A stretch of DNA of 64,000 bases from positions 186,001-250,000 of the forward strand of contig JAFKEU010000005.1 in the NCBI GenBank assembly GCA_017308475.1, in the 5' to 3' direction. Within the stretch, counting starts at the first letter, position 1. The number at the start of each line of letters is the position of its first letter. Below, piece after piece: positions 1 to 64,000 of this stretch. The translations under genes were made by a program, and so were the position numbers. Source of the stretch: Alphaproteobacteria bacterium. Its GTDB lineage: Bacteria > Pseudomonadota > Alphaproteobacteria > Micropepsales > Micropepsaceae. Below the pieces are notes generated by a model. The model was not told where the DNA came from. It worked only from the letters and a program-made list of their open reading frames with translations, and searched no databases.

Positions 1-1210
1 CATGGCCGACTTCGCGGCGGCCCGGTCCGCCCATGCGGCCCACCTCGCCGACCGAATAGGGCGGGAAGTTGTAGTGCAGCATGAAGGTTTCCTTGCCCGT
101 GCCGGTCAACCGGTCGACGAACTGCTCGTCCTCGGCGGTGCCCAGCGTGGCGACGACCAGCGCCTGGGTTTCGCCGCGGGTGAACAGGGCCGAACCATGG
201 GTGCGCGGCAGCACGCCCACTTCGGCCACGATCGGGCGGACCGTGACCAGGTCGCGGCCATCGACGCGCTTCTTGGTGTCCAGCACCGCATTGCGCATCA
301 CATGGGCTTCCACGTCATGCATCAGGCCGGAATAGACAATGGCGGATACCTGGCCTTCACCGTCGCCGACAAAACTTTCGGCAAAGGTCTTACGCACGGC
401 GGAGATGGCGTCGCGGCGCTGGTGCTTGTCGGCGATCTGAAAGGCATTGGTCAGCGCATCATGCGTGGCCACCTTCAGCTTCTCGCGAACCGGGGCATGC
501 ACATCCTCGGGCACCGGGCGCGGTTCCTTGGCGGACTTTTCGGCCAGGCGGATGATCGCGTCGATGGCGGCCTGCATCTGGCTATGGGCGAACATCACCG
601 AGCCCAGCATCACGTCTTCCGAAAGTTCCTGGGCTTCGGATTCCACCATCATCACCGCATCGCGGGTGCCGGCGACCACCAAGTCGAGTTGGGATTTTTC
701 CATGTCGTCGACCAGCGGGTTGAGAACATATTCGCCGTCGATATAGCCGACGCGCGCCGCCGCGATCGGGCCCATGAAGGGGATGCCCGAAATCGTCAGC
801 GCCGCGCTGGCGGCGACCATGGCGACGATGTCGGGATCATTTTCCAGGTCGTGGCTCAGCACCTGGGCCACCACCAGCGTTTCGTTGCGATAGCCTTCCG
901 CAAACAGGGGGCGGATCGGCCGGTCGATCAGGCGCGACGTCAGGGTTTCGCGCTCGGTCGGGGCGCGCTCGCGCTTGAAATAGCCGCCCGGAATCTTGCC
1001 GGCGGCATAATAGCGTTCCTGGTAATTCACGGTGAGGGGGAAGAAATCGACCCCTTCCTTGGGCGCGGGCGCGCCGACCACGGTGGCCAGCACGACGGTT
1101 TCGCCATAGGTCGCCAGCACCGCGCCATCGGCCTGGCGCGCGATGCGGCCGGTCTCAAGTGTGAGCGTGCGCCCACCCCATTCAAAGCTTTCCTTTACGA
1201 TATTGAACAT
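1..1210 (-). CDS. pnp: Polyribonucleotide nucleotidyltransferase, C-terminus outside window
   Basis: PNPase degrades RNA 3'-5' by phosphorolysis and is part of the RNA degradosome. About 403 N-terminal residues are visible, starting [14 protein letters not shown] at an ATG at 1210 and running off the left edge. They cover the first RNase PH-like domain ([18 protein letters not shown], then [19 protein letters not shown]), the helical linker, and the start of the second PH domain ([28 protein letters not shown]). It follows rpsO on the same strand, the usual bacterial rpsO-pnp order. KH and S1 domains would lie outside the window. Identification is secure. Confidence 0.97.
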
Positions 1211-1259
1211 CTTTCGTCTTTCGTCCTACCCGGAGCCATATTGCGTCCGGGGCGTGATT

Positions 1260-1302
1260 GGTCCCCCTATGGGACCGGCCCCCGGCGCGGCTCATCCGCG
1301 CC
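1260..1302 (-). promoter_or_regulatory. Paired hairpins in the pnp leader
   Basis: Two short perfect inverted repeats lie between rpsO and pnp: GGTCCC/GGGACC with a 5-base loop (1260-1276) and GGCGCGG/CCGCGCC with a 5-base loop (1284-1302). In E. coli the pnp leader folds into an RNase III target used for autoregulation. The position here suggests a similar role, but that is inference. The hairpins may instead end rpsO transcripts. Confidence 0.4.
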
Positions 1303-1397
1303 TGAAGCAAACCCGGCGCGAAGCTCATCTTCACGCAAGGCAAAACCACGGCGTACGCGCATCGCGCACACCGTGGGCAGTTCTGTCTGTTGCGCTT

Positions 1398-1664
1398 TCA
1401 GCGGCGCAGGCCCAGGCGGCCGATCAGCGACTCATAGCGCTTCACGTCGCGGGACTTCACATAGTCCAGCAGGCTGCGGCGCTGCGACACCATCTTGATC
1501 ATGCCCCGGCGGGAATGATTGTCCTTGGCGTGAGTCTTGAAGTGTTCGGTCAGGTTGGAGATGCGCTCCGACAGGATCGCGATCTGCACTTCCGGCGAAC
1601 CGGAATCATTTTCGCCGGTCGCATATTCGGCGATCAGCTCTTTCTTGCGTTCAGGCGTAATCAT
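1398..1664 (-). CDS. rpsO: 30S ribosomal protein S15
   Basis: S15 is a primary 16S rRNA-binding protein of the small subunit platform. The 88-residue product ([20 protein letters not shown]) has the family's normal length of 88-89, the conserved [15 protein letters not shown] segment and the C-terminal [12 protein letters not shown]. It lies 15 bases downstream of truB and upstream of pnp on the same strand, as in most proteobacteria, so it is probably the tail of the nusA-infB operon with its own internal signals. Confidence 0.98.
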
Positions 1665-1679
1665 CGGTCATCGGCCCTT

Positions 1680-2627
1680 TCAGGGACTGGAGAAATTGAA
1701 GACGCGAAACGGACGGAGTTCTCCCCCGGCGATTTCGGCCAATGCCACGGGCGAACCGTCTTCTTCCCTGAGATAGACGGTCTGCCCGGTAAGATCGCCC
1801 TCTCCGAATCCGTCCTTCATCCGGGCAAAAAGGCTGCTGCGGATGAGGATGGGATTGCCGGATCGGATGCGAACCGTATCGCCGCCCGTGACAGCCAGCG
1901 CCGGGATGCCGTCCAGCGCGGTTGCAAGGGGCTTCAGATACCCAAAGGCGGCGGGACTATGCATAAAAGGGGTCAGGGTTTCCAGCGTCACCGCGTCTTT
2001 TTCTGCCCAGGCGCCCAGCCGGGTGCGGCGCAGGGCCGAAACATGTCCCAGCGTACCAAGTGAGAGGGCGATGTCGCGGACCCAGGCGCGGACGTAAGTG
2101 CCCTTGCTGCAAGTGATTTCGAACTCGGCGCTATCCCGAACAGCGTTCAGCAGACGGGCCTCGAAGACCTCGATTTCGCGGGGCTCCAGGGTCACGGTTT
2201 CCCCCTCCCGCGCCAGGTCATAGGCCCGCTCTCCACCCACCCGGACGGCGGAATAGGCGGGGGGCACCTGGGAAAGCACCCCGGTGAAGCGGGGCAGCAT
2301 GGCTTCGATGGCTTCGCGGGTGGGGCGGATGTCGCTGGTGCCGGTGACAGCGCCTTCGGCATCGTCGCTGTCGCGCGCCTGGCCCCACGTCGCGGTGAAG
2401 CGATAGGTCTTGTCGGCGTCCATGGCGAAGGGGACCGTCTTGGTCGCCTCGCCAAGTGCGATGGCCAGGATGCCGGTGGCCATGGGGTCCAGGGTACCGG
2501 CGTGACCGGCCTTCTGGGCATCGAAGATGCGGCGCACCGCGGCGACGGCCTGGGTCGAACCCATGCCGATGGGCTTGTCCAGGATCACCCAGCCGTGGAC
2601 GGGCTGGCCCTTTTTTCTACGGCCCAT
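1680..2627 (-). CDS. truB: tRNA pseudouridine(55) synthase
   Basis: TruB makes pseudouridine 55 in the T-loop of elongator tRNAs. The 315-residue product has the catalytic motif GHAGTLDPMATG near residue 40 (Asp nucleophile), the start VHGWVILDKPIGMGS and the C-terminal PUA-like region (GGDTVRIRSGNPI). It sits between rbfA and rpsO on the minus strand with small gaps, consistent with one operon. Length and motifs are normal. Confidence 0.97.
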   Translation of the reverse strand: MGRRKKGQPVHGWVILDKPIGMGSTQAVAAVRRIFDAQKAGHAGTLDPMATGILAIALGEATKTVPFAMDADKTYRFTATWGQARDSDDAEGAVTGTSDIRPTREAIEAMLPRFTGVLSQVPPAYSAVRVGGERAYDLAREGETVTLEPREIEVFEARLLNAVRDSAEFEITCSKGTYVRAWVRDIALSLGTLGHVSALRRTRLGAWAEKDAVTLETLTPFMHSPAAFGYLKPLATALDGIPALAVTGGDTVRIRSGNPILIRSSLFARMKDGFGEGDLTGQTVYLREEDGSPVALAEIAGGELRPFRVFNFSSP

Positions 2628-2687
2628 GGAAAGGCTCCTGAGCCTTTTCCGCCCCCGTAACCAGGGGAGGAAAAGGATGTGCTTGCG

Positions 2688-3155
2688 TCACGATTGTTCG
2701 TCTTCCCGGTCGCCGTCATCGTGTGTGGCCGCGAGATCCCGCTGCACTTCAGGCGACTTGAGGATGTCTTCGATCTTCTGCGCCTCGGCGAAGCTTTCAT
2801 CCTCGACGAATCTCAGTTCGGGCGTGAATTTCATGGCGATGCGGTGGCCCATCTCGCCCCGCAGGAACCCCTTGTGGCGGTTCAGCGCCGCCACCACCGC
2901 CTTGGCATTCTTGCCGCCCAGTGGTTCGCAGAACACCGTGGCATGGCGCATATCGGGCGAGGGCCGGACCTGGGTTATGGTGACCGACACGCCTTCCAGT
3001 TCGGGATCGCGAATCTCGTTGTCGCGCAACACCTCGGCCAAGGCGTGGCGCAGGGATTCGCCCACGCGCAGTTGGCGCTGGGTGGGACCGCTGTCGCGCA
3101 TGTCGCGTCGCCGCCGGGTTGCGGAGGAAGGGCGGTTGGAGGGACGGTGGGACAT
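2688..3155 (-). CDS. rbfA: 30S ribosome-binding factor A
   Basis: RbfA is a KH-type factor needed for late 16S 5'-end processing of the 30S subunit. The 155-residue product shows RQLRVGESLRHALAEVL at its N-terminal helix, then ISVTITQVRPSPDMRHATVF-like core sequence (here VSVTITQVRPSPDMRHATVF), and FTPELRFVEDESFAEAQKIE near the C-terminus. The acidic tail and short basic N-terminal extension are typical of alphaproteobacteria. It lies between infB and truB, the canonical order. Confidence 0.96.
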   Translation of the reverse strand: MSHRPSNRPSSATRRRRDMRDSGPTQRQLRVGESLRHALAEVLRDNEIRDPELEGVSVTITQVRPSPDMRHATVFCEPLGGKNAKAVVAALNRHKGFLRGEMGHRIAMKFTPELRFVEDESFAEAQKIEDILKSPEVQRDLAATHDDGDREDEQS

Positions 3156-3169
3156 CTGGAGAATTCCGT

Positions 3170-3240
3170 CCTCATGCTTCGACTTCGCTCAGCATGAGGA
3201 TTTGGTCAATTGGCCCCCACCCCGAGCTTGTCGAAGGGGG
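3170..3240. repeat. REP-like palindromes between infB and rbfA
   Basis: CCTCATGCT (3170-3178) and AGCATGAGG (3191-3199) are perfect 9-bp arms. They are followed by a CCCC/GGGG stem around GAGCTTGTCGAA (3218-3238). Both halves resemble the dispersed intergenic palindromes built on CTTCGAC/GTCGAAG seen in several alphaproteobacterial genomes. The element sits inside an otherwise compact operon, so it may act as a transcript-processing or stability signal. Confidence 0.6.
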
Positions 3241-3255
3241 AGGGCCGCTAGCCGC

Positions 3256-5778
3256 CTAGAGCGCGCGCTGGATGGTTTCGACCTCGAAACACTCGATGAC
3301 GTCGCCCTTCTGCATGTCCTGGTAGTTGGCGAAGGCCATGCCGCATTCCTGGCCGACCTGGACTTCCTTCACCTCATCCTTGAAGCGCTTGAGCGTCGAC
3401 AATTCGCCTTCGTGGATCACCACATTGTCGCGGATCAGGCGCACCTTTGCTCCGCGGCGCACCACGCCCTCGGTGACCTTGCAGCCGGCGACCTTGCCCA
3501 CCTTGGTGATATTGAACACCTCGAGAATTTCGGCGTTGCCCAGGAACTTCTCGCGCGTTTCCGGCGCCAGAAGGCCCGACAGCGCCGCCTTCACGTCATC
3601 TACCAGGTTGTAGATGATGTTGTAGTAGCGGATTTCCACGCCGTCGCGCTTGGCGCGTTCGCGGGCCTGGGCGTTGGCGCGGACATTGAAGCCGATCACC
3701 GCCGCGCCCGAGGCATGGGCCAGGATCACGTCGCTTTCGGTGATGCCGCCGACGCCGGACTGAAGGATCTGGGCGCCCACTTCGTCGGTGCCAAGCTTGG
3801 CCAGCGCGCCCTGGATGGCTTCGGAGGAGCCCTGGACATCGGCCTTCAGCACCAGCGGCAACTGGCGCTTCTCGCCCGCCTCGCGGGTCTGCAGCAACTG
3901 GTCCAGCGTCTGGCGGCTGGACGATGCCTGGCGCTGTTCGCGGCGCTTGCGGGCCCGGTATTCGGCGACCTCGCGGGCGCGCGCTTCCGATTCCACCACC
4001 ACCATTTCGTCGCCGGCTTCGGGCGGCGCCGAAAGGCCCAGCACCTCGATGGGCGTGGAGGGGCCGGCTTCCTTCACCGTCTCACCGCGCTCGTTGGCCA
4101 GAAGCCGCACCCTGCCCCATTCGCTGCCGGCGACGACGATGTCGCCCACCTTCAGCGTGCCGCGCTGCACCAGCACGGTGGCGACAGGACCACGGCCCTT
4201 GTCCAGCTTGGCTTCGACCACGGCGCCTTCGGCGGGGCGGTCGGGATTGGCCCTCAGGTCCAGCAGTTCGGCCTGCAGCAGGATGGCTTCTTCCAGCTTG
4301 TCGAGGCCCGTGCCCTTGATGGCGGAGACTTCGACGGCCTGCACGTCGCCGCCCATGTCCTCGACCTGGATTTCATGCTGCAGCAGTTCAGTCTTGACGC
4401 GGGTAGGATTGGCATCGCCTTTGTCGATCTTGTTGATCGCCACGATGATCGGCACATGCGCCGCCTTGGCATGGGCGATGGCTTCCACCGTCTGGGGCAT
4501 CACCCCGTCATCGGCGGCGACCACCAGGATAACAATGTCGGTCACCTTGGCGCCGCGCGCGCGCATCGCGGTGAAGGCGGCGTGGCCGGGCGTGTCCAGG
4601 AAGCTGATCTTCTGGCCCGATCCGAGCTGAATCTGGTAGGCGCCGATATGCTGGGTGATGCCGCCGGCTTCGCCCGCGGCCACGTCGGTCTTGCGCAGCG
4701 CGTCCAGCAGTGAGGTCTTGCCATGGTCGACATGGCCCATGACGGTGACCACGGGCGGACGGGGCCTGAGCGCCGTGTCCGCATCGGCGGCACCGGTCAG
4801 GCCTTCCAGCACGTCGCTTTCGGCCACGCGCTTGACCACATGGCCGTACTCGGTGGCCACCAGTTCGGCGGTGTCGGCGTCGATAATGTCGGCGGGCGTG
4901 GCCATCATGCCGTTCTTCATCAGCACCTTGATCACGTCGACGGCGCGGCGCGCCATGCGGTTGGCGAGGTCGGAGACGGTGATGGTTTCCGGGATCACGA
5001 TGTCGCGCGGACCGGCGGGGCCGGCCTGCTGGCTCTGATGGCCCTTGTTGACGCGCTGCAGGTGGCGGCGATAGGCGGCGACCGAGCGGATGCGTTCGTC
5101 ATCGCCTTCCAGCGCGCGGGTCACGGTCAGCTTGCCGCGGCGGCGCTCGCCTTCGACCTTCTTGGGCGAAGCGGGCACCTTTGCGGCGCCGGGCTTGCCG
5201 GGGCCCTTCTTGGCGCTGCTTTCTTCTTCCTCTTCGTTCTGCAGCCGGCGGCGCGGCGCCTCCTCCGTGACGGCGGCGGCGGGCTTGGGTGCCGTCTCCA
5301 GTCGGCGGGCGGCTTCCTGTTCGGCGCGCTTTCTGGCGGCCTCGTCGGCGGCCTTGCGGGCGTCTTCCTCGGCCTTGCGCTTTTCGGCGGCGATGCGTTC
5401 GGACGCCAGCTGCGCTTCTTCGCGCGCATGGCGTTCGGCTTCCTGCTCGGCGTGGCGGCGGGCCTCGGCGTCGCTGACCTTGGCTTCCGCCAGCGCGGTG
5501 GCCCGGCGGGCCTTTTCCTCTTCCGACAGCTGGCGCAGCACCACGCCGCGCGGGGCGGGGGCCGGGGACTTTTCCGCCGCCTTGGGCGCGGGCCGCTCGG
5601 CGGCCGGTGCGGCGGCAGGCTGGGCGGTGCTGCGCGCGGGAGGCGCGCCCAGGGTGCGCTTCTTCTCCACCACCACGGCCTTGGTGCGGCCATGGCTGAA
5701 GCTCTGCTTGACGGTGGATGTTTCCGTCTTCTTCAGCGACAGCGTCTTGGGGCGCTTGGTTTCGTCGGTATCGCTCAT
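3256..5778 (-). CDS. infB: Translation initiation factor IF-2
   Basis: IF-2 is the GTPase that brings fMet-tRNA to the 30S subunit and joins the subunits. The 840-residue product begins with a short IF2_N-like stretch and a long Ala/Glu/Lys/Arg-rich coiled segment (about residues 80-220), typical of alphaproteobacterial IF-2. It then has the G domain with GHVDHGKT near residue 350, DTPGH and NKID motifs, and the C-terminal beta-barrel domains. It lies downstream of the ylxR-like gene with a 9-base gap. Confidence 0.98.
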
Positions 5779-5787
5779 GAATCTCTT

Positions 5788-6432
5788 TCAGTCCGTGCCG
5801 GGGTTTGAAGCGGGGTTCTGGGAACGGAAGCCGGCAAGGCGTTCCGCATCGAAGACAAGTCTGTCGGCCAGGCCGCCCGGCTGGATGGCGGCATGTATCA
5901 CATTCTCGCGTCCCAGCGCCAAGCCCAATTCGGCGCTGGTAAGGCATTCAAGGACAACACAGCCAAGGTGTTGCCGGTACGCGGCGGCATAGAGCTTTCT
6001 TTTGCCGTCGGCGGCGCCGTCCGACGCCTCGATCAGCACCTTGGGCGGCACAGGCGCATCCAGCGCGCGCTGGACATTGTCGAAGCCCATCACGAGCGCG
6101 CCCGAACGCCGCGCCAGCCCCAGGTCGCCGGTCATGCGCTGAAGCAGCGCCATTTCCGTGCGCGTAGCCAGATCGGCGGTTGCAACAACCGGCTGTTTCG
6201 CGGCCCGGGAGAAAAGCTTTTTCTCCACGGCTTTCGAAACGGCGGCGGCCGTCGCCTCTACCCACAGGCCGCGCCCCGGCAGTTTGCCGGCGACGTCGGG
6301 AACCACATGGCTGCCGGGGTCGGCGACAAAGCGGATCAGGCGGTGTTCGGGCATGACTTCGCCCGACACGATGTCACGGCGTTCCCGTTCCATCGCTTCC
6401 TCCCGATCCATCTTGTGCGCCGGATGTCCCAT
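5788..6432 (-). CDS. ylxR: YlxR (DUF448) / L7Ae-like RNA-binding protein
   Basis: The 214-residue product fuses an N-terminal YlxR domain (EHRLIRFVADPGSHVVPDVAGKLPGRGLW) to a C-terminal L7Ae/L30e-like domain (RRSGALVMGFDNVQRAL and following). This is the usual alphaproteobacterial form encoded between nusA and infB. Its ATG shares one base with the nusA stop (TGATG), so the two are probably translationally coupled. An RNA-binding or transcription-related role is family knowledge; the exact function is unsettled. Confidence 0.93.
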   Translation of the reverse strand: MGHPAHKMDREEAMERERRDIVSGEVMPEHRLIRFVADPGSHVVPDVAGKLPGRGLWVEATAAAVSKAVEKKLFSRAAKQPVVATADLATRTEMALLQRMTGDLGLARRSGALVMGFDNVQRALDAPVPPKVLIEASDGAADGKRKLYAAAYRQHLGCVVLECLTSAELGLALGRENVIHAAIQPGGLADRLVFDAERLAGFRSQNPASNPGTD

Positions 6433-8054
6433 CAGGCTTCCGTCGTCTCCTCGCCCTCGGCGGCTTCGTCCTCGACCACTTCCGGTTCGGGCTCGATCCA
6501 GCCGGCCTTGACGCGCGCCGCCATCACAATGGCGTTGGCGTCGTCTGAGGTAAGATTGAACCCTTCAAGGGCGCCGGGCACGCGCACCCGTTCGGTCTTG
6601 CCGGATGCATCCTTGCCCGTCTCGTAATAGCCGACCAGATCGTCGCCGGCACAGCCGGCCAGGTCTTCCAGTGTCTTGATCTCGTGCTCGCCCAGCACCA
6701 CGGCCATGGCGGCGGTGATGCCGGGCACTTCCAGCACCTGATCCTCGACGCCCAGCGCCAGGCGCTTGTCGTCCATTTCCTTGTTGCGGGCCTCGATGAA
6801 TTCCAGGGCGCGGCTTTGCAGTTCCTGGGCGGTCTCCTCGTCGAAGGCCTCAATCTGGGCGAGTTCGGCCAGCTCGACATAAGCCACGTCCTCGATTGTG
6901 GCGAAGCCTTCCGACGCCAGCAGCTGGGCCACGGTCTCGTCCACGTCCAGGGATTCCATGAACAGCTTGGTGCGTTCGTTGAATTCCTTCTGGCGGCGCT
7001 CCGATTCCTCGGCCTCGGTCAGGATGTCGATCTGCCAGCCGGTCAGCTGGCTGGCCAGGCGCACATTCTGGCCGCGGCGGCCGATGCCCAGCGACAGCTG
7101 TTCGTCGGGCACCACCACTTCGACGCGGTGGGTGTCTTCGTCCAGCACCACCTTGGTGACTTCGGCGGGGGCAAGCGCATTGACGATGAAGGTGGCCGGA
7201 TCGGGGTTCCACGGAATGATGTCGATGCGCTCGCCCTGAAGCTCCTGCACCACCGCCTGCACCCGCACGCCGCGCATGCCGACGCAGGCGCCGACGGGGT
7301 CGATGGAGGAATCCTTGCTGATCACGGCGATCTTGGCGCGGCTGCCCGGATCGCGCGCGACGGCGCGGATTTCGATCACGCCGTCATAGATTTCCGGCAC
7401 TTCTTGGGCGAACAGGCGCACCATGAACTGGGGATGGCTGCGCGACAGGAAGATCTGGGGACCGCGCGCCTCGCGGCGCACGTCATAGATATAGGCGCGG
7501 ATGCGGTCGCCGGGCCGGAAGCTTTCGCGCGGGATCATCTCGTCGCGGCGCACCACGCCCTCGGCCTTGCCGAGGTCCACCACTACCGAGCCGAACTCGC
7601 TGCGCTTGACCACGCCATGCACCACTTCGCCGATGCGGTCCTTGTATTCATCATACTGGCGCTCGCGTTCGGCATCGCGCACCTTCTGCACGATCACCTG
7701 CTTGGCGTTCTGGGCATTGATGCGGTTGAAATCGACCGGCGGCAGAGTTTCGGCGATGATGTCGCCAATCTGGGCGTCGGGATTGCGGCGCCGCGCATCG
7801 GCGAGCGAAATCTCTATCTTGTCGTTGTCGACCATCTCCACGACGTGCAGATAGCGCGAGACATGGGTTTCGCCGGTCTTGGGATCGATATCGACCTTGA
7901 TGTCGTTTTCGGCGCCATAATGGGCCTTGGCGGCGCGCTGCATCGCTTCTTCCATCGCGGTCAGCACCACCGACTTGTCGATGGACTTGTCGCGCGCGAC
8001 GGCGTCGGCGATCTGCAGGAGTTCGAGCCGGTTGGCGGCTACGGTGGAGGCCAT
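6432..8054 (-). CDS. nusA: Transcription termination/antitermination factor NusA
   Basis: NusA binds RNA polymerase and nascent RNA and modulates pausing, termination and antitermination. The 540-residue product has the N-terminal RNAP-binding domain ([17 protein letters not shown]), an S1 domain, two KH domains ([36 protein letters not shown]), two C-terminal helical acidic repeats and an acidic tail. It follows rimP by one base. Confidence 0.98.
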
Positions 8055-8055
8055 G

Positions 8056-8583
8056 TCAGTCTTCTCCTGGAGTGGTAGCCCTCTTTCGGGCCTTCAGATC
8101 TTCGTTGATGAGCTTGTCGGTCAGAACAAGCTTGGCGTTTGCGATGGCACGGAATGGAAACCGGATGTCGGCGTTGTCGGAACGGATGAGTACGTCCTGC
8201 CCGTTGGTGCCCATCAGGAGGGCGCGGAAGCGTTTTCTTTCGCCGAAGGGTGTGGCGACAGGGGCAAAGAGTTCGATCTTGGCCTCATGGCCGGACCAGC
8301 GGGCGAAATCCACCAGCCTGGTCAGCGGCCGGTCGATGCCGGGCGAGGAAACCTCGATCTCGTATTCGCCCTCGATCGGGTCTTCCTGTTCGATGAAATC
8401 CAGAAGGGCGCGGCTGAGTTCGGCGCAGCCTTCCACATCCATGGTGCCGTCGGGACGCTCGGCCATTACCTGCAGCGTGCGGCTGGCGCCGCCCATCATG
8501 CGCAGGCGCACGAGTTTGAAGCCCGCCTTTTCGATGACGGGCTCGAACAGCGGTTCCAGATGGCCGGCGGCCGTGATGGTCAC
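8056..8583 (-). CDS. rimP: Ribosome maturation factor RimP
   Basis: RimP helps assemble the 30S subunit. The C-terminal YlxS domain is clear (EYEIEVSSPGIDRPLTR near the middle), and the N-terminal half has LEPLFEPVIEKAGFKLVRLRM. I choose the GTG at 8583 (about 175 aa) because GAGG lies 5 bases upstream. The same frame is open to a GTG at 8640, which would give 194 aa but sits very near the predicted transcription start. It heads the nusA-infB operon. Confidence 0.93.
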   Translation of the reverse strand: MTITAAGHLEPLFEPVIEKAGFKLVRLRMMGGASRTLQVMAERPDGTMDVEGCAELSRALLDFIEQEDPIEGEYEIEVSSPGIDRPLTRLVDFARWSGHEAKIELFAPVATPFGERKRFRALLMGTNGQDVLIRSDNADIRFPFRAIANAKLVLTDKLINEDLKARKRATTPGED

Positions 8584-8669
8584 TGATCCTCGCGATACAA
8601 AAGCCTTTTCCCCGCGGCGATCCTTTGCGGACCGCCACACAACCGTTTCTTGTTGTCGGGGATGGGCGG

Positions 8670-8698
8670 GATATACGCCCTGACGGGCTTTAGTTCAA
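8670..8698 (-). promoter_or_regulatory. Sigma-70-like promoter of the rimP-nusA-infB operon
   Basis: On the minus strand TTGAAC (8693-8698) and TATATC (8670-8675) are separated by exactly 17 bases. Transcription would start near 8663, leaving an 80-base leader to the chosen rimP start. This is the best-scoring promoter-like element seen in the chromosomal part and precedes the first gene of the operon. Confidence 0.65.
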
Positions 8699-8724
8699 GT
8701 GATCCCCCTCTGGATGCGGGGCCG

Positions 8725-8973
8725 CTACTTCTCTTTCGCGTCGAACAGGATCATGGGCGTTTCACCCTGCTTCTGTTGCTGGGGCGGCGGCTTGGGCTGG
8801 TCCGGGGCCATCGCCCGATCGATGGCGCTCCAGTTCTGGGGGGTCAGCAGGATGTAGACAAAGCCGCAGGTGATCAGGAAGGCCACGATCACGATGCCCA
8901 GGTCGCCGGGGTGCACGCCTGAGAACAGGCCCGGTTGGTCCTCGTCCTTGCGATGGCCGGGTGGAAATTTCAT
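8725..8973 (-). CDS. Small single-span membrane protein, unknown
   Basis: The product is about 82 aa, starting MKFPPGHRKDEDQPG; a start 13 codons upstream is also possible. It has a hydrophilic N-terminus, one hydrophobic segment (DLGIVIVAFLITCGFVYILL) and a Pro/Gln-rich tail. I do not recognise the family. It lies between trmB and rimP on the same strand, immediately upstream of the rimP promoter. Coding status rests on codon pattern, an open frame and position. Confidence 0.6.
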   Translation of the reverse strand: MKFPPGHRKDEDQPGLFSGVHPGDLGIVIVAFLITCGFVYILLTPQNWSAIDRAMAPDQPKPPPQQQKQGETPMILFDAKEK

Positions 8974-9018
8974 GACGGATTTGTACTCCCGGCGGGTCCT
9001 GGGGGAAAGCAATGCCGG

Positions 9019-9723
9019 TCAGCGGCGGAGAAATCTGAGGAAGGTCGGCGGCCCCTTGATTGCCTTGGTTTCGTAACGGGTTGGCGGCCAGTCGGCGGGG
9101 CGGTTTTTCCAGTCCGAGGGCCCCGTGGCGGTCCAGGAAAAGGCCGGGTGGGCCATCAGCCGTTCCAGCGCATAGGGCAGGTAGGATTTGTCGTCGGTGG
9201 CAAAGCGAAGTTCCGCACCGGCCGGCATCTTGCGCGCCAGCAGGTCCAGCATTTCCATCTGCACGAAGCGGCGCTTGTGATGGCGGGTCTTGGGCCAGGG
9301 GTCGGGGAACAGCAGGAAAAACCGCGACAGGCTGGCGTCGGGCAGCCCTTCAATGATTTCGCGGCCGTCGCCCTCGTGTAATCGAACATTGTTCAGCGGC
9401 TTTTCTTCGAGCTTGGTCAGCATCTTGGCCATGCCCATCTCATAGGGTTCGGCGCCGATCAGCCCGGCATGGGGATGATGGGCGGCCTGCCAGTGCAAAT
9501 GTTCTCCAGCGCCGAATCCGATCTCCAGCCAGAGCTCCCTAACAGTGTTCGGGAATTGCCCGGCAGGTTCCACACCAACTTTCCAGGCCAGGTCGGCCAA
9601 AAGGGTCTGGCGCAGCCCCGCCTGGCGAGCCGACAGCTTGGGGCCCTTGCGCCGGCCATAGAGCTTGCGGCGCCCCGCCCCCGGAGGGTGCACGGATTTG
9701 TCGCGGTCGGGGTGATCGGTCAT
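9019..9723 (-). CDS. trmB: tRNA (guanine-N7)-methyltransferase
   Basis: TrmB methylates G46 of tRNA using SAM. The core motifs are ELWLEIGFGAGEHL (SAM-binding), GDGREIIEGLPDASL, and the family signature FFLLFPDPWPKTRHHKRRF. I place the start at the ATG at 9723 (MTDHPDRDKS, 234 aa); an in-frame ATG at 9765 would add 14 residues. In many alphaproteobacteria trmB lies between metK and rimP, as here apart from an intervening permease gene. Confidence 0.95.
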   Translation of the reverse strand: MTDHPDRDKSVHPPGAGRRKLYGRRKGPKLSARQAGLRQTLLADLAWKVGVEPAGQFPNTVRELWLEIGFGAGEHLHWQAAHHPHAGLIGAEPYEMGMAKMLTKLEEKPLNNVRLHEGDGREIIEGLPDASLSRFFLLFPDPWPKTRHHKRRFVQMEMLDLLARKMPAGAELRFATDDKSYLPYALERLMAHPAFSWTATGPSDWKNRPADWPPTRYETKAIKGPPTFLRFLRR

Positions 9724-9840
9724 CGGCGAGGCTTTTCGCGCAAAGCCGCGCCGCTTGGCAACCATGCGGGGTGCCAGTCAATTCTCTATTGACCTGATAG
9801 ACTATAAGAGGATTAATCCCCGCCCAGCCGGGGCATTGCC

Positions 9841-10617
9841 ATGTTCGAATTCCTGCATCTTCCATTTATCGCCTCCGGTTTCGCCGTGGGCTTCATCGTC
9901 GGGCTGACCGGGGTGGGCGGCGGCTCGCTGATGACCCCGGTACTGATCTTCCTGTTCGGGGTCCATCCCGGCACGGCAGTGGGCACCGACCTTCTCTATG
10001 CCAGCGGCACCAAGCTGGCGGGCACGGCCGTTCACAACCTGCACCGCAATGTCGACTGGCCGCTGGTGGGACGCCTGGCGCTGGGCAGCCTGCCCGCCGC
10101 CGGTTTCAGCCTTCTGGCGCTGTGGCATCTGGGGGCCGGGACCGCCAATGCCCTGATCACCCACAGCCTGGGCGTGGCGCTGGCGGCAACCGCCATCGCC
10201 ATCCTGCTGCGCCGCCAGATCCTGCGGCGCTATGGCGGGCGCGCGGCAGGACTGGAGACACGCACCGTCCATGCATTGACCGTTGCCGCGGGCGCGGTGC
10301 TGGGCGCGCTGGTCACCCTGTCATCGGTGGGCGCGGGCGCCTTGGGTGTCACCGCGCTGCTGCTGCTTTATCCGCGCCATGATGTGGCCCGCATCGTCGG
10401 CTCGGACATCGCCCATGCCGTGCCGCTGACCCTGATAGCGGGCGCGGGCCATCTGGCGATGGGCCAGACCGACCTTTCCATGCTGGCCTCGCTGCTACTG
10501 GGTTCGGTGCCCGGCATCATGCTGGCCAGCAGCATCGCCCCGCGCCTGCCCGAGCAGGTGCTGCGCTATGGGCTGGCGGCGGTGCTGCTGCTGGTGTCGC
10601 TCAGACTTCTTGCCTGA
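9841..10617 (+). CDS. TauE/SafE family sulfite exporter-like permease
   Basis: The 258-residue polytopic membrane protein has the duplicated TauE/SafE pattern: GFIVGLTGVGGGSLMTPVLI near the N-terminus and LGALVTLSSVGAGALGVTALLLL in the second half, with about eight hydrophobic segments. The family exports sulfite or organosulfonates or imports related anions; the substrate cannot be told here. It is on the opposite strand between trmB and metK, interrupting an otherwise conserved gene order. Confidence 0.9.
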   Translation: MFEFLHLPFIASGFAVGFIVGLTGVGGGSLMTPVLIFLFGVHPGTAVGTDLLYASGTKLAGTAVHNLHRNVDWPLVGRLALGSLPAAGFSLLALWHLGAGTANALITHSLGVALAATAIAILLRRQILRRYGGRAAGLETRTVHALTVAAGAVLGALVTLSSVGAGALGVTALLLLYPRHDVARIVGSDIAHAVPLTLIAGAGHLAMGQTDLSMLASLLLGSVPGIMLASSIAPRLPEQVLRYGLAAVLLLVSLRLLA

Positions 10618-10645
10618 AGGCTGCCGGCCTGAAGCGCCGACTTGC

Positions 10646-11836
<1,191 letters not shown>

Positions 11837-11901
11837 CGCCTGGTATCCTGTTCTGGCTGTTGGAGACGGGGCCTGTTTACAGGGAATCCGCCGGGGGTCA
11901 A

Positions 11902-11931
11902 AGGGACATATGCAGTTTTTGACATATCCCT
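11902..11931. promoter_or_regulatory. Dyad and direct repeats upstream of metK
   Basis: GACATAT occurs twice in direct orientation (11905-11911 and 11921-11927), 16 bases apart. Together with flanking AGGGA/TCCCT this also forms an imperfect inverted repeat spanning 30 bases. It lies about 70 bases upstream of the metK ATG in the metK-hisB divergent region. I infer an operator for a methionine/SAM-responsive regulator. No known SAM riboswitch fold was recognised here. Confidence 0.45.
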
Positions 11932-11967
11932 CTTTGTCGCAGGGGGTTAACCCGGGAATCCGGCCTG

Positions 11968-11997
11968 TTAACCCTTGGGTGCGGGGCTTGCTATAAG
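11968..11997 (+). promoter_or_regulatory. Candidate hisB promoter
   Basis: TTAACC (11968-11973) and TATAAG (11992-11997) are spaced by 18 bases and end 30 bases before the hisB ATG. GTTAAC occurs at 11946-11951 and 11967-11972, exactly 21 bases apart (two helical turns), the second overlapping the -35 box. That spacing suggests a dimeric regulator bound across the promoter. Confidence 0.45.
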
Positions 11998-12027
11998 AGG
12001 GGAACCCGATTTTCAGCCGAAAGCACC

Positions 12028-12615
12028 ATGCGCACCGCCACCGTTGAGAGAAAGACCCGCGAGACCGAGATCGCCGTCAGCCTGGACCTGGACGGCACGG
12101 GCGAGGCCGACATCGATACCGGCATCGGCTTTCTGGACCACATGCTGGAAAGCTTCGCGCGCCATTCCATGATCGACCTGAAGGTGCGCGCCACCGGCGA
12201 CCTGCATGTCGACTTCCACCACACGACGGAAGATACCGCCATCGTCATCGGCACGGCGGTGAAGAAGGCGCTGGGCGATTTTTCCGGCATCACCCGTTTC
12301 GGCAGCGCGCTGATCCCCATGGACGAGGCGCTGACGCGGGTGGCGATCGACATCTCCAACCGGCCGTACCTGATCTGGAAGGTGAACATACCGAAGCCGA
12401 AATTGGGCGAGATGGACACCGAGCTGTTCAAGGAATGGTTCCAGGCTTTCGCCCAGAATGCCGGCGTGTGCCTGCATATCGAAAATCTTTACGCCGACAA
12501 CAGCCACCACATCGTCGAGACCTGCTTCAAGGGGCTTGCGCGGTCGCTGAGGCAGGCCGTGGCTCCGGACGAACGCCTCGATGGTGCAAGTCCGTCCAGC
12601 AAGGGTTCACTGTAA
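12028..12615 (+). CDS. hisB: Imidazoleglycerol-phosphate dehydratase
   Basis: HisB dehydrates imidazole glycerol phosphate in histidine synthesis. The 195-residue product has the metal-binding motifs [17 protein letters not shown] and [15 protein letters not shown] in the first half and [18 protein letters not shown] in the second. This is the monofunctional form. It is detached from other his genes in this window. Confidence 0.97.
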
Positions 12616-12630
12616 CTGTGGGCGGGCACA

Positions 12631-13260
12631 ATGACGGGAATTGATCCTGTCAGCAGTCTTAATTCCGTTATCATACTTTGGAAGCGCGGCAGCCTGCTTT
12701 TGTGGGCGCTTGGTTCAGCAGCTTTAGTCTCAGCGATAGCCCTTGTCGCCTATGCACTATTGAGTGCCGACCAAAGCGCTCAAGCGTGGGTTCCTGTGGC
12801 CTTTGTGATCGCAATCGTACTTTTGATTCTTGCAGGATTTAAAACATACCAGGAGAAAACTATCGCAACGATGGTTTTCCATCTCGATGATTCCAGCAGC
12901 TTTTGGCATCATGCGCCTCAACCAGATGGACGCGAGTATACTCAAATCGCGTTACGTGGACGCGTTACCAATGTCACAGCCGTGCCCATCTATCCCACCG
13001 ATGTGCGACTCATACATCCACGAACAAATCGCGTCGTTCAGCGGCTCATTTTTACAGAACACGAAGGTGGCCGAGGGTACGGTAGCGACAACGCCATCGC
13101 CCCCGGCGCTCGCTCGGGATTCAGTGTCCACTTTTTTGCCGAGAGCTTTGTTGGAAACCCGGGAAAACCAATGAAGCTTGTGATCAAGGTTAGTGATCAA
13201 TTAGGTCATTGGCACAAAGTCGCTTGCACGGATTTATGGCGACCAGAAGATCGGAGATGA
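12631..13260 (+). CDS. Unknown two-span membrane protein
   Basis: The 209-residue product has two hydrophobic segments near the N-terminus (LLLWALGSAALVSAIALVAY; WVPVAFVIAIVLLILAGF) followed by a soluble domain of about 140 residues with beta-strand character. I recognise no family. Base composition is visibly more AT-rich than neighbouring genes, suggesting recent acquisition. It starts 15 bases after hisB. Confidence 0.65.
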   Translation: MTGIDPVSSLNSVIILWKRGSLLLWALGSAALVSAIALVAYALLSADQSAQAWVPVAFVIAIVLLILAGFKTYQEKTIATMVFHLDDSSSFWHHAPQPDGREYTQIALRGRVTNVTAVPIYPTDVRLIHPRTNRVVQRLIFTEHEGGRGYGSDNAIAPGARSGFSVHFFAESFVGNPGKPMKLVIKVSDQLGHWHKVACTDLWRPEDRR

Positions 13261-13319
13261 TCAGCTCTCGGACCGCCAGCAATGTTGCTCGCGAGAGCGC
13301 AATTCTCGGTTGACCATCC

Positions 13320-13334
13320 GTTCACCAAATGTTC
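13320..13334 (+). promoter_or_regulatory. LexA (SOS) box
   Basis: GTTC-ACCAAAT-GTTC matches exactly the alphaproteobacterial LexA site GTTC-N7-GTTC. It ends 10 bases before the mmcB ATG, where bound LexA would block initiation. mmcB is an SOS-regulated gene in Caulobacter, so site and gene support each other. Confidence 0.88.
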
Positions 13335-13344
13335 CAATTGGGGC

Positions 13345-13821
13345 ATGATCAGCACTCATACCGCCATCGACGTCGCGCGCGGGGTCAGCCGCCTTCTGCT
13401 GCAGGAAGGCTATTCGCCCATCCTGGAATTCACCCTGCCCAACGGACGGCGGCTGGACGTGGCCGCCATCGGCCCGGGCGGCGAGATGGTCGGGGTGGAA
13501 ATCAAGGTGGCGCTGGCCGATCTGAAGGGCGACGGCAAATGGCCCGAATATCTGGACTATTGCGACCTGTTCTATTTCGCCGTGCCACCGGATTTCCCGG
13601 ACGAGCATGTGCCGCGTGATCCCGGCCTGATCGTGGCCGACCGCTATGGCGGAGCGATCGTGAAGGCGGCGCAGGTGCAGAGCCTGAACGCCAGCCGGCG
13701 CAAGGCGGTGACGGTGAACTTTGCGCGCTGCGCCGCCGAACGGCTGAGCCGCACGCTGGACGAGATCGCGCTTTCTCGAATGCCCAACCTGGTAATTCCC
13801 GATGCCGCTGACGAGAGCTGA
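13345..13821 (+). CDS. mmcB: MmcB-type DNA repair protein
   Basis: MmcB proteins protect Caulobacter from mitomycin C and belong to the SOS regulon. The 158-residue product has a nuclease-like core (ILEFTLPNGRRLDVAAIG, then MVGVEIKVALADLKGDGKW), consistent with the PD-(D/E)xK-like fold ascribed to the family. I choose the ATG at 13345 rather than 13282 because the LexA box would otherwise be inside the gene. It overlaps the next gene by 20 bases. Confidence 0.85.
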   Translation: MISTHTAIDVARGVSRLLLQEGYSPILEFTLPNGRRLDVAAIGPGGEMVGVEIKVALADLKGDGKWPEYLDYCDLFYFAVPPDFPDEHVPRDPGLIVADRYGGAIVKAAQVQSLNASRRKAVTVNFARCAAERLSRTLDEIALSRMPNLVIPDAADES

Positions 13822-14200
13822 AGCTCGCAAGATCATGCTTTCGATACCGGGCACCGACGAGCGGCCCTGGTTCAACGAACCATCGGTCTTCATTCACGAC
13901 CGCTTCCTCAGCAAACTGCACAAGAAGGAGGAGGCCGTCACGCTGCAGGTCGGCTCGATGGAAATGCGCGGCATGATGCTGGAGGCCGAGCCGAAGCTTT
14001 TCTACATCACCGACCATTACCGCAGTTTTCCTTTTGTGCTGGTGCGGCTGGCCGCGCTGGACCGCAAGACGCTGAAGGAATTGCTGGTGGGGCGCGCCGC
14101 GCAGCTTGCGGCCATGAAGCCGATCAAGCGCGCCAAAAAGGCGAAGAAGAAAATACCGCTCGTCAAGAAAGCGGCGGCGAAGAAAACAAAGGGCAGATAG
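13802..14200 (+). CDS. MmcQ/YjbR family DNA-binding protein
   Basis: The 132-residue product has the MmcQ/YjbR fold signature (EARKIMLSIPGTDERPWFNEPSVFIHDRFLSKLH split through the domain, then YRSFPFVLVRLAAL) and a strongly basic Lys/Ala-rich tail. The family has a CyaY-like double-wing fold with DNA-binding features. Overlap with mmcB suggests co-transcription under LexA control. It ends exactly where regA ends on the other strand. Confidence 0.8.
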   Translation: MPLTRAEARKIMLSIPGTDERPWFNEPSVFIHDRFLSKLHKKEEAVTLQVGSMEMRGMMLEAEPKLFYITDHYRSFPFVLVRLAALDRKTLKELLVGRAAQLAAMKPIKRAKKAKKKIPLVKKAAAKKTKGR

Positions 14201-14734
14201 TCAGCGCGGTGAGCGCTTGGCCAGGATTCTTTGCAGCGTCCTGCGGTGCATATTGAGCCGCCGCGCCGTCTCGCTGACATTGTGGCCACACAGCTCGTAG
14301 ACGCGCTGGATATGTTCCCATCGCACGCGGTCGGCCGACATGGGATTTTCCGGCGGCTTGGGCTTGGAGCCGGGCGTGGCCATCAGCGCCGCCAGAATGT
14401 CGTCGGCGTCGGCAGGCTTGGGCAGATAGTCGATGGCGCCATACTTCACGGCGGCCACGGCGGTGGCGATGTTGCCGAACCCGGTCAGCACCACCACACG
14501 GCTGTCGGGGCGGGTGGTGTGCAGGGTTTCCACCACATCCAGGCCGTTGCCGTCATCCAGCTTGAGGTCGACCACGGCATAGGCCGGCGCTGCCTCCCTG
14601 ACCCTGGCCTTGCCGTCGGCGACGGACTCGGCCTGGGTTACGGCAAAGCCGCGCGCTTCCATGGCCCGGGCAAGGCGCTCACGAAGAGGACGATCGTCTT
14701 CGACCAGAAGAAGTGTCTTGTCGTCGGTTGTCAT
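14201..14734 (-). CDS. regA: RegA/PrrA/ActR-type response regulator
   Basis: The 177-residue product has a receiver domain (LLLVEDDRPLRERLARAM; phospho-acceptor Asp in AVVDLKLDDGNGL; VVVLTGFGNIATAV) joined by a Pro-rich linker to a Fis-type helix-turn-helix (NVSETARRLNMHRRTLQRIL), nearly invariant in the RegA family. RegA/PrrA controls redox-responsive genes for respiration and carbon or nitrogen metabolism. It lies 65 bases downstream of its kinase gene on the same strand. Confidence 0.93.
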   Translation of the reverse strand: MTTDDKTLLLVEDDRPLRERLARAMEARGFAVTQAESVADGKARVREAAPAYAVVDLKLDDGNGLDVVETLHTTRPDSRVVVLTGFGNIATAVAAVKYGAIDYLPKPADADDILAALMATPGSKPKPPENPMSADRVRWEHIQRVYELCGHNVSETARRLNMHRRTLQRILAKRSPR

Positions 14735-14799
14735 TTGCGGGGGGCCGTATAGGTCGCTTTTGTCGCGGCGTCAAACGGTCCCAGAGATGGCCGCGCCGT

Positions 14800-16182
14800 T
14801 CAGGCGGCGTCCGAAGGGGCCGGGGGCTGCGGCCCGTCGATGACCCCGCGCGGCCAGCGAATCTGCACCTGGGCGCCGCCGCCCGGGGGATTGACGGCCT
14901 TTACCATGCCGCCGGTCTGTTCCAGCAGCACCTTGGCGATGAAGAAGCCCAGGCCCATGCCTTCATGCTCTGCCAGTGCCTGGGGGTTCATCTCGGTCTC
15001 GCCCGGCGCGCGCTGGCCGGGCCGCGAGGTGATGTAGGGCTCGCCCAGCGCCTCAAAGATTTCCGGCGCAAAACCCGGCCCGTCGTCGGTGACGGCGACG
15101 TACAGATAGGTCGCGTCCCAGCCGGCGCTGATCTCGACCAGCAGGTTGGCGAAGTCGGCGGCATTCTCGATGATGTTGCCAAGCCCGTGCAGCAGTTCGG
15201 GCGCGCGCCACAGTTGGGGAACCGCGCGCTGCGCTTCCCCGGCGGGCGGGGTGATGGTCACGCGGATCTCCAGATCGTCGCCCCGGTGTGGGGCCGCAAT
15301 GTCGTCCAGGAAGGCGCCAAGCGGCAGGCGCGCGGTGGCGCCCAGCATGGTTTCCTCCGGGTTGGCCAGCCGCGCGATGATGGCGCGGCAGCGTTCGGCC
15401 TGGTCGCGCAGAAGGCGCACATCCTCTGCCTCGGACGAATGTTCCGGCAGCGCCCGCTCCAGCTCGCGCGCCACAACCGCGATGGTGCCCAGCGGCGTTC
15501 CCAGCTCATGCGCGGCGGCGGTGGCCAGCGCGCCCAGCGAGGCCAGCCGGTGCTCGCGCGACAAAGCCAGCTGCGTCGCCGCCAGGCCCGCCGACATGCG
15601 CGCCGATTCCGAGGCGATACGCCAGGCATAGACCGACGTGAAACCGATGCCGATCACCAGCGCGGTCCAGATACCGGCCTGATAGAGCTGGGGCAGGTTG
15701 AGCGCCTCGCCGGCGGGCCAGGGCAGCGGGCGATGGACGACGGCGATCAACGACACCGAGGCAAAGGCGATGAAGGCCAGGATCAGTGTGTTGCCCAGGT
15801 TGAGCGTGGCGGCGGCGATCACCACCGGCGCCACGAACATCAGGGCAAAAGGATTGGCGATGCCGCCGGTCAGGTACAGAAGCGCCGCCAGCTGCAGGAC
15901 GTCGAAGGCGAGATAGAATGTGGCCTCGCGGTTGGTAAGGCGATGGGTGGGCGGATAGCGCAACGCCAGAAGGATGTTCAGCGCGGCGCTGACCGCTATG
16001 GCGATACCGCAATAAAGAATGGGCAGCGGATAGCCCAGCGCGAAATAGACCAGGAACAGCGCCACCGACTGGCCAGCGATCGCCAGCCAGCGCAGGTTCG
16101 ACAGGGTACGCAGCCGCACCCGGCCGCCGACCGCGCCATGGGGTGTTCCGCGCGCCAGTTCCCGTGACCTGGGGCCTGCCAA
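14800..16182 (-). CDS. regB: RegB/PrrB-type redox sensor histidine kinase
   Basis: The 460-residue kinase has six hydrophobic segments (about residues 25-180) containing the quinone-binding motif GGIANPF, an H-box AAHELGTPLG, and the redox-active Cys in DQAERCRAII. A HATPase domain with N and G boxes follows (GNIIENAADFAN; DDGPGFAPEIFE; GMGLGFFIA). In the RegB family disulfide formation at this Cys and quinone binding tune activity. It is divergent from senC. Confidence 0.93.
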   Translation of the reverse strand: MAGPRSRELARGTPHGAVGGRVRLRTLSNLRWLAIAGQSVALFLVYFALGYPLPILYCGIAIAVSAALNILLALRYPPTHRLTNREATFYLAFDVLQLAALLYLTGGIANPFALMFVAPVVIAAATLNLGNTLILAFIAFASVSLIAVVHRPLPWPAGEALNLPQLYQAGIWTALVIGIGFTSVYAWRIASESARMSAGLAATQLALSREHRLASLGALATAAAHELGTPLGTIAVVARELERALPEHSSEAEDVRLLRDQAERCRAIIARLANPEETMLGATARLPLGAFLDDIAAPHRGDDLEIRVTITPPAGEAQRAVPQLWRAPELLHGLGNIIENAADFANLLVEISAGWDATYLYVAVTDDGPGFAPEIFEALGEPYITSRPGQRAPGETEMNPQALAEHEGMGLGFFIAKVLLEQTGGMVKAVNPPGGGAQVQIRWPRGVIDGPQPPAPSDAA

Positions 16183-16228
16183 TTGTTCACTTTCCTCTGC
16201 CGTCCAGACCGATTAGAGCAGGTCCGTC

Positions 16229-16843
16229 ATGTTCCGCAACAGGCTCGCCCTTATCCCCTTCCTGCTGATGGTGGCCGTCATCGCCGGGGTCGTGCTGTGG
16301 CGCGAGGCCGACAATGTGCCGGGCGTGGGCCGCGTGGTCACCACCGGCCAGATCGACGTGGGCGGCCCCTTCCGGCTGGTCGACCAGAATGGCAAAAAGG
16401 TCAGCGACGCCGATTTCCGCGGCCGCTACATGCTGATCTATTTCGGCTACAGCTTCTGTCCCGATGTCTGCCCGACCACCCTCAGCGTCATGGCTGATGC
16501 GCTGGGCAAGATGGGCGCCGATGCTGCCAAGGTGGTGCCGGTGTTCATCACTGTCGATCCCGACCGCGACACGTCCAAGGTGCTGAAACAGTATATGGCC
16601 GCCTTCGGCCCGCGCTTTGTCGGACTGACCGGCGATCATGCCGCCATCGGCGAGGTCGAAAAGGAATATCGCGTCTATTCCAGGAAGCGCCCGCTGGACC
16701 CGAAGAATCCCGACGGCAATTACGCCATGGACCATTCCAGCGTGATCTATCTGGTGGGGCCGGACGGCAAGCTGGTGAACTATTACGACGAAGTGATTTC
16801 ACCCAGCGATCTGGCCGCCGATCTCAAGCAGACGACGGCCTGA
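16229..16843 (+). CDS. senC: SCO1/SenC family copper chaperone
   Basis: SenC/PrrC proteins deliver copper to cytochrome oxidase and often sit beside regB-regA. The 204-residue product has an N-terminal membrane anchor (LIPFLLMVAVIAGVVLW), a thioredoxin-like domain with the copper motif CPDVCP near residue 75, and the conserved His in YAMDHSSVIYLV near residue 165. It is divergent from regB with a 46-base gap. Confidence 0.93.
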   Translation: MFRNRLALIPFLLMVAVIAGVVLWREADNVPGVGRVVTTGQIDVGGPFRLVDQNGKKVSDADFRGRYMLIYFGYSFCPDVCPTTLSVMADALGKMGADAAKVVPVFITVDPDRDTSKVLKQYMAAFGPRFVGLTGDHAAIGEVEKEYRVYSRKRPLDPKNPDGNYAMDHSSVIYLVGPDGKLVNYYDEVISPSDLAADLKQTTA

Positions 16844-16873
16844 GCGGCGGTCCACGCCATTCTTCCCATAACC

Positions 16874-16963
16874 GTCATTGCCCGCGCATGCGGGCCATCC
16901 AGAGCAACAAGCACCGGCGCACGCGGCCCTGGATGGCCCGGACAAGCCGGGCCATGACAATCT
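16874..16963. repeat. RPE-like intergenic palindromic repeat
   Basis: GGGCCATCCAG (16893-16903) and CTGGATGGCCC (16929-16939) form 11-bp perfect arms, flanked by further nested matches (GTCATTGCCCGC and GGGCCATGAC). This GCCCGG...CCATCCAG pattern is a familiar dispersed intergenic repeat in alphaproteobacteria. It lies between the convergent senC and folD genes and may serve as a two-way terminator. Confidence 0.65.
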
Positions 16964-16982
16964 TCTTTGATCAGCTGGAATT

Positions 16983-17894
16983 CTAGAAGGCAGGAAGCGG
17001 AAGACGGTTCTGCGCGCAGGCTGCAAGCAGCGTATTCTGCATCAGGCAGATGATGGTCATCGCACCCACGCCGCCCGGCACCGGCGTGATGGCGCCCGCT
17101 ACCTGCTTCGCCCCTTCGTAGTCGACATCGCCGACCAGCCTGGTCTTGCCTGCGCCTACGTCCACGCGGTTGATGCCCACATCGATCACCGTGGCGCCGG
17201 GCTTGATCCAGTCGGCTTTGACCAGTTCCGGCTTGCCGATGGCGGCCACCAGTATGTCGGCCCGCCGCGCCAGCATCGGCAGGTCGCGGCTGCGCGAATG
17301 GGCCATGGTGACGGTGGCGTTGGCCGCCAACAGAAGCTGCGCCGCCGGCTTGCCGAACAGGAGCGAGCGGCCGATCACCAGCGCCTCCATGCCGGCGATG
17401 TCGCCGACATATTCCTTGAGCAACAGCATAACGCCGGCGGGGGTGCATGACTTCAGGATCGCCCGGCCCGACAGCAGAAGCCCCGCATTGGTGGGGGTCA
17501 GCGCATCGACATCCTTGGCGGGATCGAGCACGTCCAGAACCGCATTCTCGTCCAGATGCCTTGGCAGCGGAAGCTGCACCAGGATGCCGTGTACGTCCTT
17601 GTCGCCCGACAGGGCGCGCACGCGGTCCAGCAGGACGTCCTGCGACACGTCGGCGGGCAACTCGACATGCACCGAATGAAAGCCCAGCGCTTCGGCGGTC
17701 TTGCGCTTGTTCCTGACATAGACTTCCGAGGCCGGGTCATTGCCCACCAGAACGGTGGCGAGGCCCGGCACGATGCCATGCTCGGCTTTCAGCGCGGCGG
17801 CGGTGGCGGCGATCTTCTCGCGCAGCCGCGCGGCCGACGCCTTGCCGTCGATGACTTTTGCGCCCGTGGGCGCAGAAGAAGAGGGGCCGGTCAT
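16983..17894 (-). CDS. folD: Methylenetetrahydrofolate dehydrogenase/cyclohydrolase
   Basis: FolD interconverts methylene- and formyl-tetrahydrofolate with NADP. The 303-residue product has VGNDPASEVYVRNKRK (catalytic Tyr/Lys), GILVQLPLPRHLDE, the NADP-site region EALVIGRSLLFGKPAAQLL and the C-terminal signature PVPGGVGAMTI. It overlaps none of its neighbours; yggT ends one base upstream on the same strand. Confidence 0.96.
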   Translation of the reverse strand: MTGPSSSAPTGAKVIDGKASAARLREKIAATAAALKAEHGIVPGLATVLVGNDPASEVYVRNKRKTAEALGFHSVHVELPADVSQDVLLDRVRALSGDKDVHGILVQLPLPRHLDENAVLDVLDPAKDVDALTPTNAGLLLSGRAILKSCTPAGVMLLLKEYVGDIAGMEALVIGRSLLFGKPAAQLLLAANATVTMAHSRSRDLPMLARRADILVAAIGKPELVKADWIKPGATVIDVGINRVDVGAGKTRLVGDVDYEGAKQVAGAITPVPGGVGAMTIICLMQNTLLAACAQNRLPLPAF

Positions 17895-17895
17895 C

Positions 17896-18189
17896 TCAGA
17901 AGCCGAAGCTGAAGGACGCCCATGTGATGGAATATTGCAGGAACCAGATGATCACGAACACCACGATCGGCGACAGGTCCAGCCCGCCGATCGGCGGAAT
18001 GATCCGGCGGATGGGGCGGAACACCGGCTCGGTCAGCGCCATCAGGATGCGCAGCAGCGTGCGCACGAAATTGTTGTGCACGTTGATGACGTTGAACGCG
18101 GTCAGCCAACTGACGATTACGGCGGCGACCACGATCCATTTGTAGATTTCCAGGATCTGGATCAGGAGGGCGGCAATGGGGTTCAGCAT
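17896..18189 (-). CDS. YggT family membrane protein
   Basis: The 97-residue product (MLNPIAALLIQILEIYKWIV) has two YggT-type hydrophobic segments with the conserved RPIRRIIPPIGGLDLSPIVV between them. The family is linked to osmotic tolerance and cell-division-associated membrane functions; its molecular role is unclear. I choose the ATG at 18189 over longer in-frame starts because those would overlap the tRNA gene. Confidence 0.85.
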   Translation of the reverse strand: MLNPIAALLIQILEIYKWIVVAAVIVSWLTAFNVINVHNNFVRTLLRILMALTEPVFRPIRRIIPPIGGLDLSPIVVFVIIWFLQYSITWASFSFGF

Positions 18190-18294
18190 GGACCCCTTGT
18201 ACCTGCCGGAACCCGGCGCGAAAAGCCTTTCCGGGGGCGTGTCCGGGGATTTTCGGTTCGGCATCTTTTCGATTGTGCGTGCAGATCGAAAAGA

Positions 18295-18370
18295 TGGTGG
18301 AGCTGAGCGGAATCGAACCGCTGGCCTCCTCATTGCGAACGAGGCGCTCTCCCAACTGAGCTACAGCCCC
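18295..18370 (-). tRNA. tRNA-Ala(CGC)
   Basis: The minus strand folds into a complete cloverleaf: acceptor GGGGCTG/CAGCTCC, D-arm GCTC...GAGC, anticodon loop TTCGCAA (anticodon CGC, reading GCG), T-arm AGCGG-TTCGATT-CCGCT, and an encoded CCA (18295-18297). The anticodon stem closes with a G-T pair. A TCTTTT run follows on the 3' side. Confidence 0.93.
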
Positions 18371-18533
18371 GAACCGGTCCCGGCCAAAGCCGGGGGAGCG
18401 CGGGTTTTAGGGATGGGGGCAAGGCCCGTCAAGGACCGTCGATAACCCCATCCCGGAACCTACTTGCAATGGATCTGGTCATTTCCGGCTCCCGTTAAAA
18501 ATCGGTTTACCAGTCCGGGGCTTATCTTGTGCC

Positions 18534-18977
18534 ATGCGCCACATCGCCCAGCGCCTGGTCTTTGTCGTGGCGGCCCTGGCCCCTTGCTGGCCCGCGGCCG
18601 TCCCCGCGCGCGCGGAGGATGCGCCCAAGGCCAAGAAGGCGCCAGAGCACAAGATCACCCAGTCCAAGAGCTACAGCTCGGTTGACCCCATCTACACCAC
18701 GATTGTGGCAGACAACCGCGCGGCGGGCATGCTGATGGTGGGCGTCGGGCTGGATGTGCCCGACGACAAGCTGCACGCGGAGGTCGACCGCTCCATGCCG
18801 GTGCTGCGCGATGCCTATGTCCGCAACCTGATGGCCTTTACCGCCAATGCGGTGCGCACTGACGAACAGCCAGACGTTGCCATGATCGCCGACCGCCTGC
18901 AGGCGGTGACCGACCGCGCCCTGAAGCGCAAGGGCGCCAGGGTGCTGCTGGCGCAGGTGGCGATACAGGTTAAGTGA
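18534..18977 (+). CDS. Secreted FliL-like protein, unknown
   Basis: The 147-residue product has a signal peptide (LVFVVAALAPCWPAAVPARA) and a mature domain resembling the FliL C-terminus in pattern (DRSMPVLRDAYVRNLMAFTA, then ADRLQAVTDRALKRKGARVL ending VAIQ). No flagellar genes are nearby, so a flagellar role is not implied. Codon usage and the clear signal peptide support a real gene. Confidence 0.7.
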   Translation: MRHIAQRLVFVVAALAPCWPAAVPARAEDAPKAKKAPEHKITQSKSYSSVDPIYTTIVADNRAAGMLMVGVGLDVPDDKLHAEVDRSMPVLRDAYVRNLMAFTANAVRTDEQPDVAMIADRLQAVTDRALKRKGARVLLAQVAIQVK

Positions 18978-19008
18978 ACCCCCTCCGGCCTTCGCTTCCT
19001 GTCGTCAT

Positions 19009-19086
19009 GCGCGGCGCCTGCGCCGCGCCTTCCTAAGTTGCTTCGGCCACCTCCCCCTTCCATGCGCTTCGCGCAGAAAGGGGAGG
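19009..19086. repeat. Two intergenic inverted repeats
   Basis: GCGCGGCGC/GCGCCGCGC (19009-19028) has 9-bp perfect arms and a 2-base centre. CCTCCCC (19050-19056) and GGGGAGG (19080-19086) form a second stem around a 23-base loop. They fill most of the gap between the secreted protein and the CHASE2 gene; the first is a likely transcription stop. Confidence 0.5.
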
Positions 19087-19165
19087 AAGCCGGTATGCAT
19101 TGAGAGGCCCTGCTGGCCCCTGTCCGTCAACCATACTAGGCTTGCGGGAATCAGTGAGCGGCGTC

Positions 19166-21301
19166 ATGCGTCTGTCCAAACCCGTCAGCCTGTGGCTGGC
19201 TCCGGTGCTGATCCTGGCGCTGGGGGTCGTGACGCTGCTGTTCAATCCCTTTTCCTGGGAATCGGCGCTGGCGGGCCGGCTGTTCGATGCCTGGCAGCGG
19301 CGGCTTCCGCTTGCCGCCCAAAGCAGTCCCAGGGTGGTGGCGCTGGATATGGCGTCGCTGGATGAGGACGCGATGGTGGACATCGTGTGCGACATGGTCC
19401 GGGCCCATGCCCGGACCGTGGTGCTGGCGGCGGGGCCCACGCCCGAGCCATCGCCCCGGCGGCTGATCCAGAAACTGCCGCCCGACGACAGCGCGGCCCG
19501 GGACGCCCTCACCCAACTGCCCGAACCGGGCGCCACGTTGGCCGAGGCCGCCCAGGGCCTGGACCTGATAGTGCCCGCCGTCCTGGGCCAATCAAGTCAA
19601 GGGTCTGGCCACGCCCCTGCCATCAAGGCCAAATTCGTCTATCGCGGCAGCCGCGACCCCTTTGCCGGGGTGCCGGGCTTTGCCACGGGCGCCGGCCCTT
19701 CCGAAATGCTGGGATCGGAGGCGAGGGGAGAAGGCGCCGCCAATCTGGTGCCCGACAGCGATGGCGTCGTGCGCCGCATGCCCCTGGCATTCCATTGGGG
19801 CACGATGCTGATACCCTCGCTGGCGGCCGAGACGCTGCGCGTGATCCGGCAACGGCCCACCATCACCGTCACCACGGACGAGCGCGATCCTCTTTCCTTC
19901 CTGCGCGGGGTCGCCATCGCGTCGATGCAGACGGACGGCGTCAGCCTGCCCACCCAGCCGGACGGATCGCTGTGGCTGCGCTGGGGCGGGATAAAACACG
20001 TCACCGCAGATGCGCCCGGCGATGTCGCGGGCGCCGTCATTGTCATCGGGCCCCGCGGCGCGACCATCCGGACGCCGCTGGGGCCGGACACCCCGGCCGG
20101 CGTCACCGCCAATGCGCTGCATACGATGCTGCTCGGCGCCGTGCCGTCGCGGCCGGCCTGGGTCCATCTGGCCGAGGCGTTGCTGCTGGTGCTGCTGGGC
20201 GCTGCGCTGGTGTTCCTGCTGCTCGAAAAGGGCATCGGCTGGGCGGCGGGAACGGTCCTGGTGGCGCTGCCGGTCCTGTTCTATGGCGCCTGGTTTGCCT
20301 TTGCCCGCGGCGGGCTGCTGGTCGATGTGGCCACGCCCTGGGTCGCGCTGGTACTGGCCTTCGCCGCCGGAGCCCTGGCTTTCGCCTATGAGCTGCGCAT
20401 GACCCGCACGAGCCTGAGGCTCGCTTTCGCCGATTCCCTGCCCCGCGCCACCATCGACAAGATCGCCCGCAGCCCCGCGTTGCTGTCGGCGGACGGCGAA
20501 ACGCGCACCGTCACCTATCTTGTGTGCGGCGTGCGCGGGCTGGCCGAGCTGGCCGCCCGCCATCGCGACGACGCAGCTGCCTTTACCCGGCTTATGCGCC
20601 AGGCGCTGACCCCCTTGATCGAGCAGGCGCTGGTACATGGCGGCACCATCGACCGGCTGACCGGCGACGGCTTCAGCGCCTTCTGGAACGCGCCGCTGGA
20701 CGATCCGCAACATGCGCAACATGCCTGCGAGGCAGCCGATGCCATGTCACGCGCCGCCGGACTGATCGTGCTGGAGAAAGGCGAGGCGGGCGGGGCGGCG
20801 CCGGTGGAGATTGGCGTGGGGCTGGCCACCGGCCCGGTGATCGCGGGCGGCTTTGGCGGCCATGGCCGCATGGGCTACAGCGTCAACGGCGAGCCGGTCG
20901 TGCTGGCCCAGCGCATCCAGGCCTTGTCGCACCAATATGGCCTGCCCGTGATCGCGGCCGCCGGAACGCGCGTGGCCGCCGACCAGGGCTTTGCCTGGCT
21001 GGAAGTGGATACCATCGCGGTGGGGTCCAAGGATCCGGCCGTCTCGCTCTATGCGATGGCCGGCAATCACGTGATGCGCGTTTCGCCCAAATTCCGCGCG
21101 CTGACCGTGTTCCACGATCATATCTTCCAGGCCATCCGCAAGCAGCAATGGAGCATGGCCCGCGAGCTGATCGCCCAGTGCCGACGGTTGTCGGGCGCCA
21201 GCCAGAAGATGTACGACCTGCACCTGTCGCGCATCGCCCGGTACGAGAAGCACCCGCCCGATTCGAACTGGGACGGCGCGTTTCGCACCGTCGTCGAATA
21301 G
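19166..21301 (+). CDS. CHASE2-domain receptor with degenerate class III cyclase domain
   Basis: The product is about 711 aa: an N-terminal membrane helix, an extracytoplasmic CHASE2 sensor (about residues 25-320), three further membrane helices (about 325-410) and a class III nucleotidyl cyclase domain (about 430-640). The first metal-binding Asp is replaced: LVCGVRGLAEL stands where LFSDIRGFT is expected. The second metal Asp is present (TGDGFSAFW). The transition-state Asn is lost (GEPVVLAQRI versus GDTVNLAARL) while the Arg remains. Catalysis is therefore doubtful. I start at 19166 (MRLSKPVS); an in-frame ATG at 19100 exists. Confidence 0.88.
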   Translation: MRLSKPVSLWLAPVLILALGVVTLLFNPFSWESALAGRLFDAWQRRLPLAAQSSPRVVALDMASLDEDAMVDIVCDMVRAHARTVVLAAGPTPEPSPRRLIQKLPPDDSAARDALTQLPEPGATLAEAAQGLDLIVPAVLGQSSQGSGHAPAIKAKFVYRGSRDPFAGVPGFATGAGPSEMLGSEARGEGAANLVPDSDGVVRRMPLAFHWGTMLIPSLAAETLRVIRQRPTITVTTDERDPLSFLRGVAIASMQTDGVSLPTQPDGSLWLRWGGIKHVTADAPGDVAGAVIVIGPRGATIRTPLGPDTPAGVTANALHTMLLGAVPSRPAWVHLAEALLLVLLGAALVFLLLEKGIGWAAGTVLVALPVLFYGAWFAFARGGLLVDVATPWVALVLAFAAGALAFAYELRMTRTSLRLAFADSLPRATIDKIARSPALLSADGETRTVTYLVCGVRGLAELAARHRDDAAAFTRLMRQALTPLIEQALVHGGTIDRLTGDGFSAFWNAPLDDPQHAQHACEAADAMSRAAGLIVLEKGEAGGAAPVEIGVGLATGPVIAGGFGGHGRMGYSVNGEPVVLAQRIQALSHQYGLPVIAAAGTRVAADQGFAWLEVDTIAVGSKDPAVSLYAMAGNHVMRVSPKFRALTVFHDHIFQAIRKQQWSMARELIAQCRRLSGASQKMYDLHLSRIARYEKHPPDSNWDGAFRTVVE

Positions 21302-21341
21302 CGCCCGACAAATTTTCGATGGGCGGCTCCGCCGCCGGGGC

Positions 21342-21450
21342 GGGCGCCAGCCAGAAGATGTACGACCTGCACCTGTCGCGCATCGCCCGGTACGAAAAGC
21401 AGCCGCCCGATCCGAACCGGGACGGCGCGTTCAGGCCGGCCCCGGAATGA
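21342..21450 (+). pseudogene. Duplicated 3' fragment of the CHASE2 cyclase gene
   Basis: This stretch repeats about 100 bases of the end of the preceding gene (about 21,192-21,300) with few changes, including ASQKMYDLHLSRIARYEK and a following PPD-N-DGAFR. A linker of about 40 bases separates the copies. The copy lacks a start and reads into the end of the next gene on the opposite strand. It is most simply a tandem partial duplication. Confidence 0.8.
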
Positions 21451-22222
21451 CCGCCGGGCCGTAATGCGCTTCGGGTGCGCCGGTCAGCGCCGCCCACATC
21501 TGGTCGCCCCAGCTGAAGTGCCACCATTCATCGGGATGGCCGGCAAAGCCTTCCGCGATCATCAGCCAGTGCAGCAGGCGGCGGTTGGCCCGGGCTTCGG
21601 CGTCGGAATAAGAGAAGTTGTCCGCATCCAGCGTCTCGAAGCGGTCGCGGTGCGCCAGCGCCGTCACGTCATCGAACAGCGAGCCCATCCACAGCATCTG
21701 CCCGTCCTTCCAGCGAAGCGTAAGGTCCACCGCCCCGCCGGTGGCATGCGGAGCGGGTGAATCGGCGTCGCCCGAGGGCGCGGCCCAATAGCGTTCCACT
21801 TCCTCGATCAGGGCCGCGCCGGCCAGGGACGGATCGCGGCGCCGGATCTCGCACGGCATCCATACGTCATGGAAATAGGCCTGCACTTCGCGCGGCCGCC
21901 AGGCATCGAACAGGAACAGTTCCAGGCCCGCTTCGCCCGCCCTGGCGTTCACGCGGCCCAGCCTGTCGGCCACGCCGGCGCGAAGCCACAGGCGGTCGGT
22001 GGCGCCGTCCACCCGGTGCCAGTAGGGCGGATTGCGCTCGCCGGCATAGAAATTCTCGCCCGCCAGGCCTGCGTCGCGCGCCTCAACCACCTTTTCGCCG
22101 TACAGCGCGTTGTCGCGGCGGATGGGGATTTTGGTGCGAAACCCCTTGCGGGCGGCGCGCGCCAGCGCCAGGTCGCCGATCGGCCGGTTGCGCAGTTCTT
22201 CCAGGCCGCCGAATACGTTCAT
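21431..22222 (-). CDS. VanX/DdpX-like D-Ala-D-Ala dipeptidase (M15D)
   Basis: The 263-residue product carries the M15D zinc and catalytic motifs: FDAWRPREVQAYFHD, then PAPHATGGAVDLTL (SxHxxGxAxD-type) and HPDEWWHFSWG (ExxWH). Such enzymes cut D-Ala-D-Ala and act in peptidoglycan turnover or vancomycin resistance; no van genes are nearby, so recycling is likelier. It has no clear signal peptide. Its 3' end overlaps the duplicated cyclase fragment. Confidence 0.87.
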   Translation of the reverse strand: MNVFGGLEELRNRPIGDLALARAARKGFRTKIPIRRDNALYGEKVVEARDAGLAGENFYAGERNPPYWHRVDGATDRLWLRAGVADRLGRVNARAGEAGLELFLFDAWRPREVQAYFHDVWMPCEIRRRDPSLAGAALIEEVERYWAAPSGDADSPAPHATGGAVDLTLRWKDGQMLWMGSLFDDVTALAHRDRFETLDADNFSYSDAEARANRRLLHWLMIAEGFAGHPDEWWHFSWGDQMWAALTGAPEAHYGPAVIPGPA

Positions 22223-22254
22223 ATGCCTTCCCGATTTACAGCTAGAGTAAGGCG

Positions 22255-23388
22255 ATGTCCTCCCATCCTGAAAGTCATTTTCCCGCAGATTATCGCGGCG
22301 CCCGGCGCGCCTTCATCGCCGCCTGCGAGGCGCGCGGCGTGGATGTGGTCGCGCGCGTCAATCCCAACGCCAAAGGCCCGGACGGCGCACCCCTGTTCCT
22401 GGACGTGGCCGCGATGGGCCCGCGCGATGCGAAGAAGGCGCTGGTGCTGGTGTCCGGCACCCACGGGGTGGAAGGCTATTTCGGCTCTGGCGTACAGACC
22501 GGCCTGATGCGCGAAGGCATCGCCCCGCCGCCGGGTGCGCGGCTGGTGATGATCCACGCGCTCAATCCGTTCGGCTTCGCCTGGAACCGGCGGGTGAACG
22601 AGGACAATATCGACATCAACCGCAATTTCGTCGACCACGCCCATCCGCCCGCCAATCCCGGCTATGACGAGCTGGCCGGGGCGTTCGCGCTCAAGGACAT
22701 TTCCGAGGCGGCGATGGCGCGTGCCGATGCGGTGCTGGCCGCCTTTGCCGAGCGGCACGGACCGGCGGCCTATCAGCAGGCGGTCAGCGGCGGCCAGTAC
22801 AATCATCCCGACGGGCTGTTCTATGGCGGGCGTGCCGAAAGCTGGTCGGCCCAGGCGCTGCGGGCCATCCGCACCGAAGACCTGTCGCGCGTGGAGAAGG
22901 TGATTGCCGTCGATTTCCATACCGGGCTGGGCGAATCGGGCACCGCGCAGATGATCACCGATGCCGCCCCGCACACCGTCCATTATGCCCGCGCCCGCGC
23001 GATCTGGGGCGAGGCCACGGTCTCGGGCAGCGGCGGCCAATCGCTGTCGGCGCCGCTGACCGGCACGCTGGATGTGGGGCTGGAGCAGATGCTGGCCCCG
23101 GCGGAACTGACCTTCGCCGCGCTGGAAGTGGGCACCATGCCGCTGGCCGGGATGCTGCGCGCCCTGCGCATCGCCAACTGGCAGGACCGGTTCGCACCCG
23201 ACCGGTCCCGCGCCGAGGAGGTTTCGCGCCTGATGCGCGACGCGTTTTATGTGGATACGCCGGTGTGGAAGCGTCATGTGTGGAACCATGCCGTCCGGCA
23301 TGTGGGGGCGGCGCTGGCTGCGCTTGGGGGTGCGATGAGGGCTGAGCCGGGGGGCCAAGATTGCCCGGGCTGGGAGGCTGGGCTATAG
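22255..23388 (+). CDS. DUF2817 (M14-like) protein
   Basis: The 377-residue product belongs to DUF2817, related to zinc carboxypeptidases: VLVSGTHGVEGYFGSGVQ (metal His/Glu), MIHALNPFGFAWNRRVNEDN, DINRNF, and VIAVDFHTGLGESG (second metal His). A peptidase or amidohydrolase activity is likely from the fold; the substrate is unknown. It is divergent from the VanX-like gene with a 32-base gap, suggesting a shared peptide or cell-wall role. Confidence 0.83.
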   Translation: MSSHPESHFPADYRGARRAFIAACEARGVDVVARVNPNAKGPDGAPLFLDVAAMGPRDAKKALVLVSGTHGVEGYFGSGVQTGLMREGIAPPPGARLVMIHALNPFGFAWNRRVNEDNIDINRNFVDHAHPPANPGYDELAGAFALKDISEAAMARADAVLAAFAERHGPAAYQQAVSGGQYNHPDGLFYGGRAESWSAQALRAIRTEDLSRVEKVIAVDFHTGLGESGTAQMITDAAPHTVHYARARAIWGEATVSGSGGQSLSAPLTGTLDVGLEQMLAPAELTFAALEVGTMPLAGMLRALRIANWQDRFAPDRSRAEEVSRLMRDAFYVDTPVWKRHVWNHAVRHVGAALAALGGAMRAEPGGQDCPGWEAGL

Positions 23389-23409
23389 CTCTGGCCACAG
23401 CCGCAAAAA

Positions 23410-23462
23410 GCACCCGTAGCTCAGCTGGATAGAGTGTCGCCCTCCGAAGGCAAAGGTCAAGA
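23410..23462 (+). pseudogene. Truncated tRNA-Arg, 5' half only
   Basis: The first 30 bases equal those of the intact tRNA-Arg at 23,722. The anticodon loop CTCCGAA is kept, but the anticodon stem carries paired changes (GGC to GCC on one side, GCC to GGC on the other). Sequence diverges after AAGGTCA, with no T-arm or acceptor 3' strand. I read it as a scar of integration at the tRNA gene. Confidence 0.8.
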
Positions 23463-24147
<685 letters not shown>

Positions 24148-24198
24148 ATCGTGCCGCCTCGCCGACAACGCCCTGCTCCCGCTCATCCGGCAGGCACG

Positions 24199-24402
24199 CG
24201 CATGTCCGTGATGGGCGCGTTCGGCATTGCCCGCGGGATTCCGATCGTCGTCGCCGCGACGATGGCAGGCAGTTTGGCGCATTTGGGATTCATGCGCCGA
24301 TTTACGATCTGGGCCGAACGTCTCGGCGCCGCGCTCATGATCGCGGCAGCGCTGTTCTTTCTTGATCAGGCGGCGCTCTATGCGGGTTGGTTCCATCCGT
24401 GA
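24199..24402 (+). pseudogene. CcdA-like protein, C-terminal remnant
   Basis: About 65 residues (FGIARGIPIVVAATMAGSLA, then two hydrophobic helices) match in pattern the C-terminus of the CcdA-like protein at 34,408 (FALGRAVPLAIGAF...). The 5' end is replaced by the IS481 remnant. It is a trace of a second copy of a CcdA-containing metal module. Confidence 0.6.
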
Positions 24403-24552
24403 TCAACGTCCGATCCCGGGCGACATTGCGCAGCGTCTCGACCGTGGCGCGATGACGCTTGCCTCCCCCTGTCGAGTTGATCTTGGAGGCCATGTTTTCG
24501 CAGGCGCGCATACTTTGCCGGGGCGAGACGCCTCCGATCTGACGACGTCGAC

Positions 24553-24981
24553 CTATTCGGCGGCTGCCTCACGGAACAATGTTTCGATCAGCGGGCAATC
24601 CGGGCGGGTTCCATCGCCGCATTGCGCGACGACATTCTTCAGGACGCTTTCCATACGTCTCAAATCAGCGATCTTCGCTCGCACGTCCGCGAGGTGAGCT
24701 GCTGCGAGGCGACTCGCTTCCGCGCAAGGCTGGTCCCGCTCGTCCACCAGGCGCAGCAAGGCGCGGACCTCCTCAAGCGAGAATCCGAGTTCGCGCGCCC
24801 TCAGTATGAAGCTGAGGCGACGTTCATGCGCCCTGTCATAGCTCCGATAGCCGCTAGCAGTTCGCGGCGGTGGCGGCAGCAGGCCTACCTTCTCGTAGTA
24901 GCGCACGGTTTCGAGATTGGCGCCCGTCCGGCGGGCCAACTCGGCCCGCTGGAGGCCCTTCGCCGGATTCTGATCGCGCAT
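24553..24981 (-). CDS. merR: MerR mercury-responsive regulator
   Basis: The 142-residue product has the MerR winged helix (GANLETVRYYEKVGLLPPP) and the three Hg-binding Cys positions: PCAEASRL, AQCGDG and DCPLIETLF, matching Cys82/117/126 of Tn501 MerR. It is divergent from merT-P-F-A, with the shared operator between them. It would repress without Hg(II) and activate with it. Confidence 0.92.
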   Translation of the reverse strand: MRDQNPAKGLQRAELARRTGANLETVRYYEKVGLLPPPPRTASGYRSYDRAHERRLSFILRARELGFSLEEVRALLRLVDERDQPCAEASRLAAAHLADVRAKIADLRRMESVLKNVVAQCGDGTRPDCPLIETLFREAAAE

Positions 24982-24994
24982 CGCAAAAAACCTC

Positions 24995-25025
24995 TTGACC
25001 CTGTAGTCGCTACAGACCGTAGCTT
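24995..25025 (+). promoter_or_regulatory. mer operator/promoter
   Basis: TTGACC (24995-25000) and TAGCTT (25020-25025) are spaced by 19 bases, the over-long spacer typical of MerR-activated promoters. The spacer contains the dyad CTGTAG-tcg-CTACAG. It lies in the merR-merT divergent region 40 bases before the merT ATG. Confidence 0.88.
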
Positions 25026-25065
25026 AGTCGAAGATCAAGGTTTTGGGCAAGGATAGAGCTTAGAG

Positions 25066-25482
25066 ATGAGCGATACACCAACCGCAATCGGCGCTGCGAC
25101 GGCCCACGACTCGGCCGTGGCGTCCACGCGCCAAAACGGGGATCGAGCCCCGCGGCTGCTCGCTGTCGGAGGCATCGTGGGTGCTCTCGGGGCGGCGTCG
25201 TGCTGCGTCATTCCCTTCGCGTTGTTCCTGGCCGGCGTCAGTGGAGCCTGGATCGGCAATCTGACCGCGCTCGAGCCCTACCAGCCGATTTTCACCGGCG
25301 TCTCGCTCGCCTTCATCGGCTACGGCGGCTGGCGCGTCCGGCGCAAACGGGAAATCGCATGCGCGGACGGTTACTGCGCCACGCCCCAATCGGACCGGAT
25401 CGCGAAGGTCGGCCTCTGGACCGCTGCGACGCTGGTCGTGCTCGCTGTCGGGTTCCCCTATGCCGCGCGCTACTTCCTCTGA
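25066..25482 (+). CDS. merT: Mercuric transport protein MerT
   Basis: MerT moves Hg(II) across the inner membrane to MerA. The 138-residue product has three hydrophobic segments, the first-helix Cys pair in ALGAASCCVIPFALF, the family core GISGAW-like VSGAWIGNLTALEPYQPIF, and a second pair in the cytoplasmic loop (CADGYC). It is first of the mer operon. Confidence 0.93.
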   Translation: MSDTPTAIGAATAHDSAVASTRQNGDRAPRLLAVGGIVGALGAASCCVIPFALFLAGVSGAWIGNLTALEPYQPIFTGVSLAFIGYGGWRVRRKREIACADGYCATPQSDRIAKVGLWTAATLVVLAVGFPYAARYFL

Positions 25483-25552
25483 AGTGCTGGCGTCCGGCGA
25501 GAGCGACATCGACATCGACATCCAGTGTTAAATCCCAGGAAAGGTTAGAGAC

Positions 25553-25861
25553 ATGAAAGCCCAAATCGGAATATTCGCCGCACTTGGCATGCTGATCACG
25601 CCATTCGCCGCGCAGGCGGGGCAAGCCACCGTTGTCCTCGACGTTCATCATGCAGGCTGCGTGCTGTGCGGGCCGATCGTCAAGAGCACGCTCGCCTACG
25701 TCAAGGGCGTCATGGGCGTTTCGGTCAGTCAGGCGGACGGCAACGCCGATGTCATGGCGACCATCACCTATGACAACGCTCAGACTTCGCCGGCGGCGAT
25801 GATCAAGGCGACTACCGCTCGGGGGTACCCGGCGGAAGTCTCGAAGTCTGCGAAAAGCTGA
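25553..25861 (+). CDS. merP: Periplasmic mercury-binding protein MerP
   Basis: The 102-residue product has a signal peptide (GIFAALGMLITPFAAQAG) and a heavy-metal-associated ferredoxin-like domain with the binding motif GCVLCGPIV; the CxxC is kept though the surrounding residues differ from the usual MTCASCP form. It would capture Hg(II) in the periplasm and pass it to MerT or MerF. Confidence 0.88.
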   Translation: MKAQIGIFAALGMLITPFAAQAGQATVVLDVHHAGCVLCGPIVKSTLAYVKGVMGVSVSQADGNADVMATITYDNAQTSPAAMIKATTARGYPAEVSKSAKS

Positions 25862-25883
25862 TGCGCAACCGCTTCGGCAACGG

Positions 25884-26150
25884 ATGTCCGAGATGAACGC
25901 TGAAAAATCCATCGCCGCGATCGCTGTCGCCGGTTTGGCTGTCCTGTGTTGCGCCGGACCTCTCCTGTTGGCGACGATCGGCTCGGTCGCGATCTCCGCG
26001 TCCGTGCTCACCGGTTCGCTCGCGATCGTCGCGGGCGTGGCGGGGATCGGGCTGGTTGGCGTCTGGGCCTATCGTCGCCGCCGCTCGGCCAACCCGAATG
26101 CTGTCGATTGCTGCGCGCTCGAAAGCGCAAAACGAAAGTCAAACACATGA
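25884..26150 (+). CDS. merF: MerF-like mercury transporter
   Basis: The 88-residue product has two hydrophobic helices, a Cys pair in the first (LAVLCCAGPLLLA) and a second near the C-terminus (VDCCALE), the MerF arrangement. Its stop overlaps the merA start (ATGA), suggesting coupled translation. MerC or MerH are alternatives, but length and helix number favour MerF. Confidence 0.8.
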   Translation: MSEMNAEKSIAAIAVAGLAVLCCAGPLLLATIGSVAISASVLTGSLAIVAGVAGIGLVGVWAYRRRRSANPNAVDCCALESAKRKSNT

Positions 26151-27580
26151 ACGATTGCTGCACGCCGGATACGAAGGATCGAACCCGCCGCTACGACCTC
26201 GCGGTCATCGGCGCAGGGTCGGCGGGATTCTCGGCCGCGATCACCGCCGCCGAGCTGGGTGCGAATGTCGCGCTGATCGGCCACGGCATGATCGGAGGAA
26301 CCTGCGTCAATATCGGCTGCGTGCCGTCGAAGACGCTGATCCGAGCGGCGGAGACGCTGCATAACGCGCGTATTGCTGCGCGCTTCGCCGGCGTTTCGGC
26401 GCATGCGGAACTCACCGACTGGCGCGCGATCGTCCGGCAGAAGGACGACCTCGTCGCCGGGCTGCGCCAAGCCAAATACGCCGATCTGCTGCCCGCCTAT
26501 AATGGCGTCGCCTATCGCGAAGGACAGGCACGTCTCGTCGAGGGCGGCGTCGAGGTGGGAGGCGCCCGGGTAATCGCCGACAAGGTGATCGTGGCGACCG
26601 GTGCGCGGCCGATGGCACCTGCCATTCTCGGCATCGAGACCGTGCCCTACTTGACCAGTACGACCGCACTCGATCTCGACGAGCTGCCGCGGTCGCTGCT
26701 GGTGATCGGCGGCGGTTATATCGGCGCGGAGCTCGCCCAGATGTTCGCCCGCGTCGGCGTGAAGGTGACGCTGGTCTGTCGCTCCCGCCTATTGCCGGAG
26801 GCCGAGCCGGAGATCGGCGCCGCGCTGACCGGCTATTTCGCCGACGAGGGGCTCGAAGTCGTTTCGGGCGCCGTCTACCGCGCGATCCGAAAAACCCAAA
26901 GCGGCGCGTCTCTCGAGATCGCGCGCGACGACCGCAACATGACCATCGATGCCGAGAAAGTCCTGGTCGCCTCGGGACGAACGCCCAACACCGAAGGTCT
27001 CGGTGCGGCTGAGTTCGGCGTCGCGCTCTCGTCGAAAGGCGCGATCGTCATCGACGACCGCATGCGCACGACCCGCGCCGGCATCTACGCCGCCGGTGAC
27101 GTCACGGGCCGAGATCAGTTCGTGTATATGGCCGCTTACGGGGCGAAGCTCGCAGCCAAGAACGCCCTCAACAGCGACAGCCTGCGCTACGACAACGCGG
27201 CGATGCCGGCCATCGTGTTCACCGACCCCCAAGTGGCGAGCGTCGGCCTCACCGAGGCGGCGGCGCGAAAGGCGGGGCGCAACGTGCGCGTTTCGACGAT
27301 TCGCCTCGACCATGTGCCGCGCGCGCTTGCCGCTCGCGACACGCGGGGACTGATTAAGCTCGTCGCGGACGCCGACGGCGGCAGGCTGCTCGGCGCCCAT
27401 ATCCTCGCCCCGGAAGGCGCCGACAGTATCCAGACCGCAGTCATGGCGATCCGTGGCGGACTGACCGTACAGCAGATCGCGGACACGATATTCCCATATC
27501 TGACTACGGTCGAGGGCCTGAAGCTTGCAGCGCTGGCGTTCGACAAGGAGGTCGCGAAACTGTCTTGCTGCGCTGGATGA
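26147..27580 (+). CDS. merA: Mercuric reductase MerA, short form
   Basis: MerA reduces Hg(II) to Hg(0) with NADPH and FAD. The 477-residue product starts MNDCCTPDTKDRTRR and has the FAD motif AVIGAGSAGFSAAI, the redox disulfide GTCVNIGCVPSK, the NADPH fold VIGGGYIGAELAQMF and the C-terminal vicinal SCCAG. The N-terminal MerP-like domain found in longer MerA proteins is absent; a CC pair near the start may partly substitute. Confidence 0.95.
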   Translation: MNDCCTPDTKDRTRRYDLAVIGAGSAGFSAAITAAELGANVALIGHGMIGGTCVNIGCVPSKTLIRAAETLHNARIAARFAGVSAHAELTDWRAIVRQKDDLVAGLRQAKYADLLPAYNGVAYREGQARLVEGGVEVGGARVIADKVIVATGARPMAPAILGIETVPYLTSTTALDLDELPRSLLVIGGGYIGAELAQMFARVGVKVTLVCRSRLLPEAEPEIGAALTGYFADEGLEVVSGAVYRAIRKTQSGASLEIARDDRNMTIDAEKVLVASGRTPNTEGLGAAEFGVALSSKGAIVIDDRMRTTRAGIYAAGDVTGRDQFVYMAAYGAKLAAKNALNSDSLRYDNAAMPAIVFTDPQVASVGLTEAAARKAGRNVRVSTIRLDHVPRALAARDTRGLIKLVADADGGRLLGAHILAPEGADSIQTAVMAIRGGLTVQQIADTIFPYLTTVEGLKLAALAFDKEVAKLSCCAG

Positions 27581-27589
27581 CCGCTGGCC

Positions 27590-27830
27590 ATTCAGGTCGG
27601 CATCGACGTCGCCTACCGTCGCCCCGGATTCCGGGGCGCATAGGTCGATGGTTGCGCTTTCATTCTGCCGAATTTCCTGATCGTCGCCGCCCGGGGTACC
27701 TCGATCTTCTACGGGGTCTGCCCTGCGGTAATCGCGCTGATCCTGCATTCCTGTTACCGGCTGGTCAGGCTCAGCATGGGAGATCGTCTCCGATGGGCGG
27801 ACCGCGAATTCTTAGGTTGGCACTCTAAGC
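27590..27830 (+). pseudogene. Chromate transporter (chrA) remnant
   Basis: Read across frame changes, this stretch encodes pieces like CAFILPNFLIVAA and IFYGVCPAVIALILHSCYRLV, which match the ChrA pattern (AFVLPSFLMV...FYGVGAAVIAIIVRS). Frames are broken by stops and shifts, so no product is expected. It begins right after merA. Confidence 0.55.
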
Positions 27831-27834
27831 CGCG

Positions 27835-28246
27835 TTGAGTAGGCGGGCTTCGCCTCGATCAGCCTTATGAGGTCGTCGACGACGAAGTGCGCCGAGGTAA
27901 GCACAGGCCCGCCTCGGAGATGAATTGTTCCGCTTGACGGCTAAAATGTGCTCCGTAAGCCCAGCCCACCCAAGGCTCCCAAAGTTGAGTGATCAGTCGT
28001 CGGATGCGTCCCCTTGGGCGCGTGTAATCCAACAGCCTGATCGTGCCTTGGGGTCGCACGACTCGCCCGAGTTCTCGCAGCGCCGGCACCTGGAGCTCGT
28101 CCGGGAGCGTGCAAAAAACAAAAGTTGCGATCGCGGCGTCGAAGAACGCATCGGGGAACCGCGGAGGCGTAAACAATGTGCGCCGGGAGCGTTGCTGCTT
28201 CTCGGACTGATTGCGGGGGCTTGGTCATGGCTGCTGGTGCATTCAC
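27835..28246 (-). pseudogene. SAM-dependent methyltransferase remnant
   Basis: The minus strand carries a class I methyltransferase fragment (FPDAFFDAAIATFVFCTLPD, then VPALRELGRVVRPQGTIRLL and LWEPWVGWAYGAHF). A frameshift near 27,895 moves the C-terminus (VVDDLIRLIEAKPAY) to another frame, and the N-terminal SAM-binding half is shortened and shifted. This family often accompanies metal or phospholipid genes. Confidence 0.65.
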
Positions 28247-28586
28247 GGTGATCCAAACGCCGGCGCCATATGGGCCGCCGCGCGGTCGCCATGTCGAGCA
28301 CTGGCAAGAGACCTGGAGTAGTGTTCTCGCTCGTCACGTCGATGCAGGAGGGCGAGTCAACGTCGCCGGTTTGGCGGAGGACCGGGGCGGACTGGATGAG
28401 GTCGTGCGGTTCATCGCGGCCATCGATCCTGTTTCCTCGCCCGCCCAGTTCCCGACTTCGAATGCTCGACTCGCCTACTACATTGACGCCTATAACGCGC
28501 TGGCAATGCATGGTGTCCTCGAATCTGAGCTGGCTTGGCACCCACCTTATGGACGGGAACCGTCCGCGCGCCCGGGCTTCTGCTGA
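28227..28586 (+). pseudogene. DUF547 protein, N-terminal fragment
   Basis: About 119 residues match the start of DUF547 proteins (WSSVLARHVDAGGRVNVAGL, then ARLAYYIDAYNALAMHGVLE). The conserved C-terminal half is replaced by unrelated residues before a stop. DUF547 genes frequently lie near mer operons in proteobacteria; this one appears broken. Confidence 0.6.
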
Positions 28587-28610
28587 CGTGCATGATGCCG
28601 TCAGGGCCGA

Positions 28611-29000
28611 ATGCTTGTCGATCACAGATTGCTACCTCGCGCAGAAAGCGCATGCGAGATCATCATCGGTAGCACGACGGAGGAGGTCGGTTTTGATGCC
28701 TCGGTCAAAGCCTCCGCTATGAAAAACCTCACAGCAGGCGCTATTCGAGCCGTGCTTTTCCTTGCTGGCGTCCGAGTCAAGCGCATGTGGGCGGGGTTGC
28801 GCCCCGGTACACCGGACGAGCTGCCCATTCTGGAGCCGGTAGCCGGACTCGACGGCTACTACAATGCCTGCGGTCACTTCCGGACTGGCATCTTGATCTC
28901 GCCGCTGACGGGGCTCCTCCTCGCGGAGGCGATTGCCGGCGTCATTCCCGATCGAGCCGTTTCTCCTCTCCCGGTTCGCGCCGGAAGCGCCGGCGACTGA
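28611..29000 (+). pseudogene. ThiO/glycine-oxidase-like C-terminal fragment
   Basis: The reading frame matches the end of FAD-dependent glycine oxidase-like proteins (IIIGSTTEEVGFDASV, VKRMWAGLRPGTPDELPIL, NACGHFRTGILISPLTGLLL). The FAD-binding N-terminal half is missing. It directly follows the DUF547 fragment, so this zone is a pile-up of gene ends. Confidence 0.65.
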
Positions 29001-29070
29001 TACGCGGCAGAATGCGCCGCTGGCCACTGCGACGCGTACATAAAATTCTTCACGTCGGCACGGTTACCCC

Positions 29071-29092
29071 TTGACTCTGTACTATAGTACAG
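29071..29092 (+). promoter_or_regulatory. MerR-type operator of the second metal module
   Basis: TTGACT (29071-29076) is followed by the dyad CTGTACtaTAGTACAG (29077-29092). The -10 expected 19 bases on (CCACAT) is poor, so activity may be weak or the promoter decayed. It lies 31 bases before the MerR gene it probably controls. Confidence 0.7.
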
Positions 29093-29122
29093 ACCCCACA
29101 TTGTCAGTCGAGGTAAGGAAAA

Positions 29123-29593
29123 ATGCAGGCGCTGACCATTGGAAGAACCGCCCGCGAGGCGGGGGTGAACATCGAAACGGTGCGCTTCTACGAGCGGCGC
29201 GGCCTGATCGAGCAGCCGCCGAAAGGCGCTGGCTACCGGGTCTACTCGCCGGAGCAAGTGGCGCGCATCCGCTTCATCAAGGAAGCCCAGCAAATCGGCT
29301 TCTCGCTGAGCGAGATCGGCGAGCTTCTGACCTTGCGGGCCGATCCGTCGGCCGATTGCTCGGACGTCCGGCAGCAAGCCATGACGAAGCTCGAAGAGGT
29401 GCGGCGGAAGGTTGAACAACTCCAGCAGATCGGCGCCGCGTTGGAAACCCTTATCGCAACCTGTCCGGGCTGCGGCGCCTTGCAAGCGTGCTCCATCATG
29501 GATGCGCTGACGCTTCGAGCTACGCCGAAAGCCCGAGCAGAAAAAAGTCGTCGTTCCGGATCCCGCAACATCTCACCAGGGAGCATCAGATGA
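29123..29593 (+). CDS. MerR family metal regulator, module two
   Basis: The 156-residue product has the MerR DNA-binding domain (GVNIETVRFYERRGLIEQPP), the dimerisation helix, and metal-site Cys residues in DCSDVRQQA and TCPGCGALQACSIMDAL, an Hg-type pattern with one extra Cys. Its stop overlaps the next ATG (ATGA). Its autoregulated operon includes a metal chaperone, a P-type ATPase and an MFS protein. Whether it senses Hg, Cu, Zn or Cd cannot be decided. Confidence 0.88.
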   Translation: MQALTIGRTAREAGVNIETVRFYERRGLIEQPPKGAGYRVYSPEQVARIRFIKEAQQIGFSLSEIGELLTLRADPSADCSDVRQQAMTKLEEVRRKVEQLQQIGAALETLIATCPGCGALQACSIMDALTLRATPKARAEKSRRSGSRNISPGSIR

Positions 29594-29805
29594 AAACTGC
29601 CACGCTGAAGATCGAAGGCATGAACTGCGACAAGTGCGCCAACACTATCAAGGGCCTCGTTGAAAAGGAGCCCGGAGTTCGGATGGCGACCGTCTCGTTC
29701 GATGAAGGTCAAGCACGGATACTCTATGACCCGCAAACCGTCAGCGAGGATCGCCTCGTCGACGCGGTCCAAAAGCCTGGCTTCCGCGTTGTGGGACGAC
29801 AGTAA
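29590..29805 (+). CDS. HMA-domain metallochaperone (CopZ/MerP-like)
   Basis: The 71-residue cytoplasmic protein is a single heavy-metal-associated domain with GMNCDKCANTIKGLV (CxxC). No signal peptide is present. Overlap with the regulator and proximity to the ATPase gene suggest it hands metal to the ATPase's own N-terminal HMA domain. Confidence 0.85.
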   Translation: MKTATLKIEGMNCDKCANTIKGLVEKEPGVRMATVSFDEGQARILYDPQTVSEDRLVDAVQKPGFRVVGRQ

Positions 29806-29896
29806 CCGAGCATACGAACGTGTTTCCGATCATTGGACGAAGCGCGGCTCCAAACCCGGAGCCTTATTCGATGATTGCGATGAAATGGAGATGGCA

Positions 29897-32350
29897 ATGA
29901 GTGTCGCGACAACAGTCCCATCCACCCTCCAGCCGTGGAGCGAGGAGCCTTCGACCAGAGCCGGTCGCCGGAAGATCCGGGCCCGCATCGGCGGTCTTCA
30001 TTGCTCCCTCTGCACCGGCACCATCGAGAAGGCGCTCGGTCGCATGCCGGGCGTCGACAAGGTGGCCGTCAGCCTAACGCATGAGCAGGCGCTGGTCGAA
30101 TACGATCCCGCCATCGCTCGGCCGGAGAACTTGCTGCAAACCTTGCGCGACATCGGTTACACCATCTCCGATCCCCGCAAGCTCAGGGCTTTCGAGGAAG
30201 AAGAACGCGATCTTGTGCGCGAAGCCCGACGCTTCGTCCTCGCCGTCGTTCTCAGCGTCGCTGCCATCCCCATCATCGCCGATCCTCAGGTGGGCTGGAT
30301 CGGCTTTCTGCCGGCGCTCGTGTGCCTGAGCCTCGGGGGTTTTGTCTATCTGGTCCTGCGATCGACCGGACTGTGGGCCGCCATCGGCGCCGCCGGAGGC
30401 CTCACCGTCATGGCGCTGTCGCTGCTCTATCTCAATCTGGAAGGATATCTGGCCGGTATCGCGCCCTGGCTCGCGGGCGCACTGGCTGTGGCCCTGGTGT
30501 TCGGCGTCGGGCGGCATATTCTCTACATGGCGTTCCAAGCGCTGCGGCGCGGCATCCTCAATCAGCATGTGCTCCTCGAGATCGGCGCGTTCGCCGGAAT
30601 GGCCGGCGGCGTCATCGGGCTCATCCTCGATCGGCCCGGCTATCCGACGGCGGCCTTTTTTGCCGTCTCGGTGATGGTCGGCACCTATCACATCTTTTCG
30701 GAATGGCTCTCGCTCATCGTCAAGACGCGGAGCTCCCAGGCGGTGAAGCGCCTCTTGGATCTCCAACCCGAGACCGCGCGCCTCGTGCGCGGGACTAACG
30801 AGGTGGACGTGCCGATCGAGGATGTGAAAGTCGGCGACCTCGTGCGCATTCGTCCGGGCGAGCGCGTACCCGTCGATGGGACGGTGATCAGTGGTCACTC
30901 GGGCGTCGATCAATCGCTGGTGACCGGCGAGGCGGTTCCGGTCGAGAAGGCCGAGGGCGATTCCGTCATCGGCGGCTCGATCAATGGCACCGGCACGCTC
31001 CTGGTGAAGATCACGGCGGTCGGCGAAGGCAGCTTCTTGCATCAGGTGATCCGCCATGTCGAGGACGCGCGAGCGCTGAAGCCCGGCCTCCTCCATCTCG
31101 TCGACCGCGTGCTGCGGGTCTACACGCCGACCGTCCTTCTGATCGCCGCCCTCGCGGTTATCGGGTGGCTCGTCGGGTCCTGGCTCGGCACCGGCCATAT
31201 CGACGTGGAGCGCGCCGTCTTCGCCGGCCTCAGCGTGCTGGTGATGGGGTATCCTTGCGCCATCGGCATCTCGGCGCCGCTCTCAATCGTGCGCGGCGCC
31301 GGTCAAGCGGCCGAGCACGGCATCCTGATGCGGACCGGCGAAGCCTTCCAGGGCTTCCGCACCGTGAAGCAGATCGTGTTCGACAAGACGGGCACGCTCA
31401 CCGAAGGCCGCCCAACGGTGCGGGAGATCGAGACCGTCGATGTAAGCGAGCAGGAGCTGCTCGCGATTGCCGCCGCGGCCGAAACGTCGTCGGAGCACCC
31501 GCTCGCCCAGGCCGTTGTCAAGATGGCTTTCGAGCGCGGCGCAACGCCCCCGGAGGTTCAATCATTTGAGGCGTTTCCGGGAATGGGTGTCGTCGCCCGG
31601 ATCGATGCGGGCGACGTACTCGTCGGCAGCCCGCGCTTCCTCACTGACCGAAGGGTCGACCTCACGCGTCTTCACAAGCGCATCGATGCTCTCGAGGCGG
31701 CGGGGCGCACCGTCATCGCCGTCGCGCGGGATGGGCGCGCGCTGGGTATCGTCGCCCTGGGTGATACGCTTCGACCGGATGCCATCTCAGCCGTCGCCAC
31801 GCTGCGCAAGGCCGGTCTCAAGACCATCCTTGTCACGGGCGACAACGAGCGCGCGGCGCGGCGCGTCGCCGGCGATCTCGGCATCGACGAGGTACATGCA
31901 GGCGTCTTGCCGCAGGACAAGGCCGCGATCGTGCGGGAGCTTCAGGCAAAGGCCCGCGTGGCGATGGTCGGCGACGGCGTCAACGACGCTCCGGCTCTGA
32001 TGCAGGCCGACATCGGCATCGCCATGGGCGCCGGCACCGATATCGCGATCGAGGCGGCGGACATCATCATCCTGTCGAACCGCTTGGATGCGCTTCCCGT
32101 GGCCCGCGACATCAGCCGCCGGAGCTATGGCAAGATGGTCCAGAACGTCGTGCTCGCCTTTCTCTTCAATGGCGGCGGTATTCCGCTCGCCGCCACCGGC
32201 CTCATTCACCCGGTTTGGGCGATGGTGGCGATGGCCGTGAGCGTCACGGCGATATTCATCAACTCGCTGTGGGGAAGCCCACGGCTCTTCTTCGATGCGA
32301 TTCGCAGCGTCGGGCGCCCAATCACCCCCGCGTCGCCGCAGCCGATCTGA
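29897..32350 (+). CDS. Heavy-metal P1B-type ATPase with YPC motif
   Basis: The 817-residue pump has an N-terminal HMA domain (GGLHCSLCTGTIEKAL), membrane helices, the actuator (SLVTGEAVPVEKAEGD), the phosphorylation motif DKTGTLTEG, the SEHPLA His-Pro motif and GDGVNDAPAL hinge. The metal-binding membrane motif reads MGYPCAIG, with Tyr where CPC or SPC is usual. I choose the ATG at 29897 because GGAG lies 6 bases upstream; ATGs at 29885 and 29891 are in frame. Substrate unknown. Confidence 0.92.
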   Translation: MSVATTVPSTLQPWSEEPSTRAGRRKIRARIGGLHCSLCTGTIEKALGRMPGVDKVAVSLTHEQALVEYDPAIARPENLLQTLRDIGYTISDPRKLRAFEEEERDLVREARRFVLAVVLSVAAIPIIADPQVGWIGFLPALVCLSLGGFVYLVLRSTGLWAAIGAAGGLTVMALSLLYLNLEGYLAGIAPWLAGALAVALVFGVGRHILYMAFQALRRGILNQHVLLEIGAFAGMAGGVIGLILDRPGYPTAAFFAVSVMVGTYHIFSEWLSLIVKTRSSQAVKRLLDLQPETARLVRGTNEVDVPIEDVKVGDLVRIRPGERVPVDGTVISGHSGVDQSLVTGEAVPVEKAEGDSVIGGSINGTGTLLVKITAVGEGSFLHQVIRHVEDARALKPGLLHLVDRVLRVYTPTVLLIAALAVIGWLVGSWLGTGHIDVERAVFAGLSVLVMGYPCAIGISAPLSIVRGAGQAAEHGILMRTGEAFQGFRTVKQIVFDKTGTLTEGRPTVREIETVDVSEQELLAIAAAAETSSEHPLAQAVVKMAFERGATPPEVQSFEAFPGMGVVARIDAGDVLVGSPRFLTDRRVDLTRLHKRIDALEAAGRTVIAVARDGRALGIVALGDTLRPDAISAVATLRKAGLKTILVTGDNERAARRVAGDLGIDEVHAGVLPQDKAAIVRELQAKARVAMVGDGVNDAPALMQADIGIAMGAGTDIAIEAADIIILSNRLDALPVARDISRRSYGKMVQNVVLAFLFNGGGIPLAATGLIHPVWAMVAMAVSVTAIFINSLWGSPRLFFDAIRSVGRPITPASPQPI

Positions 32351-32367
32351 GCAAGGTGTCGGATGAT

Positions 32368-33606
32368 ATGACTGGAGTTCAGCAAACGATGTCGGGTGCG
32401 ATCGGCGAGCGCCAGCGCGAACGTATCCTCAAAATGATGGCGGTCGCGACCTTCATCATCTTCTTTCAAGGCTACATGGTCGCGCCGATCATCCCGGCCT
32501 TGTCTGTAACTTTCGGGGCGTCCGTCCAAACGGTCGGTCTCCTGGTGCCGGCCTATCTGATCCCCTACGGGGTGGCGACGCTTCTCTACGGTATTCTGGC
32601 GGATCGGCTTGGCATCCACCGCGTGATGTTCGTGTCCTTGGCGGCCTTCTCGACGCTCACCATGTTGACCGCCACGGCGCAGTCCATTGAACAGCTCGCG
32701 CTGTGGCGCGTGGTGACCGGGCTCGGCGCAAGCGGCGTGGTGCCGCTCGCTTTAGCGCTGGTGGGCAGGATGTATCCCTACGAGCAGCGCGGAAGACCGC
32801 TTGGCTGGCTGTTCGGCGCGATGGCTGGCGGGATGGCCTTCGGTTCGCCGCTGGGCGCGATCCTTGTGCCGGTGATTGGCTGGCAAGGGCTCTTCGTCGT
32901 CGTGGGCTTGGCCGGCGCTGCGCTTCTGCTCGTCCTGGCGCCCTATCGGACCGTCATTGCGGGCACCGTTCAGGCGGTCGCCGGCACGCTCAGGGATCTC
33001 TACAGCGGTTATCAGACTCTGCTCGGCACGCCGCGCGGGCGGCGCACCTACGGCTATGTCCTCGTCAACTCGATGTTCCATTCCGGCGTCTTCACCTGGC
33101 TCGGCGTGTATTTCCAGCAGCGGTACGGCGTCGGGCCCGTAGGCATTGGCCTAGCCCTCCTGGGTTATGGCGTGCCGGGCTTCCTGTTCGGGCCCCTGAT
33201 CGGCCGGGCGGCGGATCGCTGGGGCCGCGCGCGATTGCTTCCCATCGGCCTCGGACTAAGCGCTCTTGCCGCTGCATTTCTAATGCTCGGCTTCCCGGTG
33301 ATCCTCGCGCCGGTAATCGCGATGCTGCTGTCCTTGGGTTACGATATGACGCAGCCGCTCTTTGGTGGGATCGTTACATCGCTTGGCGGCAAGCGACCGG
33401 GCCAGGCGATGGGCTTGAACGTCTTCACGCTGTTCGTCGGCTTCGGACTCGGTAGCCTCGTCTTCGGCGAGCTGCTCCGCTTCGGCTTCGGGGTTGCCTT
33501 GGGGCTGTTCGCGATCGTGGAACTAACCGCCGCCTTGTTGTCCTTCGCTTTGTTCCGCTCCGAGATCCCGTTGCGCGTGAGCCCTATTGTATCTTCCCCT
33601 GGGTGA
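32368..33606 (+). CDS. MFS transporter
   Basis: The 412-residue product has twelve-helix MFS character with the loop-2 motif YGILADRLGIHRVMF (GxxxDRxGxxR-type) and its second-half counterpart GPLIGRAADRWGRARLL. It starts 18 bases after the ATPase gene and is probably in the same operon. Substrate is unknown; an efflux role with the metal pump is inference. The ATG at 32368 is preferred over an upstream frame that overlaps the ATPase gene. Confidence 0.87.
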   Translation: MTGVQQTMSGAIGERQRERILKMMAVATFIIFFQGYMVAPIIPALSVTFGASVQTVGLLVPAYLIPYGVATLLYGILADRLGIHRVMFVSLAAFSTLTMLTATAQSIEQLALWRVVTGLGASGVVPLALALVGRMYPYEQRGRPLGWLFGAMAGGMAFGSPLGAILVPVIGWQGLFVVVGLAGAALLLVLAPYRTVIAGTVQAVAGTLRDLYSGYQTLLGTPRGRRTYGYVLVNSMFHSGVFTWLGVYFQQRYGVGPVGIGLALLGYGVPGFLFGPLIGRAADRWGRARLLPIGLGLSALAAAFLMLGFPVILAPVIAMLLSLGYDMTQPLFGGIVTSLGGKRPGQAMGLNVFTLFVGFGLGSLVFGELLRFGFGVALGLFAIVELTAALLSFALFRSEIPLRVSPIVSSPG

Positions 33607-33674
33607 CGCAGACTGGCCCAGGCGCCGATCCAGACCTTGGCACAGCAGGCGGCCTAAGACCTCTCACGACGCGC

Positions 33675-33706
33675 TTGACCCTGGAGTATACTCCTGGGTC
33701 TAGAAC
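33675..33706 (+). promoter_or_regulatory. MerR-type operator/promoter of the third module
   Basis: TTGACC (33675-33680) and TAGAAC (33701-33706) are 20 bases apart with the dyad GGAGTATACTCC in the spacer, a typical metal-responsive MerR promoter. It lies 19 bases before the MerR gene, implying autoregulation of the operon. Confidence 0.82.
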
Positions 33707-33724
33707 ACGGCCGGAGACAACGGA

Positions 33725-34144
33725 ATGTTCACCATCGGCAAGCTGGCTTCTCTCACAAGCGTCAGCAACGACACGCTGCGCTATTACGAGCAAGAGGGTC
33801 TGGTCGAACCTGCAGGGAAAAGCCCTGCCGGCTACCGGCTATACGACAAGGACTCCGCGCGTCGCATCCATTTCATCAAACATGCGCAGAACTGTGGCTT
33901 CACACTCGCTGAGATTCGCGACCTCCTTGTCTTGCGCGGTCGCGACAAGGCGTGCTGCGGCGACGTTCGCACGCGCGCGATCGAGAAGAAGTTGCAGATC
34001 GAACACAAGATTCGCGCGATGAAGGCGATGTCGAAGGCCCTTGATCAATTGATTGCGGAGTGTGCGAACGAAACGCAGCCGGTGAAGGAGTGCACCATCA
34101 TCGCTGCTTTGGAACGAGCCAACGTCTCGATGGAGATGCGGTAA
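33725..34144 (+). CDS. MerR family metal regulator, module three
   Basis: The 139-residue product has the DNA-binding domain (SVSNDTLRYYEQEGLVEP) and metal-site residues KACCGDV and AECANE...KECTII, a pattern seen in Zn/Cd/Pb or Hg-type MerR proteins; the double Cys after the dimer helix is notable. It heads the thioredoxin-like/CcdA/MerT/MerP operon. Confidence 0.87.
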   Translation: MFTIGKLASLTSVSNDTLRYYEQEGLVEPAGKSPAGYRLYDKDSARRIHFIKHAQNCGFTLAEIRDLLVLRGRDKACCGDVRTRAIEKKLQIEHKIRAMKAMSKALDQLIAECANETQPVKECTIIAALERANVSMEMR

Positions 34145-34147
34145 TCC

Positions 34148-34408
34148 ATGAAAGTCGAAATATTCTACGCCCCAGGTTGTTCTGATTGCGCCGCGGCGCA
34201 GATCGAGCTCCGCACGGCCGCGCAGGAGACCGTGCAGGAGGTTGAGTGGCTTGAATTGAATATTCTCGATGAGATCGATCATGCGGTTGATCTCGGCGTG
34301 ATCACGCTCCCTTCCATCGTTATCGACGGAAAACTCGAATTCACGTCGATGCCGACAGTCGAACAGCTGCGCAGGGCACTAATCCAACGAGTACAAGGAC
34401 GAACATAG
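34148..34408 (+). CDS. Thioredoxin-like small protein (CxxC)
   Basis: The 86-residue product has a thioredoxin/glutaredoxin-like fold: EIFYAPGCSDCAAAQ at the N-terminus (CSDC redox or metal pair) and the cis-Pro segment VITLPSIVIDGKL. It lacks a signal peptide. Its stop overlaps the GTG start of the CcdA-like gene, arguing for a joint thiol-transfer role. Confidence 0.8.
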   Translation: MKVEIFYAPGCSDCAAAQIELRTAAQETVQEVEWLELNILDEIDHAVDLGVITLPSIVIDGKLEFTSMPTVEQLRRALIQRVQGRT

Positions 34409-35103
34409 TGGAAGTGGAAGCGTTAAGGCAAACGGTGGAACACGCGGGCTATGCGGCCACGGGCGTCGCATTCGTCGCGGGGCTTGTGTTCAGTATCAAT
34501 CCTGTTTCTTTGGCTTCCATCCCGGTGTCGCTGGCCTACGTGACCAAAGGACGTGACAGGAGCCAAGCATTGCTCTTCGGCGCGATGTTCATCCTCGGCA
34601 TGATCCTCACCCATGTCGCGCTCGGCCTGATCGCAGGATTGGGTGGCAAATGGGTTGCGGAGGTCGCGGGAAGAGGATGGGGACTTTTTCTGGGTCCGCT
34701 GTTGATCCTGCTTGGCCTTATGTGGGCCGGATGGCTTCGTATCCCGCTGCCGTCAATCGGCTTTCGGGCAAGCCGTCCGACGGCCGCTTTTGGGGCATTC
34801 CTCCTCGGGATTCCGTTCGCAGTCGCCGTGTGCCCGGTGTGCACACCTGCATTGGTCGTGTTGCTCGGCGTGACGGCCGGGCTTGGTTCGGTGTTGCTCG
34901 GGGTGGTTTTGCTCCTCGCGTTCGCTCTCGGCCGTGCTGTCCCGCTTGCCATCGGGGCTTTCGCCGTGAGTTGGCTTGAAAACCTCAGCAGCCTCTCCCG
35001 ATACCGACGCTGGTTCGAGATCTCTGGCGGCGTCGTCCTGATCGCGATGGGTTTTTACATGCTGAATGCGGTGTATGTCTGGATTCCGGAACTGGCGATC
35101 TGA
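34408..35103 (+). CDS. CcdA/DsbD-like membrane thiol transporter
   Basis: The 231-residue protein has six hydrophobic helices. CcdA proteins carry reducing equivalents across the membrane via two Cys in helices 1 and 4. Here the second site is VAVCPVCTPALVVLLG, but the first-helix Cys is replaced (FSINPVSLASIPV instead of a PCxxP form). It starts with GTG, overlapping the upstream stop. It may act in metal handling rather than cytochrome maturation. Confidence 0.82.
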   Translation: MEVEALRQTVEHAGYAATGVAFVAGLVFSINPVSLASIPVSLAYVTKGRDRSQALLFGAMFILGMILTHVALGLIAGLGGKWVAEVAGRGWGLFLGPLLILLGLMWAGWLRIPLPSIGFRASRPTAAFGAFLLGIPFAVAVCPVCTPALVVLLGVTAGLGSVLLGVVLLLAFALGRAVPLAIGAFAVSWLENLSSLSRYRRWFEISGGVVLIAMGFYMLNAVYVWIPELAI

Positions 35104-35115
35104 CAAGCTGGCATC

Positions 35116-35508
35116 ATGACGAGCGTGGAAACCGATCAGTCTCGTGACTTGCCGCAGCCACGAAGCGCTGTGGCCGTGGGGAACCTCGTTGGCGCGCTAG
35201 CAGCTTCCTCCTGCTGCATGCTGCCGCTGGTTCTGTTCATTTTCGGCGCAAGCGGACCATGGATCGGTCGCCTGGTGCGGCTCGCTCCTTATCAGCTCTA
35301 TTTCATCATCAGCTCTATTTCATCGCCGCGGCGACTGCTTGCCTCGGCTGCGGCTGCTGGCTTGTATATCGCTCATCGCGCAAATGCACGGTGGCCTGCA
35401 GCACCCGGACGGCGAACAAGCTTACGATGGGCGCCCTTGTACTGGCGACGGGCGCTCGTCATCGCAGCGATCGGTTTCAACTTCTTCGCGCCTTTGCTCA
35501 ATTCGTAA
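35116..35508 (+). pseudogene. merT: MerT with two compensating frameshifts
   Basis: The 130-codon frame stays open, but only its ends match MerT: ALAASSCCMLPLVLFIFGAS at the start and ALVIAAIGFNFFAPLL at the end. A 17-bp tandem duplication (35291-35307/35308-35324) shifts the frame, and one extra G near 35,447 restores it. The out-of-frame middle hides a proper segment (ATACLGCGCWLVYRSSRK, CTVACS), so the second Cys pair is lost. Function is doubtful. Confidence 0.75.
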
Positions 35509-35518
35509 GGAAAATTCC

Positions 35519-35800
35519 ATGACAAAGCTCCTCATCTCCCTCGCCATCGTCTTTTTGGTTTCCTCCCACGGCGCTTCTGCTGCGGAACGAACCGTTACTT
35601 TGAGCGTGGACAATATGTACTGCGAGGCCTGCCCATACATGGTCAAGAAGGCCATCGAACATGTTTCGGGTGTCTCGCAGGTCACTGTTTCGTTCAAGGA
35701 CAAGACCGCCATCGTAGTTTTTGATGATGCAAAGGCGGCAGTGAAAGATCTGACGAGCGCCGCCACCACGGCTGGATTCCCGTCGGCGCTGAAGAGCTGA
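35519..35800 (+). CDS. merP: Periplasmic mercury-binding protein MerP, second copy
   Basis: The 93-residue product has a signal peptide (LLISLAIVFLVSSHGASA) and an HMA domain with NMYCEACPYMVKKAIEHV (CxxC), closer to classical MerP than the first copy. AAGGA lies 8 bases upstream of the ATG. It ends the third metal operon. Confidence 0.9.
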   Translation: MTKLLISLAIVFLVSSHGASAAERTVTLSVDNMYCEACPYMVKKAIEHVSGVSQVTVSFKDKTAIVVFDDAKAAVKDLTSAATTAGFPSALKS

Positions 35801-35935
35801 GTGCAAAGCCACAACTCGGGACGACGACATGATCACGCAGCGCGTTTCTGCGTCCGTGCTGTTGAGATGGCAGGCCCAGCGCTGAGACCGATCCGACTTT
35901 AGGTATCACTCGGTACGGCGCGTCGGAGTCTGCCT

Positions 35936-36871
35936 GTGAGGCTGAATTTCGAGATGCGCATCGAGCTGCAAGATTTGAGGTGGGCCATCGTCGCAGCTCA
36001 ATATCGGAGCCTGCGGCAAGGGGCGGAAGCGCTCAATGTCCGGCAATCTACGCTCAGCCGTCGCTTGCGCAGCCTGGAATACAAGCTTGAGGTCCAGCTC
36101 TTCGAACGCACCAACGGCGGTACCCGGCCAACGATTGAAGGCTTGGAATTCCTGGACGCCGCACGCCGAATCATCGACGAAACGGAAACGATCGCCGCTC
36201 GCCTCAAGACCCGTTCCCGGGGCGAGAGTGGACGGTTGACGATCGGCGTGCATGCATCGCTCTCAGCCGGCAATCTCCGGGCCACGCTGATAGAGTATCG
36301 CAGGCGCTTTCCGGATGTGGACACACACTTGGTCGATGGATCAAGCGGCCACTTGATCTCCGATCTTTCGAGCTTTGCCATAGACATCGCATTTGTCGCC
36401 GAAGGAAATCCCCGATGGGATGGAAAGTCGCTGCCCGTTTGGAGCGAGCGGGCTGTCGTTGCTATTCCGGAAGGCCACCCGCTGAGCGATCGTGACACGA
36501 TTCCTTGGGCTGACTTGAAGTCTGAATCGCTACTGTTACCGCAGCGTGGGCCTGGCCCCGAATTTCTGAAACTAATTGCGAGCAAGCTCGGGGATCATGA
36601 TCAGGCAAAACTGATCCGTCATGACGTCGCGCTCGACCGGCTTCTTACCCTTGTCGGGGCCGGTTGGGGCATTTTGCTCGCGTTAGAGGGGGCGACGGGC
36701 GTGGCCTATCCAGGTGTCATATTCCGCGAAGTTCATGACAACGACGGACCGACGCGCGTGAACTTTCGGGCTTTTTGGCGGCAGACAAACTGCAATCCCT
36801 CTCTGCGTCCGTTTCTCGATATGCTTCGCGAGCGCTACCCCGATCTTTCAGCCGATCCAGTGCCGGGCTGA
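35936..36871 (+). CDS. LysR family transcriptional regulator
   Basis: The 311-residue product has an N-terminal helix-turn-helix (SLRQGAEALNVRQSTLSRRL) and a C-terminal substrate-binding domain. The target and ligand are unknown. Its last 37 bases overlap the 3' end of the convergent DUF2274 gene, so the cargo/backbone junction is very tight. In-frame starts at 35936 (GTG) or 35951 (ATG) are possible. Confidence 0.87.
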   Translation: MRLNFEMRIELQDLRWAIVAAQYRSLRQGAEALNVRQSTLSRRLRSLEYKLEVQLFERTNGGTRPTIEGLEFLDAARRIIDETETIAARLKTRSRGESGRLTIGVHASLSAGNLRATLIEYRRRFPDVDTHLVDGSSGHLISDLSSFAIDIAFVAEGNPRWDGKSLPVWSERAVVAIPEGHPLSDRDTIPWADLKSESLLLPQRGPGPEFLKLIASKLGDHDQAKLIRHDVALDRLLTLVGAGWGILLALEGATGVAYPGVIFREVHDNDGPTRVNFRAFWRQTNCNPSLRPFLDMLRERYPDLSADPVPG

Positions 36872-37095
36872 GGCTGGTTAGCGCCCCGGCGTGCTTTGGC
36901 GAAGACTCGGTCGGTGGCCATGAACCGCTCGATCATCGGCACGATGAGCTTTGCCGGATCGATCACGGCCTGCCCGGTCGCCCGACCCAGCACCTCGGCA
37001 TAGGCGACCAGATCGCGATGCACCGCGGCCGGCAGCTCGAGGCTGACCTTGACCGGCTTGTTGTCAGCGAGCGGTCCGAGCTTCAACTTGGTCAT
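36835..37095 (-). CDS. DUF2274 protein
   Basis: The 86-residue product (MTKLKLGPLADNKPVKVSLE) belongs to DUF2274, small proteins almost always found right after trbI in trb-type elements. The N-terminal strand followed by helices suggests a ribbon-helix-helix-like fold. Its ATG overlaps the trbI stop by 4 bases. Role in transfer is unproven. Confidence 0.8.
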   Translation of the reverse strand: MTKLKLGPLADNKPVKVSLELPAAVHRDLVAYAEVLGRATGQAVIDPAKLIVPMIERFMATDRVFAKARRGANQPQPGTGSAERSG

Positions 37096-38300
37096 GGCGT
37101 TCCTTCCTGCCTGTAAGGGGCCAGCACTAGATCGCGCGTGACGATGACGCGGACCGGGAATCCTGGCCGGATGGTGAGGGTCGGCTGGATGTTGAGCTGG
37201 CGCTGGACGATCTGCTGGCCGGTCTGGCTGATGCTGTTGGAAGCGCCCGAGCGGATCGCTTGCACCAGGTTGTTCTCGTTCTGATTGGTGCCCGCTTCGG
37301 CACCGACGCTTAGAAGTGTCGAGAGTACCGCCGCCTTGAAGAGCATGCCCCAATGGTTGTCGACTTCGTCCTCAAGCCCAGCATAGCCTTGCGTGTCGGC
37401 GCCCGGTTGGCGCTCTAGCACGATGGATGTGCCATCGGGCATGATGATGCGGGTCCAGACCAGCAAGATTCGCGATTGCCCAAAGGCGACGGAGCTGTCG
37501 TACTGGCCGATCAGCCGGGCGCCCTGTGGGATGAGCAGGTATTTGCCGGTCGGGCTGTCATAGACCGTTTCGGTCACCTGGGCGGTGATCTGGCCGGGAA
37601 GATCCGAGCGAATGCCAGTGATAAGCGCGGCCGGGATGACGGTGCCGGCCTGCACGACATAGGGTGAGGCCTTGGCCTCGAGCCGATCGGAGCTGACGGT
37701 GCGTTTGTCAGTCGAGGCGTTGAGGAAGGCGGTCTTGCGATCCTGCATATTCTGGGCGGAGCCGGCATCGACGGGGGGCGTCGTGTTGGGAGGAGTCGCT
37801 CCTGCTGGTGCGCCCGGTATGATCTGGCTGACGCTCTGCGGCTGCTGGTTGGTCTGGGCAAAAAGCCGGCTGATGCGCGCCGCCTCGATCTCCTGCGCGA
37901 GGCGCTGCGCCGCGGGATCGGGAGTGGTCGGCACGGGATTGCCCGTGTTCGGCGCCGCGCCGGCATTGAGGATCGGCCGGCCAAGGTCGCCCGGCAGCGG
38001 CGGTCCGAGCGGCGGCGCTTGGCGCGGCAGGCCAGTGTAGTCCTTCGGCAAGCCTGCCAAGCCCTCGGCCGATGGACGATTCTGGGTGCTGAGAAGCTCC
38101 TGGCCGGCGCCCATTTTGTTGCGGGTCTGAAGCGCGTAGCCGAGCGCGCCAGCGACGGCGAGCGCAGAGACGCAGCCCATGCCGATCAGCACCTTGCGCG
38201 AGAGGCGTGTGACGCGCGGCCGCTCTCCCCGAAGCCGCAGGTCCGGCGGCACGTCGGGAGCGGGGGCGCTTTGTTGTTCCTGTTCGCTGTCCGCTGTCAT
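37092..38300 (-). CDS. trbI: Conjugal transfer protein TrbI (VirB10-like)
   Basis: TrbI spans both membranes in the mating channel. The 402-residue product has one N-terminal membrane helix (MGCVSALAVAGALGYAL), a Pro-rich periplasmic linker and the VirB10 C-terminal domain (VQAGTVIPAALITGIRSDLP, GARLIGQYDSSVAFGQSRIL). It overlaps trbG and the DUF2274 gene by 4 bases each. Confidence 0.95.
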   Translation of the reverse strand: MTADSEQEQQSAPAPDVPPDLRLRGERPRVTRLSRKVLIGMGCVSALAVAGALGYALQTRNKMGAGQELLSTQNRPSAEGLAGLPKDYTGLPRQAPPLGPPLPGDLGRPILNAGAAPNTGNPVPTTPDPAAQRLAQEIEAARISRLFAQTNQQPQSVSQIIPGAPAGATPPNTTPPVDAGSAQNMQDRKTAFLNASTDKRTVSSDRLEAKASPYVVQAGTVIPAALITGIRSDLPGQITAQVTETVYDSPTGKYLLIPQGARLIGQYDSSVAFGQSRILLVWTRIIMPDGTSIVLERQPGADTQGYAGLEDEVDNHWGMLFKAAVLSTLLSVGAEAGTNQNENNLVQAIRSGASNSISQTGQQIVQRQLNIQPTLTIRPGFPVRVIVTRDLVLAPYRQEGTP

Positions 38301-39370
38301 GACCGTGGCCTTCCATCGGTGCGGACAATACGGACGTGGCGCTCGCTGTCCTTGTCACCGAGGCGCAGCTCTGCGGCGGCGAATAGTCGGTCGACGATGT
38401 AGTAGTTTCGGCTGACGCGGTAGTTGACCAGCTCGGAGCCGCCGGCCGGGCCGATGACGAAGAGCGGCGGCATCTCGCCCTGACTGATGCCCGGCGGAAA
38501 CTCGATGTAGACCTTCTGCCCGTCGTCGAAGGCACGCAGCGGCCGCCATGCCGGGGTGTCGCCCTGGATCGAATAGCGGAAGTTAATCGAGGCGAGGTCG
38601 ACGCCGGCGGCGATCGGCGCCGCAGCCTGAGCTTCCTGATTCTGGCGACGCAGAGCGATGAGCTGGTCTTCCGGATACTGCCAAGAGACCGAGGCCATAT
38701 AGGTCTTCTCGGTCGAGCGCAGCTCCAGGAGATAGGTTCGCCGATCTGTGTTGATGACGAGGTTCGTCACCAGTTCTGGCCGCGTGGGCTTAACCAGGAT
38801 ATGGATTTTCTTGGTCGCCCCCGCGCCGCTTTCGGTGTCGCCGATGATCCAGCGGACGGTGTCGCCGGCGGCGACAGGGCCGGAGCCGACGAGTTGCTCA
38901 CCCTCCTGTAGGGCGACATCCGTGATTTCACCCGGCGCGGTATAGACTTGATAGAGGGCTCCGCCGGAGAAGGGATAGACCTGCACGGCGTTGATGAAGC
39001 CGTTGCGCATCGGCTGGATACGGGCGGCTGCGTTCGCCTGGTTGACGCGGACGGTTGGGTCGGCGGCCTCGGGTGTGGGCTTGCCGCCCGTCAGAGGCTT
39101 CAACTGCCCAGGCAACGGCAGGGGTTTCGGCAATTCGACGATCGTGATCGGCGCCGGCGGGTCGACAGTGAGCTTCGCCGGTTCGGCATTGTCGTAACTA
39201 ATGTCGGGCGGGATGAAGGGGTGCGCACATCCACCGAGCGCGGTGATGGACATCAGCAATGCCGCTAATCCGGCTTTACGGAAAACCGCATCCCCGACTT
39301 TCCGGGACTGCTGGTTTACGAGATTGCGCGAAGCCGGACCGCCGGCTTCCAAAGAAATCGGCGGGGTCAT
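38297..39370 (-). CDS. trbG: Conjugal transfer protein TrbG (VirB9-like)
   Basis: TrbG is part of the outer-membrane core. The 357-residue product starts at the ATG at 39370, has a lipoprotein-like signal (LLMSITALGGCAHP), and VirB9 sequence (RNGFINAVQVYPFSGGALYQ; VNYRVSRNYYIVDRLF). A much longer frame upstream overlaps trbF and is rejected. The 4-base overlap with trbF supports the chosen start. Confidence 0.93.
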   Translation of the reverse strand: MTPPISLEAGGPASRNLVNQQSRKVGDAVFRKAGLAALLMSITALGGCAHPFIPPDISYDNAEPAKLTVDPPAPITIVELPKPLPLPGQLKPLTGGKPTPEAADPTVRVNQANAAARIQPMRNGFINAVQVYPFSGGALYQVYTAPGEITDVALQEGEQLVGSGPVAAGDTVRWIIGDTESGAGATKKIHILVKPTRPELVTNLVINTDRRTYLLELRSTEKTYMASVSWQYPEDQLIALRRQNQEAQAAAPIAAGVDLASINFRYSIQGDTPAWRPLRAFDDGQKVYIEFPPGISQGEMPPLFVIGPAGGSELVNYRVSRNYYIVDRLFAAAELRLGDKDSERHVRIVRTDGRPRS

Positions 39371-40062
39371 TGTCCCAGCTCCTTCGACCAGTTGATTGCG
39401 GTGACGTAGATGCCGAGCGGGTTCTTGCGGAGCACGTCGGCGGAGGTTGGCGTCTGGATCGCGACGGTGAGGATCGCGGTCCAGCGCGAGGTATCGGCGA
39501 GCGCACCGTCCTGATAGCGGTGCTCCACCCATTCGACGCGGAAGCTCGACGGCGACGCACGGATCACGCTTGAGACATCGATGGCGATCTGCTGCTTGCC
39601 GAGCTTGGCGAACGGGTCGTTGGCGCGGGCATAGTCGTTGAGCGCCTGGGACCCGGAGGTGCTGGTGAAGTCGTAAGCGTCGAGCCAGTTCTGCCGCACG
39701 ATGATGGGGTCGGCCGGCAGCGAGCGAACCAGCGAGACGAAGTGGGCGAGATACCAGGCGATCTGCGGATCGCTCGGCGTGTAATCGGCCGTGGCGGCCG
39801 CCACGGCCTGAGCCTGGCCGAGCTTGTCGACCTGCACCACCCAAGGGACGATGCTGCCGTGGGTCGATTGCCAGACAAGGCCGCCGGCCAGGCCCATGGA
39901 GAGCGCGAGCGAGCCGAAGGCCATTAGCCGCCAGTTCTTGGCCTGCACCCGCGCGGAGCCGATGCGCTCGTCCCAAGCCTGCGCGGCGCGCTGATACGGG
40001 GTTTCCGGTTCAGGTGTGCGGCCATAGCGGACCGATGCGCGGCGGAAGATCGCCATGCTCAT
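39367..40062 (-). CDS. trbF: Conjugal transfer protein TrbF (VirB8-like)
   Basis: TrbF is an inner-membrane assembly factor of the channel. The 231-residue product has a cytoplasmic N-terminus (TPYQRAAQAWDERIGSARVQ-type), one membrane helix (LMAFGSLALSMGLAGGLVW) and a VirB8 periplasmic domain (VRSLPADPIIVRQNWLDAY). Starts and stops overlap trbL and trbG by 4 bases. Confidence 0.94.
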   Translation of the reverse strand: MSMAIFRRASVRYGRTPEPETPYQRAAQAWDERIGSARVQAKNWRLMAFGSLALSMGLAGGLVWQSTHGSIVPWVVQVDKLGQAQAVAAATADYTPSDPQIAWYLAHFVSLVRSLPADPIIVRQNWLDAYDFTSTSGSQALNDYARANDPFAKLGKQQIAIDVSSVIRASPSSFRVEWVEHRYQDGALADTSRWTAILTVAIQTPTSADVLRKNPLGIYVTAINWSKELGQ

Positions 40063-41420
40063 TCTCCTCCCGAGAGATCGACGGAATGGCCGCCGCCATG
40101 GCTGTCGCCGGATCTGAGGGCGTTTGCGGCGGCCGTCGCGCCGTGATGAATGGCTTGGTTGCGCCGCATGCGCTGGGCCCAGGCCGGCGGCCCGCCATCG
40201 GTCGCGCCCGTGCCTGCCGGGCTGGCGGCGGCGCTTTGGCCCCCGGCTACTGTGCCCTGGGTCGAGGAGCCGCCAGTGGCGGCGAAGCTGGATTTTGCGC
40301 CGGCCGCAAAGCTCTGCTTCACGGAACCGGCGGCCTGGCTGGCGGCGCGCCGGAAGGGGGCGGCCGCACTTGCGGCTGCGGCCCGCCCAACCCCGCCAAG
40401 GCCCGCGGCGACTCCCGACGCGCCGGATCGACCGGCCGAGGCGAGGCTGTAGGCCGAGGACGCCCCACCTGCCATCGCAGCGCCGCCCCGCACCGCCGCC
40501 GCCGAGCCGGAAGCCGCCGCCATCGCTCCCCTCCCGGCCAAGCCGAGCGCGCCAGCGCCGGCCATCGCCGTGCCGGCAACGGCAAGGCCGGTCCCGACGG
40601 CCGCACCCGCGCCGAGCTGCGGCGCGCCCGAGACCAAGCCGGTTGCGATGCCAGGACCGAAGATGCCGAGGCCAAGAAGCGCGAGTGCGGCGAGCACGAC
40701 AGAGAGCGCCTGCTCGACGGTCGGCTGGCCGCCGGCGTAGGTCTGAGTGAACTGCGAGAACAGGCCCGAGCCGATGCCGACGATGACGGCGAGCACCATC
40801 ACCTTGACGCCGGAGGCCACGATGTTGCCGAGCACCTTTTCGGCGAGGAAAGCCGTCTTGTTGAACAGCGCGAAGGGAATGAGGATGAAGCCGGCGAGCG
40901 TGGTCAGCTTGAACTCGATCAGCGTGACGAAGAGCTGCACCGCCAAAATAAAGAAGGCGATCAGCACCAGGAGCCAGGACACCATCAGCACGGCGATCTG
41001 GACGAAATTGGCGAAGAAGCTGGTGAAGCCCATCATCTGGCTCGCCGCATCGAGCAGCGGCTGGGCGGCATCCAGGCCGGTCTGGGCAAGCCGGCCGGGC
41101 CGCAGGAAATCGGCGGTCGAGATCGAGGAGCCGCCCGCCTTGAGGCCGATGCCGGCGAAGCTGTTGAAGACGATCGCCGAGAGATTGTTGAAGTTGGTGA
41201 TGATGAAGGCGAAGAAGCCGATGTAGAGGGTCTTCTTCACCAAGCGCTGGAGAATGTCCTCGTCAGCGCCCCAGGCCCAGAACAAGCCCGCCAGCGTGAT
41301 GTCGATGACGATAAGGGTCGAGGAGAGGTATCCGACCTCGCCCTTGATCAGACCGAAACCGGAATCGATGTAGGTCGTGAAGGTGTTGAGGAAGGTGTCG
41401 ATGACGCCGACATTGTTCAT
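40059..41420 (-). CDS. trbL: Conjugal transfer protein TrbL (VirB6-like)
   Basis: TrbL is the polytopic inner-membrane channel component. The 453-residue product has about six hydrophobic helices in residues 25-260, then a long Ala/Gly/Ser-rich low-complexity region and a hydrophilic tail (SDGG-type, ending HSVDLSGGE). This two-part form is usual for the family. Confidence 0.93.
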   Translation of the reverse strand: MNNVGVIDTFLNTFTTYIDSGFGLIKGEVGYLSSTLIVIDITLAGLFWAWGADEDILQRLVKKTLYIGFFAFIITNFNNLSAIVFNSFAGIGLKAGGSSISTADFLRPGRLAQTGLDAAQPLLDAASQMMGFTSFFANFVQIAVLMVSWLLVLIAFFILAVQLFVTLIEFKLTTLAGFILIPFALFNKTAFLAEKVLGNIVASGVKVMVLAVIVGIGSGLFSQFTQTYAGGQPTVEQALSVVLAALALLGLGIFGPGIATGLVSGAPQLGAGAAVGTGLAVAGTAMAGAGALGLAGRGAMAAASGSAAAVRGGAAMAGGASSAYSLASAGRSGASGVAAGLGGVGRAAAASAAAPFRRAASQAAGSVKQSFAAGAKSSFAATGGSSTQGTVAGGQSAAASPAGTGATDGGPPAWAQRMRRNQAIHHGATAAANALRSGDSHGGGHSVDLSGGE

Positions 41421-41743
41421 CGCGTTTCTCCCGCGGCATTGGTGGCCGGCGCCGCCGCGCCCGGGGGCATTTGAGGCAGCGGCCGCGCCGGCCGGCCGAA
41501 GAAGCGCCGACGGTTCTCCTCCCAGACCGCCAAACAGCGCGCGTCCTCGGCGTCCTGCGGACCGAGCGCGCTACAGCGGCGCAGCTCGGCCGAGAGGTCA
41601 TCGGATGCTGGGCTTGGGACGGTCGAAGGCGTCTCGATGATCGGCGGCGCGGGCCGCAGATGAATCGCGACCAGGCTCACGACCACGACGGCGATCAACG
41701 CGATGATCGCGACGACGCGGAAGGTGTCCGACCTGCCCAGCAT
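41417..41743 (-). CDS. TrbK-alt putative entry-exclusion protein
   Basis: The 108-residue product has one N-terminal membrane helix (VVAIIALIAVVVVSLVAIHL) and a soluble domain with paired Cys (RRCSALGPQDAEDARCLAVW) and a Pro-rich tail, the form annotated as TrbK-alt in such operons. It would block redundant transfer into cells already carrying the element. It sits between trbJ and trbL. Confidence 0.85.
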   Translation of the reverse strand: MLGRSDTFRVVAIIALIAVVVVSLVAIHLRPAPPIIETPSTVPSPASDDLSAELRRCSALGPQDAEDARCLAVWEENRRRFFGRPARPLPQMPPGAAAPATNAAGETR

Positions 41744-41752
41744 CGCGGCGCC

Positions 41753-42490
41753 TCAATTGCCGCTGAACATGGTGACGTTGCCCGGCACGTAGCCGGTGCG
41801 CGTCGAGAAGGTCTTGTATTGCTGCTGGCCCTGCGCCTCGGCCGAGGCGGTGCGCGCTTGCTCGAGCGCGTCTGCCCGGCTCTTGGCAGCCAGCACAGCG
41901 ACCAGGTCGGAGAGCTGCTGCGATTGGAGCGCCAGAAGCTGATTACCGGCCTGCGCGGCTTGCAGCGCGCCGGTGGCGCTCTGGCTGGCGGTGACCAGCG
42001 AGGTCATGGCGCTGGAGTTGGTTGGAATGTTGCCGACGACGCCGGCCTGGATCTTCAGGCTATCCTCGAAGGCAGCGACGGAGTTCTGCCACCGGGTCTG
42101 CGCGTTCGCCACCATCGTAGCGGTCGAGCCGGTGCCTGCCGCCGCCCCGTAGCTCGTCGAATAGGCAGTCTGGATTCCCTGGACGTTGAAGGAAATATTC
42201 TGCGCCTGGCTGAGCAGCGACTGGGTTTGGGCGATCGACGACTGGAGCTGGGTCAGCGTCGACATCGGCAGGTTCGCGAGATTGCGCGCTTGATTGATCA
42301 GGCTCGTGGCCTGGTTGTTCAGCATCGTGATCTGGTTGGTAATCTGCTGCAGCTCGCGCGCGGCGGTCAGGACGTTCTGGCTGAAGTTGGTCGGGTCGTA
42401 GACGATCCACTGTGCCGAGGCGGGTGGCGCGGCGACGGCCAGAGTGAGCACGACGGCGCTCGCCGTCGCCAGATGGCGCAGCTTGATCAT
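41753..42490 (-). CDS. trbJ: Conjugal transfer protein TrbJ (VirB5-like)
   Basis: The 245-residue product has a signal peptide (ATASAVVLTLAVAAPPASAQ) and a long helical body with Gln/Asn-rich coiled coil (LQQITNQITMLNNQATSLIN), typical of VirB5/TrbJ pilus-tip proteins. Its start overlaps the trbE stop by 4 bases. Confidence 0.92.
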   Translation of the reverse strand: MIKLRHLATASAVVLTLAVAAPPASAQWIVYDPTNFSQNVLTAARELQQITNQITMLNNQATSLINQARNLANLPMSTLTQLQSSIAQTQSLLSQAQNISFNVQGIQTAYSTSYGAAAGTGSTATMVANAQTRWQNSVAAFEDSLKIQAGVVGNIPTNSSAMTSLVTASQSATGALQAAQAGNQLLALQSQQLSDLVAVLAAKSRADALEQARTASAEAQGQQQYKTFSTRTGYVPGNVTMFSGN

Positions 42491-44925
42491 GATGACGTCT
42501 CCAGGTTGGTCAGGTCAGGGATGAGATCGGCGGCCCACTGAAGCTCGCGGTCAGCGAGCCAGGTCGGCGTGAAGGCCTCGCGGCCATGTTCGGCGACGAC
42601 CCGTTCGATCGCCGCGTGATCGGCCTTGGACGATGCCGCGCAGAAGGCGAGCGCGACGGGACCGAGGCCGAGCTCGAACAGCCGGTTGCCGCGCCGGGAC
42701 TGGCAGTAGTAGTCGCGCTTCGGCGTGGCGCGCGCGAGGATCTCGATCTGCCGGTCATTTAAACCGAACCGGCGATAGATCGTCGTGATCTGCGGCTCGA
42801 TCGCCCGCTCGTTCGGCAAGAAGATGCGCGTCGGGCAGCTCTCGACGATCGCCGGCGCAATGTTGCTGCCGTCGATGTCGGAGAGCGATTGGGTGGCGAA
42901 GACCACAGACGCGTTCTTTTTCCGAAGCGTCTTCAGCCACTCGCGCAATTGCTGCGCGAAGGCCGGATCGTCGAGGACCAGCCAGCCTTCGTCGATGATC
43001 AACAAGGTAGGGCGGCCGTCCAGGCGGCCCTCGATGCGGTGGAAGAGGTAAGTCAGCACGGCGGGCGCCGCGCCGGCGCCGATGAGGCCCTCTGTCTCGA
43101 AGGCCTGTACGGGCGCGGAGCCGAGTTGCTCGGTCTCGGCATCCAGCAGCCGTCCCGAAGGACCGCCGACGCAATAGGGTTGAAGCGCCTGCTTCAGCGC
43201 TGTCGATTGGAGCAGGACGGCCAAGCCCGTGATGGTGCGCTCGCCCACCGGCGAGGAGGCCAGCGAGTTCAGAGCCGACCAGACATGCTCCTTTGCGGTC
43301 GGATCGATGACGACGCCTTCCTTGGCGAGGATCGCCGCCACCCACTCCGCCGCCCAGGCGCGCTCGGCGTGGTCATCGATCCGCGCGAGCGGTTGCAGGG
43401 AGACGGAATGCTCCGACCCCGCTGACAGACTGCCGCCGAGATCGTGCCAGTCGCCGCCCATGGCGAGCGCGGCGGTGCGGATCGAGCCGCCGAAATCGAA
43501 AGCGAAAATCTGATTGTCGCGGTAGCGGCGGAACTGCATCGCCATCAGCGACAGCAGGACCGACTTGCCAGCTCCGGTCGGACCTACGATGAGCGTGTGG
43601 CCGACGTCTCCGACATGAAGGCTCAGGCGGAACGGCGTCGAGCCTTCGGTCTTGCCGAACAGCAGCGGCGGCGCTTTGAAATGCTCATCGCGCGCCGGCC
43701 CGGCCCAGACCGCCGAGAGCGGGATCATGTGCGCGAGGTTCAGAGTCGAGACGGGAGGCTGCCGGACGTTCGCATAAGCGTGGCCGGGGATCGAGCCGAG
43801 CCAGGCCTCCAGCGCGTTCACCCCTTCCGGCATGCAGGTGAAGTCGCGGCCCTGGATCACCTTCTCGACAAGGCGAAGCTTCTCGGAGGCGAGCCCGGCG
43901 TCCTCGTCCCATACGGTGACGGTGGCGGTGACGTAGGCCTGGCCGACATCGTCGGTGCCCAACTCCTGCAGCGCCATGTCCGCGTCGGCGGCCTTGTTGG
44001 CGGCGTCGCTATCGACCAGCGTCGACGCTTCGTTGGTCATCACCTCCTTGACGATCGCGGCGATCGACTTGCGTTTGGCGAACCACTGCCGCCGGATCTT
44101 GGTCAGCAGCTTCACCGCCTCGGTTTTGTCGAGCAGGACCGCGCGGGTGGACCAGCGATACGGGAAGGCGAGCCGGTTCAGCTCGTCGAGGATGCCGGGA
44201 TGCGTGGCGGTCGGGAAACCAACGACGGTCAGCGTCCGCAGGTGATGCGCGCCGAGTCTCGGCTCCAGCCCGCCGGCGAGCGGCTCGTCGGCGAGGAGCG
44301 CATCCAGGTGCATCGGCGTCTCGGGCACGCGCACGCGCTGCGCCCTCGTCGAGATGGTCGAGTGAAGGTAAGTCAGCGTTTCGCCGTCATCGAGCCAGCC
44401 AACCTCGGGCATGAAGCCCTCGACCAGTTGCAGCACGCGGTTGGTGCGATCGACGAAGCCGCGCAGCAGCTCCCACGGATCGACGCCGCTCTGGGTGCGA
44501 CCCTCATAGAGCCAGCTCTCGATGCGCGAGGCGTCTTCCGCGGGCGGCAGCCAGACGAAGGTCAGGAAGTAGCGGCTCTCGAAATGCGCGCCCGCTTCCT
44601 CGAAGGCGTCCTGCCGTTCGAGGTCGACCAGCGCCGACGCTGGATCGGAAAAGCTCGAGTGCGGATAGGTCTGCGCGGCGATCCGCTGCGCCTCGACGAA
44701 GATCGCCCAGCCGGAGCCGAGACGGCGCAACGCATTGTTCAGGCGTGACGTGACGGCGACCAGCTCTGCGGGCGTGGCGCTGTCGAGGTCCGGCCCACGA
44801 AAGCGCGCTGTGCGCTGGAACGACCCATCCTTGTTGAGCACGATGCCGTCTTCGACCAGGGCGGCCCAGGGCAGGAAATCCGCGAGACCGGCGGGGCGGC
44901 TGCGATATTCTGCGAGGTTCAGCAT
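42487..44925 (-). CDS. trbE: Conjugal transfer ATPase TrbE (VirB4-like)
   Basis: TrbE powers pilus and channel assembly. The 812-residue product has a CagE/TrbE N-terminal domain, Walker A (VGPTGAGKSVLLSL) near residue 447, Walker B (LLIIDEGWLVLDD) near residue 640, and the C-terminal FATQSLSDI motif. It is complete and of normal length. Confidence 0.96.
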   Translation of the reverse strand: MLNLAEYRSRPAGLADFLPWAALVEDGIVLNKDGSFQRTARFRGPDLDSATPAELVAVTSRLNNALRRLGSGWAIFVEAQRIAAQTYPHSSFSDPASALVDLERQDAFEEAGAHFESRYFLTFVWLPPAEDASRIESWLYEGRTQSGVDPWELLRGFVDRTNRVLQLVEGFMPEVGWLDDGETLTYLHSTISTRAQRVRVPETPMHLDALLADEPLAGGLEPRLGAHHLRTLTVVGFPTATHPGILDELNRLAFPYRWSTRAVLLDKTEAVKLLTKIRRQWFAKRKSIAAIVKEVMTNEASTLVDSDAANKAADADMALQELGTDDVGQAYVTATVTVWDEDAGLASEKLRLVEKVIQGRDFTCMPEGVNALEAWLGSIPGHAYANVRQPPVSTLNLAHMIPLSAVWAGPARDEHFKAPPLLFGKTEGSTPFRLSLHVGDVGHTLIVGPTGAGKSVLLSLMAMQFRRYRDNQIFAFDFGGSIRTAALAMGGDWHDLGGSLSAGSEHSVSLQPLARIDDHAERAWAAEWVAAILAKEGVVIDPTAKEHVWSALNSLASSPVGERTITGLAVLLQSTALKQALQPYCVGGPSGRLLDAETEQLGSAPVQAFETEGLIGAGAAPAVLTYLFHRIEGRLDGRPTLLIIDEGWLVLDDPAFAQQLREWLKTLRKKNASVVFATQSLSDIDGSNIAPAIVESCPTRIFLPNERAIEPQITTIYRRFGLNDRQIEILARATPKRDYYCQSRRGNRLFELGLGPVALAFCAASSKADHAAIERVVAEHGREAFTPTWLADRELQWAADLIPDLTNLETSS

Positions 44926-44932
44926 TTCGGCC

Positions 44933-45208
44933 TCACACCCCCAGATGTGCGGGATAGCGGAGGTGGCGGCGCACCACGTCCACGAAGAGCGGATCGCGCT
45001 TGGCGGCCCACACGGCGGCCGCGTGCCCGACGGCCCAGAGCATCGCGCCGGGTATCCAGAGCCGCAGGCCGAGTGCGATCGCCGCCGCGATCGTGCCGTT
45101 GGCGATCGCCACCGTCCGCGGCGCTCCGCCCATCAGGATGGGATCGGTGAGAGCGCGGTGAACGGGCGCGAAGAAGCCGGGTACATCGGGATCGACGATC
45201 GCGGCCAT
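44933..45208 (-). CDS. trbD: Conjugal transfer protein TrbD (VirB3-like)
   Basis: The 91-residue inner-membrane protein (MAAIVDPDVPGFFAPVHRAL) has the VirB3 start (PVHRALTDPILMGGAPR) and two hydrophobic helices. A longer upstream frame is rejected because it runs through trbC; the ATG at 45208 shares one base with the trbC stop. Confidence 0.93.
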   Translation of the reverse strand: MAAIVDPDVPGFFAPVHRALTDPILMGGAPRTVAIANGTIAAAIALGLRLWIPGAMLWAVGHAAAVWAAKRDPLFVDVVRRHLRYPAHLGV

Positions 45209-45549
45209 CAGACCAGCGCCCCGCCCGAGAAGCTGAAGAAGGTCAGGAAGAAGCTCGACGCGGCGAAGGCGATCGACAGCCCGAAGACGATCTGGATCAA
45301 CCGGCGGAAGCCGCCCGAGGTGTCGCCGAAGGCGAGGGTCAGGCCCGTCACCGTGATGATGATGACGGAGATGATCTTGGCGACGGGACCCTGAACCGAC
45401 TCCAGGATGGAGTTGAGCGGCGTCTCCCACGGCATGGAGGAGCCGGAGGCGTAGGCCGCAGGAGCGAAGGCCAGCGAGAGCGCGGCGATGGTGACGACGT
45501 CGAGGGCGCGCCGGTGCAGACGGCGAGCGGTGGCGAGAACGCGGATCAT
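45208..45549 (-). CDS. trbC: Conjugal transfer pilin TrbC (VirB2-like)
   Basis: The 113-residue product has a long signal region (DVVTIAALSLAFAPAAYASG), a short mature N-terminus and two hydrophobic helices (KIISVIIITVTGLTLAFG; IVFGLSIAFAASSFFLTFF), the layout of VirB2/TrbC pilins. It overlaps trbB by 4 bases. Confidence 0.92.
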   Translation of the reverse strand: MIRVLATARRLHRRALDVVTIAALSLAFAPAAYASGSSMPWETPLNSILESVQGPVAKIISVIIITVTGLTLAFGDTSGGFRRLIQIVFGLSIAFAASSFFLTFFSFSGGALV

Positions 45550-46535
45550 GAGATGTCTCCGGGATCGCCGCCCGCCTCGGCGGGTTGGACGCGGTAATCA
45601 CCGGTGGCGGGATCGAGCCCGGCGACGAGAGCGAGTTCGGAGAGGCGGCGTTCGCCGCCGCGGCCGCGCAGCACCGCGACGAGATCGATGGTCTCGGCGA
45701 GCAGCGCCTTGGGGACGGTGACGACGGCTTCCTGGATGAGCTGCTCGAGGCGGCGCAGCGCGCCGAGCGACGTCCCGGCGTGGATCGTCCCGATGCCGCC
45801 CGGGTGGCCGGTGCCCCAGGCCTTCAGCAGATCGAGCGCTTCGGCGCCGCGCACCTCACCAATGGGAATGCGATCGGGCCGCAGGCGCAGAGAAGAGCGG
45901 ACGAGGTCGCTAAGCGAGGCGACCCCATCTTTGGTGCGCATCGCCACCAGGTTCGGCGCGCGGCATTGCAGCTCGCGCGTGTCCTCGATCAGGACGACGC
46001 GATCGCTGGTGCCTGCGATCTCGGCCAGAAGCGCGTTGGTGAGGGTGGTCTTGCCAGTGCCGGTGCCCCCGGCAACGAGGATGTTCTTTCGCGAGGCAAC
46101 GGCCTCGCGCAGCAGGACCGCTTGCGCGGCCGTCATGATTCCAGCGGCGACGTAATCGTCGAGCGTAAAGACGGCCACGGCGGGCTTGCGGATCGCGAAA
46201 GCTGGCGCGGTGACCACGGGGGGCAACAGCCCCTCGAACCGCTCCCCCGTTTCAGGCAACTCGGCGGAAACCCGTGGACGCTCCGCGTGGACCTCGGCGC
46301 CGACATGGTGCGCGACCAGGCGCACGATCCGCTCGCCGTCGACGGCGGACATAGTCCGGCCGGTGTCCTCCAAGCCTCCCGAAAGCCGGTCGATCCAGAG
46401 CCGACCGTCGGGATTGAGCATCACCTCGACGATCGCCGGGTCTTCGAGGAACGCGGCGATGGCCGGGCCGAGGGCGGTGCGCAGCATGCGCGCGCCGCGT
46501 GAGAAGGCCTCGGAATGGAGTGGTGCAGCCGCCAC
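45546..46535 (-). CDS. trbB: Conjugal transfer ATPase TrbB (VirB11-like)
   Basis: TrbB is the hexameric traffic ATPase. The 329-residue product has the N-terminal [14 protein letters not shown], Walker A ([14 protein letters not shown]) near residue 157, the Asp box ([14 protein letters not shown]), Walker B region ([19 protein letters not shown]) and His box (GGIGTIHAG). The start is GTG at 46535 with GGGGA upstream. It leads the trb operon. Confidence 0.95.
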
Positions 46536-46553
46536 GATCGTCCCCGTAAAAGG

Positions 46554-46616
46554 CCAACCGCGAAACGCGATTGGCGACGGGGATGATTAGAAGAGGCAGT
46601 AAATAGGGCGGTTCAA
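46554..46616 (-). promoter_or_regulatory. trb operon leader: promoter-like pair and hairpin
   Basis: On the minus strand TTGAAC (46611-46616) and TTCTAA (46587-46592) are 18 bases apart. They are followed by a 9-bp stem CCAATCGCG/CGCGGTTGG with a TTT loop (46554-46574, one G-T pair) just before the trbB start. The hairpin could modulate translation of trbB. The rest of the 202-base gap shows no gene. Confidence 0.4.
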
Positions 46617-46737
46617 CAAGTATTCAGTCATCGTAGGGAGCCAGCGTAGAGCAGAGAAAAAAGACTTGCTGGGTGCGGCGGACCTTTTCGGGTCCCGCTT
46701 TCTTCCGTCACTTCACTTAATGATTTTGACGCGGAGA

Positions 46738-47184
46738 TTACGACTCGGAGGAGCCGCTGGCGGAGCGCTCCGAGACGTCGTCCGGAATCTCCTGCCGAAG
46801 CTTCGGCCCCTCATTGAGGCGCCGGCCCAGTGTGGCAATGAAGTTGTCATAACGCGCGCCCGCCTGAGCACGGGCGGCCTTGGCGGCCGGCTCAGGGAGC
46901 GGTGGCGTGGTGTTCAGCCAGAAGCGTATGAACAAGGCGAGGGTCTCGACGCCGATCGAGACGTCGCGCTCGAGCCGCGCCAAACGCCGGTCCTGCTGGT
47001 CGAGCCGCTTGGCGATTGCCGCTTCGCGCCGCTCGTCGGCATCGGGCGACAAGAACGATGCGATCGCCGCTTCGGCGACGAGCGACATCGACTGCTCGCG
47101 GCGCGCCGCATAGGCGGACAGCGCCGTCATGACATCGGGGTCGAGATAGACCGAGACCTGGGCCTTCTTCTTCGGCGGGGTCAT
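46738..47184 (-). CDS. CopG-like ribbon-helix-helix protein
   Basis: The 148-residue product has an N-terminal RHH domain (KAQVSVYLDPDVMTALSAYA), then a coiled-coil region (RREAAIAKRLDQQDRRLARL) and a C-terminal helical part. Genes of this type sit between traG and trbB in many elements and probably regulate transfer or help the relaxosome. I prefer the ATG at 47184 over a GTG at 47190. Confidence 0.82.
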   Translation of the reverse strand: MTPPKKKAQVSVYLDPDVMTALSAYAARREQSMSLVAEAAIASFLSPDADERREAAIAKRLDQQDRRLARLERDVSIGVETLALFIRFWLNTTPPLPEPAAKAARAQAGARYDNFIATLGRRLNEGPKLRQEIPDDVSERSASGSSES

Positions 47185-47191
47185 ACGCACC

Positions 47192-49219
47192 TCACAGGCC
47201 GAGGTCGTCGCCCGGGTCGAGCGAGGCCTGCTGCGCGAGGCCTCGCATCAGGTCGTTCATCCGACCGATCCGGGGCGCGTCCTCCTCAAGCTCGTCGGCC
47301 GGATCGAGCGCGAACTCGTTCTCGATCGGCTCCTTCTTCTCGACGGTGTCCTGGCTTAGCTCCGGCTGGCGGCGGCGATCCGCATTCTTCGGATCTTCAT
47401 CGTCAGCGTCTTCCCCATCGCGCGACACAGGCGCCGGCGGGCGCGGCGGAAGCGGACGGGCGCTCCAGTCATCGGGCCGGCCCTCTTTCGGCCGGGCCAG
47501 CGTGGGCGGCGGGATGATGCGCTCCTGGAAGCGCGCGTCCTCGTAGTAGCGCGCCTTCTGCGCGCGGATCGGATGCAGCCCCGAGACCATGACGATCTCG
47601 TCGGCGGGCGGGAGCTGCATGATTTCGCCGGGCGTCAGCAGCGGCCGCGCGGTTTCCGAGCGCGAGACCATCAGGTGGCCGAGCCAGGGCGACAACCGGC
47701 TGCCGGCATAGTTCTTCATCGCCTTCATCTCGGTCGCGGTGCCGAGGGCGTCGCTTACCCGCTTAGCGGTTCGCTCGTCGTTGGTCGCGAAGCTGACGCG
47801 CACATGGCAGTTATCGAGGATCGAGTTGTTGGGGCCATAGGCCCTCTCGATCTGGTTCAGCGACTGGGCGATGAGGAAGCTCTTGATCCCGTAGCCCGCC
47901 ATGAAGGCGAGCGCAGACTCGAAGAAGTCTAGCCGGCCAAGCGCCGGGAACTCGTCCAGCATCAGGAGAAGCCGGCGGCGCCCCGCCTTGGCCAGCAGGT
48001 CCTCGGTCAAGCGCCGCCCGATCTGATTGAGGATCAGCCGGATCAGCGGCTTGGTCCGATTGATGTCCGAGGGCGGTACGACGAGGTAGAGCGTCGTCGG
48101 CCGATCGCCGGCGACGATGTCGCCGATCCGCCAGTCGCATCGCCGCGTCACCTCGGCCACCACAGGATCGCGATACAGCCCGAGAAACGACATGGCCGTG
48201 CTGAGGACACCGGAGCGCTCGTTGCCGGACTTGTTCAAAAGCTCGCGGGCAGCCGACGCAACGACGGGATGGACGCCGGCCTCGCCGAGGTGGGCGGTCT
48301 TCATCATCGCCGCCAAGGTGGACTCGATTGGCCGCTTGGGGTCGGACAGAAAGGCGGCGACGCCGGCGAGTGTCTTGTCCTCCTCGGCGTAGAGGACGTG
48401 CAGGATGGCGCCGACCAAAAGCGCGTGGCTCGTCTTTTCCCAGTGATTGCGCTTTTCCAGGCTGCCTTCGGGATCGACCAGAATGTCGGCAATGTTCTGA
48501 ACGTCGCGCACTTCCCATTCGCCGCGCCGGACCTCGAGCAGCGGATTGTAGGCCGACGACTTCGCGTTGGTCGGATCGAACAGCAGGACGCGACCGTGCT
48601 GCGCCCGAAAGCCGGCGGTGAGCTGCCAGTTCTCGCCCTTGATGTCGTGGACGATCGCCGAGCCCGGCCAGGTGAGAAGCGACGGAATAACCAGGCCGAC
48701 GCCCTTGCCGCTTCGGGTCGGAGCGAAACACAGCACATGCTCGGGGCCGTCGTGGCGAAGATAGCTGCGCTGGTGGCGGCCTAGCACCACGCCGTCCGGA
48801 CCCAGCAGCCCGGCCTGCTCGATCTCCTTCGGCTGCGCCCATCGCGCGGAGCCGTAGGTCTCGGCGTTCTTCGCTTCGCGCGCCCGCCAGACCGACATGC
48901 CGATCGCCACGGCCGCGGCGATGAGGCCGCCCGACGCGGCGATGTAGGCGCCCTCGATGAAGATCGACGGCGCATAGGCGTCGTAGGCGTACCACCACCA
49001 GAAGAAGGCCGGCGGCAGATAGAAGGGAAAATGCAGCAACTCGAACCACGGCCGCCCCAGCTCCGGCTGGAAGCCAAGGCGGCAGGCGGTCCATTCCGTC
49101 GCCGTCCAGGTCGCCAGCAAGACGATGCCGAAGACGGTGATGACCTGGCCCCAGAGGATCTTGGTCGCGGACACGGCGGACGTCCTTTCTTGAAGTCGTT
49201 GATGGGTGGGGTCGTTCAA
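47192..49219 (-). CDS. traG: Type IV coupling protein TraG (VirD4-like)
   Basis: TraG links the relaxosome to the secretion channel. The 675-residue product has N-terminal membrane helices, Walker A (APTRSGKGVGLVIPSLL) near residue 170, Walker B (LLLMLDEFPALGRLD) near residue 420, and the SFLIAQSLNQIERAYG segment. The acidic tail (PADELEEDAPRIG) is typical. It overlaps the relaxase gene by 4 bases. Confidence 0.95.
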   Translation of the reverse strand: MNDPTHQRLQERTSAVSATKILWGQVITVFGIVLLATWTATEWTACRLGFQPELGRPWFELLHFPFYLPPAFFWWWYAYDAYAPSIFIEGAYIAASGGLIAAAVAIGMSVWRAREAKNAETYGSARWAQPKEIEQAGLLGPDGVVLGRHQRSYLRHDGPEHVLCFAPTRSGKGVGLVIPSLLTWPGSAIVHDIKGENWQLTAGFRAQHGRVLLFDPTNAKSSAYNPLLEVRRGEWEVRDVQNIADILVDPEGSLEKRNHWEKTSHALLVGAILHVLYAEEDKTLAGVAAFLSDPKRPIESTLAAMMKTAHLGEAGVHPVVASAARELLNKSGNERSGVLSTAMSFLGLYRDPVVAEVTRRCDWRIGDIVAGDRPTTLYLVVPPSDINRTKPLIRLILNQIGRRLTEDLLAKAGRRRLLLMLDEFPALGRLDFFESALAFMAGYGIKSFLIAQSLNQIERAYGPNNSILDNCHVRVSFATNDERTAKRVSDALGTATEMKAMKNYAGSRLSPWLGHLMVSRSETARPLLTPGEIMQLPPADEIVMVSGLHPIRAQKARYYEDARFQERIIPPPTLARPKEGRPDDWSARPLPPRPPAPVSRDGEDADDEDPKNADRRRQPELSQDTVEKKEPIENEFALDPADELEEDAPRIGRMNDLMRGLAQQASLDPGDDLGL

Positions 49220-50955
49220 AGGCCGAGCCCCCGATTGCGCCCGAAACCCCAGTCGATGCCGCCGTCGCTGCGCGTGACGCCGGAGACGTGGCGGCCGAGC
49301 TGCTTCTCCAGCGAGGGCGTCCAGGGCACGAGTTGGAATCCAAGGCCGTCGTCGATCATGGCGAAGCGGCCGGAGGCGAGCGCGAAGCGCTGCCGATAGG
49401 CGCCGGCGACATACTCGCCCGCTGCGCCGCGATTGAACGGCTGCCCAGTGTCGGCCGCGAGCTGCTCGCCCAGGGCTTCGACCTCCCGGCGCCGAAGCGT
49501 TCCGATCAGACCCTGGGAGAAGACGATGCCGCGCGCCTGTCGTTCGGCGAGGCCCTGCTCGACGAGCTGCTCTGCCCGCCGCTCCATCGCGTCGCGGACT
49601 TCGGCGCCGAATCCGGCTTGGCCGAGCGCCACAGGGTCGCGGGCGACCGCCTGTCGATCGAGCCAGGTCGCACCGCTGGCCGTCACCTGGTGCTCGATCG
49701 AGAGATCGGACCGCACAGCGAGCGCGACGCGCCGCCGCCCTTGCGCGTCGTCGAACTTGCGCAGCTCGACTATCGAGCCCGGGGCGCTGTCCCCGGCCGC
49801 GTCGAGGTCGGGGAATTTGATGTGATGGGTGCGGCCGTCGACACCGTCGACCACGGCATAGGCCGTGCCTTTCAGCTCGTCATCGAGACCGCGATCTACG
49901 AGCCGGCCGATGACCGGGACTTCGAGGCTCTCGCCAGCGAGGACGAAGCTTGCGGTCGCGCGCTCGATGCCGCGTTCGGTCAGGCCGCGATGGATGCGCT
50001 TGATGATGTCGCCGCGCTCGCCGAGTTCGCGCAGCGTCGTCTCGGCGGCCTCGTCCATGGTCCACTGGCCTGCCCCAATCTGGTGAGCGAGCCCGAGGTT
50101 CTCGAGATGGCGCAGCCGTCCAACCTTGAGGCTATGAAACTCGTCGGGCTGTTGTCCGGGGACGGTGGCCAGATCGATGACGCCATGCCGATCGGCATCG
50201 CGAAGCAGTTGTCGATCGAGCTGAGTCCAGCGCTCGGCCTGCACCTGGCGCTCGAGTGCGTGACGGATGTCGATATCGCTGCGCAGCCCCAGCTCTTGCG
50301 TGACCAGATCCTGGGCGCGGGCACGCATTCCCTCTTTGATGTAATCGCGTGAGATGACGAGGTCCTGGCCATCCTCGGCGACGCCCCGCACGATGATGTG
50401 GACGTGCGGGTGCTGCGTGTTCCAGTGATCGACGGCCACCCAGTCGAGCTTGGTGCCGAGATCCTTCTCCATCTGGCCGACCAGCTCGCGGGTGTAACCT
50501 TGGAGATTGGCCATCTCCGGCGCGTCCTCGGGCGAGACGATGAAACGGAAATGGTGGCGGTCCCCCTCGCACCGTTCGGCGAAAGCCTTCGGATCGGCGT
50601 CGTCGGTGTCGGGGCCGAACAGCCGCGCCTTCTCCCCGTCGCGGGTGACGCCCTCGCGCCGGAGGTAGCTGAGATGGGCGCCGAGCGGCGCGGACCGGGC
50701 GGTATGCCGGACCACCCGTGTCTTGACCGTCACCAGTCGGAAGCGGCCGGTCAGCAGGCGGTTCGCCTGGACGCTGGCAACGCGGCCGCGGCCGAAGGTC
50801 GAGCGGCTCTTGCTCCTCAGGAGGCCCTGCCGCGAGATGCCGCCCCCGGCACGTTGAGCGGCCGCGAGCGCCTGGGCGATGAACGGCTTCGCACGCTGAC
50901 TGCGGGAAGAGCGGATGCGGCCTGGCCGGGGATGGAAGTCGTTCTCCTCAGCCAT
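49216..50955 (-). CDS. Relaxase/mobilization nuclease, DUF3363 type
   Basis: The relaxase nicks oriT and pilots the strand. The 579-residue product has a basic N-terminus, a candidate catalytic Tyr in AHLSYLRREGV (near residue 84), the RHHFRFIVSPEDA motif, and the metal-binding HPHVHIIVRG (HxH) near residue 185, followed by the DUF3363 region. I choose the ATG at 50955 (MAEENDFHPRPGR). The region upstream is the likely oriT. Confidence 0.92.
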   Translation of the reverse strand: MAEENDFHPRPGRIRSSRSQRAKPFIAQALAAAQRAGGGISRQGLLRSKSRSTFGRGRVASVQANRLLTGRFRLVTVKTRVVRHTARSAPLGAHLSYLRREGVTRDGEKARLFGPDTDDADPKAFAERCEGDRHHFRFIVSPEDAPEMANLQGYTRELVGQMEKDLGTKLDWVAVDHWNTQHPHVHIIVRGVAEDGQDLVISRDYIKEGMRARAQDLVTQELGLRSDIDIRHALERQVQAERWTQLDRQLLRDADRHGVIDLATVPGQQPDEFHSLKVGRLRHLENLGLAHQIGAGQWTMDEAAETTLRELGERGDIIKRIHRGLTERGIERATASFVLAGESLEVPVIGRLVDRGLDDELKGTAYAVVDGVDGRTHHIKFPDLDAAGDSAPGSIVELRKFDDAQGRRRVALAVRSDLSIEHQVTASGATWLDRQAVARDPVALGQAGFGAEVRDAMERRAEQLVEQGLAERQARGIVFSQGLIGTLRRREVEALGEQLAADTGQPFNRGAAGEYVAGAYRQRFALASGRFAMIDDGLGFQLVPWTPSLEKQLGRHVSGVTRSDGGIDWGFGRNRGLGL

Positions 50956-51309
50956 GGCCGGCCCCGGCAATGTGCGGAAAAGGCAGTTCCAGCAAGGGTT
51001 TGAAGCGCGCGCGCACATTTCGGGCGGAGGCCGCACATTGCCGGATCAACGAATAAACCAAGCAAAAACAACCGACCGACCGAGCCGCACCCTGCGGCCT
51101 TTTATCTGGCCCTCGGTCGGTTGGTTTCTGCACTCCTCCCCTGTCCGCCCTTCCTTCTTCCCGGAGGCACGCCAGGGTGCGCCTGCCTGCGAAGTCGTGC
51201 CCCGTAGCTGGGATGTAGCCCTTTGAGCCGCCGGAGGCCGCCGAGCCGACAGGGAAAGCGCGAGCCGGCCGAGGCGATGTAGCGGCACATAGACGGGAGA
51301 ATGGTGCGG
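50956..51309. other. Probable oriT region upstream of the relaxase
   Basis: This 354-base gap contains no gene. Its main feature is an inverted repeat with 10-bp arms ACCGACCGAG (51075-51084) and CTCGGTCGGT (51112-51121), enclosing two small hairpins (CCGC-accct-GCGG; GGCC-ttttatct-GGCC). CACCCTGC inside resembles the CCTG|C core of IncP-type nick sites. Location upstream of the relaxase is usual for oriT. Confidence 0.5.
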
Positions 51310-52026
51310 TCACTGCTTCGGCCCCGCTGCGGAAACGTGGACGAACAGCCCATCAGATTGCGGTGCGATGGCCGACAGATCGCGCACCGCGACCGCAGAT
51401 GACTGGTCGTTCGAGGGCGGTTTGGCTGCCGCGCGATCGACAGGTTCAGCGTTTGCCGATCGCACGATGAATAGCGGCGCCTGTGTCCAGGACGACGGAT
51501 CGGAGGCCGCCACGAGGACAGGCCCATCGGTCGCGCCGTCCCCGACAAAAGGGACGAGTGCAGCCACGTAAGCGACGGTCTCCGGCGGCAGCGGACGATG
51601 GCGGTCGCGATAATCTTCGTATCGCCCGGGCCCGGCATTGTACGCCGCGAGGAATCCCGGCGATCCGTAGCGGTCGTGCATCTCGCGCAGGAAAGCCGCG
51701 CCTGCCAGGATGTTGTCGTGGGGATCGAACGCGTCTCGCCCAAGGCCGTAACGAGCGCGCAGCGTAGCCCATGTCTCGGGCATGAGCTGCATCAACCCCA
51801 TCGCGCCCTTGGGTGAGATGGCGCGCCGATCGCCACGGCTCTCGATCCGCATGATCGCTCGAATCCATGCCGCTGGAATGCCGAAGCGTTGCGCGGCTTC
51901 GGCAATGAGAGCGGCGTAGGAGTCGCCCGCAGCCTGCAGCGCTATGGGAGCCGCCTGGGCGTGGACGGCGACGGCGGGCATGCCGAGCGCCGTTACGCTG
52001 GCGAGCAAAAGAAGTGCGCGCCGCAT
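51310..52026 (-). CDS. Lytic transglycosylase (VirB1-like)
   Basis: The 238-residue product has a signal peptide (ALLLLASVTALGMPAVAVHA) and an SLT domain with the catalytic Glu in IMRIESRGDRRAISPKGAMG and then LMQLMPETWATLRARYG. It would open peptidoglycan for the transfer channel. It lies 3' to the DUF736 gene on the same strand. Confidence 0.92.
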   Translation of the reverse strand: MRRALLLLASVTALGMPAVAVHAQAAPIALQAAGDSYAALIAEAAQRFGIPAAWIRAIMRIESRGDRRAISPKGAMGLMQLMPETWATLRARYGLGRDAFDPHDNILAGAAFLREMHDRYGSPGFLAAYNAGPGRYEDYRDRHRPLPPETVAYVAALVPFVGDGATDGPVLVAASDPSSWTQAPLFIVRSANAEPVDRAAAKPPSNDQSSAVAVRDLSAIAPQSDGLFVHVSAAGPKQ

Positions 52027-52030
52027 GCGA

Positions 52031-52366
52031 TCAGCCCCGATCGCCGCGCTTCGGCGGACGGTTCCAGTTCAGCACCCAGGCGGATTTGTCGTCGCCCGAC
52101 TGGAAGAGGTTGGCGCGGATCGGCAACGCGAGTGCGGGATCGTCGATGACGAGCGAGACATACTCACCCGCCTTCTCGCCGGTGCGCTTCCAGCCCGCGC
52201 CGATCTCCGGGCCGTCGCCGTCGCCCATGTGGACACGATAGTCGGGCGCGTTCTCGGCATCGGAGGATTCGGCCGGAACGAGGGAAAGGTCACGGTAGAA
52301 GAAGAGCGTCTGGATGCGCCCGGTGAAGCCGGACTTATCGCGGGTGAACTGACCAATCTGCGCCAC
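52031..52366 (-). CDS. DUF736 protein, first copy
   Basis: The 111-residue product (start GTG at 52366, reading MAQIGQFTRDKSGFTG) is a DUF736 beta-rich protein; the conserved GAGWKRTGEKAGEYVSLVID core is present. DUF736 genes occur almost only on plasmids and integrative elements. A second copy is at 57,957. Function unknown. Confidence 0.87.
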   Translation of the reverse strand: MAQIGQFTRDKSGFTGRIQTLFFYRDLSLVPAESSDAENAPDYRVHMGDGDGPEIGAGWKRTGEKAGEYVSLVIDDPALALPIRANLFQSGDDKSAWVLNWNRPPKRGDRG

Positions 52367-52401
52367 GGTAAACCTCCGTTGTTGGCGGGTTGAGAAGCGG
52401 G

Positions 52402-52947
52402 TCAATCGGTGGCGGCGCGCCACACGAAGCGGCCGTCGCCGGTCTCGTCGGTCCACAGCGGGACCGCGCGGGCGACGATCGCGGTGGTGGGAAGCGGGCC
52501 GAAATAGCGCCCGTCCAGGCTGTCCGGGACGGTCGGGTTCATGAGGAAGACTTCGCTGGGGCCGAGGGTGTGGCAGCCGCTCCAGCGCGGCAGCGGACGG
52601 CCGAGGTGATCGCGTTCACGCGCCTCGCCGACGCCGATGTGATCGACGGTGATTGCGTCGCCTGCGCGGCAAACCGTCTGCCCTGGCAGCGCCATCACAT
52701 GCTTCAGCAGCGGCACGCCCTTGGGCAGGAAGCCGCCATCAGCGAGGTAGCTGGCGATCGGTTCGGGCGCGCGCACGGCGACCAGTTCGAGCGCGTGGAG
52801 CTGTCCGGCCGGACGGAGCGCATAGAGCCCAGTCGGTGTGCTCGCCGTGGCGTTCCAGATCAGGCGCGGCGCCGGATGGACGAAGGCCAAGCCGATGAAG
52901 ACAAGCATGGCGAAATACGTCGTCATGACGCAGCCGAAGCGGGTCAT
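52402..52947 (-). CDS. traF: Conjugative transfer signal peptidase TraF
   Basis: TraF is an S26-type peptidase that matures or cyclises the TrbC pilin. The 181-residue product has an N-terminal membrane helix, the catalytic Ser region NATASTPTGLYALRP, the Lys region GVPLLKHVMALPGQTV, and NPTVPDSLDGRYFGPLP. It overlaps the DUF2840 gene by 4 bases. Confidence 0.93.
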   Translation of the reverse strand: MTRFGCVMTTYFAMLVFIGLAFVHPAPRLIWNATASTPTGLYALRPAGQLHALELVAVRAPEPIASYLADGGFLPKGVPLLKHVMALPGQTVCRAGDAITVDHIGVGEARERDHLGRPLPRWSGCHTLGPSEVFLMNPTVPDSLDGRYFGPLPTTAIVARAVPLWTDETGDGRFVWRAATD

Positions 52948-53462
52948 AGCGTGACGCTCCTGCGCTTGAGCCAGGCGGCGTGCTGATCGCGCGTGTAGGG
53001 GCGCGGCTCATGGCCGGCGGCGAGACGGTTGTGGAGGTGGCGCCAGTATTCCGGTGCGGCGTCGACGGGATCGATGTCGAGCGCCTCAACGGCGTCGATC
53101 GCCTGCAGCACGCGCTCGACCTTCGGCCAGTTATCGACGCGCAGCAGGATTTCGCCGCCAGGCCGCACGAAGGGGAGCGTCTGATAGCGAGCGCCGGCCT
53201 CGACGGCGCGCACAATGTCCAAGCGTGAGACGACGGTCCCGAAGTCGTTCGACGCCCAGCGGACGAATGCGAAGATGCTGTTCGGTTTGAAGCTGGAGAG
53301 GCTGCGGCGGCGATCGAGGATCTTCTCCTCGGCGCGGCGTCCGAAGCGGAGCCAATGTTCGATCTTCTTCTCGATCCAGGTCAGCTCGACATGGGTAAGC
53401 GCGATGGTCCGCCTGTGTGACGGTGGCACGACGCGCGGCAATGCCGGTTCGTTGTCGTTCAT
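52944..53462 (-). CDS. DUF2840 protein
   Basis: The 172-residue product (LTHVELTWIEKKIEHWLRFG, VRWASNDFGTVVSRLDIVRA) is DUF2840, found beside traF in this element family. No catalytic motif is evident. Four-base overlaps on both sides place it in one operon with parA, the RHH gene and traF. Confidence 0.82.
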   Translation of the reverse strand: MNDNEPALPRVVPPSHRRTIALTHVELTWIEKKIEHWLRFGRRAEEKILDRRRSLSSFKPNSIFAFVRWASNDFGTVVSRLDIVRAVEAGARYQTLPFVRPGGEILLRVDNWPKVERVLQAIDAVEALDIDPVDAAPEYWRHLHNRLAAGHEPRPYTRDQHAAWLKRRSVTL

Positions 53463-53713
53463 GAGGGCTCTCCGGGATCGGCGGGGAATTCGCGCGCGAG
53501 AAGGTCGCGCAGCATGTCGGCGACGGTGATCCCGCGCTGGAAAGCGGCGACCTTGATGCGGCCGCGCAGCGCCGGCGTGACGTCGATCGTCAGGCGCGCG
53601 GTGAAGGCGGAGCGCTCGTCGCCGCCACGGCTTGGCGGTTCGGGCGCCTTGATCCAGCTCTCGGCGTCACCGGGCCGGGCGGCGAAGCCGCGTCGGGCGC
53701 CACCCGCGCTCAT
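53459..53713 (-). CDS. RHH partition partner protein
   Basis: The 84-residue product has a disordered N-terminus and a C-terminal ribbon-helix-helix-like domain (ARLTIDVTPALRGRIKVAAF). Overlap with parA suggests it is the centromere-binding partner of ParA, like ParG, although it might only regulate the operon. Confidence 0.72.
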   Translation of the reverse strand: MSAGGARRGFAARPGDAESWIKAPEPPSRGGDERSAFTARLTIDVTPALRGRIKVAAFQRGITVADMLRDLLAREFPADPGEPS

Positions 53714-54348
53714 GGCGCGAGCCTCGCGACTTCAGCGGCGAGCGCTGCGATCTCGCGCGCCGCGGCGCTCTGCTCAGCCAGCTCGAACACGAGGCGGCCG
53801 GACTGTGCGGCGTCGGCAAAAACGACACGCTGGCCGATGGTGCTGGAGAGCACCGGCGGATCGTGGTCGGCCAAGGTCTCGGCTGTTTCGCGGGCGATGA
53901 CGGTGCGCGCGCCGCAGCGGTTCAGCACGAAGCGCGCGGCAAGCTGAGGGCGATAGATGCGGGCCTCGCGGAGCAAACCCAGCATCTCGGCCGAGGCCCA
54001 GCCATCGAAGGGCGACGGTTGCACCGGGATCAGTACGAGATCGGCGGCGAGCAGCGCCGAGCGCATGAGTCCCGCGACGCGCGGTGGACCATCGATCACG
54101 ACATGATCGGCGGTGCGCGCGATCTCCGGCGCTTCGCGGTGGAGCGTGTCGCGCGCGAGGCCAACGACGCCGAACAGTCGTGAGACATTCTCCCGCGCCC
54201 TTTGCTGCGACCAATCGAGCGCCGAGCCCTGCGGGTCGGCATCGATAAGCGTTACGCGCTTGCCGTGCAGCGCCAGCTCGCCGGCGAGATGCAGCGCAAG
54301 CGTGGTCTTGCCGACGCCGCCCTTCTGATTGAGGAGAGCGACGATCAT
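53710..54348 (-). CDS. parA: ParA partition ATPase
   Basis: The 212-residue ParA/MinD-type ATPase has the deviant Walker A (LLNQKGGVGKTTLALHLAG) at the N-terminus, the DADPQGSALDW motif and VVIDGPP. It lacks an N-terminal DNA-binding domain (type Ib-like size). It overlaps repA and the RHH gene. Confidence 0.92.
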   Translation of the reverse strand: MIVALLNQKGGVGKTTLALHLAGELALHGKRVTLIDADPQGSALDWSQQRARENVSRLFGVVGLARDTLHREAPEIARTADHVVIDGPPRVAGLMRSALLAADLVLIPVQPSPFDGWASAEMLGLLREARIYRPQLAARFVLNRCGARTVIARETAETLADHDPPVLSSTIGQRVVFADAAQSGRLVFELAEQSAAAREIAALAAEVARLAP

Positions 54349-55460
54349 CGCTTCCCTCCCGGCTTGCGGCTGAAGGGCAGCGACGGCTGTCGTGCCGGCT
54401 GTCTGGAGGTCGGCGCAGCGGGAGTGCCGTGCTTATCCGCAGATCGCGCGCCCCAACTACAAGAGTTAGATTCTGAGTTAGACTCTAAGTTAAGGCCCGG
54501 AATCGCCGTTTCCGGCCAGAGCGTTAGCTGCGGTTCGTGCGTGCGAAGTCCCGATAGGACTGCGTGCGGAATCCCGATACCGTTTGCGTGCGAAGTCCCG
54601 AGCGCTTCCACAGCGCCATCCACAGGGACTGTGGATAAGTGGGCCGGCAGGATTCGCAGCAGCTCTCGGCGGCCCTGCCACTCGATGCGCAGGCGATAGC
54701 CGGGCAGCGGCTGGCGCGCGGCGATGCGCCGGATCTGCAGCGCGAAATCCGAGACGCGCACCAGGCTGCCGGACTTCTCGTGGAGATGCGCGATCTCGAA
54801 CAGCCAGCCTTTGGGCTGGCGACCTGCGTGTTTGCGCGCGACGCGATAGAGCCAGCGCTCGATGCCGCCGGTCAGCCGGAAATAAGCGGGGTCGATCGCC
54901 AGGACGAGCGAGCGGTCGATGACGCCGCGGTAGAACCAGTCGGGGAGAACGAACTCCATGCCCTCGACGCGGCCGTCGCGCGTCGTGCATTCCTCCCACT
55001 CGTTGATCCACGAGAACTGGTGACGGCGCCAATGTTCGCCGTTGCGGATGGTGGTGCGGATGACGGTCGATTGCAGGCGGGCGAGCGCGCCCTTCAGCAG
55101 CTTGTAGTCGCGGGCCCCGGTCTGCCGACCGATTGCGGTCAGGAGCTGGTAGGGCGTGAAGCGCAAGAAGCGCGAAGTCTTGAAACCGAGGTTCTCGGCC
55201 TCGACGATCTGGCTCGCCGCCCAGATCAGCACGTCGGCGTCCCAAATGGTCGCCATGCCATGTTGGGGCACGGCGTAGACCTCGACTCGAACGCCGGCGG
55301 ATTCGTAGAGGATCGGCGCCGTGCGCCTCGTCTTTGCGAGCGAGAAGAACGGCCGCTCCATCAGGTCGCGCTGATCGCGCGGGCTGGCGTCGCCGGTGGC
55401 GACGATGAACGGATCGAGCTTGCTCCGTTCGCTGGCAGTGATGAGGCGGCGCGCCGACAT
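54345..55460 (-). CDS. repA: Replication initiator protein RepA (RPA family)
   Basis: The 371-residue product (MSARRLITASERSKLDPFIV) matches replication initiator protein A: ERPFFSLAKTRRTAPILYES, then DVLIWAASQIVEAENLG and WLFEIAHLHEKSGSLVRVSD. Its C-terminal 100 or so residues are low in conserved motifs and their DNA carries an origin-like array. The ATG at 55460 is chosen; an in-frame start at 55538 would overlap the HTH gene. Confidence 0.92.
   Translation of the reverse strand: MSARRLITASERSKLDPFIVATGDASPRDQRDLMERPFFSLAKTRRTAPILYESAGVRVEVYAVPQHGMATIWDADVLIWAASQIVEAENLGFKTSRFLRFTPYQLLTAIGRQTGARDYKLLKGALARLQSTVIRTTIRNGEHWRRHQFSWINEWEECTTRDGRVEGMEFVLPDWFYRGVIDRSLVLAIDPAYFRLTGGIERWLYRVARKHAGRQPKGWLFEIAHLHEKSGSLVRVSDFALQIRRIAARQPLPGYRLRIEWQGRRELLRILPAHLSTVPVDGAVEALGTSHANGIGIPHAVLSGLRTHEPQLTLWPETAIPGLNLESNSESNSCSWGARSADKHGTPAAPTSRQPARQPSLPFSRKPGGKR
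54463..54638. other. Candidate oriV inside the 3' end of repA
   Basis: On the plus strand there are: AT-rich 12-mers GAGTTAGATTCT and GAGTTAGACTCT (54463-54486) plus a partial third; three direct repeats GCGTGCGAAGTCCCGA starting at 54539, 54562 (with two changes) and 54586 (spacing 23 and 24); and a perfect DnaA box TGTGGATAA (54630-54638) within the palindrome ATCCACA-gggac-TGTGGAT. This is the classic iteron origin layout. Confidence 0.7.
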
Positions 55461-55474
55461 CGAAGAGCCCCGCT

Positions 55475-55726
55475 TCAGCGATGCGCGTGGCCGGCGGCGC
55501 GGGCCTCGACGTATCGAGGATCGGACGTCGAGCTGCATGCGGCCTGGTCGGCCCAGGCTTCGAGGTCGTCGATCGCGTAGACGACGCGCCCGCCGAGCTT
55601 GCGGAAGGTCGGGCCGCTGCCGTGGCAGCGGTATTTCTCCAGCGTCCGCGGTGAGATGCCGAGGATGCGCGCCGCCTCATGGGTGCGGACGTAACGCGTG
55701 GCGAGTTGCGCGGCCCTGTCGGGCAT
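55475..55726 (-). CDS. AlpA/excisionase-like helix-turn-helix protein
   Basis: The 83-residue product has a MerR-like HTH (VRTHEAARILGISPRTLEKY) and the LGGRVVYAIDDLEAW ending typical of small HTH_17 proteins on plasmids and integrative elements. It lies just upstream of repA and may regulate it or act in excision. The 212 bases upstream (55,727-55,938) show no gene. Confidence 0.82.
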   Translation of the reverse strand: MPDRAAQLATRYVRTHEAARILGISPRTLEKYRCHGSGPTFRKLGGRVVYAIDDLEAWADQAACSSTSDPRYVEARAAGHAHR

Positions 55727-55938
55727 GATGTGCCTCCGTCTTGCCTCGAAGCGCCGCGGCCAAGTCGCGGCATGTCGGGGTGACGGTGGCGGAGAGTTCA
55801 GGCGTTGGGGGTGGACGAATATTTTGGTTGGCGTGTGTCCCCCCGTTTGAGATGGGGCGAACGGAAACGCCGCAGACATGGCCAGTGGCAATGGCCCGAG
55901 TGGTGATAGCGATGCGTGGGGATGGATGGTGGCGCGCG

Positions 55939-56500
55939 TCAGAGACCGCGCAGGAGCTTCAGATAGCCTCTTTCGACGAGGGCGATCGAATCGTGGATCA
56001 GGCGGTTGGCTTTGCGGCGCGCGTGGGAATCCTTCCACTCGACAGAGGGAAGCTGGGCGTGGTCGGAGCTGAGTACTTCCGCCGCGATGTCGCGCGGGCC
56101 ACCGCCGGCATCGTGAACGTCGAAGGCGTGGAGGAGTTGGATCAGTCGCCGCTTCTGGAAAGATGTGAGCCGCAGGGCGGTCGGGAGAAAGTTGAGGCGC
56201 TGCCCGCTAAGGCGGCGGGCGAAGCGTAGCGCGACGTCGAGTCGAAGCTCGAACATGCCGTCGAGCGGCAGAAGCACGGCGGGGCGTCGCGTGGCTCGGT
56301 CGTCTTGCAAGCGGATATGGAGTTCGTCCGAGCCGTCGACGATCACCAGTTCGCGTCCATCGGCGTCCGCGCGCTCGATGAGCGCCGGACCGAAGGCGCT
56401 GGGATTGAAGGATGAAGCGGCCTCGAACCCGGTTGGCGCCGGTTCCAGGATCAGCGTGGCCGGCGAAACTTCCGGCAGCCACATGACGGGTTCGAGTCCG
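55939..56500 (-). CDS. DUF2285 protein, likely frameshifted N-terminus
   Basis: The C-terminal DUF2285 domain is clear (KRRLIQLLHAFDVHDAGGGP, EWKDSHARRKANRLIHDSIA, ending RGYLKLLRGL). The preceding part (LEPVMWLPEVSPATLILEPA) fits the central region of fused DUF6499-DUF2285 proteins. The same frame is open to 56658, but that N-terminus lies out of frame over the DUF6499 gene. A +1 shift near 56,527 would join both into one protein. Confidence 0.7.
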
Positions 56501-56515
56501 ACTGGAGACGCGGGA

Positions 56516-56725
56516 TCATGGGCGAAAACGCAACCCCCATCGCCGAGCCAGACTGACGCGGGCAGTCTCGGCGTCGACGGAAGCGCGCGCGATCCGGCGC
56601 TGGGTCCGGACGAAGTCGCGGCGGTAATCAGGGTTGCGGCGCAAAAATTCGGCGGCAAAGCCGGGACGTTCGAGGCGGTTCAGGCGATCAATCGTCTCCG
56701 GCGAGCGCCAGTACTCCGTGGGCAT
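56516..56725 (-). CDS. DUF6499-like N-terminal domain protein
   Basis: The 69-residue product (MPTEYWRSPETIDRLNRLER, then FAAEFLRRNPDYRRDF, ending LARRWGLRFRP) matches the small transcriptional-regulator-like domain that precedes DUF2285. It stops just where the DUF2285 frame takes over. Either two coupled genes or a single frameshifted gene. Confidence 0.75.
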   Translation of the reverse strand: MPTEYWRSPETIDRLNRLERPGFAAEFLRRNPDYRRDFVRTQRRIARASVDAETARVSLARRWGLRFRP

Positions 56726-56849
56726 GGCGTTTCCTCTCGTTTTGTCGTCTCTCAAGGAGGGTCGCCACGATCCGGAAATTCGCCCGCCAAAGTAGTCCTT
56801 AAGGTTGCATCGCGTGTGGCTGCGAGCCGTGGGAGTGCGGGGCGTGAAC

Positions 56850-57113
56850 TCACTGCATCCGGGGTTCAAGCAAGTGCCGATAGCCCGTCTCGGTCATCCA
56901 GCGGGCTCGCGCCAGGTGGCTGTCATGAACCGTTTTGGCACGGGCGGGCTCCTGGGCCGGGTTGAGGCCGAAGATCACCTGCACGACTTCGCGCCAGTCG
57001 GCACCCTCTTCATCGGCCATCAGCAATCGAAGATAGATCGCCAGATGTTGCTCGTCATAGGCGTTCAGGCGGTCGGTGTGCGGCGGCCGGTCCTGGAAGG
57101 TCACCTGAGTCAT
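56850..57113 (-). CDS. Conserved small element protein
   Basis: The 87-residue product (RLNAYDEQHLAIYLRLLMAD, then HDSHLARARWMTETGYRHLL) is of a type repeatedly found beside DUF2285 genes on alphaproteobacterial elements. It is acidic and helical and has no recognised catalytic motif. It is first in the block of minus-strand genes leading to repA. Confidence 0.75.
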   Translation of the reverse strand: MTQVTFQDRPPHTDRLNAYDEQHLAIYLRLLMADEEGADWREVVQVIFGLNPAQEPARAKTVHDSHLARARWMTETGYRHLLEPRMQ

Positions 57114-57290
57114 TGCGATCTACCCCCTAGAGATCAAAGCAATGTGTTAGCCATTCATTTACCGCGAATTTTTGCAAGATTTGCGCCGCGAATACTTACG
57201 CCGCGATGCTTGGGACGCATCACGTTGCTCGCGGAAGTGGCAAACTGCGGCCTCCGCAGCGTCGATGAATAGCAACGGCGTGTACGAATC

Positions 57291-57320
57291 GGAACGATCA
57301 TTCCTGGAACGATAATTCCT
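57291..57320 (+). promoter_or_regulatory. Tandem 15-bp operator before the plus-strand XRE gene
   Basis: GGAACGATCATTCCT and GGAACGATAATTCCT are adjacent 15-bp direct repeats differing at one base, each an imperfect palindrome (GGAA...TTCC). They overlap a TATATC -10-like box at 57320-57325 and end 20 bases before the XRE ATG. They are probable binding sites for that repressor. Confidence 0.7.
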
Positions 57321-57340
57321 ATATCGGCTCCATCATCGCC

Positions 57341-57586
57341 ATGGATCTTAAGGAGGTCATGGCGGTCAATCTGCGTCGGTTGCGTCATGCGAAAGGGATG
57401 ACGCAAGAGGAATTGGCCGAAAGGGCCGGGTTGAGCGCCCGGTACGTCGGAGGGATCGAACGCGCTGACGTTTCGGCGAGCGTCACGGTGCTTGGCCGGA
57501 TCGCAGATGCGCTGGAGGTGGAAGCGCCGGAATTGGTGCGGGCGGCGCCCGCGAAAGCTCGGAAAAAGGCGGTGGTCGAGCCTTAG
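57341..57586 (+). CDS. XRE family regulator (plus strand)
   Basis: The 81-residue product is a HTH_3 domain (VNLRRLRHAKGMTQEELAER, SARYVGGIERADVSASV) with a short basic tail. It probably represses its own promoter via the 15-bp repeats upstream. It is convergent with a second XRE gene 19 bases away. The 226 bases upstream (57,114-57,340) otherwise hold no gene. Confidence 0.9.
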   Translation: MDLKEVMAVNLRRLRHAKGMTQEELAERAGLSARYVGGIERADVSASVTVLGRIADALEVEAPELVRAAPAKARKKAVVEP

Positions 57587-57605
57587 GTTCCGTGCCGACT
57601 GTGGT

Positions 57606-57818
57606 TCACGTCTCGCGCCGGAAGAATTCGACGGGGTCCGCCTCAAGGACCTCGGCGAGTTTCTCCAGCATGTCGACGGTCGCGGAGTGCTGTTCGCGCT
57701 CCAGCATGCCAACATAGTTGCGATTGATGCCCGCACGATCGGCAAGGTCCTCCTGCGACATGCTTTTGGCATGTCTCAGTCTTCGCAGATTTGTGGCGAC
57801 GATCTCCCGCAAGCTCAT
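57606..57818 (-). CDS. XRE family regulator (minus strand)
   Basis: The 70-residue product (MSLREIVATNLRRLRHAKSM, RNYVGMLEREQHSATVDMLE) is a HTH_3 regulator clearly paralogous to its convergent neighbour. I choose the ATG at 57818; an ATG at 57839 would overlap the operator. Confidence 0.9.
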   Translation of the reverse strand: MSLREIVATNLRRLRHAKSMSQEDLADRAGINRNYVGMLEREQHSATVDMLEKLAEVLEADPVEFFRRET

Positions 57819-57834
57819 GCGGTGAGATCGCCGT

Positions 57835-57868
57835 GCCACCTAATATACTGCCACCTAGTAAACTAGGT
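57835..57868 (-). promoter_or_regulatory. Tandem 15-bp operator before the minus-strand XRE gene
   Basis: GCCACCTAATATACT (57835-57849) and GCCACCTAGTAAACT (57850-57864) are adjacent 15-bp repeats. The second overlaps a perfect palindrome ACCTAGT-aa-ACTAGGT (57853-57868). They lie 17 bases before the XRE start. Spacing equals that of the other XRE operator but the sequence differs. Confidence 0.7.
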
Positions 57869-57914
57869 ATTCCGCTCCTTCAAGGTTGGCGGTAGCCCTT
57901 GCGAGCGTAAGGCG

Positions 57915-57945
57915 ATGCCCCGCCCGGACCGGCCGGGCGGGGCAT
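57915..57945 (-). terminator. Strong hairpin after the second DUF736 gene
   Basis: ATGCCCCGCCCGG (57915-57927) and CCGGGCGGGGCAT (57933-57945) are 13-bp perfect arms with a 5-base loop. The stem begins 12 bases after the DUF736 stop on the minus strand. No U-tract follows, so it may work with Rho or as a 3'-end stabiliser. Confidence 0.65.
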
Positions 57946-57956
57946 TGTGGGCGGGA

Positions 57957-58283
57957 TCAGTCGCTCCGGCGGCCGTTGGGGCGGGACCAGATCAGGCTGT
58001 AGCCCTCGGCGTCCTCGTCGTCGAAGAGGTTGGCGAAGATCGGGGCGGTGAAGCTCGGATCGTCGAGCTTGAGACCCAGATAGTCGCGGCCCTCGTTGGA
58101 GCGCTTGGACCAGGCGGCGCCGATTTCCACCCGACCAACATAGACGCGGTGGCTGGGGCTGTTGTCGCCGGAGCGGTTGGCTTCGGGGACGATCCGGACG
58201 TTCTTGGCCTGGAGCGAGAGGGTGACGATTTCGCCGGTGAACTCGTTCGAGCCGGTCTTCTTGAAGGTGCCGATGGTGGCCAT
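57957..58283 (-). CDS. DUF736 protein, second copy
   Basis: The 108-residue product ([20 protein letters not shown]) has the DUF736 core ([40 protein letters not shown]). It differs considerably from the copy at 52,031, so the two are not a recent duplication. A long structured leader lies upstream. Confidence 0.9.
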
Positions 58284-58397
58284 GGTAGTTCTCCTTGATC
58301 TCTGTTTCGAGCCCGCACCATTGCGGCCTCGATGGCGATCGGTTGGCCGGAGGCGATCGACGGCGCACCCCGAAGGGGCTCGACAGCAAAGGAGGGG

Positions 58398-58445
58398 CTT
58401 TCTTGTCTCGCGAGGAATGACGGCGCAGCCGTCAGGGGAAGAAAG
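58398..58445 (-). ncRNA. Nested inverted repeat A with TTGTCTCGCGA core
   Basis: Arms CTTTCTT (58398-58404) and AAGAAAG (58439-58445) enclose GTCTCGCGA and a 6-bp hairpin GACGGC-gca-GCCGTC (58419-58433). CCCC-gaa-GGGG follows at 58368-58378. It lies 115 bases upstream of the DUF736 start. The same layout and 11-base core recur at 61,274. Whether it acts as RNA is inference. Confidence 0.5.
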
Positions 58446-58854
58446 TTTTGACGCCGCTGTTGCGCCATAGGCGATCGAGGCTTCAGCCGGCCTTCGGCTA
58501 GATCAGCCCATCGAAGAGGCCGTTTGGTGCTCTCGATCTACAGAGATGACATCAAGGAGAAAGTGGCAGCCGCCGCGCTGGAAACGGGCCGGCGTGGGAC
58601 TTCGGCATACAAAGCGCACCTCTATCCGCGCGACGCGCGGTTCCCCCGAAATCATCGCTCTGCGCAGACCCGGCTTGGCTCACGCGTTTCGATCGGGTGG
58701 ATGTAGCGAAAGGACGCTCGGTCCGAGTTGCCCATGAGGTTGCTGCCTGTGCGGTCCGCGATGACGATCGTTCGCTAGACCGCGACGATCACTGACGGCG
58801 AAATAGGCGCAGCGGGAGCCTGATCCTCGCGCCGTCTCTAGTCGCTGGATCGCG
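58446..58854. other. Gene-poor stretch
   Basis: About 400 bases upstream of the structured DUF736 leader contain only short open frames on both strands without family resemblance or convincing ribosome-binding sites. The longest (58,524-58,706, plus) ends inside repetitive-looking sequence and is not accepted as a gene. Confidence 0.5.
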
Positions 58855-59295
58855 TCAGGTCCGCGCCATGCCCTGTCCGGCGGGTCCGGGCGTGGCCATT
58901 CCCGTGAACCGCAAGAACGCGGTAATGCCGACGGCGATGGCGCCGACGACCGCGAAGATCGTCTGCCAGATCGCAGAGGGCATCGCCATATGTGCGATCC
59001 CGTAAGTCGCGCTGTATCCGGCGACGACGGCGGGTACGACGAAGAGCAGGATGATCAAGAGCCGCAGCAAAGTCCAGGGCACGAAGCCGAGCGCGAATTG
59101 GCCGATGCCGAATGTCGCCCCACCGGCGACCAGGCCGACAAGGATGCCGCCGAGCACGCCGGCGCCGCTGTGGAATGCCCAGACGCCGAGCGTCAGGCCG
59201 ACGAAGAACGGCAATGCGAACACAGCAAGGGTGAAGAGCAGCCAGCAGATGAAGCAGATGCCGGCGATGACGAGTAGTGGTCCGAAGATGATCAT
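58855..59295 (-). CDS. Polytopic membrane protein, unknown
   Basis: The 146-residue product has about five hydrophobic helices (PLLVIAGICFICWLLFTLAV; GVLGGILVGLVAGGATFGIG; LLIILLFVVPAVVAGYSATY; IFAVVGAIAVGITAFLRFTG). No charged pattern points to a function. Similar small membrane proteins are common in the accessory ends of such elements. Confidence 0.72.
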   Translation of the reverse strand: MIIFGPLLVIAGICFICWLLFTLAVFALPFFVGLTLGVWAFHSGAGVLGGILVGLVAGGATFGIGQFALGFVPWTLLRLLIILLFVVPAVVAGYSATYGIAHMAMPSAIWQTIFAVVGAIAVGITAFLRFTGMATPGPAGQGMART

Positions 59296-59382
59296 GGCGG
59301 TGTACTCCGTGAGATAAAGTTCTGACGGTTGCGCCTTCCACCACCACCACCACGGCGCGAACGTGAGTATAGCCTCAAACAG

Positions 59383-59413
59383 GCGCCAGTGGGAGTGGGA
59401 ATCCCGCTGGCGC
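59383..59413 (-). terminator. Hairpin between two small genes (D)
   Basis: GCGCCAG (59383-59389) and CTGGCGC (59407-59413) plus inner GGGA/TCCC form a stem. It lies 34 bases after the stop of the 59,447 gene and 88 bases before the membrane-protein start on the minus strand. CCTGTTTG follows, so a weak terminator is likely. Confidence 0.5.
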
Positions 59414-59446
59414 TTCGAGGTTCAGTCTGCGTGGCGGTTCGCCCCA

Positions 59447-59614
59447 TCATGGTTGGAAGGGGTCGAATTCGTGGATGACTGCGCCGGGATCGCCGTCATA
59501 TTCGGTGGCCAGCATGACGCCGAAGTTGCCAGCGTCAGCATGGAAGACAACGACGCAGACCATGAGGGTGATGGCGAGGTTCCAACCGTTGGCGAATGCG
59601 AGGGTTTGAGACAT
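59447..59614 (-). CDS. Small hydrophobic protein, unknown
   Basis: The 55-residue product (MSQTLAFANGWNLAITLMVC, then VVFHADAGNFGVMLATEYDG) starts at the ATG at 59614 with an AGGAGCCGG-like Shine-Dalgarno upstream. It has one short hydrophobic segment. No function can be assigned. Confidence 0.55.
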   Translation of the reverse strand: MSQTLAFANGWNLAITLMVCVVVFHADAGNFGVMLATEYDGDPGAVIHEFDPFQP

Positions 59615-59670
59615 TGATCCGGCTCCTGCGCTGAGGCGGGGACCATCCCCGCGCGACAGGCGCCCGATGT

Positions 59671-59775
59671 GTCCGGCCGAGGGCCGCAATCACCGCGAAG
59701 GCAAAGACGCAGCGGCGGCACGCTTCGCGTAAGCCGACCCTTCACGGGTTGATGGCGTCAGGCCCTCGGCCGGAC
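59671..59775. repeat. Long inverted repeat C with 15-bp perfect arms
   Basis: GTCCGGCCGAGGGCC (59671-59685) and GGCCCTCGGCCGGAC (59761-59775) are exact inverted copies 75 bases apart. Inside are GCGAAG/CTTCGC and ACCC-ttca-GGGT-type stems. It lies in the 320-base region between the small minus-strand gene and a plus-strand gene. No other gene is visible there. Confidence 0.7.
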
Positions 59776-59934
59776 CAAGGATCAGCGCTGATAGACGAGG
59801 GGTGGCACCCGCCAGCACGGGCGGCTCATTAATGGCCGTCACAAGCAACGTGTGGAATCTCGTTGTCCTCACGGTACGCTGACCGATCGGCTAAGGTGTG
59901 CTCACGAGTCGACATGATGGTTGAGGCATGCGGC

Positions 59935-60144
59935 ATGGCGGAATTTACGGGACGCGAGTTGCATCTGGTGAAGAAGGCGCTCGCGATTGCGGTGCTGGCG
60001 ATCGAGCGACAGCCGGGACCGTTTCAATCGGCGTCCGATCAAGCTGACATGAAGGTGCTGCTCGACGAGCTGATCGAGAACGATGTGGAATTGGCGCACT
60101 ATGCTCGCGCGGCCCGGATCGCTGTGACGGGTGAGTCGGACTGA
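59935..60144 (+). CDS. Small helical protein, unknown
   Basis: The 69-residue product (MAEFTGRELHLVKKALAIAV, ending ARAARIAVTGESD) is helical and acidic. In-frame ATGs at 59914 and 59863 would lengthen it. It is the only plus-strand gene in this part of the element and is closed by a clear terminator, which supports it as real. No family recognised. Confidence 0.6.
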   Translation: MAEFTGRELHLVKKALAIAVLAIERQPGPFQSASDQADMKVLLDELIENDVELAHYARAARIAVTGESD

Positions 60145-60179
60145 AAGGCGGGTTTACGGAAAGCCCTTCGTCCGCCTTT
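60144..60179 (+). terminator. Terminator of the small plus-strand gene
   Basis: AAAGGCGG (60144-60151) and CCGCCTTT (60172-60179) are 8-bp perfect arms, the second ending in TTTAT. It begins at the stop codon of the preceding gene, consistent with an intrinsic terminator. Confidence 0.6.
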
Positions 60180-60211
60180 ATGTGTTCACGTCATTACGCC
60201 CGCAGGGTAAA

Positions 60212-60229
60212 GCGGCGCTTACGCGCCGC
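60212..60229 (-). terminator. Hairpin at the DUF2493 stop codon
   Basis: GCGGCGC-ttac-GCGCCGC forms a 7-bp perfect stem that includes the DUF2493 stop codon. On the minus strand it is followed by TTTACC. A weak intrinsic terminator is likely. Confidence 0.5.
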
Positions 60230-61148
60230 CAAACTTCCAGACCGGGATGCCGAGCTTCTTCGCCTTGTCGGCGAGGTTGTCCTGGATGCCGGTGCCGGGG
60301 AAGTGCATTACCCCGATCGGCAGGGTCTCCACCATGGCGTCGTTGCGCTTGAACGGTGCGGCCTTGGCGTGCTTCGTCCAGTCGGGTTTGAAGGCGATCT
60401 GCGTGACCTTGCGATTGTCGGCCCATTTGGCGGCAATCAGCTCGGCGCCCTTGGGCGAGCCACCGTGCAGCAGCACCATGTCCGGGTGCTTGGCGTGGAC
60501 CTGATCGAGCTTCGCCCAGACCAGCCGGTGATCGTTGAAGTCGAGCCCGCCGGTGAGTGCGACCTTCGGACCTGGCGGCAGGAGCACCTGGTTGTCGGCG
60601 CGCTTCTTGGCGTGGAGGAAGTCGCGGCTGTCGATCATCGCGGAGGTCAGATTGCGGTGATTGACCTTCGACCCGTTGCGCGGCCGCCAGGTCGCGTGGG
60701 TGTGGCGCTCGAATTGGTCGGCGGCCTGGTCGCGCATCAGCTCGAAGGCGTTACGGCGCTCGATCAGCGTCTGCCCTTCCGCCGTCAGGCGTTCCAGCTC
60801 GACGGACTTGACCTCGCTACCATCCTGTTCCCGTTGCGCGCGTTGCTGTGCCAGCTCGTTGTCATCGAGTTCGCGCTCGATCCGATCGATGGCCCGGTGG
60901 AAGACGTTCACCGTCGACCAGAGCAGGTCCTCGAGATCGGGCTCGAGGCGAGTGTCAGCCAGCGCCACCACGAGGGCGTCGAAGATGTCGGAGATGCTGC
61001 CCGCGAGGATGTCCGCTTCGGGAAGCGGCCTTGGATCGGGCTCGTCGCTGAAGGGACGGTAGCCATAGAGCTGGAGTTCGTGGAGGACCTGGTCGGTCGG
61101 GGATGAGCTGTGGTGCGGCTCGAAATCGTCGTCGTGGTCGGTGGTCAT
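60219..61148 (-). CDS. DUF2493 (SLOG superfamily) protein
   Basis: The 309-residue product has an acidic N-terminal region, a central helical section (VNVFHRAIDRIERELDDNEL) and a C-terminal DUF2493/YspA-like Rossmann domain (KVALTGGLDFNDHRLVWAKL; MVLLHGGSPKGAELIAAKWA). SLOG domains bind nucleotide-derived ligands and are found in stress and conflict systems. I choose the ATG at 61148 (MTTDHDDDFEPH). Confidence 0.85.
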   Translation of the reverse strand: MTTDHDDDFEPHHSSSPTDQVLHELQLYGYRPFSDEPDPRPLPEADILAGSISDIFDALVVALADTRLEPDLEDLLWSTVNVFHRAIDRIERELDDNELAQQRAQREQDGSEVKSVELERLTAEGQTLIERRNAFELMRDQAADQFERHTHATWRPRNGSKVNHRNLTSAMIDSRDFLHAKKRADNQVLLPPGPKVALTGGLDFNDHRLVWAKLDQVHAKHPDMVLLHGGSPKGAELIAAKWADNRKVTQIAFKPDWTKHAKAAPFKRNDAMVETLPIGVMHFPGTGIQDNLADKAKKLGIPVWKFGGA

Positions 61149-61273
61149 CGCGGCTTTCCTTGTCGGATCGGCCGTGCCCATCGCGGCCTTCATGGCGACG
61201 AAGGCGGCGGGCGGACGGACTTGCACCCGCAGCGCAGCGGAGGGCCGAAGCCTCGGCGGAGGACCGCAGGGGG

Positions 61274-61330
61274 CCGACTATTTTGTCTCGCGATGTAAAG
61301 GCGGCTCTGCCGCCGACGGAAAATAGTCGG
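61274..61330 (-). ncRNA. Nested inverted repeat B with TTGTCTCGCGA core
   Basis: Arms CCGACTATTTT (61274-61284) and AAAATAGTCGG (61320-61330) are 11-bp perfect. They enclose GTCTCGCGA (61285-61293) and the hairpin GGCGGC-tct-GCCGCC (61300-61314). It lies 126 bases upstream of the DUF2493 start. The order arm-core-hairpin-arm is the same as in element A although arm sequences differ. Confidence 0.55.
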
Positions 61331-61471
61331 TCCACAAGGTTGCCGGTCCGGGCCGCTTGCTGCCCGATCGCCCTCTCAGAAGGCCGTGGGCGTGGTCCTC
61401 TCCGACGCTTGGGGGAAAGCATGACTGCCGACCCTGTGGCGACGATGCTGCCGCGCCCATCCCCGTTCCGG

Positions 61472-62524
61472 CTATGCCGCCAGTTCCATGAAGCGGGCGA
61501 CGTCCTGCGCCGCAATCTGCACGCGACTTGCTGCCCGAAGTGCATCGATCCCAAGCAACCGGAGATCCTCGTTGAAGTCGCCAAGCCGTGGCGAGATCAC
61601 GATCGGCTCGATCCCGACGTCCCGCGCTCGGTCGATCAACGTCGCCATCGCGCCGTCGCCGGCGGGATCGTCGTCGCGGGCGATGTAGAGTCGCCGCAGT
61701 GTGTCGGGAAACAGGATGGCGGAGAGATGCGCTGCCGAGAGAGCTGCGACCATCGGCATGCCAGGAAGGACGCACCTGAGCGACAGCATCGTCTCGATGC
61801 CCTCGCCGGCCGCCATCACCTCGCCCGCCACGCCAAATCGAACAGCGTGACCGAGAAGGTCGCCCATCGCCCGTCGCGGGGTGTCGATCGGCGCCTTGCC
61901 GAGCGTCGCCTCGCTGAAACCGCCGGGATCGAGCCAAGTCCGATGCGCCCCGGACAAATGACCCGCGAGATCGGTGACGGAAGCGATCATCGCCGGCCAG
62001 ATCTCGGTCGGTGTGTGCTCGTCCGGCCGATAGTAGCAGCGCGGGTGGAAGCGCAGGCTTCCGGTTCCGTGCAAAGCCGTAATGCCGCGATTACGGAGAT
62101 ACGTTTCTACGAGAGTACGAGAAATCGGCTGCGACATGGAGAACAGTCGCCGAGACGCTTCCGGCGATCCGGTCGGGGCGCTCGGTGCGTGTGATCGGGG
62201 ACGATCTCGCTCCGGTTCGGGATGTGGCAGACTGAGGAACGAACGTGCCTCATCGGCGACGTCCTTGAAGTCGACCAGGCCGCAGCTCTCGCGGATCACA
62301 TCGAGAAGGTCGCCATGTTCGCCAGTGGCGGCGTCGGTCCATTTGCCCGCCGGCCCTTTCGCCGTGTCCTTGAGCCGCACGAACATCGAACGGCCAGCCA
62401 CGTTGCGGGCGTCGCCGACAAGCCAATAGCTGCCTTCACGCCGTCCGGCGGAGAGGTAATGGCGGCACACGGCTTCGGCCTGCCGACCTAGTCGCTGTGC
62501 GAGATCATGCGCGGTGTTGCTCAT
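61472..62524 (-). CDS. Toprim-domain protein (primase-like)
   Basis: The 350-residue product has an N-terminal region with WLVGDARNVAGRSMFVRLKD and a C-terminal Toprim domain (VMAAGEGIETMLSLRCVLPG with the Glu; RLYIARDDDPAGDGAMATLI with the DxD). Such proteins of plasmids and integrative elements are thought to act in primer synthesis or replication. A terminator-like hairpin sits directly upstream of its ribosome-binding site. Confidence 0.87.
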   Translation of the reverse strand: MSNTAHDLAQRLGRQAEAVCRHYLSAGRREGSYWLVGDARNVAGRSMFVRLKDTAKGPAGKWTDAATGEHGDLLDVIRESCGLVDFKDVADEARSFLSLPHPEPERDRPRSHAPSAPTGSPEASRRLFSMSQPISRTLVETYLRNRGITALHGTGSLRFHPRCYYRPDEHTPTEIWPAMIASVTDLAGHLSGAHRTWLDPGGFSEATLGKAPIDTPRRAMGDLLGHAVRFGVAGEVMAAGEGIETMLSLRCVLPGMPMVAALSAAHLSAILFPDTLRRLYIARDDDPAGDGAMATLIDRARDVGIEPIVISPRLGDFNEDLRLLGIDALRAASRVQIAAQDVARFMELAA

Positions 62525-62535
62525 GATGGTCCTCG

Positions 62536-62601
62536 AAAAGAAAAGGCCCGCCGCCCAGGTCCCCGAAGCCTGCTTCGTGGGGTGGTCCTAGCGACGGGCC
62601 T
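62536..62601 (-). terminator. Terminator/attenuator-like hairpin E before the Toprim gene
   Basis: On the minus strand AGGCCCGTCGC and GCGGCGGGCCT (62591-62601 and 62544-62554) pair over 11 bp with one G-U. The loop holds a second hairpin (CGAAG/CTTCG, CCC/GGG). TTTTCTTTT (62536-62544) follows at once, then GAGG and the Toprim ATG at 62524. It sits 15 bases after the ParB-like gene's stop. Confidence 0.65.
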
Positions 62602-62616
62602 CGTTGCAGTCGGCAG

Positions 62617-64000
62617 CTATTCGGCCGCGATCATCGTTTCGCCGGCGTCGTCATTGTGGCTGACCGGCCCGTCGTCGTCGTCCGGCAGTTTTTCGCTGGA
62701 CTGCTCTACGGTTTCCTCGGCCGCAGATTCCGGCGCTGGTTCGGCCTCAACGGCGCTGCCCGGTGTGCGGAGCGGTTCGGGCAGCCAGCCGGTGTCGGCC
62801 AGGAGCGTCTCCGCCTCGGCCGCCATGTCACCCTTCTTCAGATGCTCGATCCTATCGGCGGCGCGCTGGCTCTTTGCCTGGGAAACCGCCTGAAGGATGC
62901 GAGCCTTCGTCACCCGGCCGAGGAAGTTGTCCACGGTCGGCTTCCACCCGGCGGCCGCCATGTCGAGATCGACCGCTTGCGCCAGCCGATCGGCATGGGC
63001 CACGGCGCGGGGCCGCCGGTTCCAGGGCTCGTACACCGCGTTGACCGAGAGGCTGACGATGTGGGCGAACAGGCCCGCCTGGCTGTCGCCGTCCCATTCC
63101 TGCAACGCGTCCCAGAGATCGGCCGATTCCTTGGGAAGCGCCTTCGCCCAGCTTTCGTGCCGCACGCGGATCGCCTCGGCCGAGGCGCTGTCGTTCAGTC
63201 CCGGCGCCTGCGTGCCGAAGCTGACGCTCTTCAAGTCGAGTTCGAGGCAGCTATCCGAGCCGTAGTGGTAAAAGGTCTTCAGCGTCAGGACGTGCAGAGC
63301 GGCGACGAAGGCGACGTCCGGCCGTTCGCCGAGCGCGTGGCGCAGGCCCAGCGTCCGGTGCGAGGTCAGCTCAGTCATCAGGCGGTCGGAGATGGGCGAC
63401 AGACTCTCGTCCTCCTCCGGTTCGGCGTCGGGCTCCACCGTCACGACGGCATCGTCGCCCTCGTAGCTGGCGGCCATAGCGCGTTCATCGTCGCCGTCCG
63501 CGTACAGCTCGGACGTGGGTTCGGCCGGCAACTCATCTTCCGGCCGGACGTAGCCCCGCTCGACGCGAAGCTGGCCCTCGGCGCCGATGCTGACGAAGGC
63601 GCCGGCGCGGGCGATCTCGGCGAGGTCGAACACCACGGGCCGAGTCTCGAAGCCCTCAAGCGCCGTTTCCAGCTCCGACAGGCGCTCATCCACCTCATCC
63701 GGCAGTTCGGCGGCGTCCTGGTATTCCTCGGACAGCCGGTCGAACTCGGCCTGCAGCGCATCGCGGCTCGCCTCCTCCTCGGCGGTCAGCGGCTCGGTCT
63801 CACCGCGAAGCTGGCGCAGGCCGAAGGCGTGGCCGTAAGCGAAGTCGGGCGCGACCTCGATCCACTTCCAGCCCTCGGCGACCACCGCATCCGATTCTGC
63901 CTTCAGCTTGTCGGCCACCATCTTGCCGACCAGCGGAACATCCTGCAGCCAGCCGCCATCGTCGCCCTGAAATAGGTCGCGCAGCACGGTGCCGCCTGCC
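62617..64000 (-). CDS. ParB-like nuclease-domain protein, N-terminus outside window
   Basis: About 460 C-terminal residues are visible, reading in from the right edge (TVLRDLFQGDDGGWLQDVPL, then AEGWKWIEVAPDFAYGHAFG, a Glu-rich coiled coil, and VTKARILQAVSQAKSQRAAD). This is the C-terminal part of the large ParB/RepB/Spo0J-type proteins of integrative elements. The N-terminal ParB nuclease domain must lie beyond 64,000. The tail is highly acidic. Confidence 0.85.
   Translation of the reverse strand, partial: AGGTVLRDLFQGDDGGWLQDVPLVGKMVADKLKAESDAVVAEGWKWIEVAPDFAYGHAFGLRQLRGETEPLTAEEEASRDALQAEFDRLSEEYQDAAELPDEVDERLSELETALEGFETRPVVFDLAEIARAGAFVSIGAEGQLRVERGYVRPEDELPAEPTSELYADGDDERAMAASYEGDDAVVTVEPDAEPEEDESLSPISDRLMTELTSHRTLGLRHALGERPDVAFVAALHVLTLKTFYHYGSDSCLELDLKSVSFGTQAPGLNDSASAEAIRVRHESWAKALPKESADLWDALQEWDGDSQAGLFAHIVSLSVNAVYEPWNRRPRAVAHADRLAQAVDLDMAAAGWKPTVDNFLGRVTKARILQAVSQAKSQRAADRIEHLKKGDMAAEAETLLADTGWLPEPLRTPGSAVEAEPAPESAAEETVEQSSEKLPDDDDGPVSHNDDAGETMIAAE

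Follow-up and report, generated by a model that had tools for sequence, protein, structure and literature searches.

We present here a family of structured leaders in alphaproteobacterial ICEs and plasmids which, with moderate confidence and by analogy with the Frpo elements of F, we read as a new family of single-stranded-DNA (ssDNA) promoters, Frpo-like in function, for establishment and anti-defence genes. Single-stranded promoters are already established in enterobacterial plasmids. A search of the open literature returned no paper pairing Frpo with Alphaproteobacteria and none on such elements there; ssDNA promoters therefore appear to be undescribed in this class, home to Agrobacterium and the rhizobial conjugative elements. 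A family that can be searched for gives a handle on the genes expressed first in a new host; the candidate establishment genes singled out in this way are DUF736 and DUF2493 (both of unknown function), ArdC, an SSB-like gene and small ORFs without a name.

Two leaders with a common layout are the tips of long rods

The window analysed is a stretch of 64,000 nucleotides, positions 186,001-250,000 (+ strand) of contig JAFKEU010000005.1 from a member of the Micropepsaceae (assembly GCA_017308475.1), and coordinates count from its start unless a locus is named. Element A (core 58398-58445, + strand) comprises the arm CTTTCTT, the 11-mer TTGTCTCGCGA (58403-58413), the apical hairpin TGACGGC/GCCGTCA and the arm AAGAAAG, while element B (core 61274-61330, + strand) comprises the arm CCGACTATTTT, TTGTCTCGCGA again (61283-61293), the apical hairpin GGCGGC/GCCGCC and the arm AAAATAGTCGG. 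Inspection of the sequence bore out the initial annotation on the coordinates, arms, hairpins and shared 11-mer, as well as on the distances of 115 and 126 bases that separate A and B, respectively, from a DUF736 gene (57957-58283, - strand; Pfam DUF736, E = 3.5e-34) and a DUF2493 gene (60219-61148, - strand, start codon at 61148; Pfam YAcAr, SLOG family, E = 4.6e-31).

Taken alone, the 11-mer is within chance, there being two exact copies in the entire 3.45-Mb genome where simple arithmetic predicts about 1.6, and three one-mismatch copies elsewhere in the window fit chance as well. The layout and pairing common to the two elements, however, are beyond chance, as follows from the covariance-model matches (58382-58463, E = 1.3e-16, for A and 61262-61343, E = 2.1e-19, for B, the model including both copies) and from homologous leaders in hundreds of plasmids. 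A chance repeat of the 11-mer is rejected on the grounds of the homologues and their covariation.

The genes that follow the elements both lie on the minus strand, and the earlier plus-strand description was therefore one of the template strand rather than of the mRNA. Likewise, the elements are present as described but form only the tips of larger rods. Rod A (58322-58523), an imperfect hairpin of ~202 nt in the DUF736 leader, and rod B (61182-61387), one of ~206 nt in the DUF2493 leader, were both assigned to the + strand, which is the template and the predicted T-strand; their predicted folding energies on this strand are -101.0 and -113.0 kcal/mol, compared with -82.9 and -98.3 kcal/mol on the respective mRNA strands. 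Consensus folding of full leaders (67 of DUF736 and 102 of DUF2493) gave a single long imperfect hairpin of ~200 nt, the most conserved part of which is an internal loop, TTCC...TCCTCGCG...CAA.

Several other features of this region were recorded. A probable ICE of ~58 kb runs from a tRNA gene (23722-23795) to G000:C5:268028 (L191 18529), where a 15-bp repeat of the 3' part of the tRNA marks its right end and a tyrosine integrase is encoded at L191 16972-18435. Its left part holds metal-resistance-like cargo and its right end (L191 8512-16559) defence- or restriction-like cargo with large helicase/methylase-like proteins. A third conserved rod-like leader (59618-59790, - strand), unrelated in sequence to A and B, lies upstream of a 55-aa ORF (59447-59617) and recurs within the same set of elements as 42 distinct homologues, with the template strand folding better in 40 of the 42. 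A second, divergent DUF736 gene (52031-52456, - strand; 37% identity to the first) is located in the transfer operon, and no copy of the rod element was found upstream of it.

The leaders recur before a small set of genes

Plasmid searches with the two leader regions returned 590 and 353 records, mostly alphaproteobacterial and many of them typed as conjugative, and the DUF736 leaders can be aligned with those of DUF2493 along most of the sequence. With 80 more genome loci added, the relatives of A and B from ICEs and plasmids of Alphaproteobacteria come to about 185 copies, almost all of them 105-155 nt before a start codon. Further homologues with covarying stems, related to gene starts and not scattered, were what the initial annotation had looked to for support, and the covariance-model and genome searches have indeed supplied them. 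DUF736 or DUF2493 follows in 182 of the 183 copies with enough flank (74 and 108, respectively), a tally that favours DUF2493, by which the loci were gathered; the start codon in these copies lies 120-153 nt past the anchor (5th-95th percentiles). The gene order recurs in 14 annotated regions, running from ParB-like, strawberry-notch helicase, toprim, DUF2493, DUF736 and DUF2285 genes through repA/parA and traF to a second DUF736, a lytic transglycosylase, the relaxase, traG and trb. DUF736 is reported from all ICEMlSym-type elements, where it is often duplicated (PMC8627217).

Because of this leaning towards DUF2493, we ran the covariance model on 385 genomes of the class, which gave 62 places in 28 genomes. 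Sixty of these were examined, 24 lying before DUF736, 18 before DUF2493 and 18 in other settings; among the latter were ArdC genes (five intact, one truncated), two distant DUF736s, a family of small 'SWDEY' ORFs that follows four of the copies, a handful of further small ORFs and one copy broken by an insertion sequence. Two weak matches among these 18, L185 and L189, look like chance and were set aside. A sample across the phylum was positive in 38 of 398 genomes, four of which lie outside the class and score more weakly, and 19 of 24 further places examined precede DUF736-type, DUF2493 or ArdC genes, with one more before an SSB-like gene that scores under the curated Pfam cut-off.

Individual copies depart from the common form. 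At L037, L038, L088, L117 and other loci the apical hairpin has been swapped for a repeat-like insertion of 40-60 nt, the remaining rod being kept. L227 carries an identical inverted duplicate (1423-1496 and 5001-5074), each copy before its own DUF736 gene, and L101 (8242-8325) carries one reversed copy, again before its own DUF736 gene.

Covariation and the strand that folds

Across an alignment of 141 distinct copies, pairing is kept in 89% of cells, compared with 73% in shuffles and 35-47% with partners slid, and while the covariance alignment is fitted to the structure and so favours pairing, an anchor-based count made without structure alignment agrees. The covariation noted between A and B holds across the family: 16 of 21 pairs have changed on both sides, double-changed cells number 519 against 236 in shuffles, with none of 500 shuffles as high, and covariation scores 0.399 against 0.164.

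Pair polarity offers a general means of distinguishing a folded DNA strand from a folded RNA, as an A.C pair on the sense strand is a G.T pair on the template strand. In the main stem, read in the sense direction, A.C outnumbers G.U by 87 to 9 in an alignment that was not structure-guided and by 78 to 6 in the covariance-model alignment, and the most variable pair occurs as A-T 53 times, G-C 44 times, A.C 38 times and never as G.T. Whole-leader structures show a smaller excess in the same direction, even where the sense strand was used to predict the structure (343 against 176 for DUF2493 and 161 against 152 for DUF736). The template strand is also the more stable fold in 126 of 131 leaders, although a weaker lean of this kind is seen in random windows of these loci (97 of 150). 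The A.C pairs are clustered at few positions, one pair of the apical hairpin is reversed (G.U), and biased mutation of exposed single strands could contribute to the A.C excess. Nevertheless, since the sense strand shows A.C with almost no G.U and the template strand also folds better, our data suggest that the molecule selected to fold is most likely the template strand of the gene.

Predicted nick sites and the geometry of transfer

A predicted oriT nick core, TTTTATCTGG^CC (51100-51111, + strand), with the nick expected at about 51109/51110, is embedded in an inverted repeat that precedes the relaxase gene (DUF3363 / MobA-VirD2; 49216-51036, - strand; Pfam DUF3363, E = 6.2e-90, and Relaxase). 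This core is conserved in seven elements, in which [CT]TTTATC(CTG/TGG/TCG/TTG)^CC stands before the relaxase gene, next to an inverted repeat or within it, and on the opposite strand to the genes. The RP4-type nick consensus is YATCCTG^Y, which the predicted core of the seven elements resembles. Since the predicted oriT has the relaxase gene on its lagging side, the + strand of the window would be the T-strand, entering first and rightwards through A and B, and both genes would thus have it as their template. Plasmid pSR7 (L038) carries a Ti-type traA/traC system with an unrelated relaxase, and between its traC and traA a candidate core, TATAATTGCG^CCCTTGG, follows a hairpin; this core resembles the RSF1010/Ti nick core and again lies on the template strand of DUF736 and DUF2493. 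With oriT and nick predicted in each case, the geometry in the window, the seven elements and pSR7 fits a position in the leading region. The predicted RP4-type cores of the seven elements and Ti-type core of pSR7 therefore point to the same geometry in two unrelated transfer systems, the folding strand probably being the T-strand and the genes probably lying in the leading region.

A proposed promoter on the transferred strand and its alternatives

We propose that, as long as the T-strand is single-stranded, the ~200-nt element would fold into a long hairpin which, in the recipient and before the complementary strand is made, would serve as a single-strand promoter. With the gene-proximal arm as its template, RNA polymerase would transcribe DUF736 and DUF2493, or in relatives ArdC or the SSB-like gene, and the products would serve immediate anti-defence and establishment functions; once the strand becomes double-stranded, the hairpin would be lost and expression would drop. 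Here we infer the identity of the T-strand (via the nick sites), the recruitment of RNA polymerase, transcription and its timing. Frpo1 and Frpo2 of F, two long hairpins of the T-strand, lie upstream of genes in the leading region and are needed for early expression in the recipient (PMC9849209), and the anti-defence genes of leading regions lie on the strand that is readable from ssDNA (PMC11541004). In the Frpo1 and Frpo2 windows of F the template strand folds better by 17-19 kcal/mol, which is not so in most other intergenic windows of the F leading region.

Several observations count against the promoter reading. The best 12-position match to canonical -35/-10 (sigma-70) boxes in either arm is no better than shuffled, and neither blastn of Frpo1/2 against 183 leaders nor a search of the F leading region with core profiles found any sequence similarity to Frpo. 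To these are added the clustering of A.C pairs, the lean of random windows and the opposite-orientation copies of L101 and L227, which are exceptions to the one-strand rule that the promoter model predicts. Given the lack of canonical boxes and of sequence similarity, our claim is that the family works like Frpo, not that it is Frpo. A broader proposition, on which we are evenly divided, is that early expression in the ICEs and plasmids of Alphaproteobacteria is organised by a new, non-homologous family of ssDNA promoters, read via the conserved internal loop and not via -35/-10; every gene that follows such an element, with DUF736, DUF2493 and several small ORFs without a name among them, would then be an establishment or anti-defence candidate.

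The main rival, or else a second role compatible with a promoter, is a single-strand initiation (priming) site, at which the T-strand hairpin would recruit a primase, perhaps the DUF7146/Toprim neighbour, or RNA polymerase for the start of the complementary strand. The title of the original Frpo paper reportedly names both promoter and priming roles. A Toprim/DUF7146 gene adjoins the DUF2493 gene in the window and in most relatives, and both the folding of the template strand and the missing promoter boxes would suit priming. However, priming does not require a near-fixed spacing to the start codons of several unrelated gene families, nor does it sit easily with the many copies in some elements (eight in one genome), and we consider it an unlikely explanation, if one deserving attention.

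The initial annotation had presented A and B as a candidate RNA motif, and an mRNA leader of this kind (a riboswitch, or a protein-binding or autoregulatory RNA) would account for the leader position, the covariation and the apparent regulon of several gene families. What stands of that proposal is a structured, covarying family before the genes of mobile elements; the RNA leader itself is probably wrong. Stems kept in a transcript would tolerate G.U and not A.C, the reverse of the counts in the main stem, and the mRNA strand is the one that folds worse. Rfam release 15 held no family at the gathering score, and permissive settings gave chance-level matches only. A riboswitch in the mRNA is thus disfavoured by pair polarity, and we regard an mRNA leader of any kind as improbable. 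Pair polarity and stability cannot separate a single DNA strand from an antisense RNA of template-strand sequence that folds into the rod and controls the gene; such an RNA would, however, leave unexplained both the shared orientation to the predicted oriT in two unrelated transfer systems and the leading-region gene content, and appears very improbable. Finally, a double-stranded site or mobile repeat (an operator or REP-like element) with no single-strand function, as the palindromic TCGCGA centre and the long apical-hairpin insertions of L037 and L038 might suggest, is scarcely credible, being largely refuted by pairing that is kept while the sequence changes and by matches that stand before genes.

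Comparison with known systems

The family shares a structured leader and covarying stems with the RNA leaders of Rfam, but matches no family there and has the pairing polarity of the other strand. The ssi of RSF1010 and the complementary-strand origin of phage M13 are single-strand origins or priming sites, and the present elements, compared by description only, are like them in being folded ssDNA with the potential to start RNA or DNA synthesis, and unlike them in their near-fixed distance to the start codons of several gene families. From Frpo they differ in their hosts, in having no canonical -35/-10 and in that the conserved internal loop is their most conserved part. As in the Frpo/ssi promoters of F and ColIb-P9 (PMC9849209, PMC11541004), however, a long intergenic hairpin lies upstream of genes that the predicted nick sites would place in the leading region, and as in F Frpo the better-folding strand is the template and, by prediction, the T-strand. 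Among the genes of the F leading region are ssb, a ParB-like gene and one for DUF932, all of them types that recur in the present elements (the latter two in annotated relatives), and an antirestriction gene type is common to the Frpo/ssi systems and to the elements described here.
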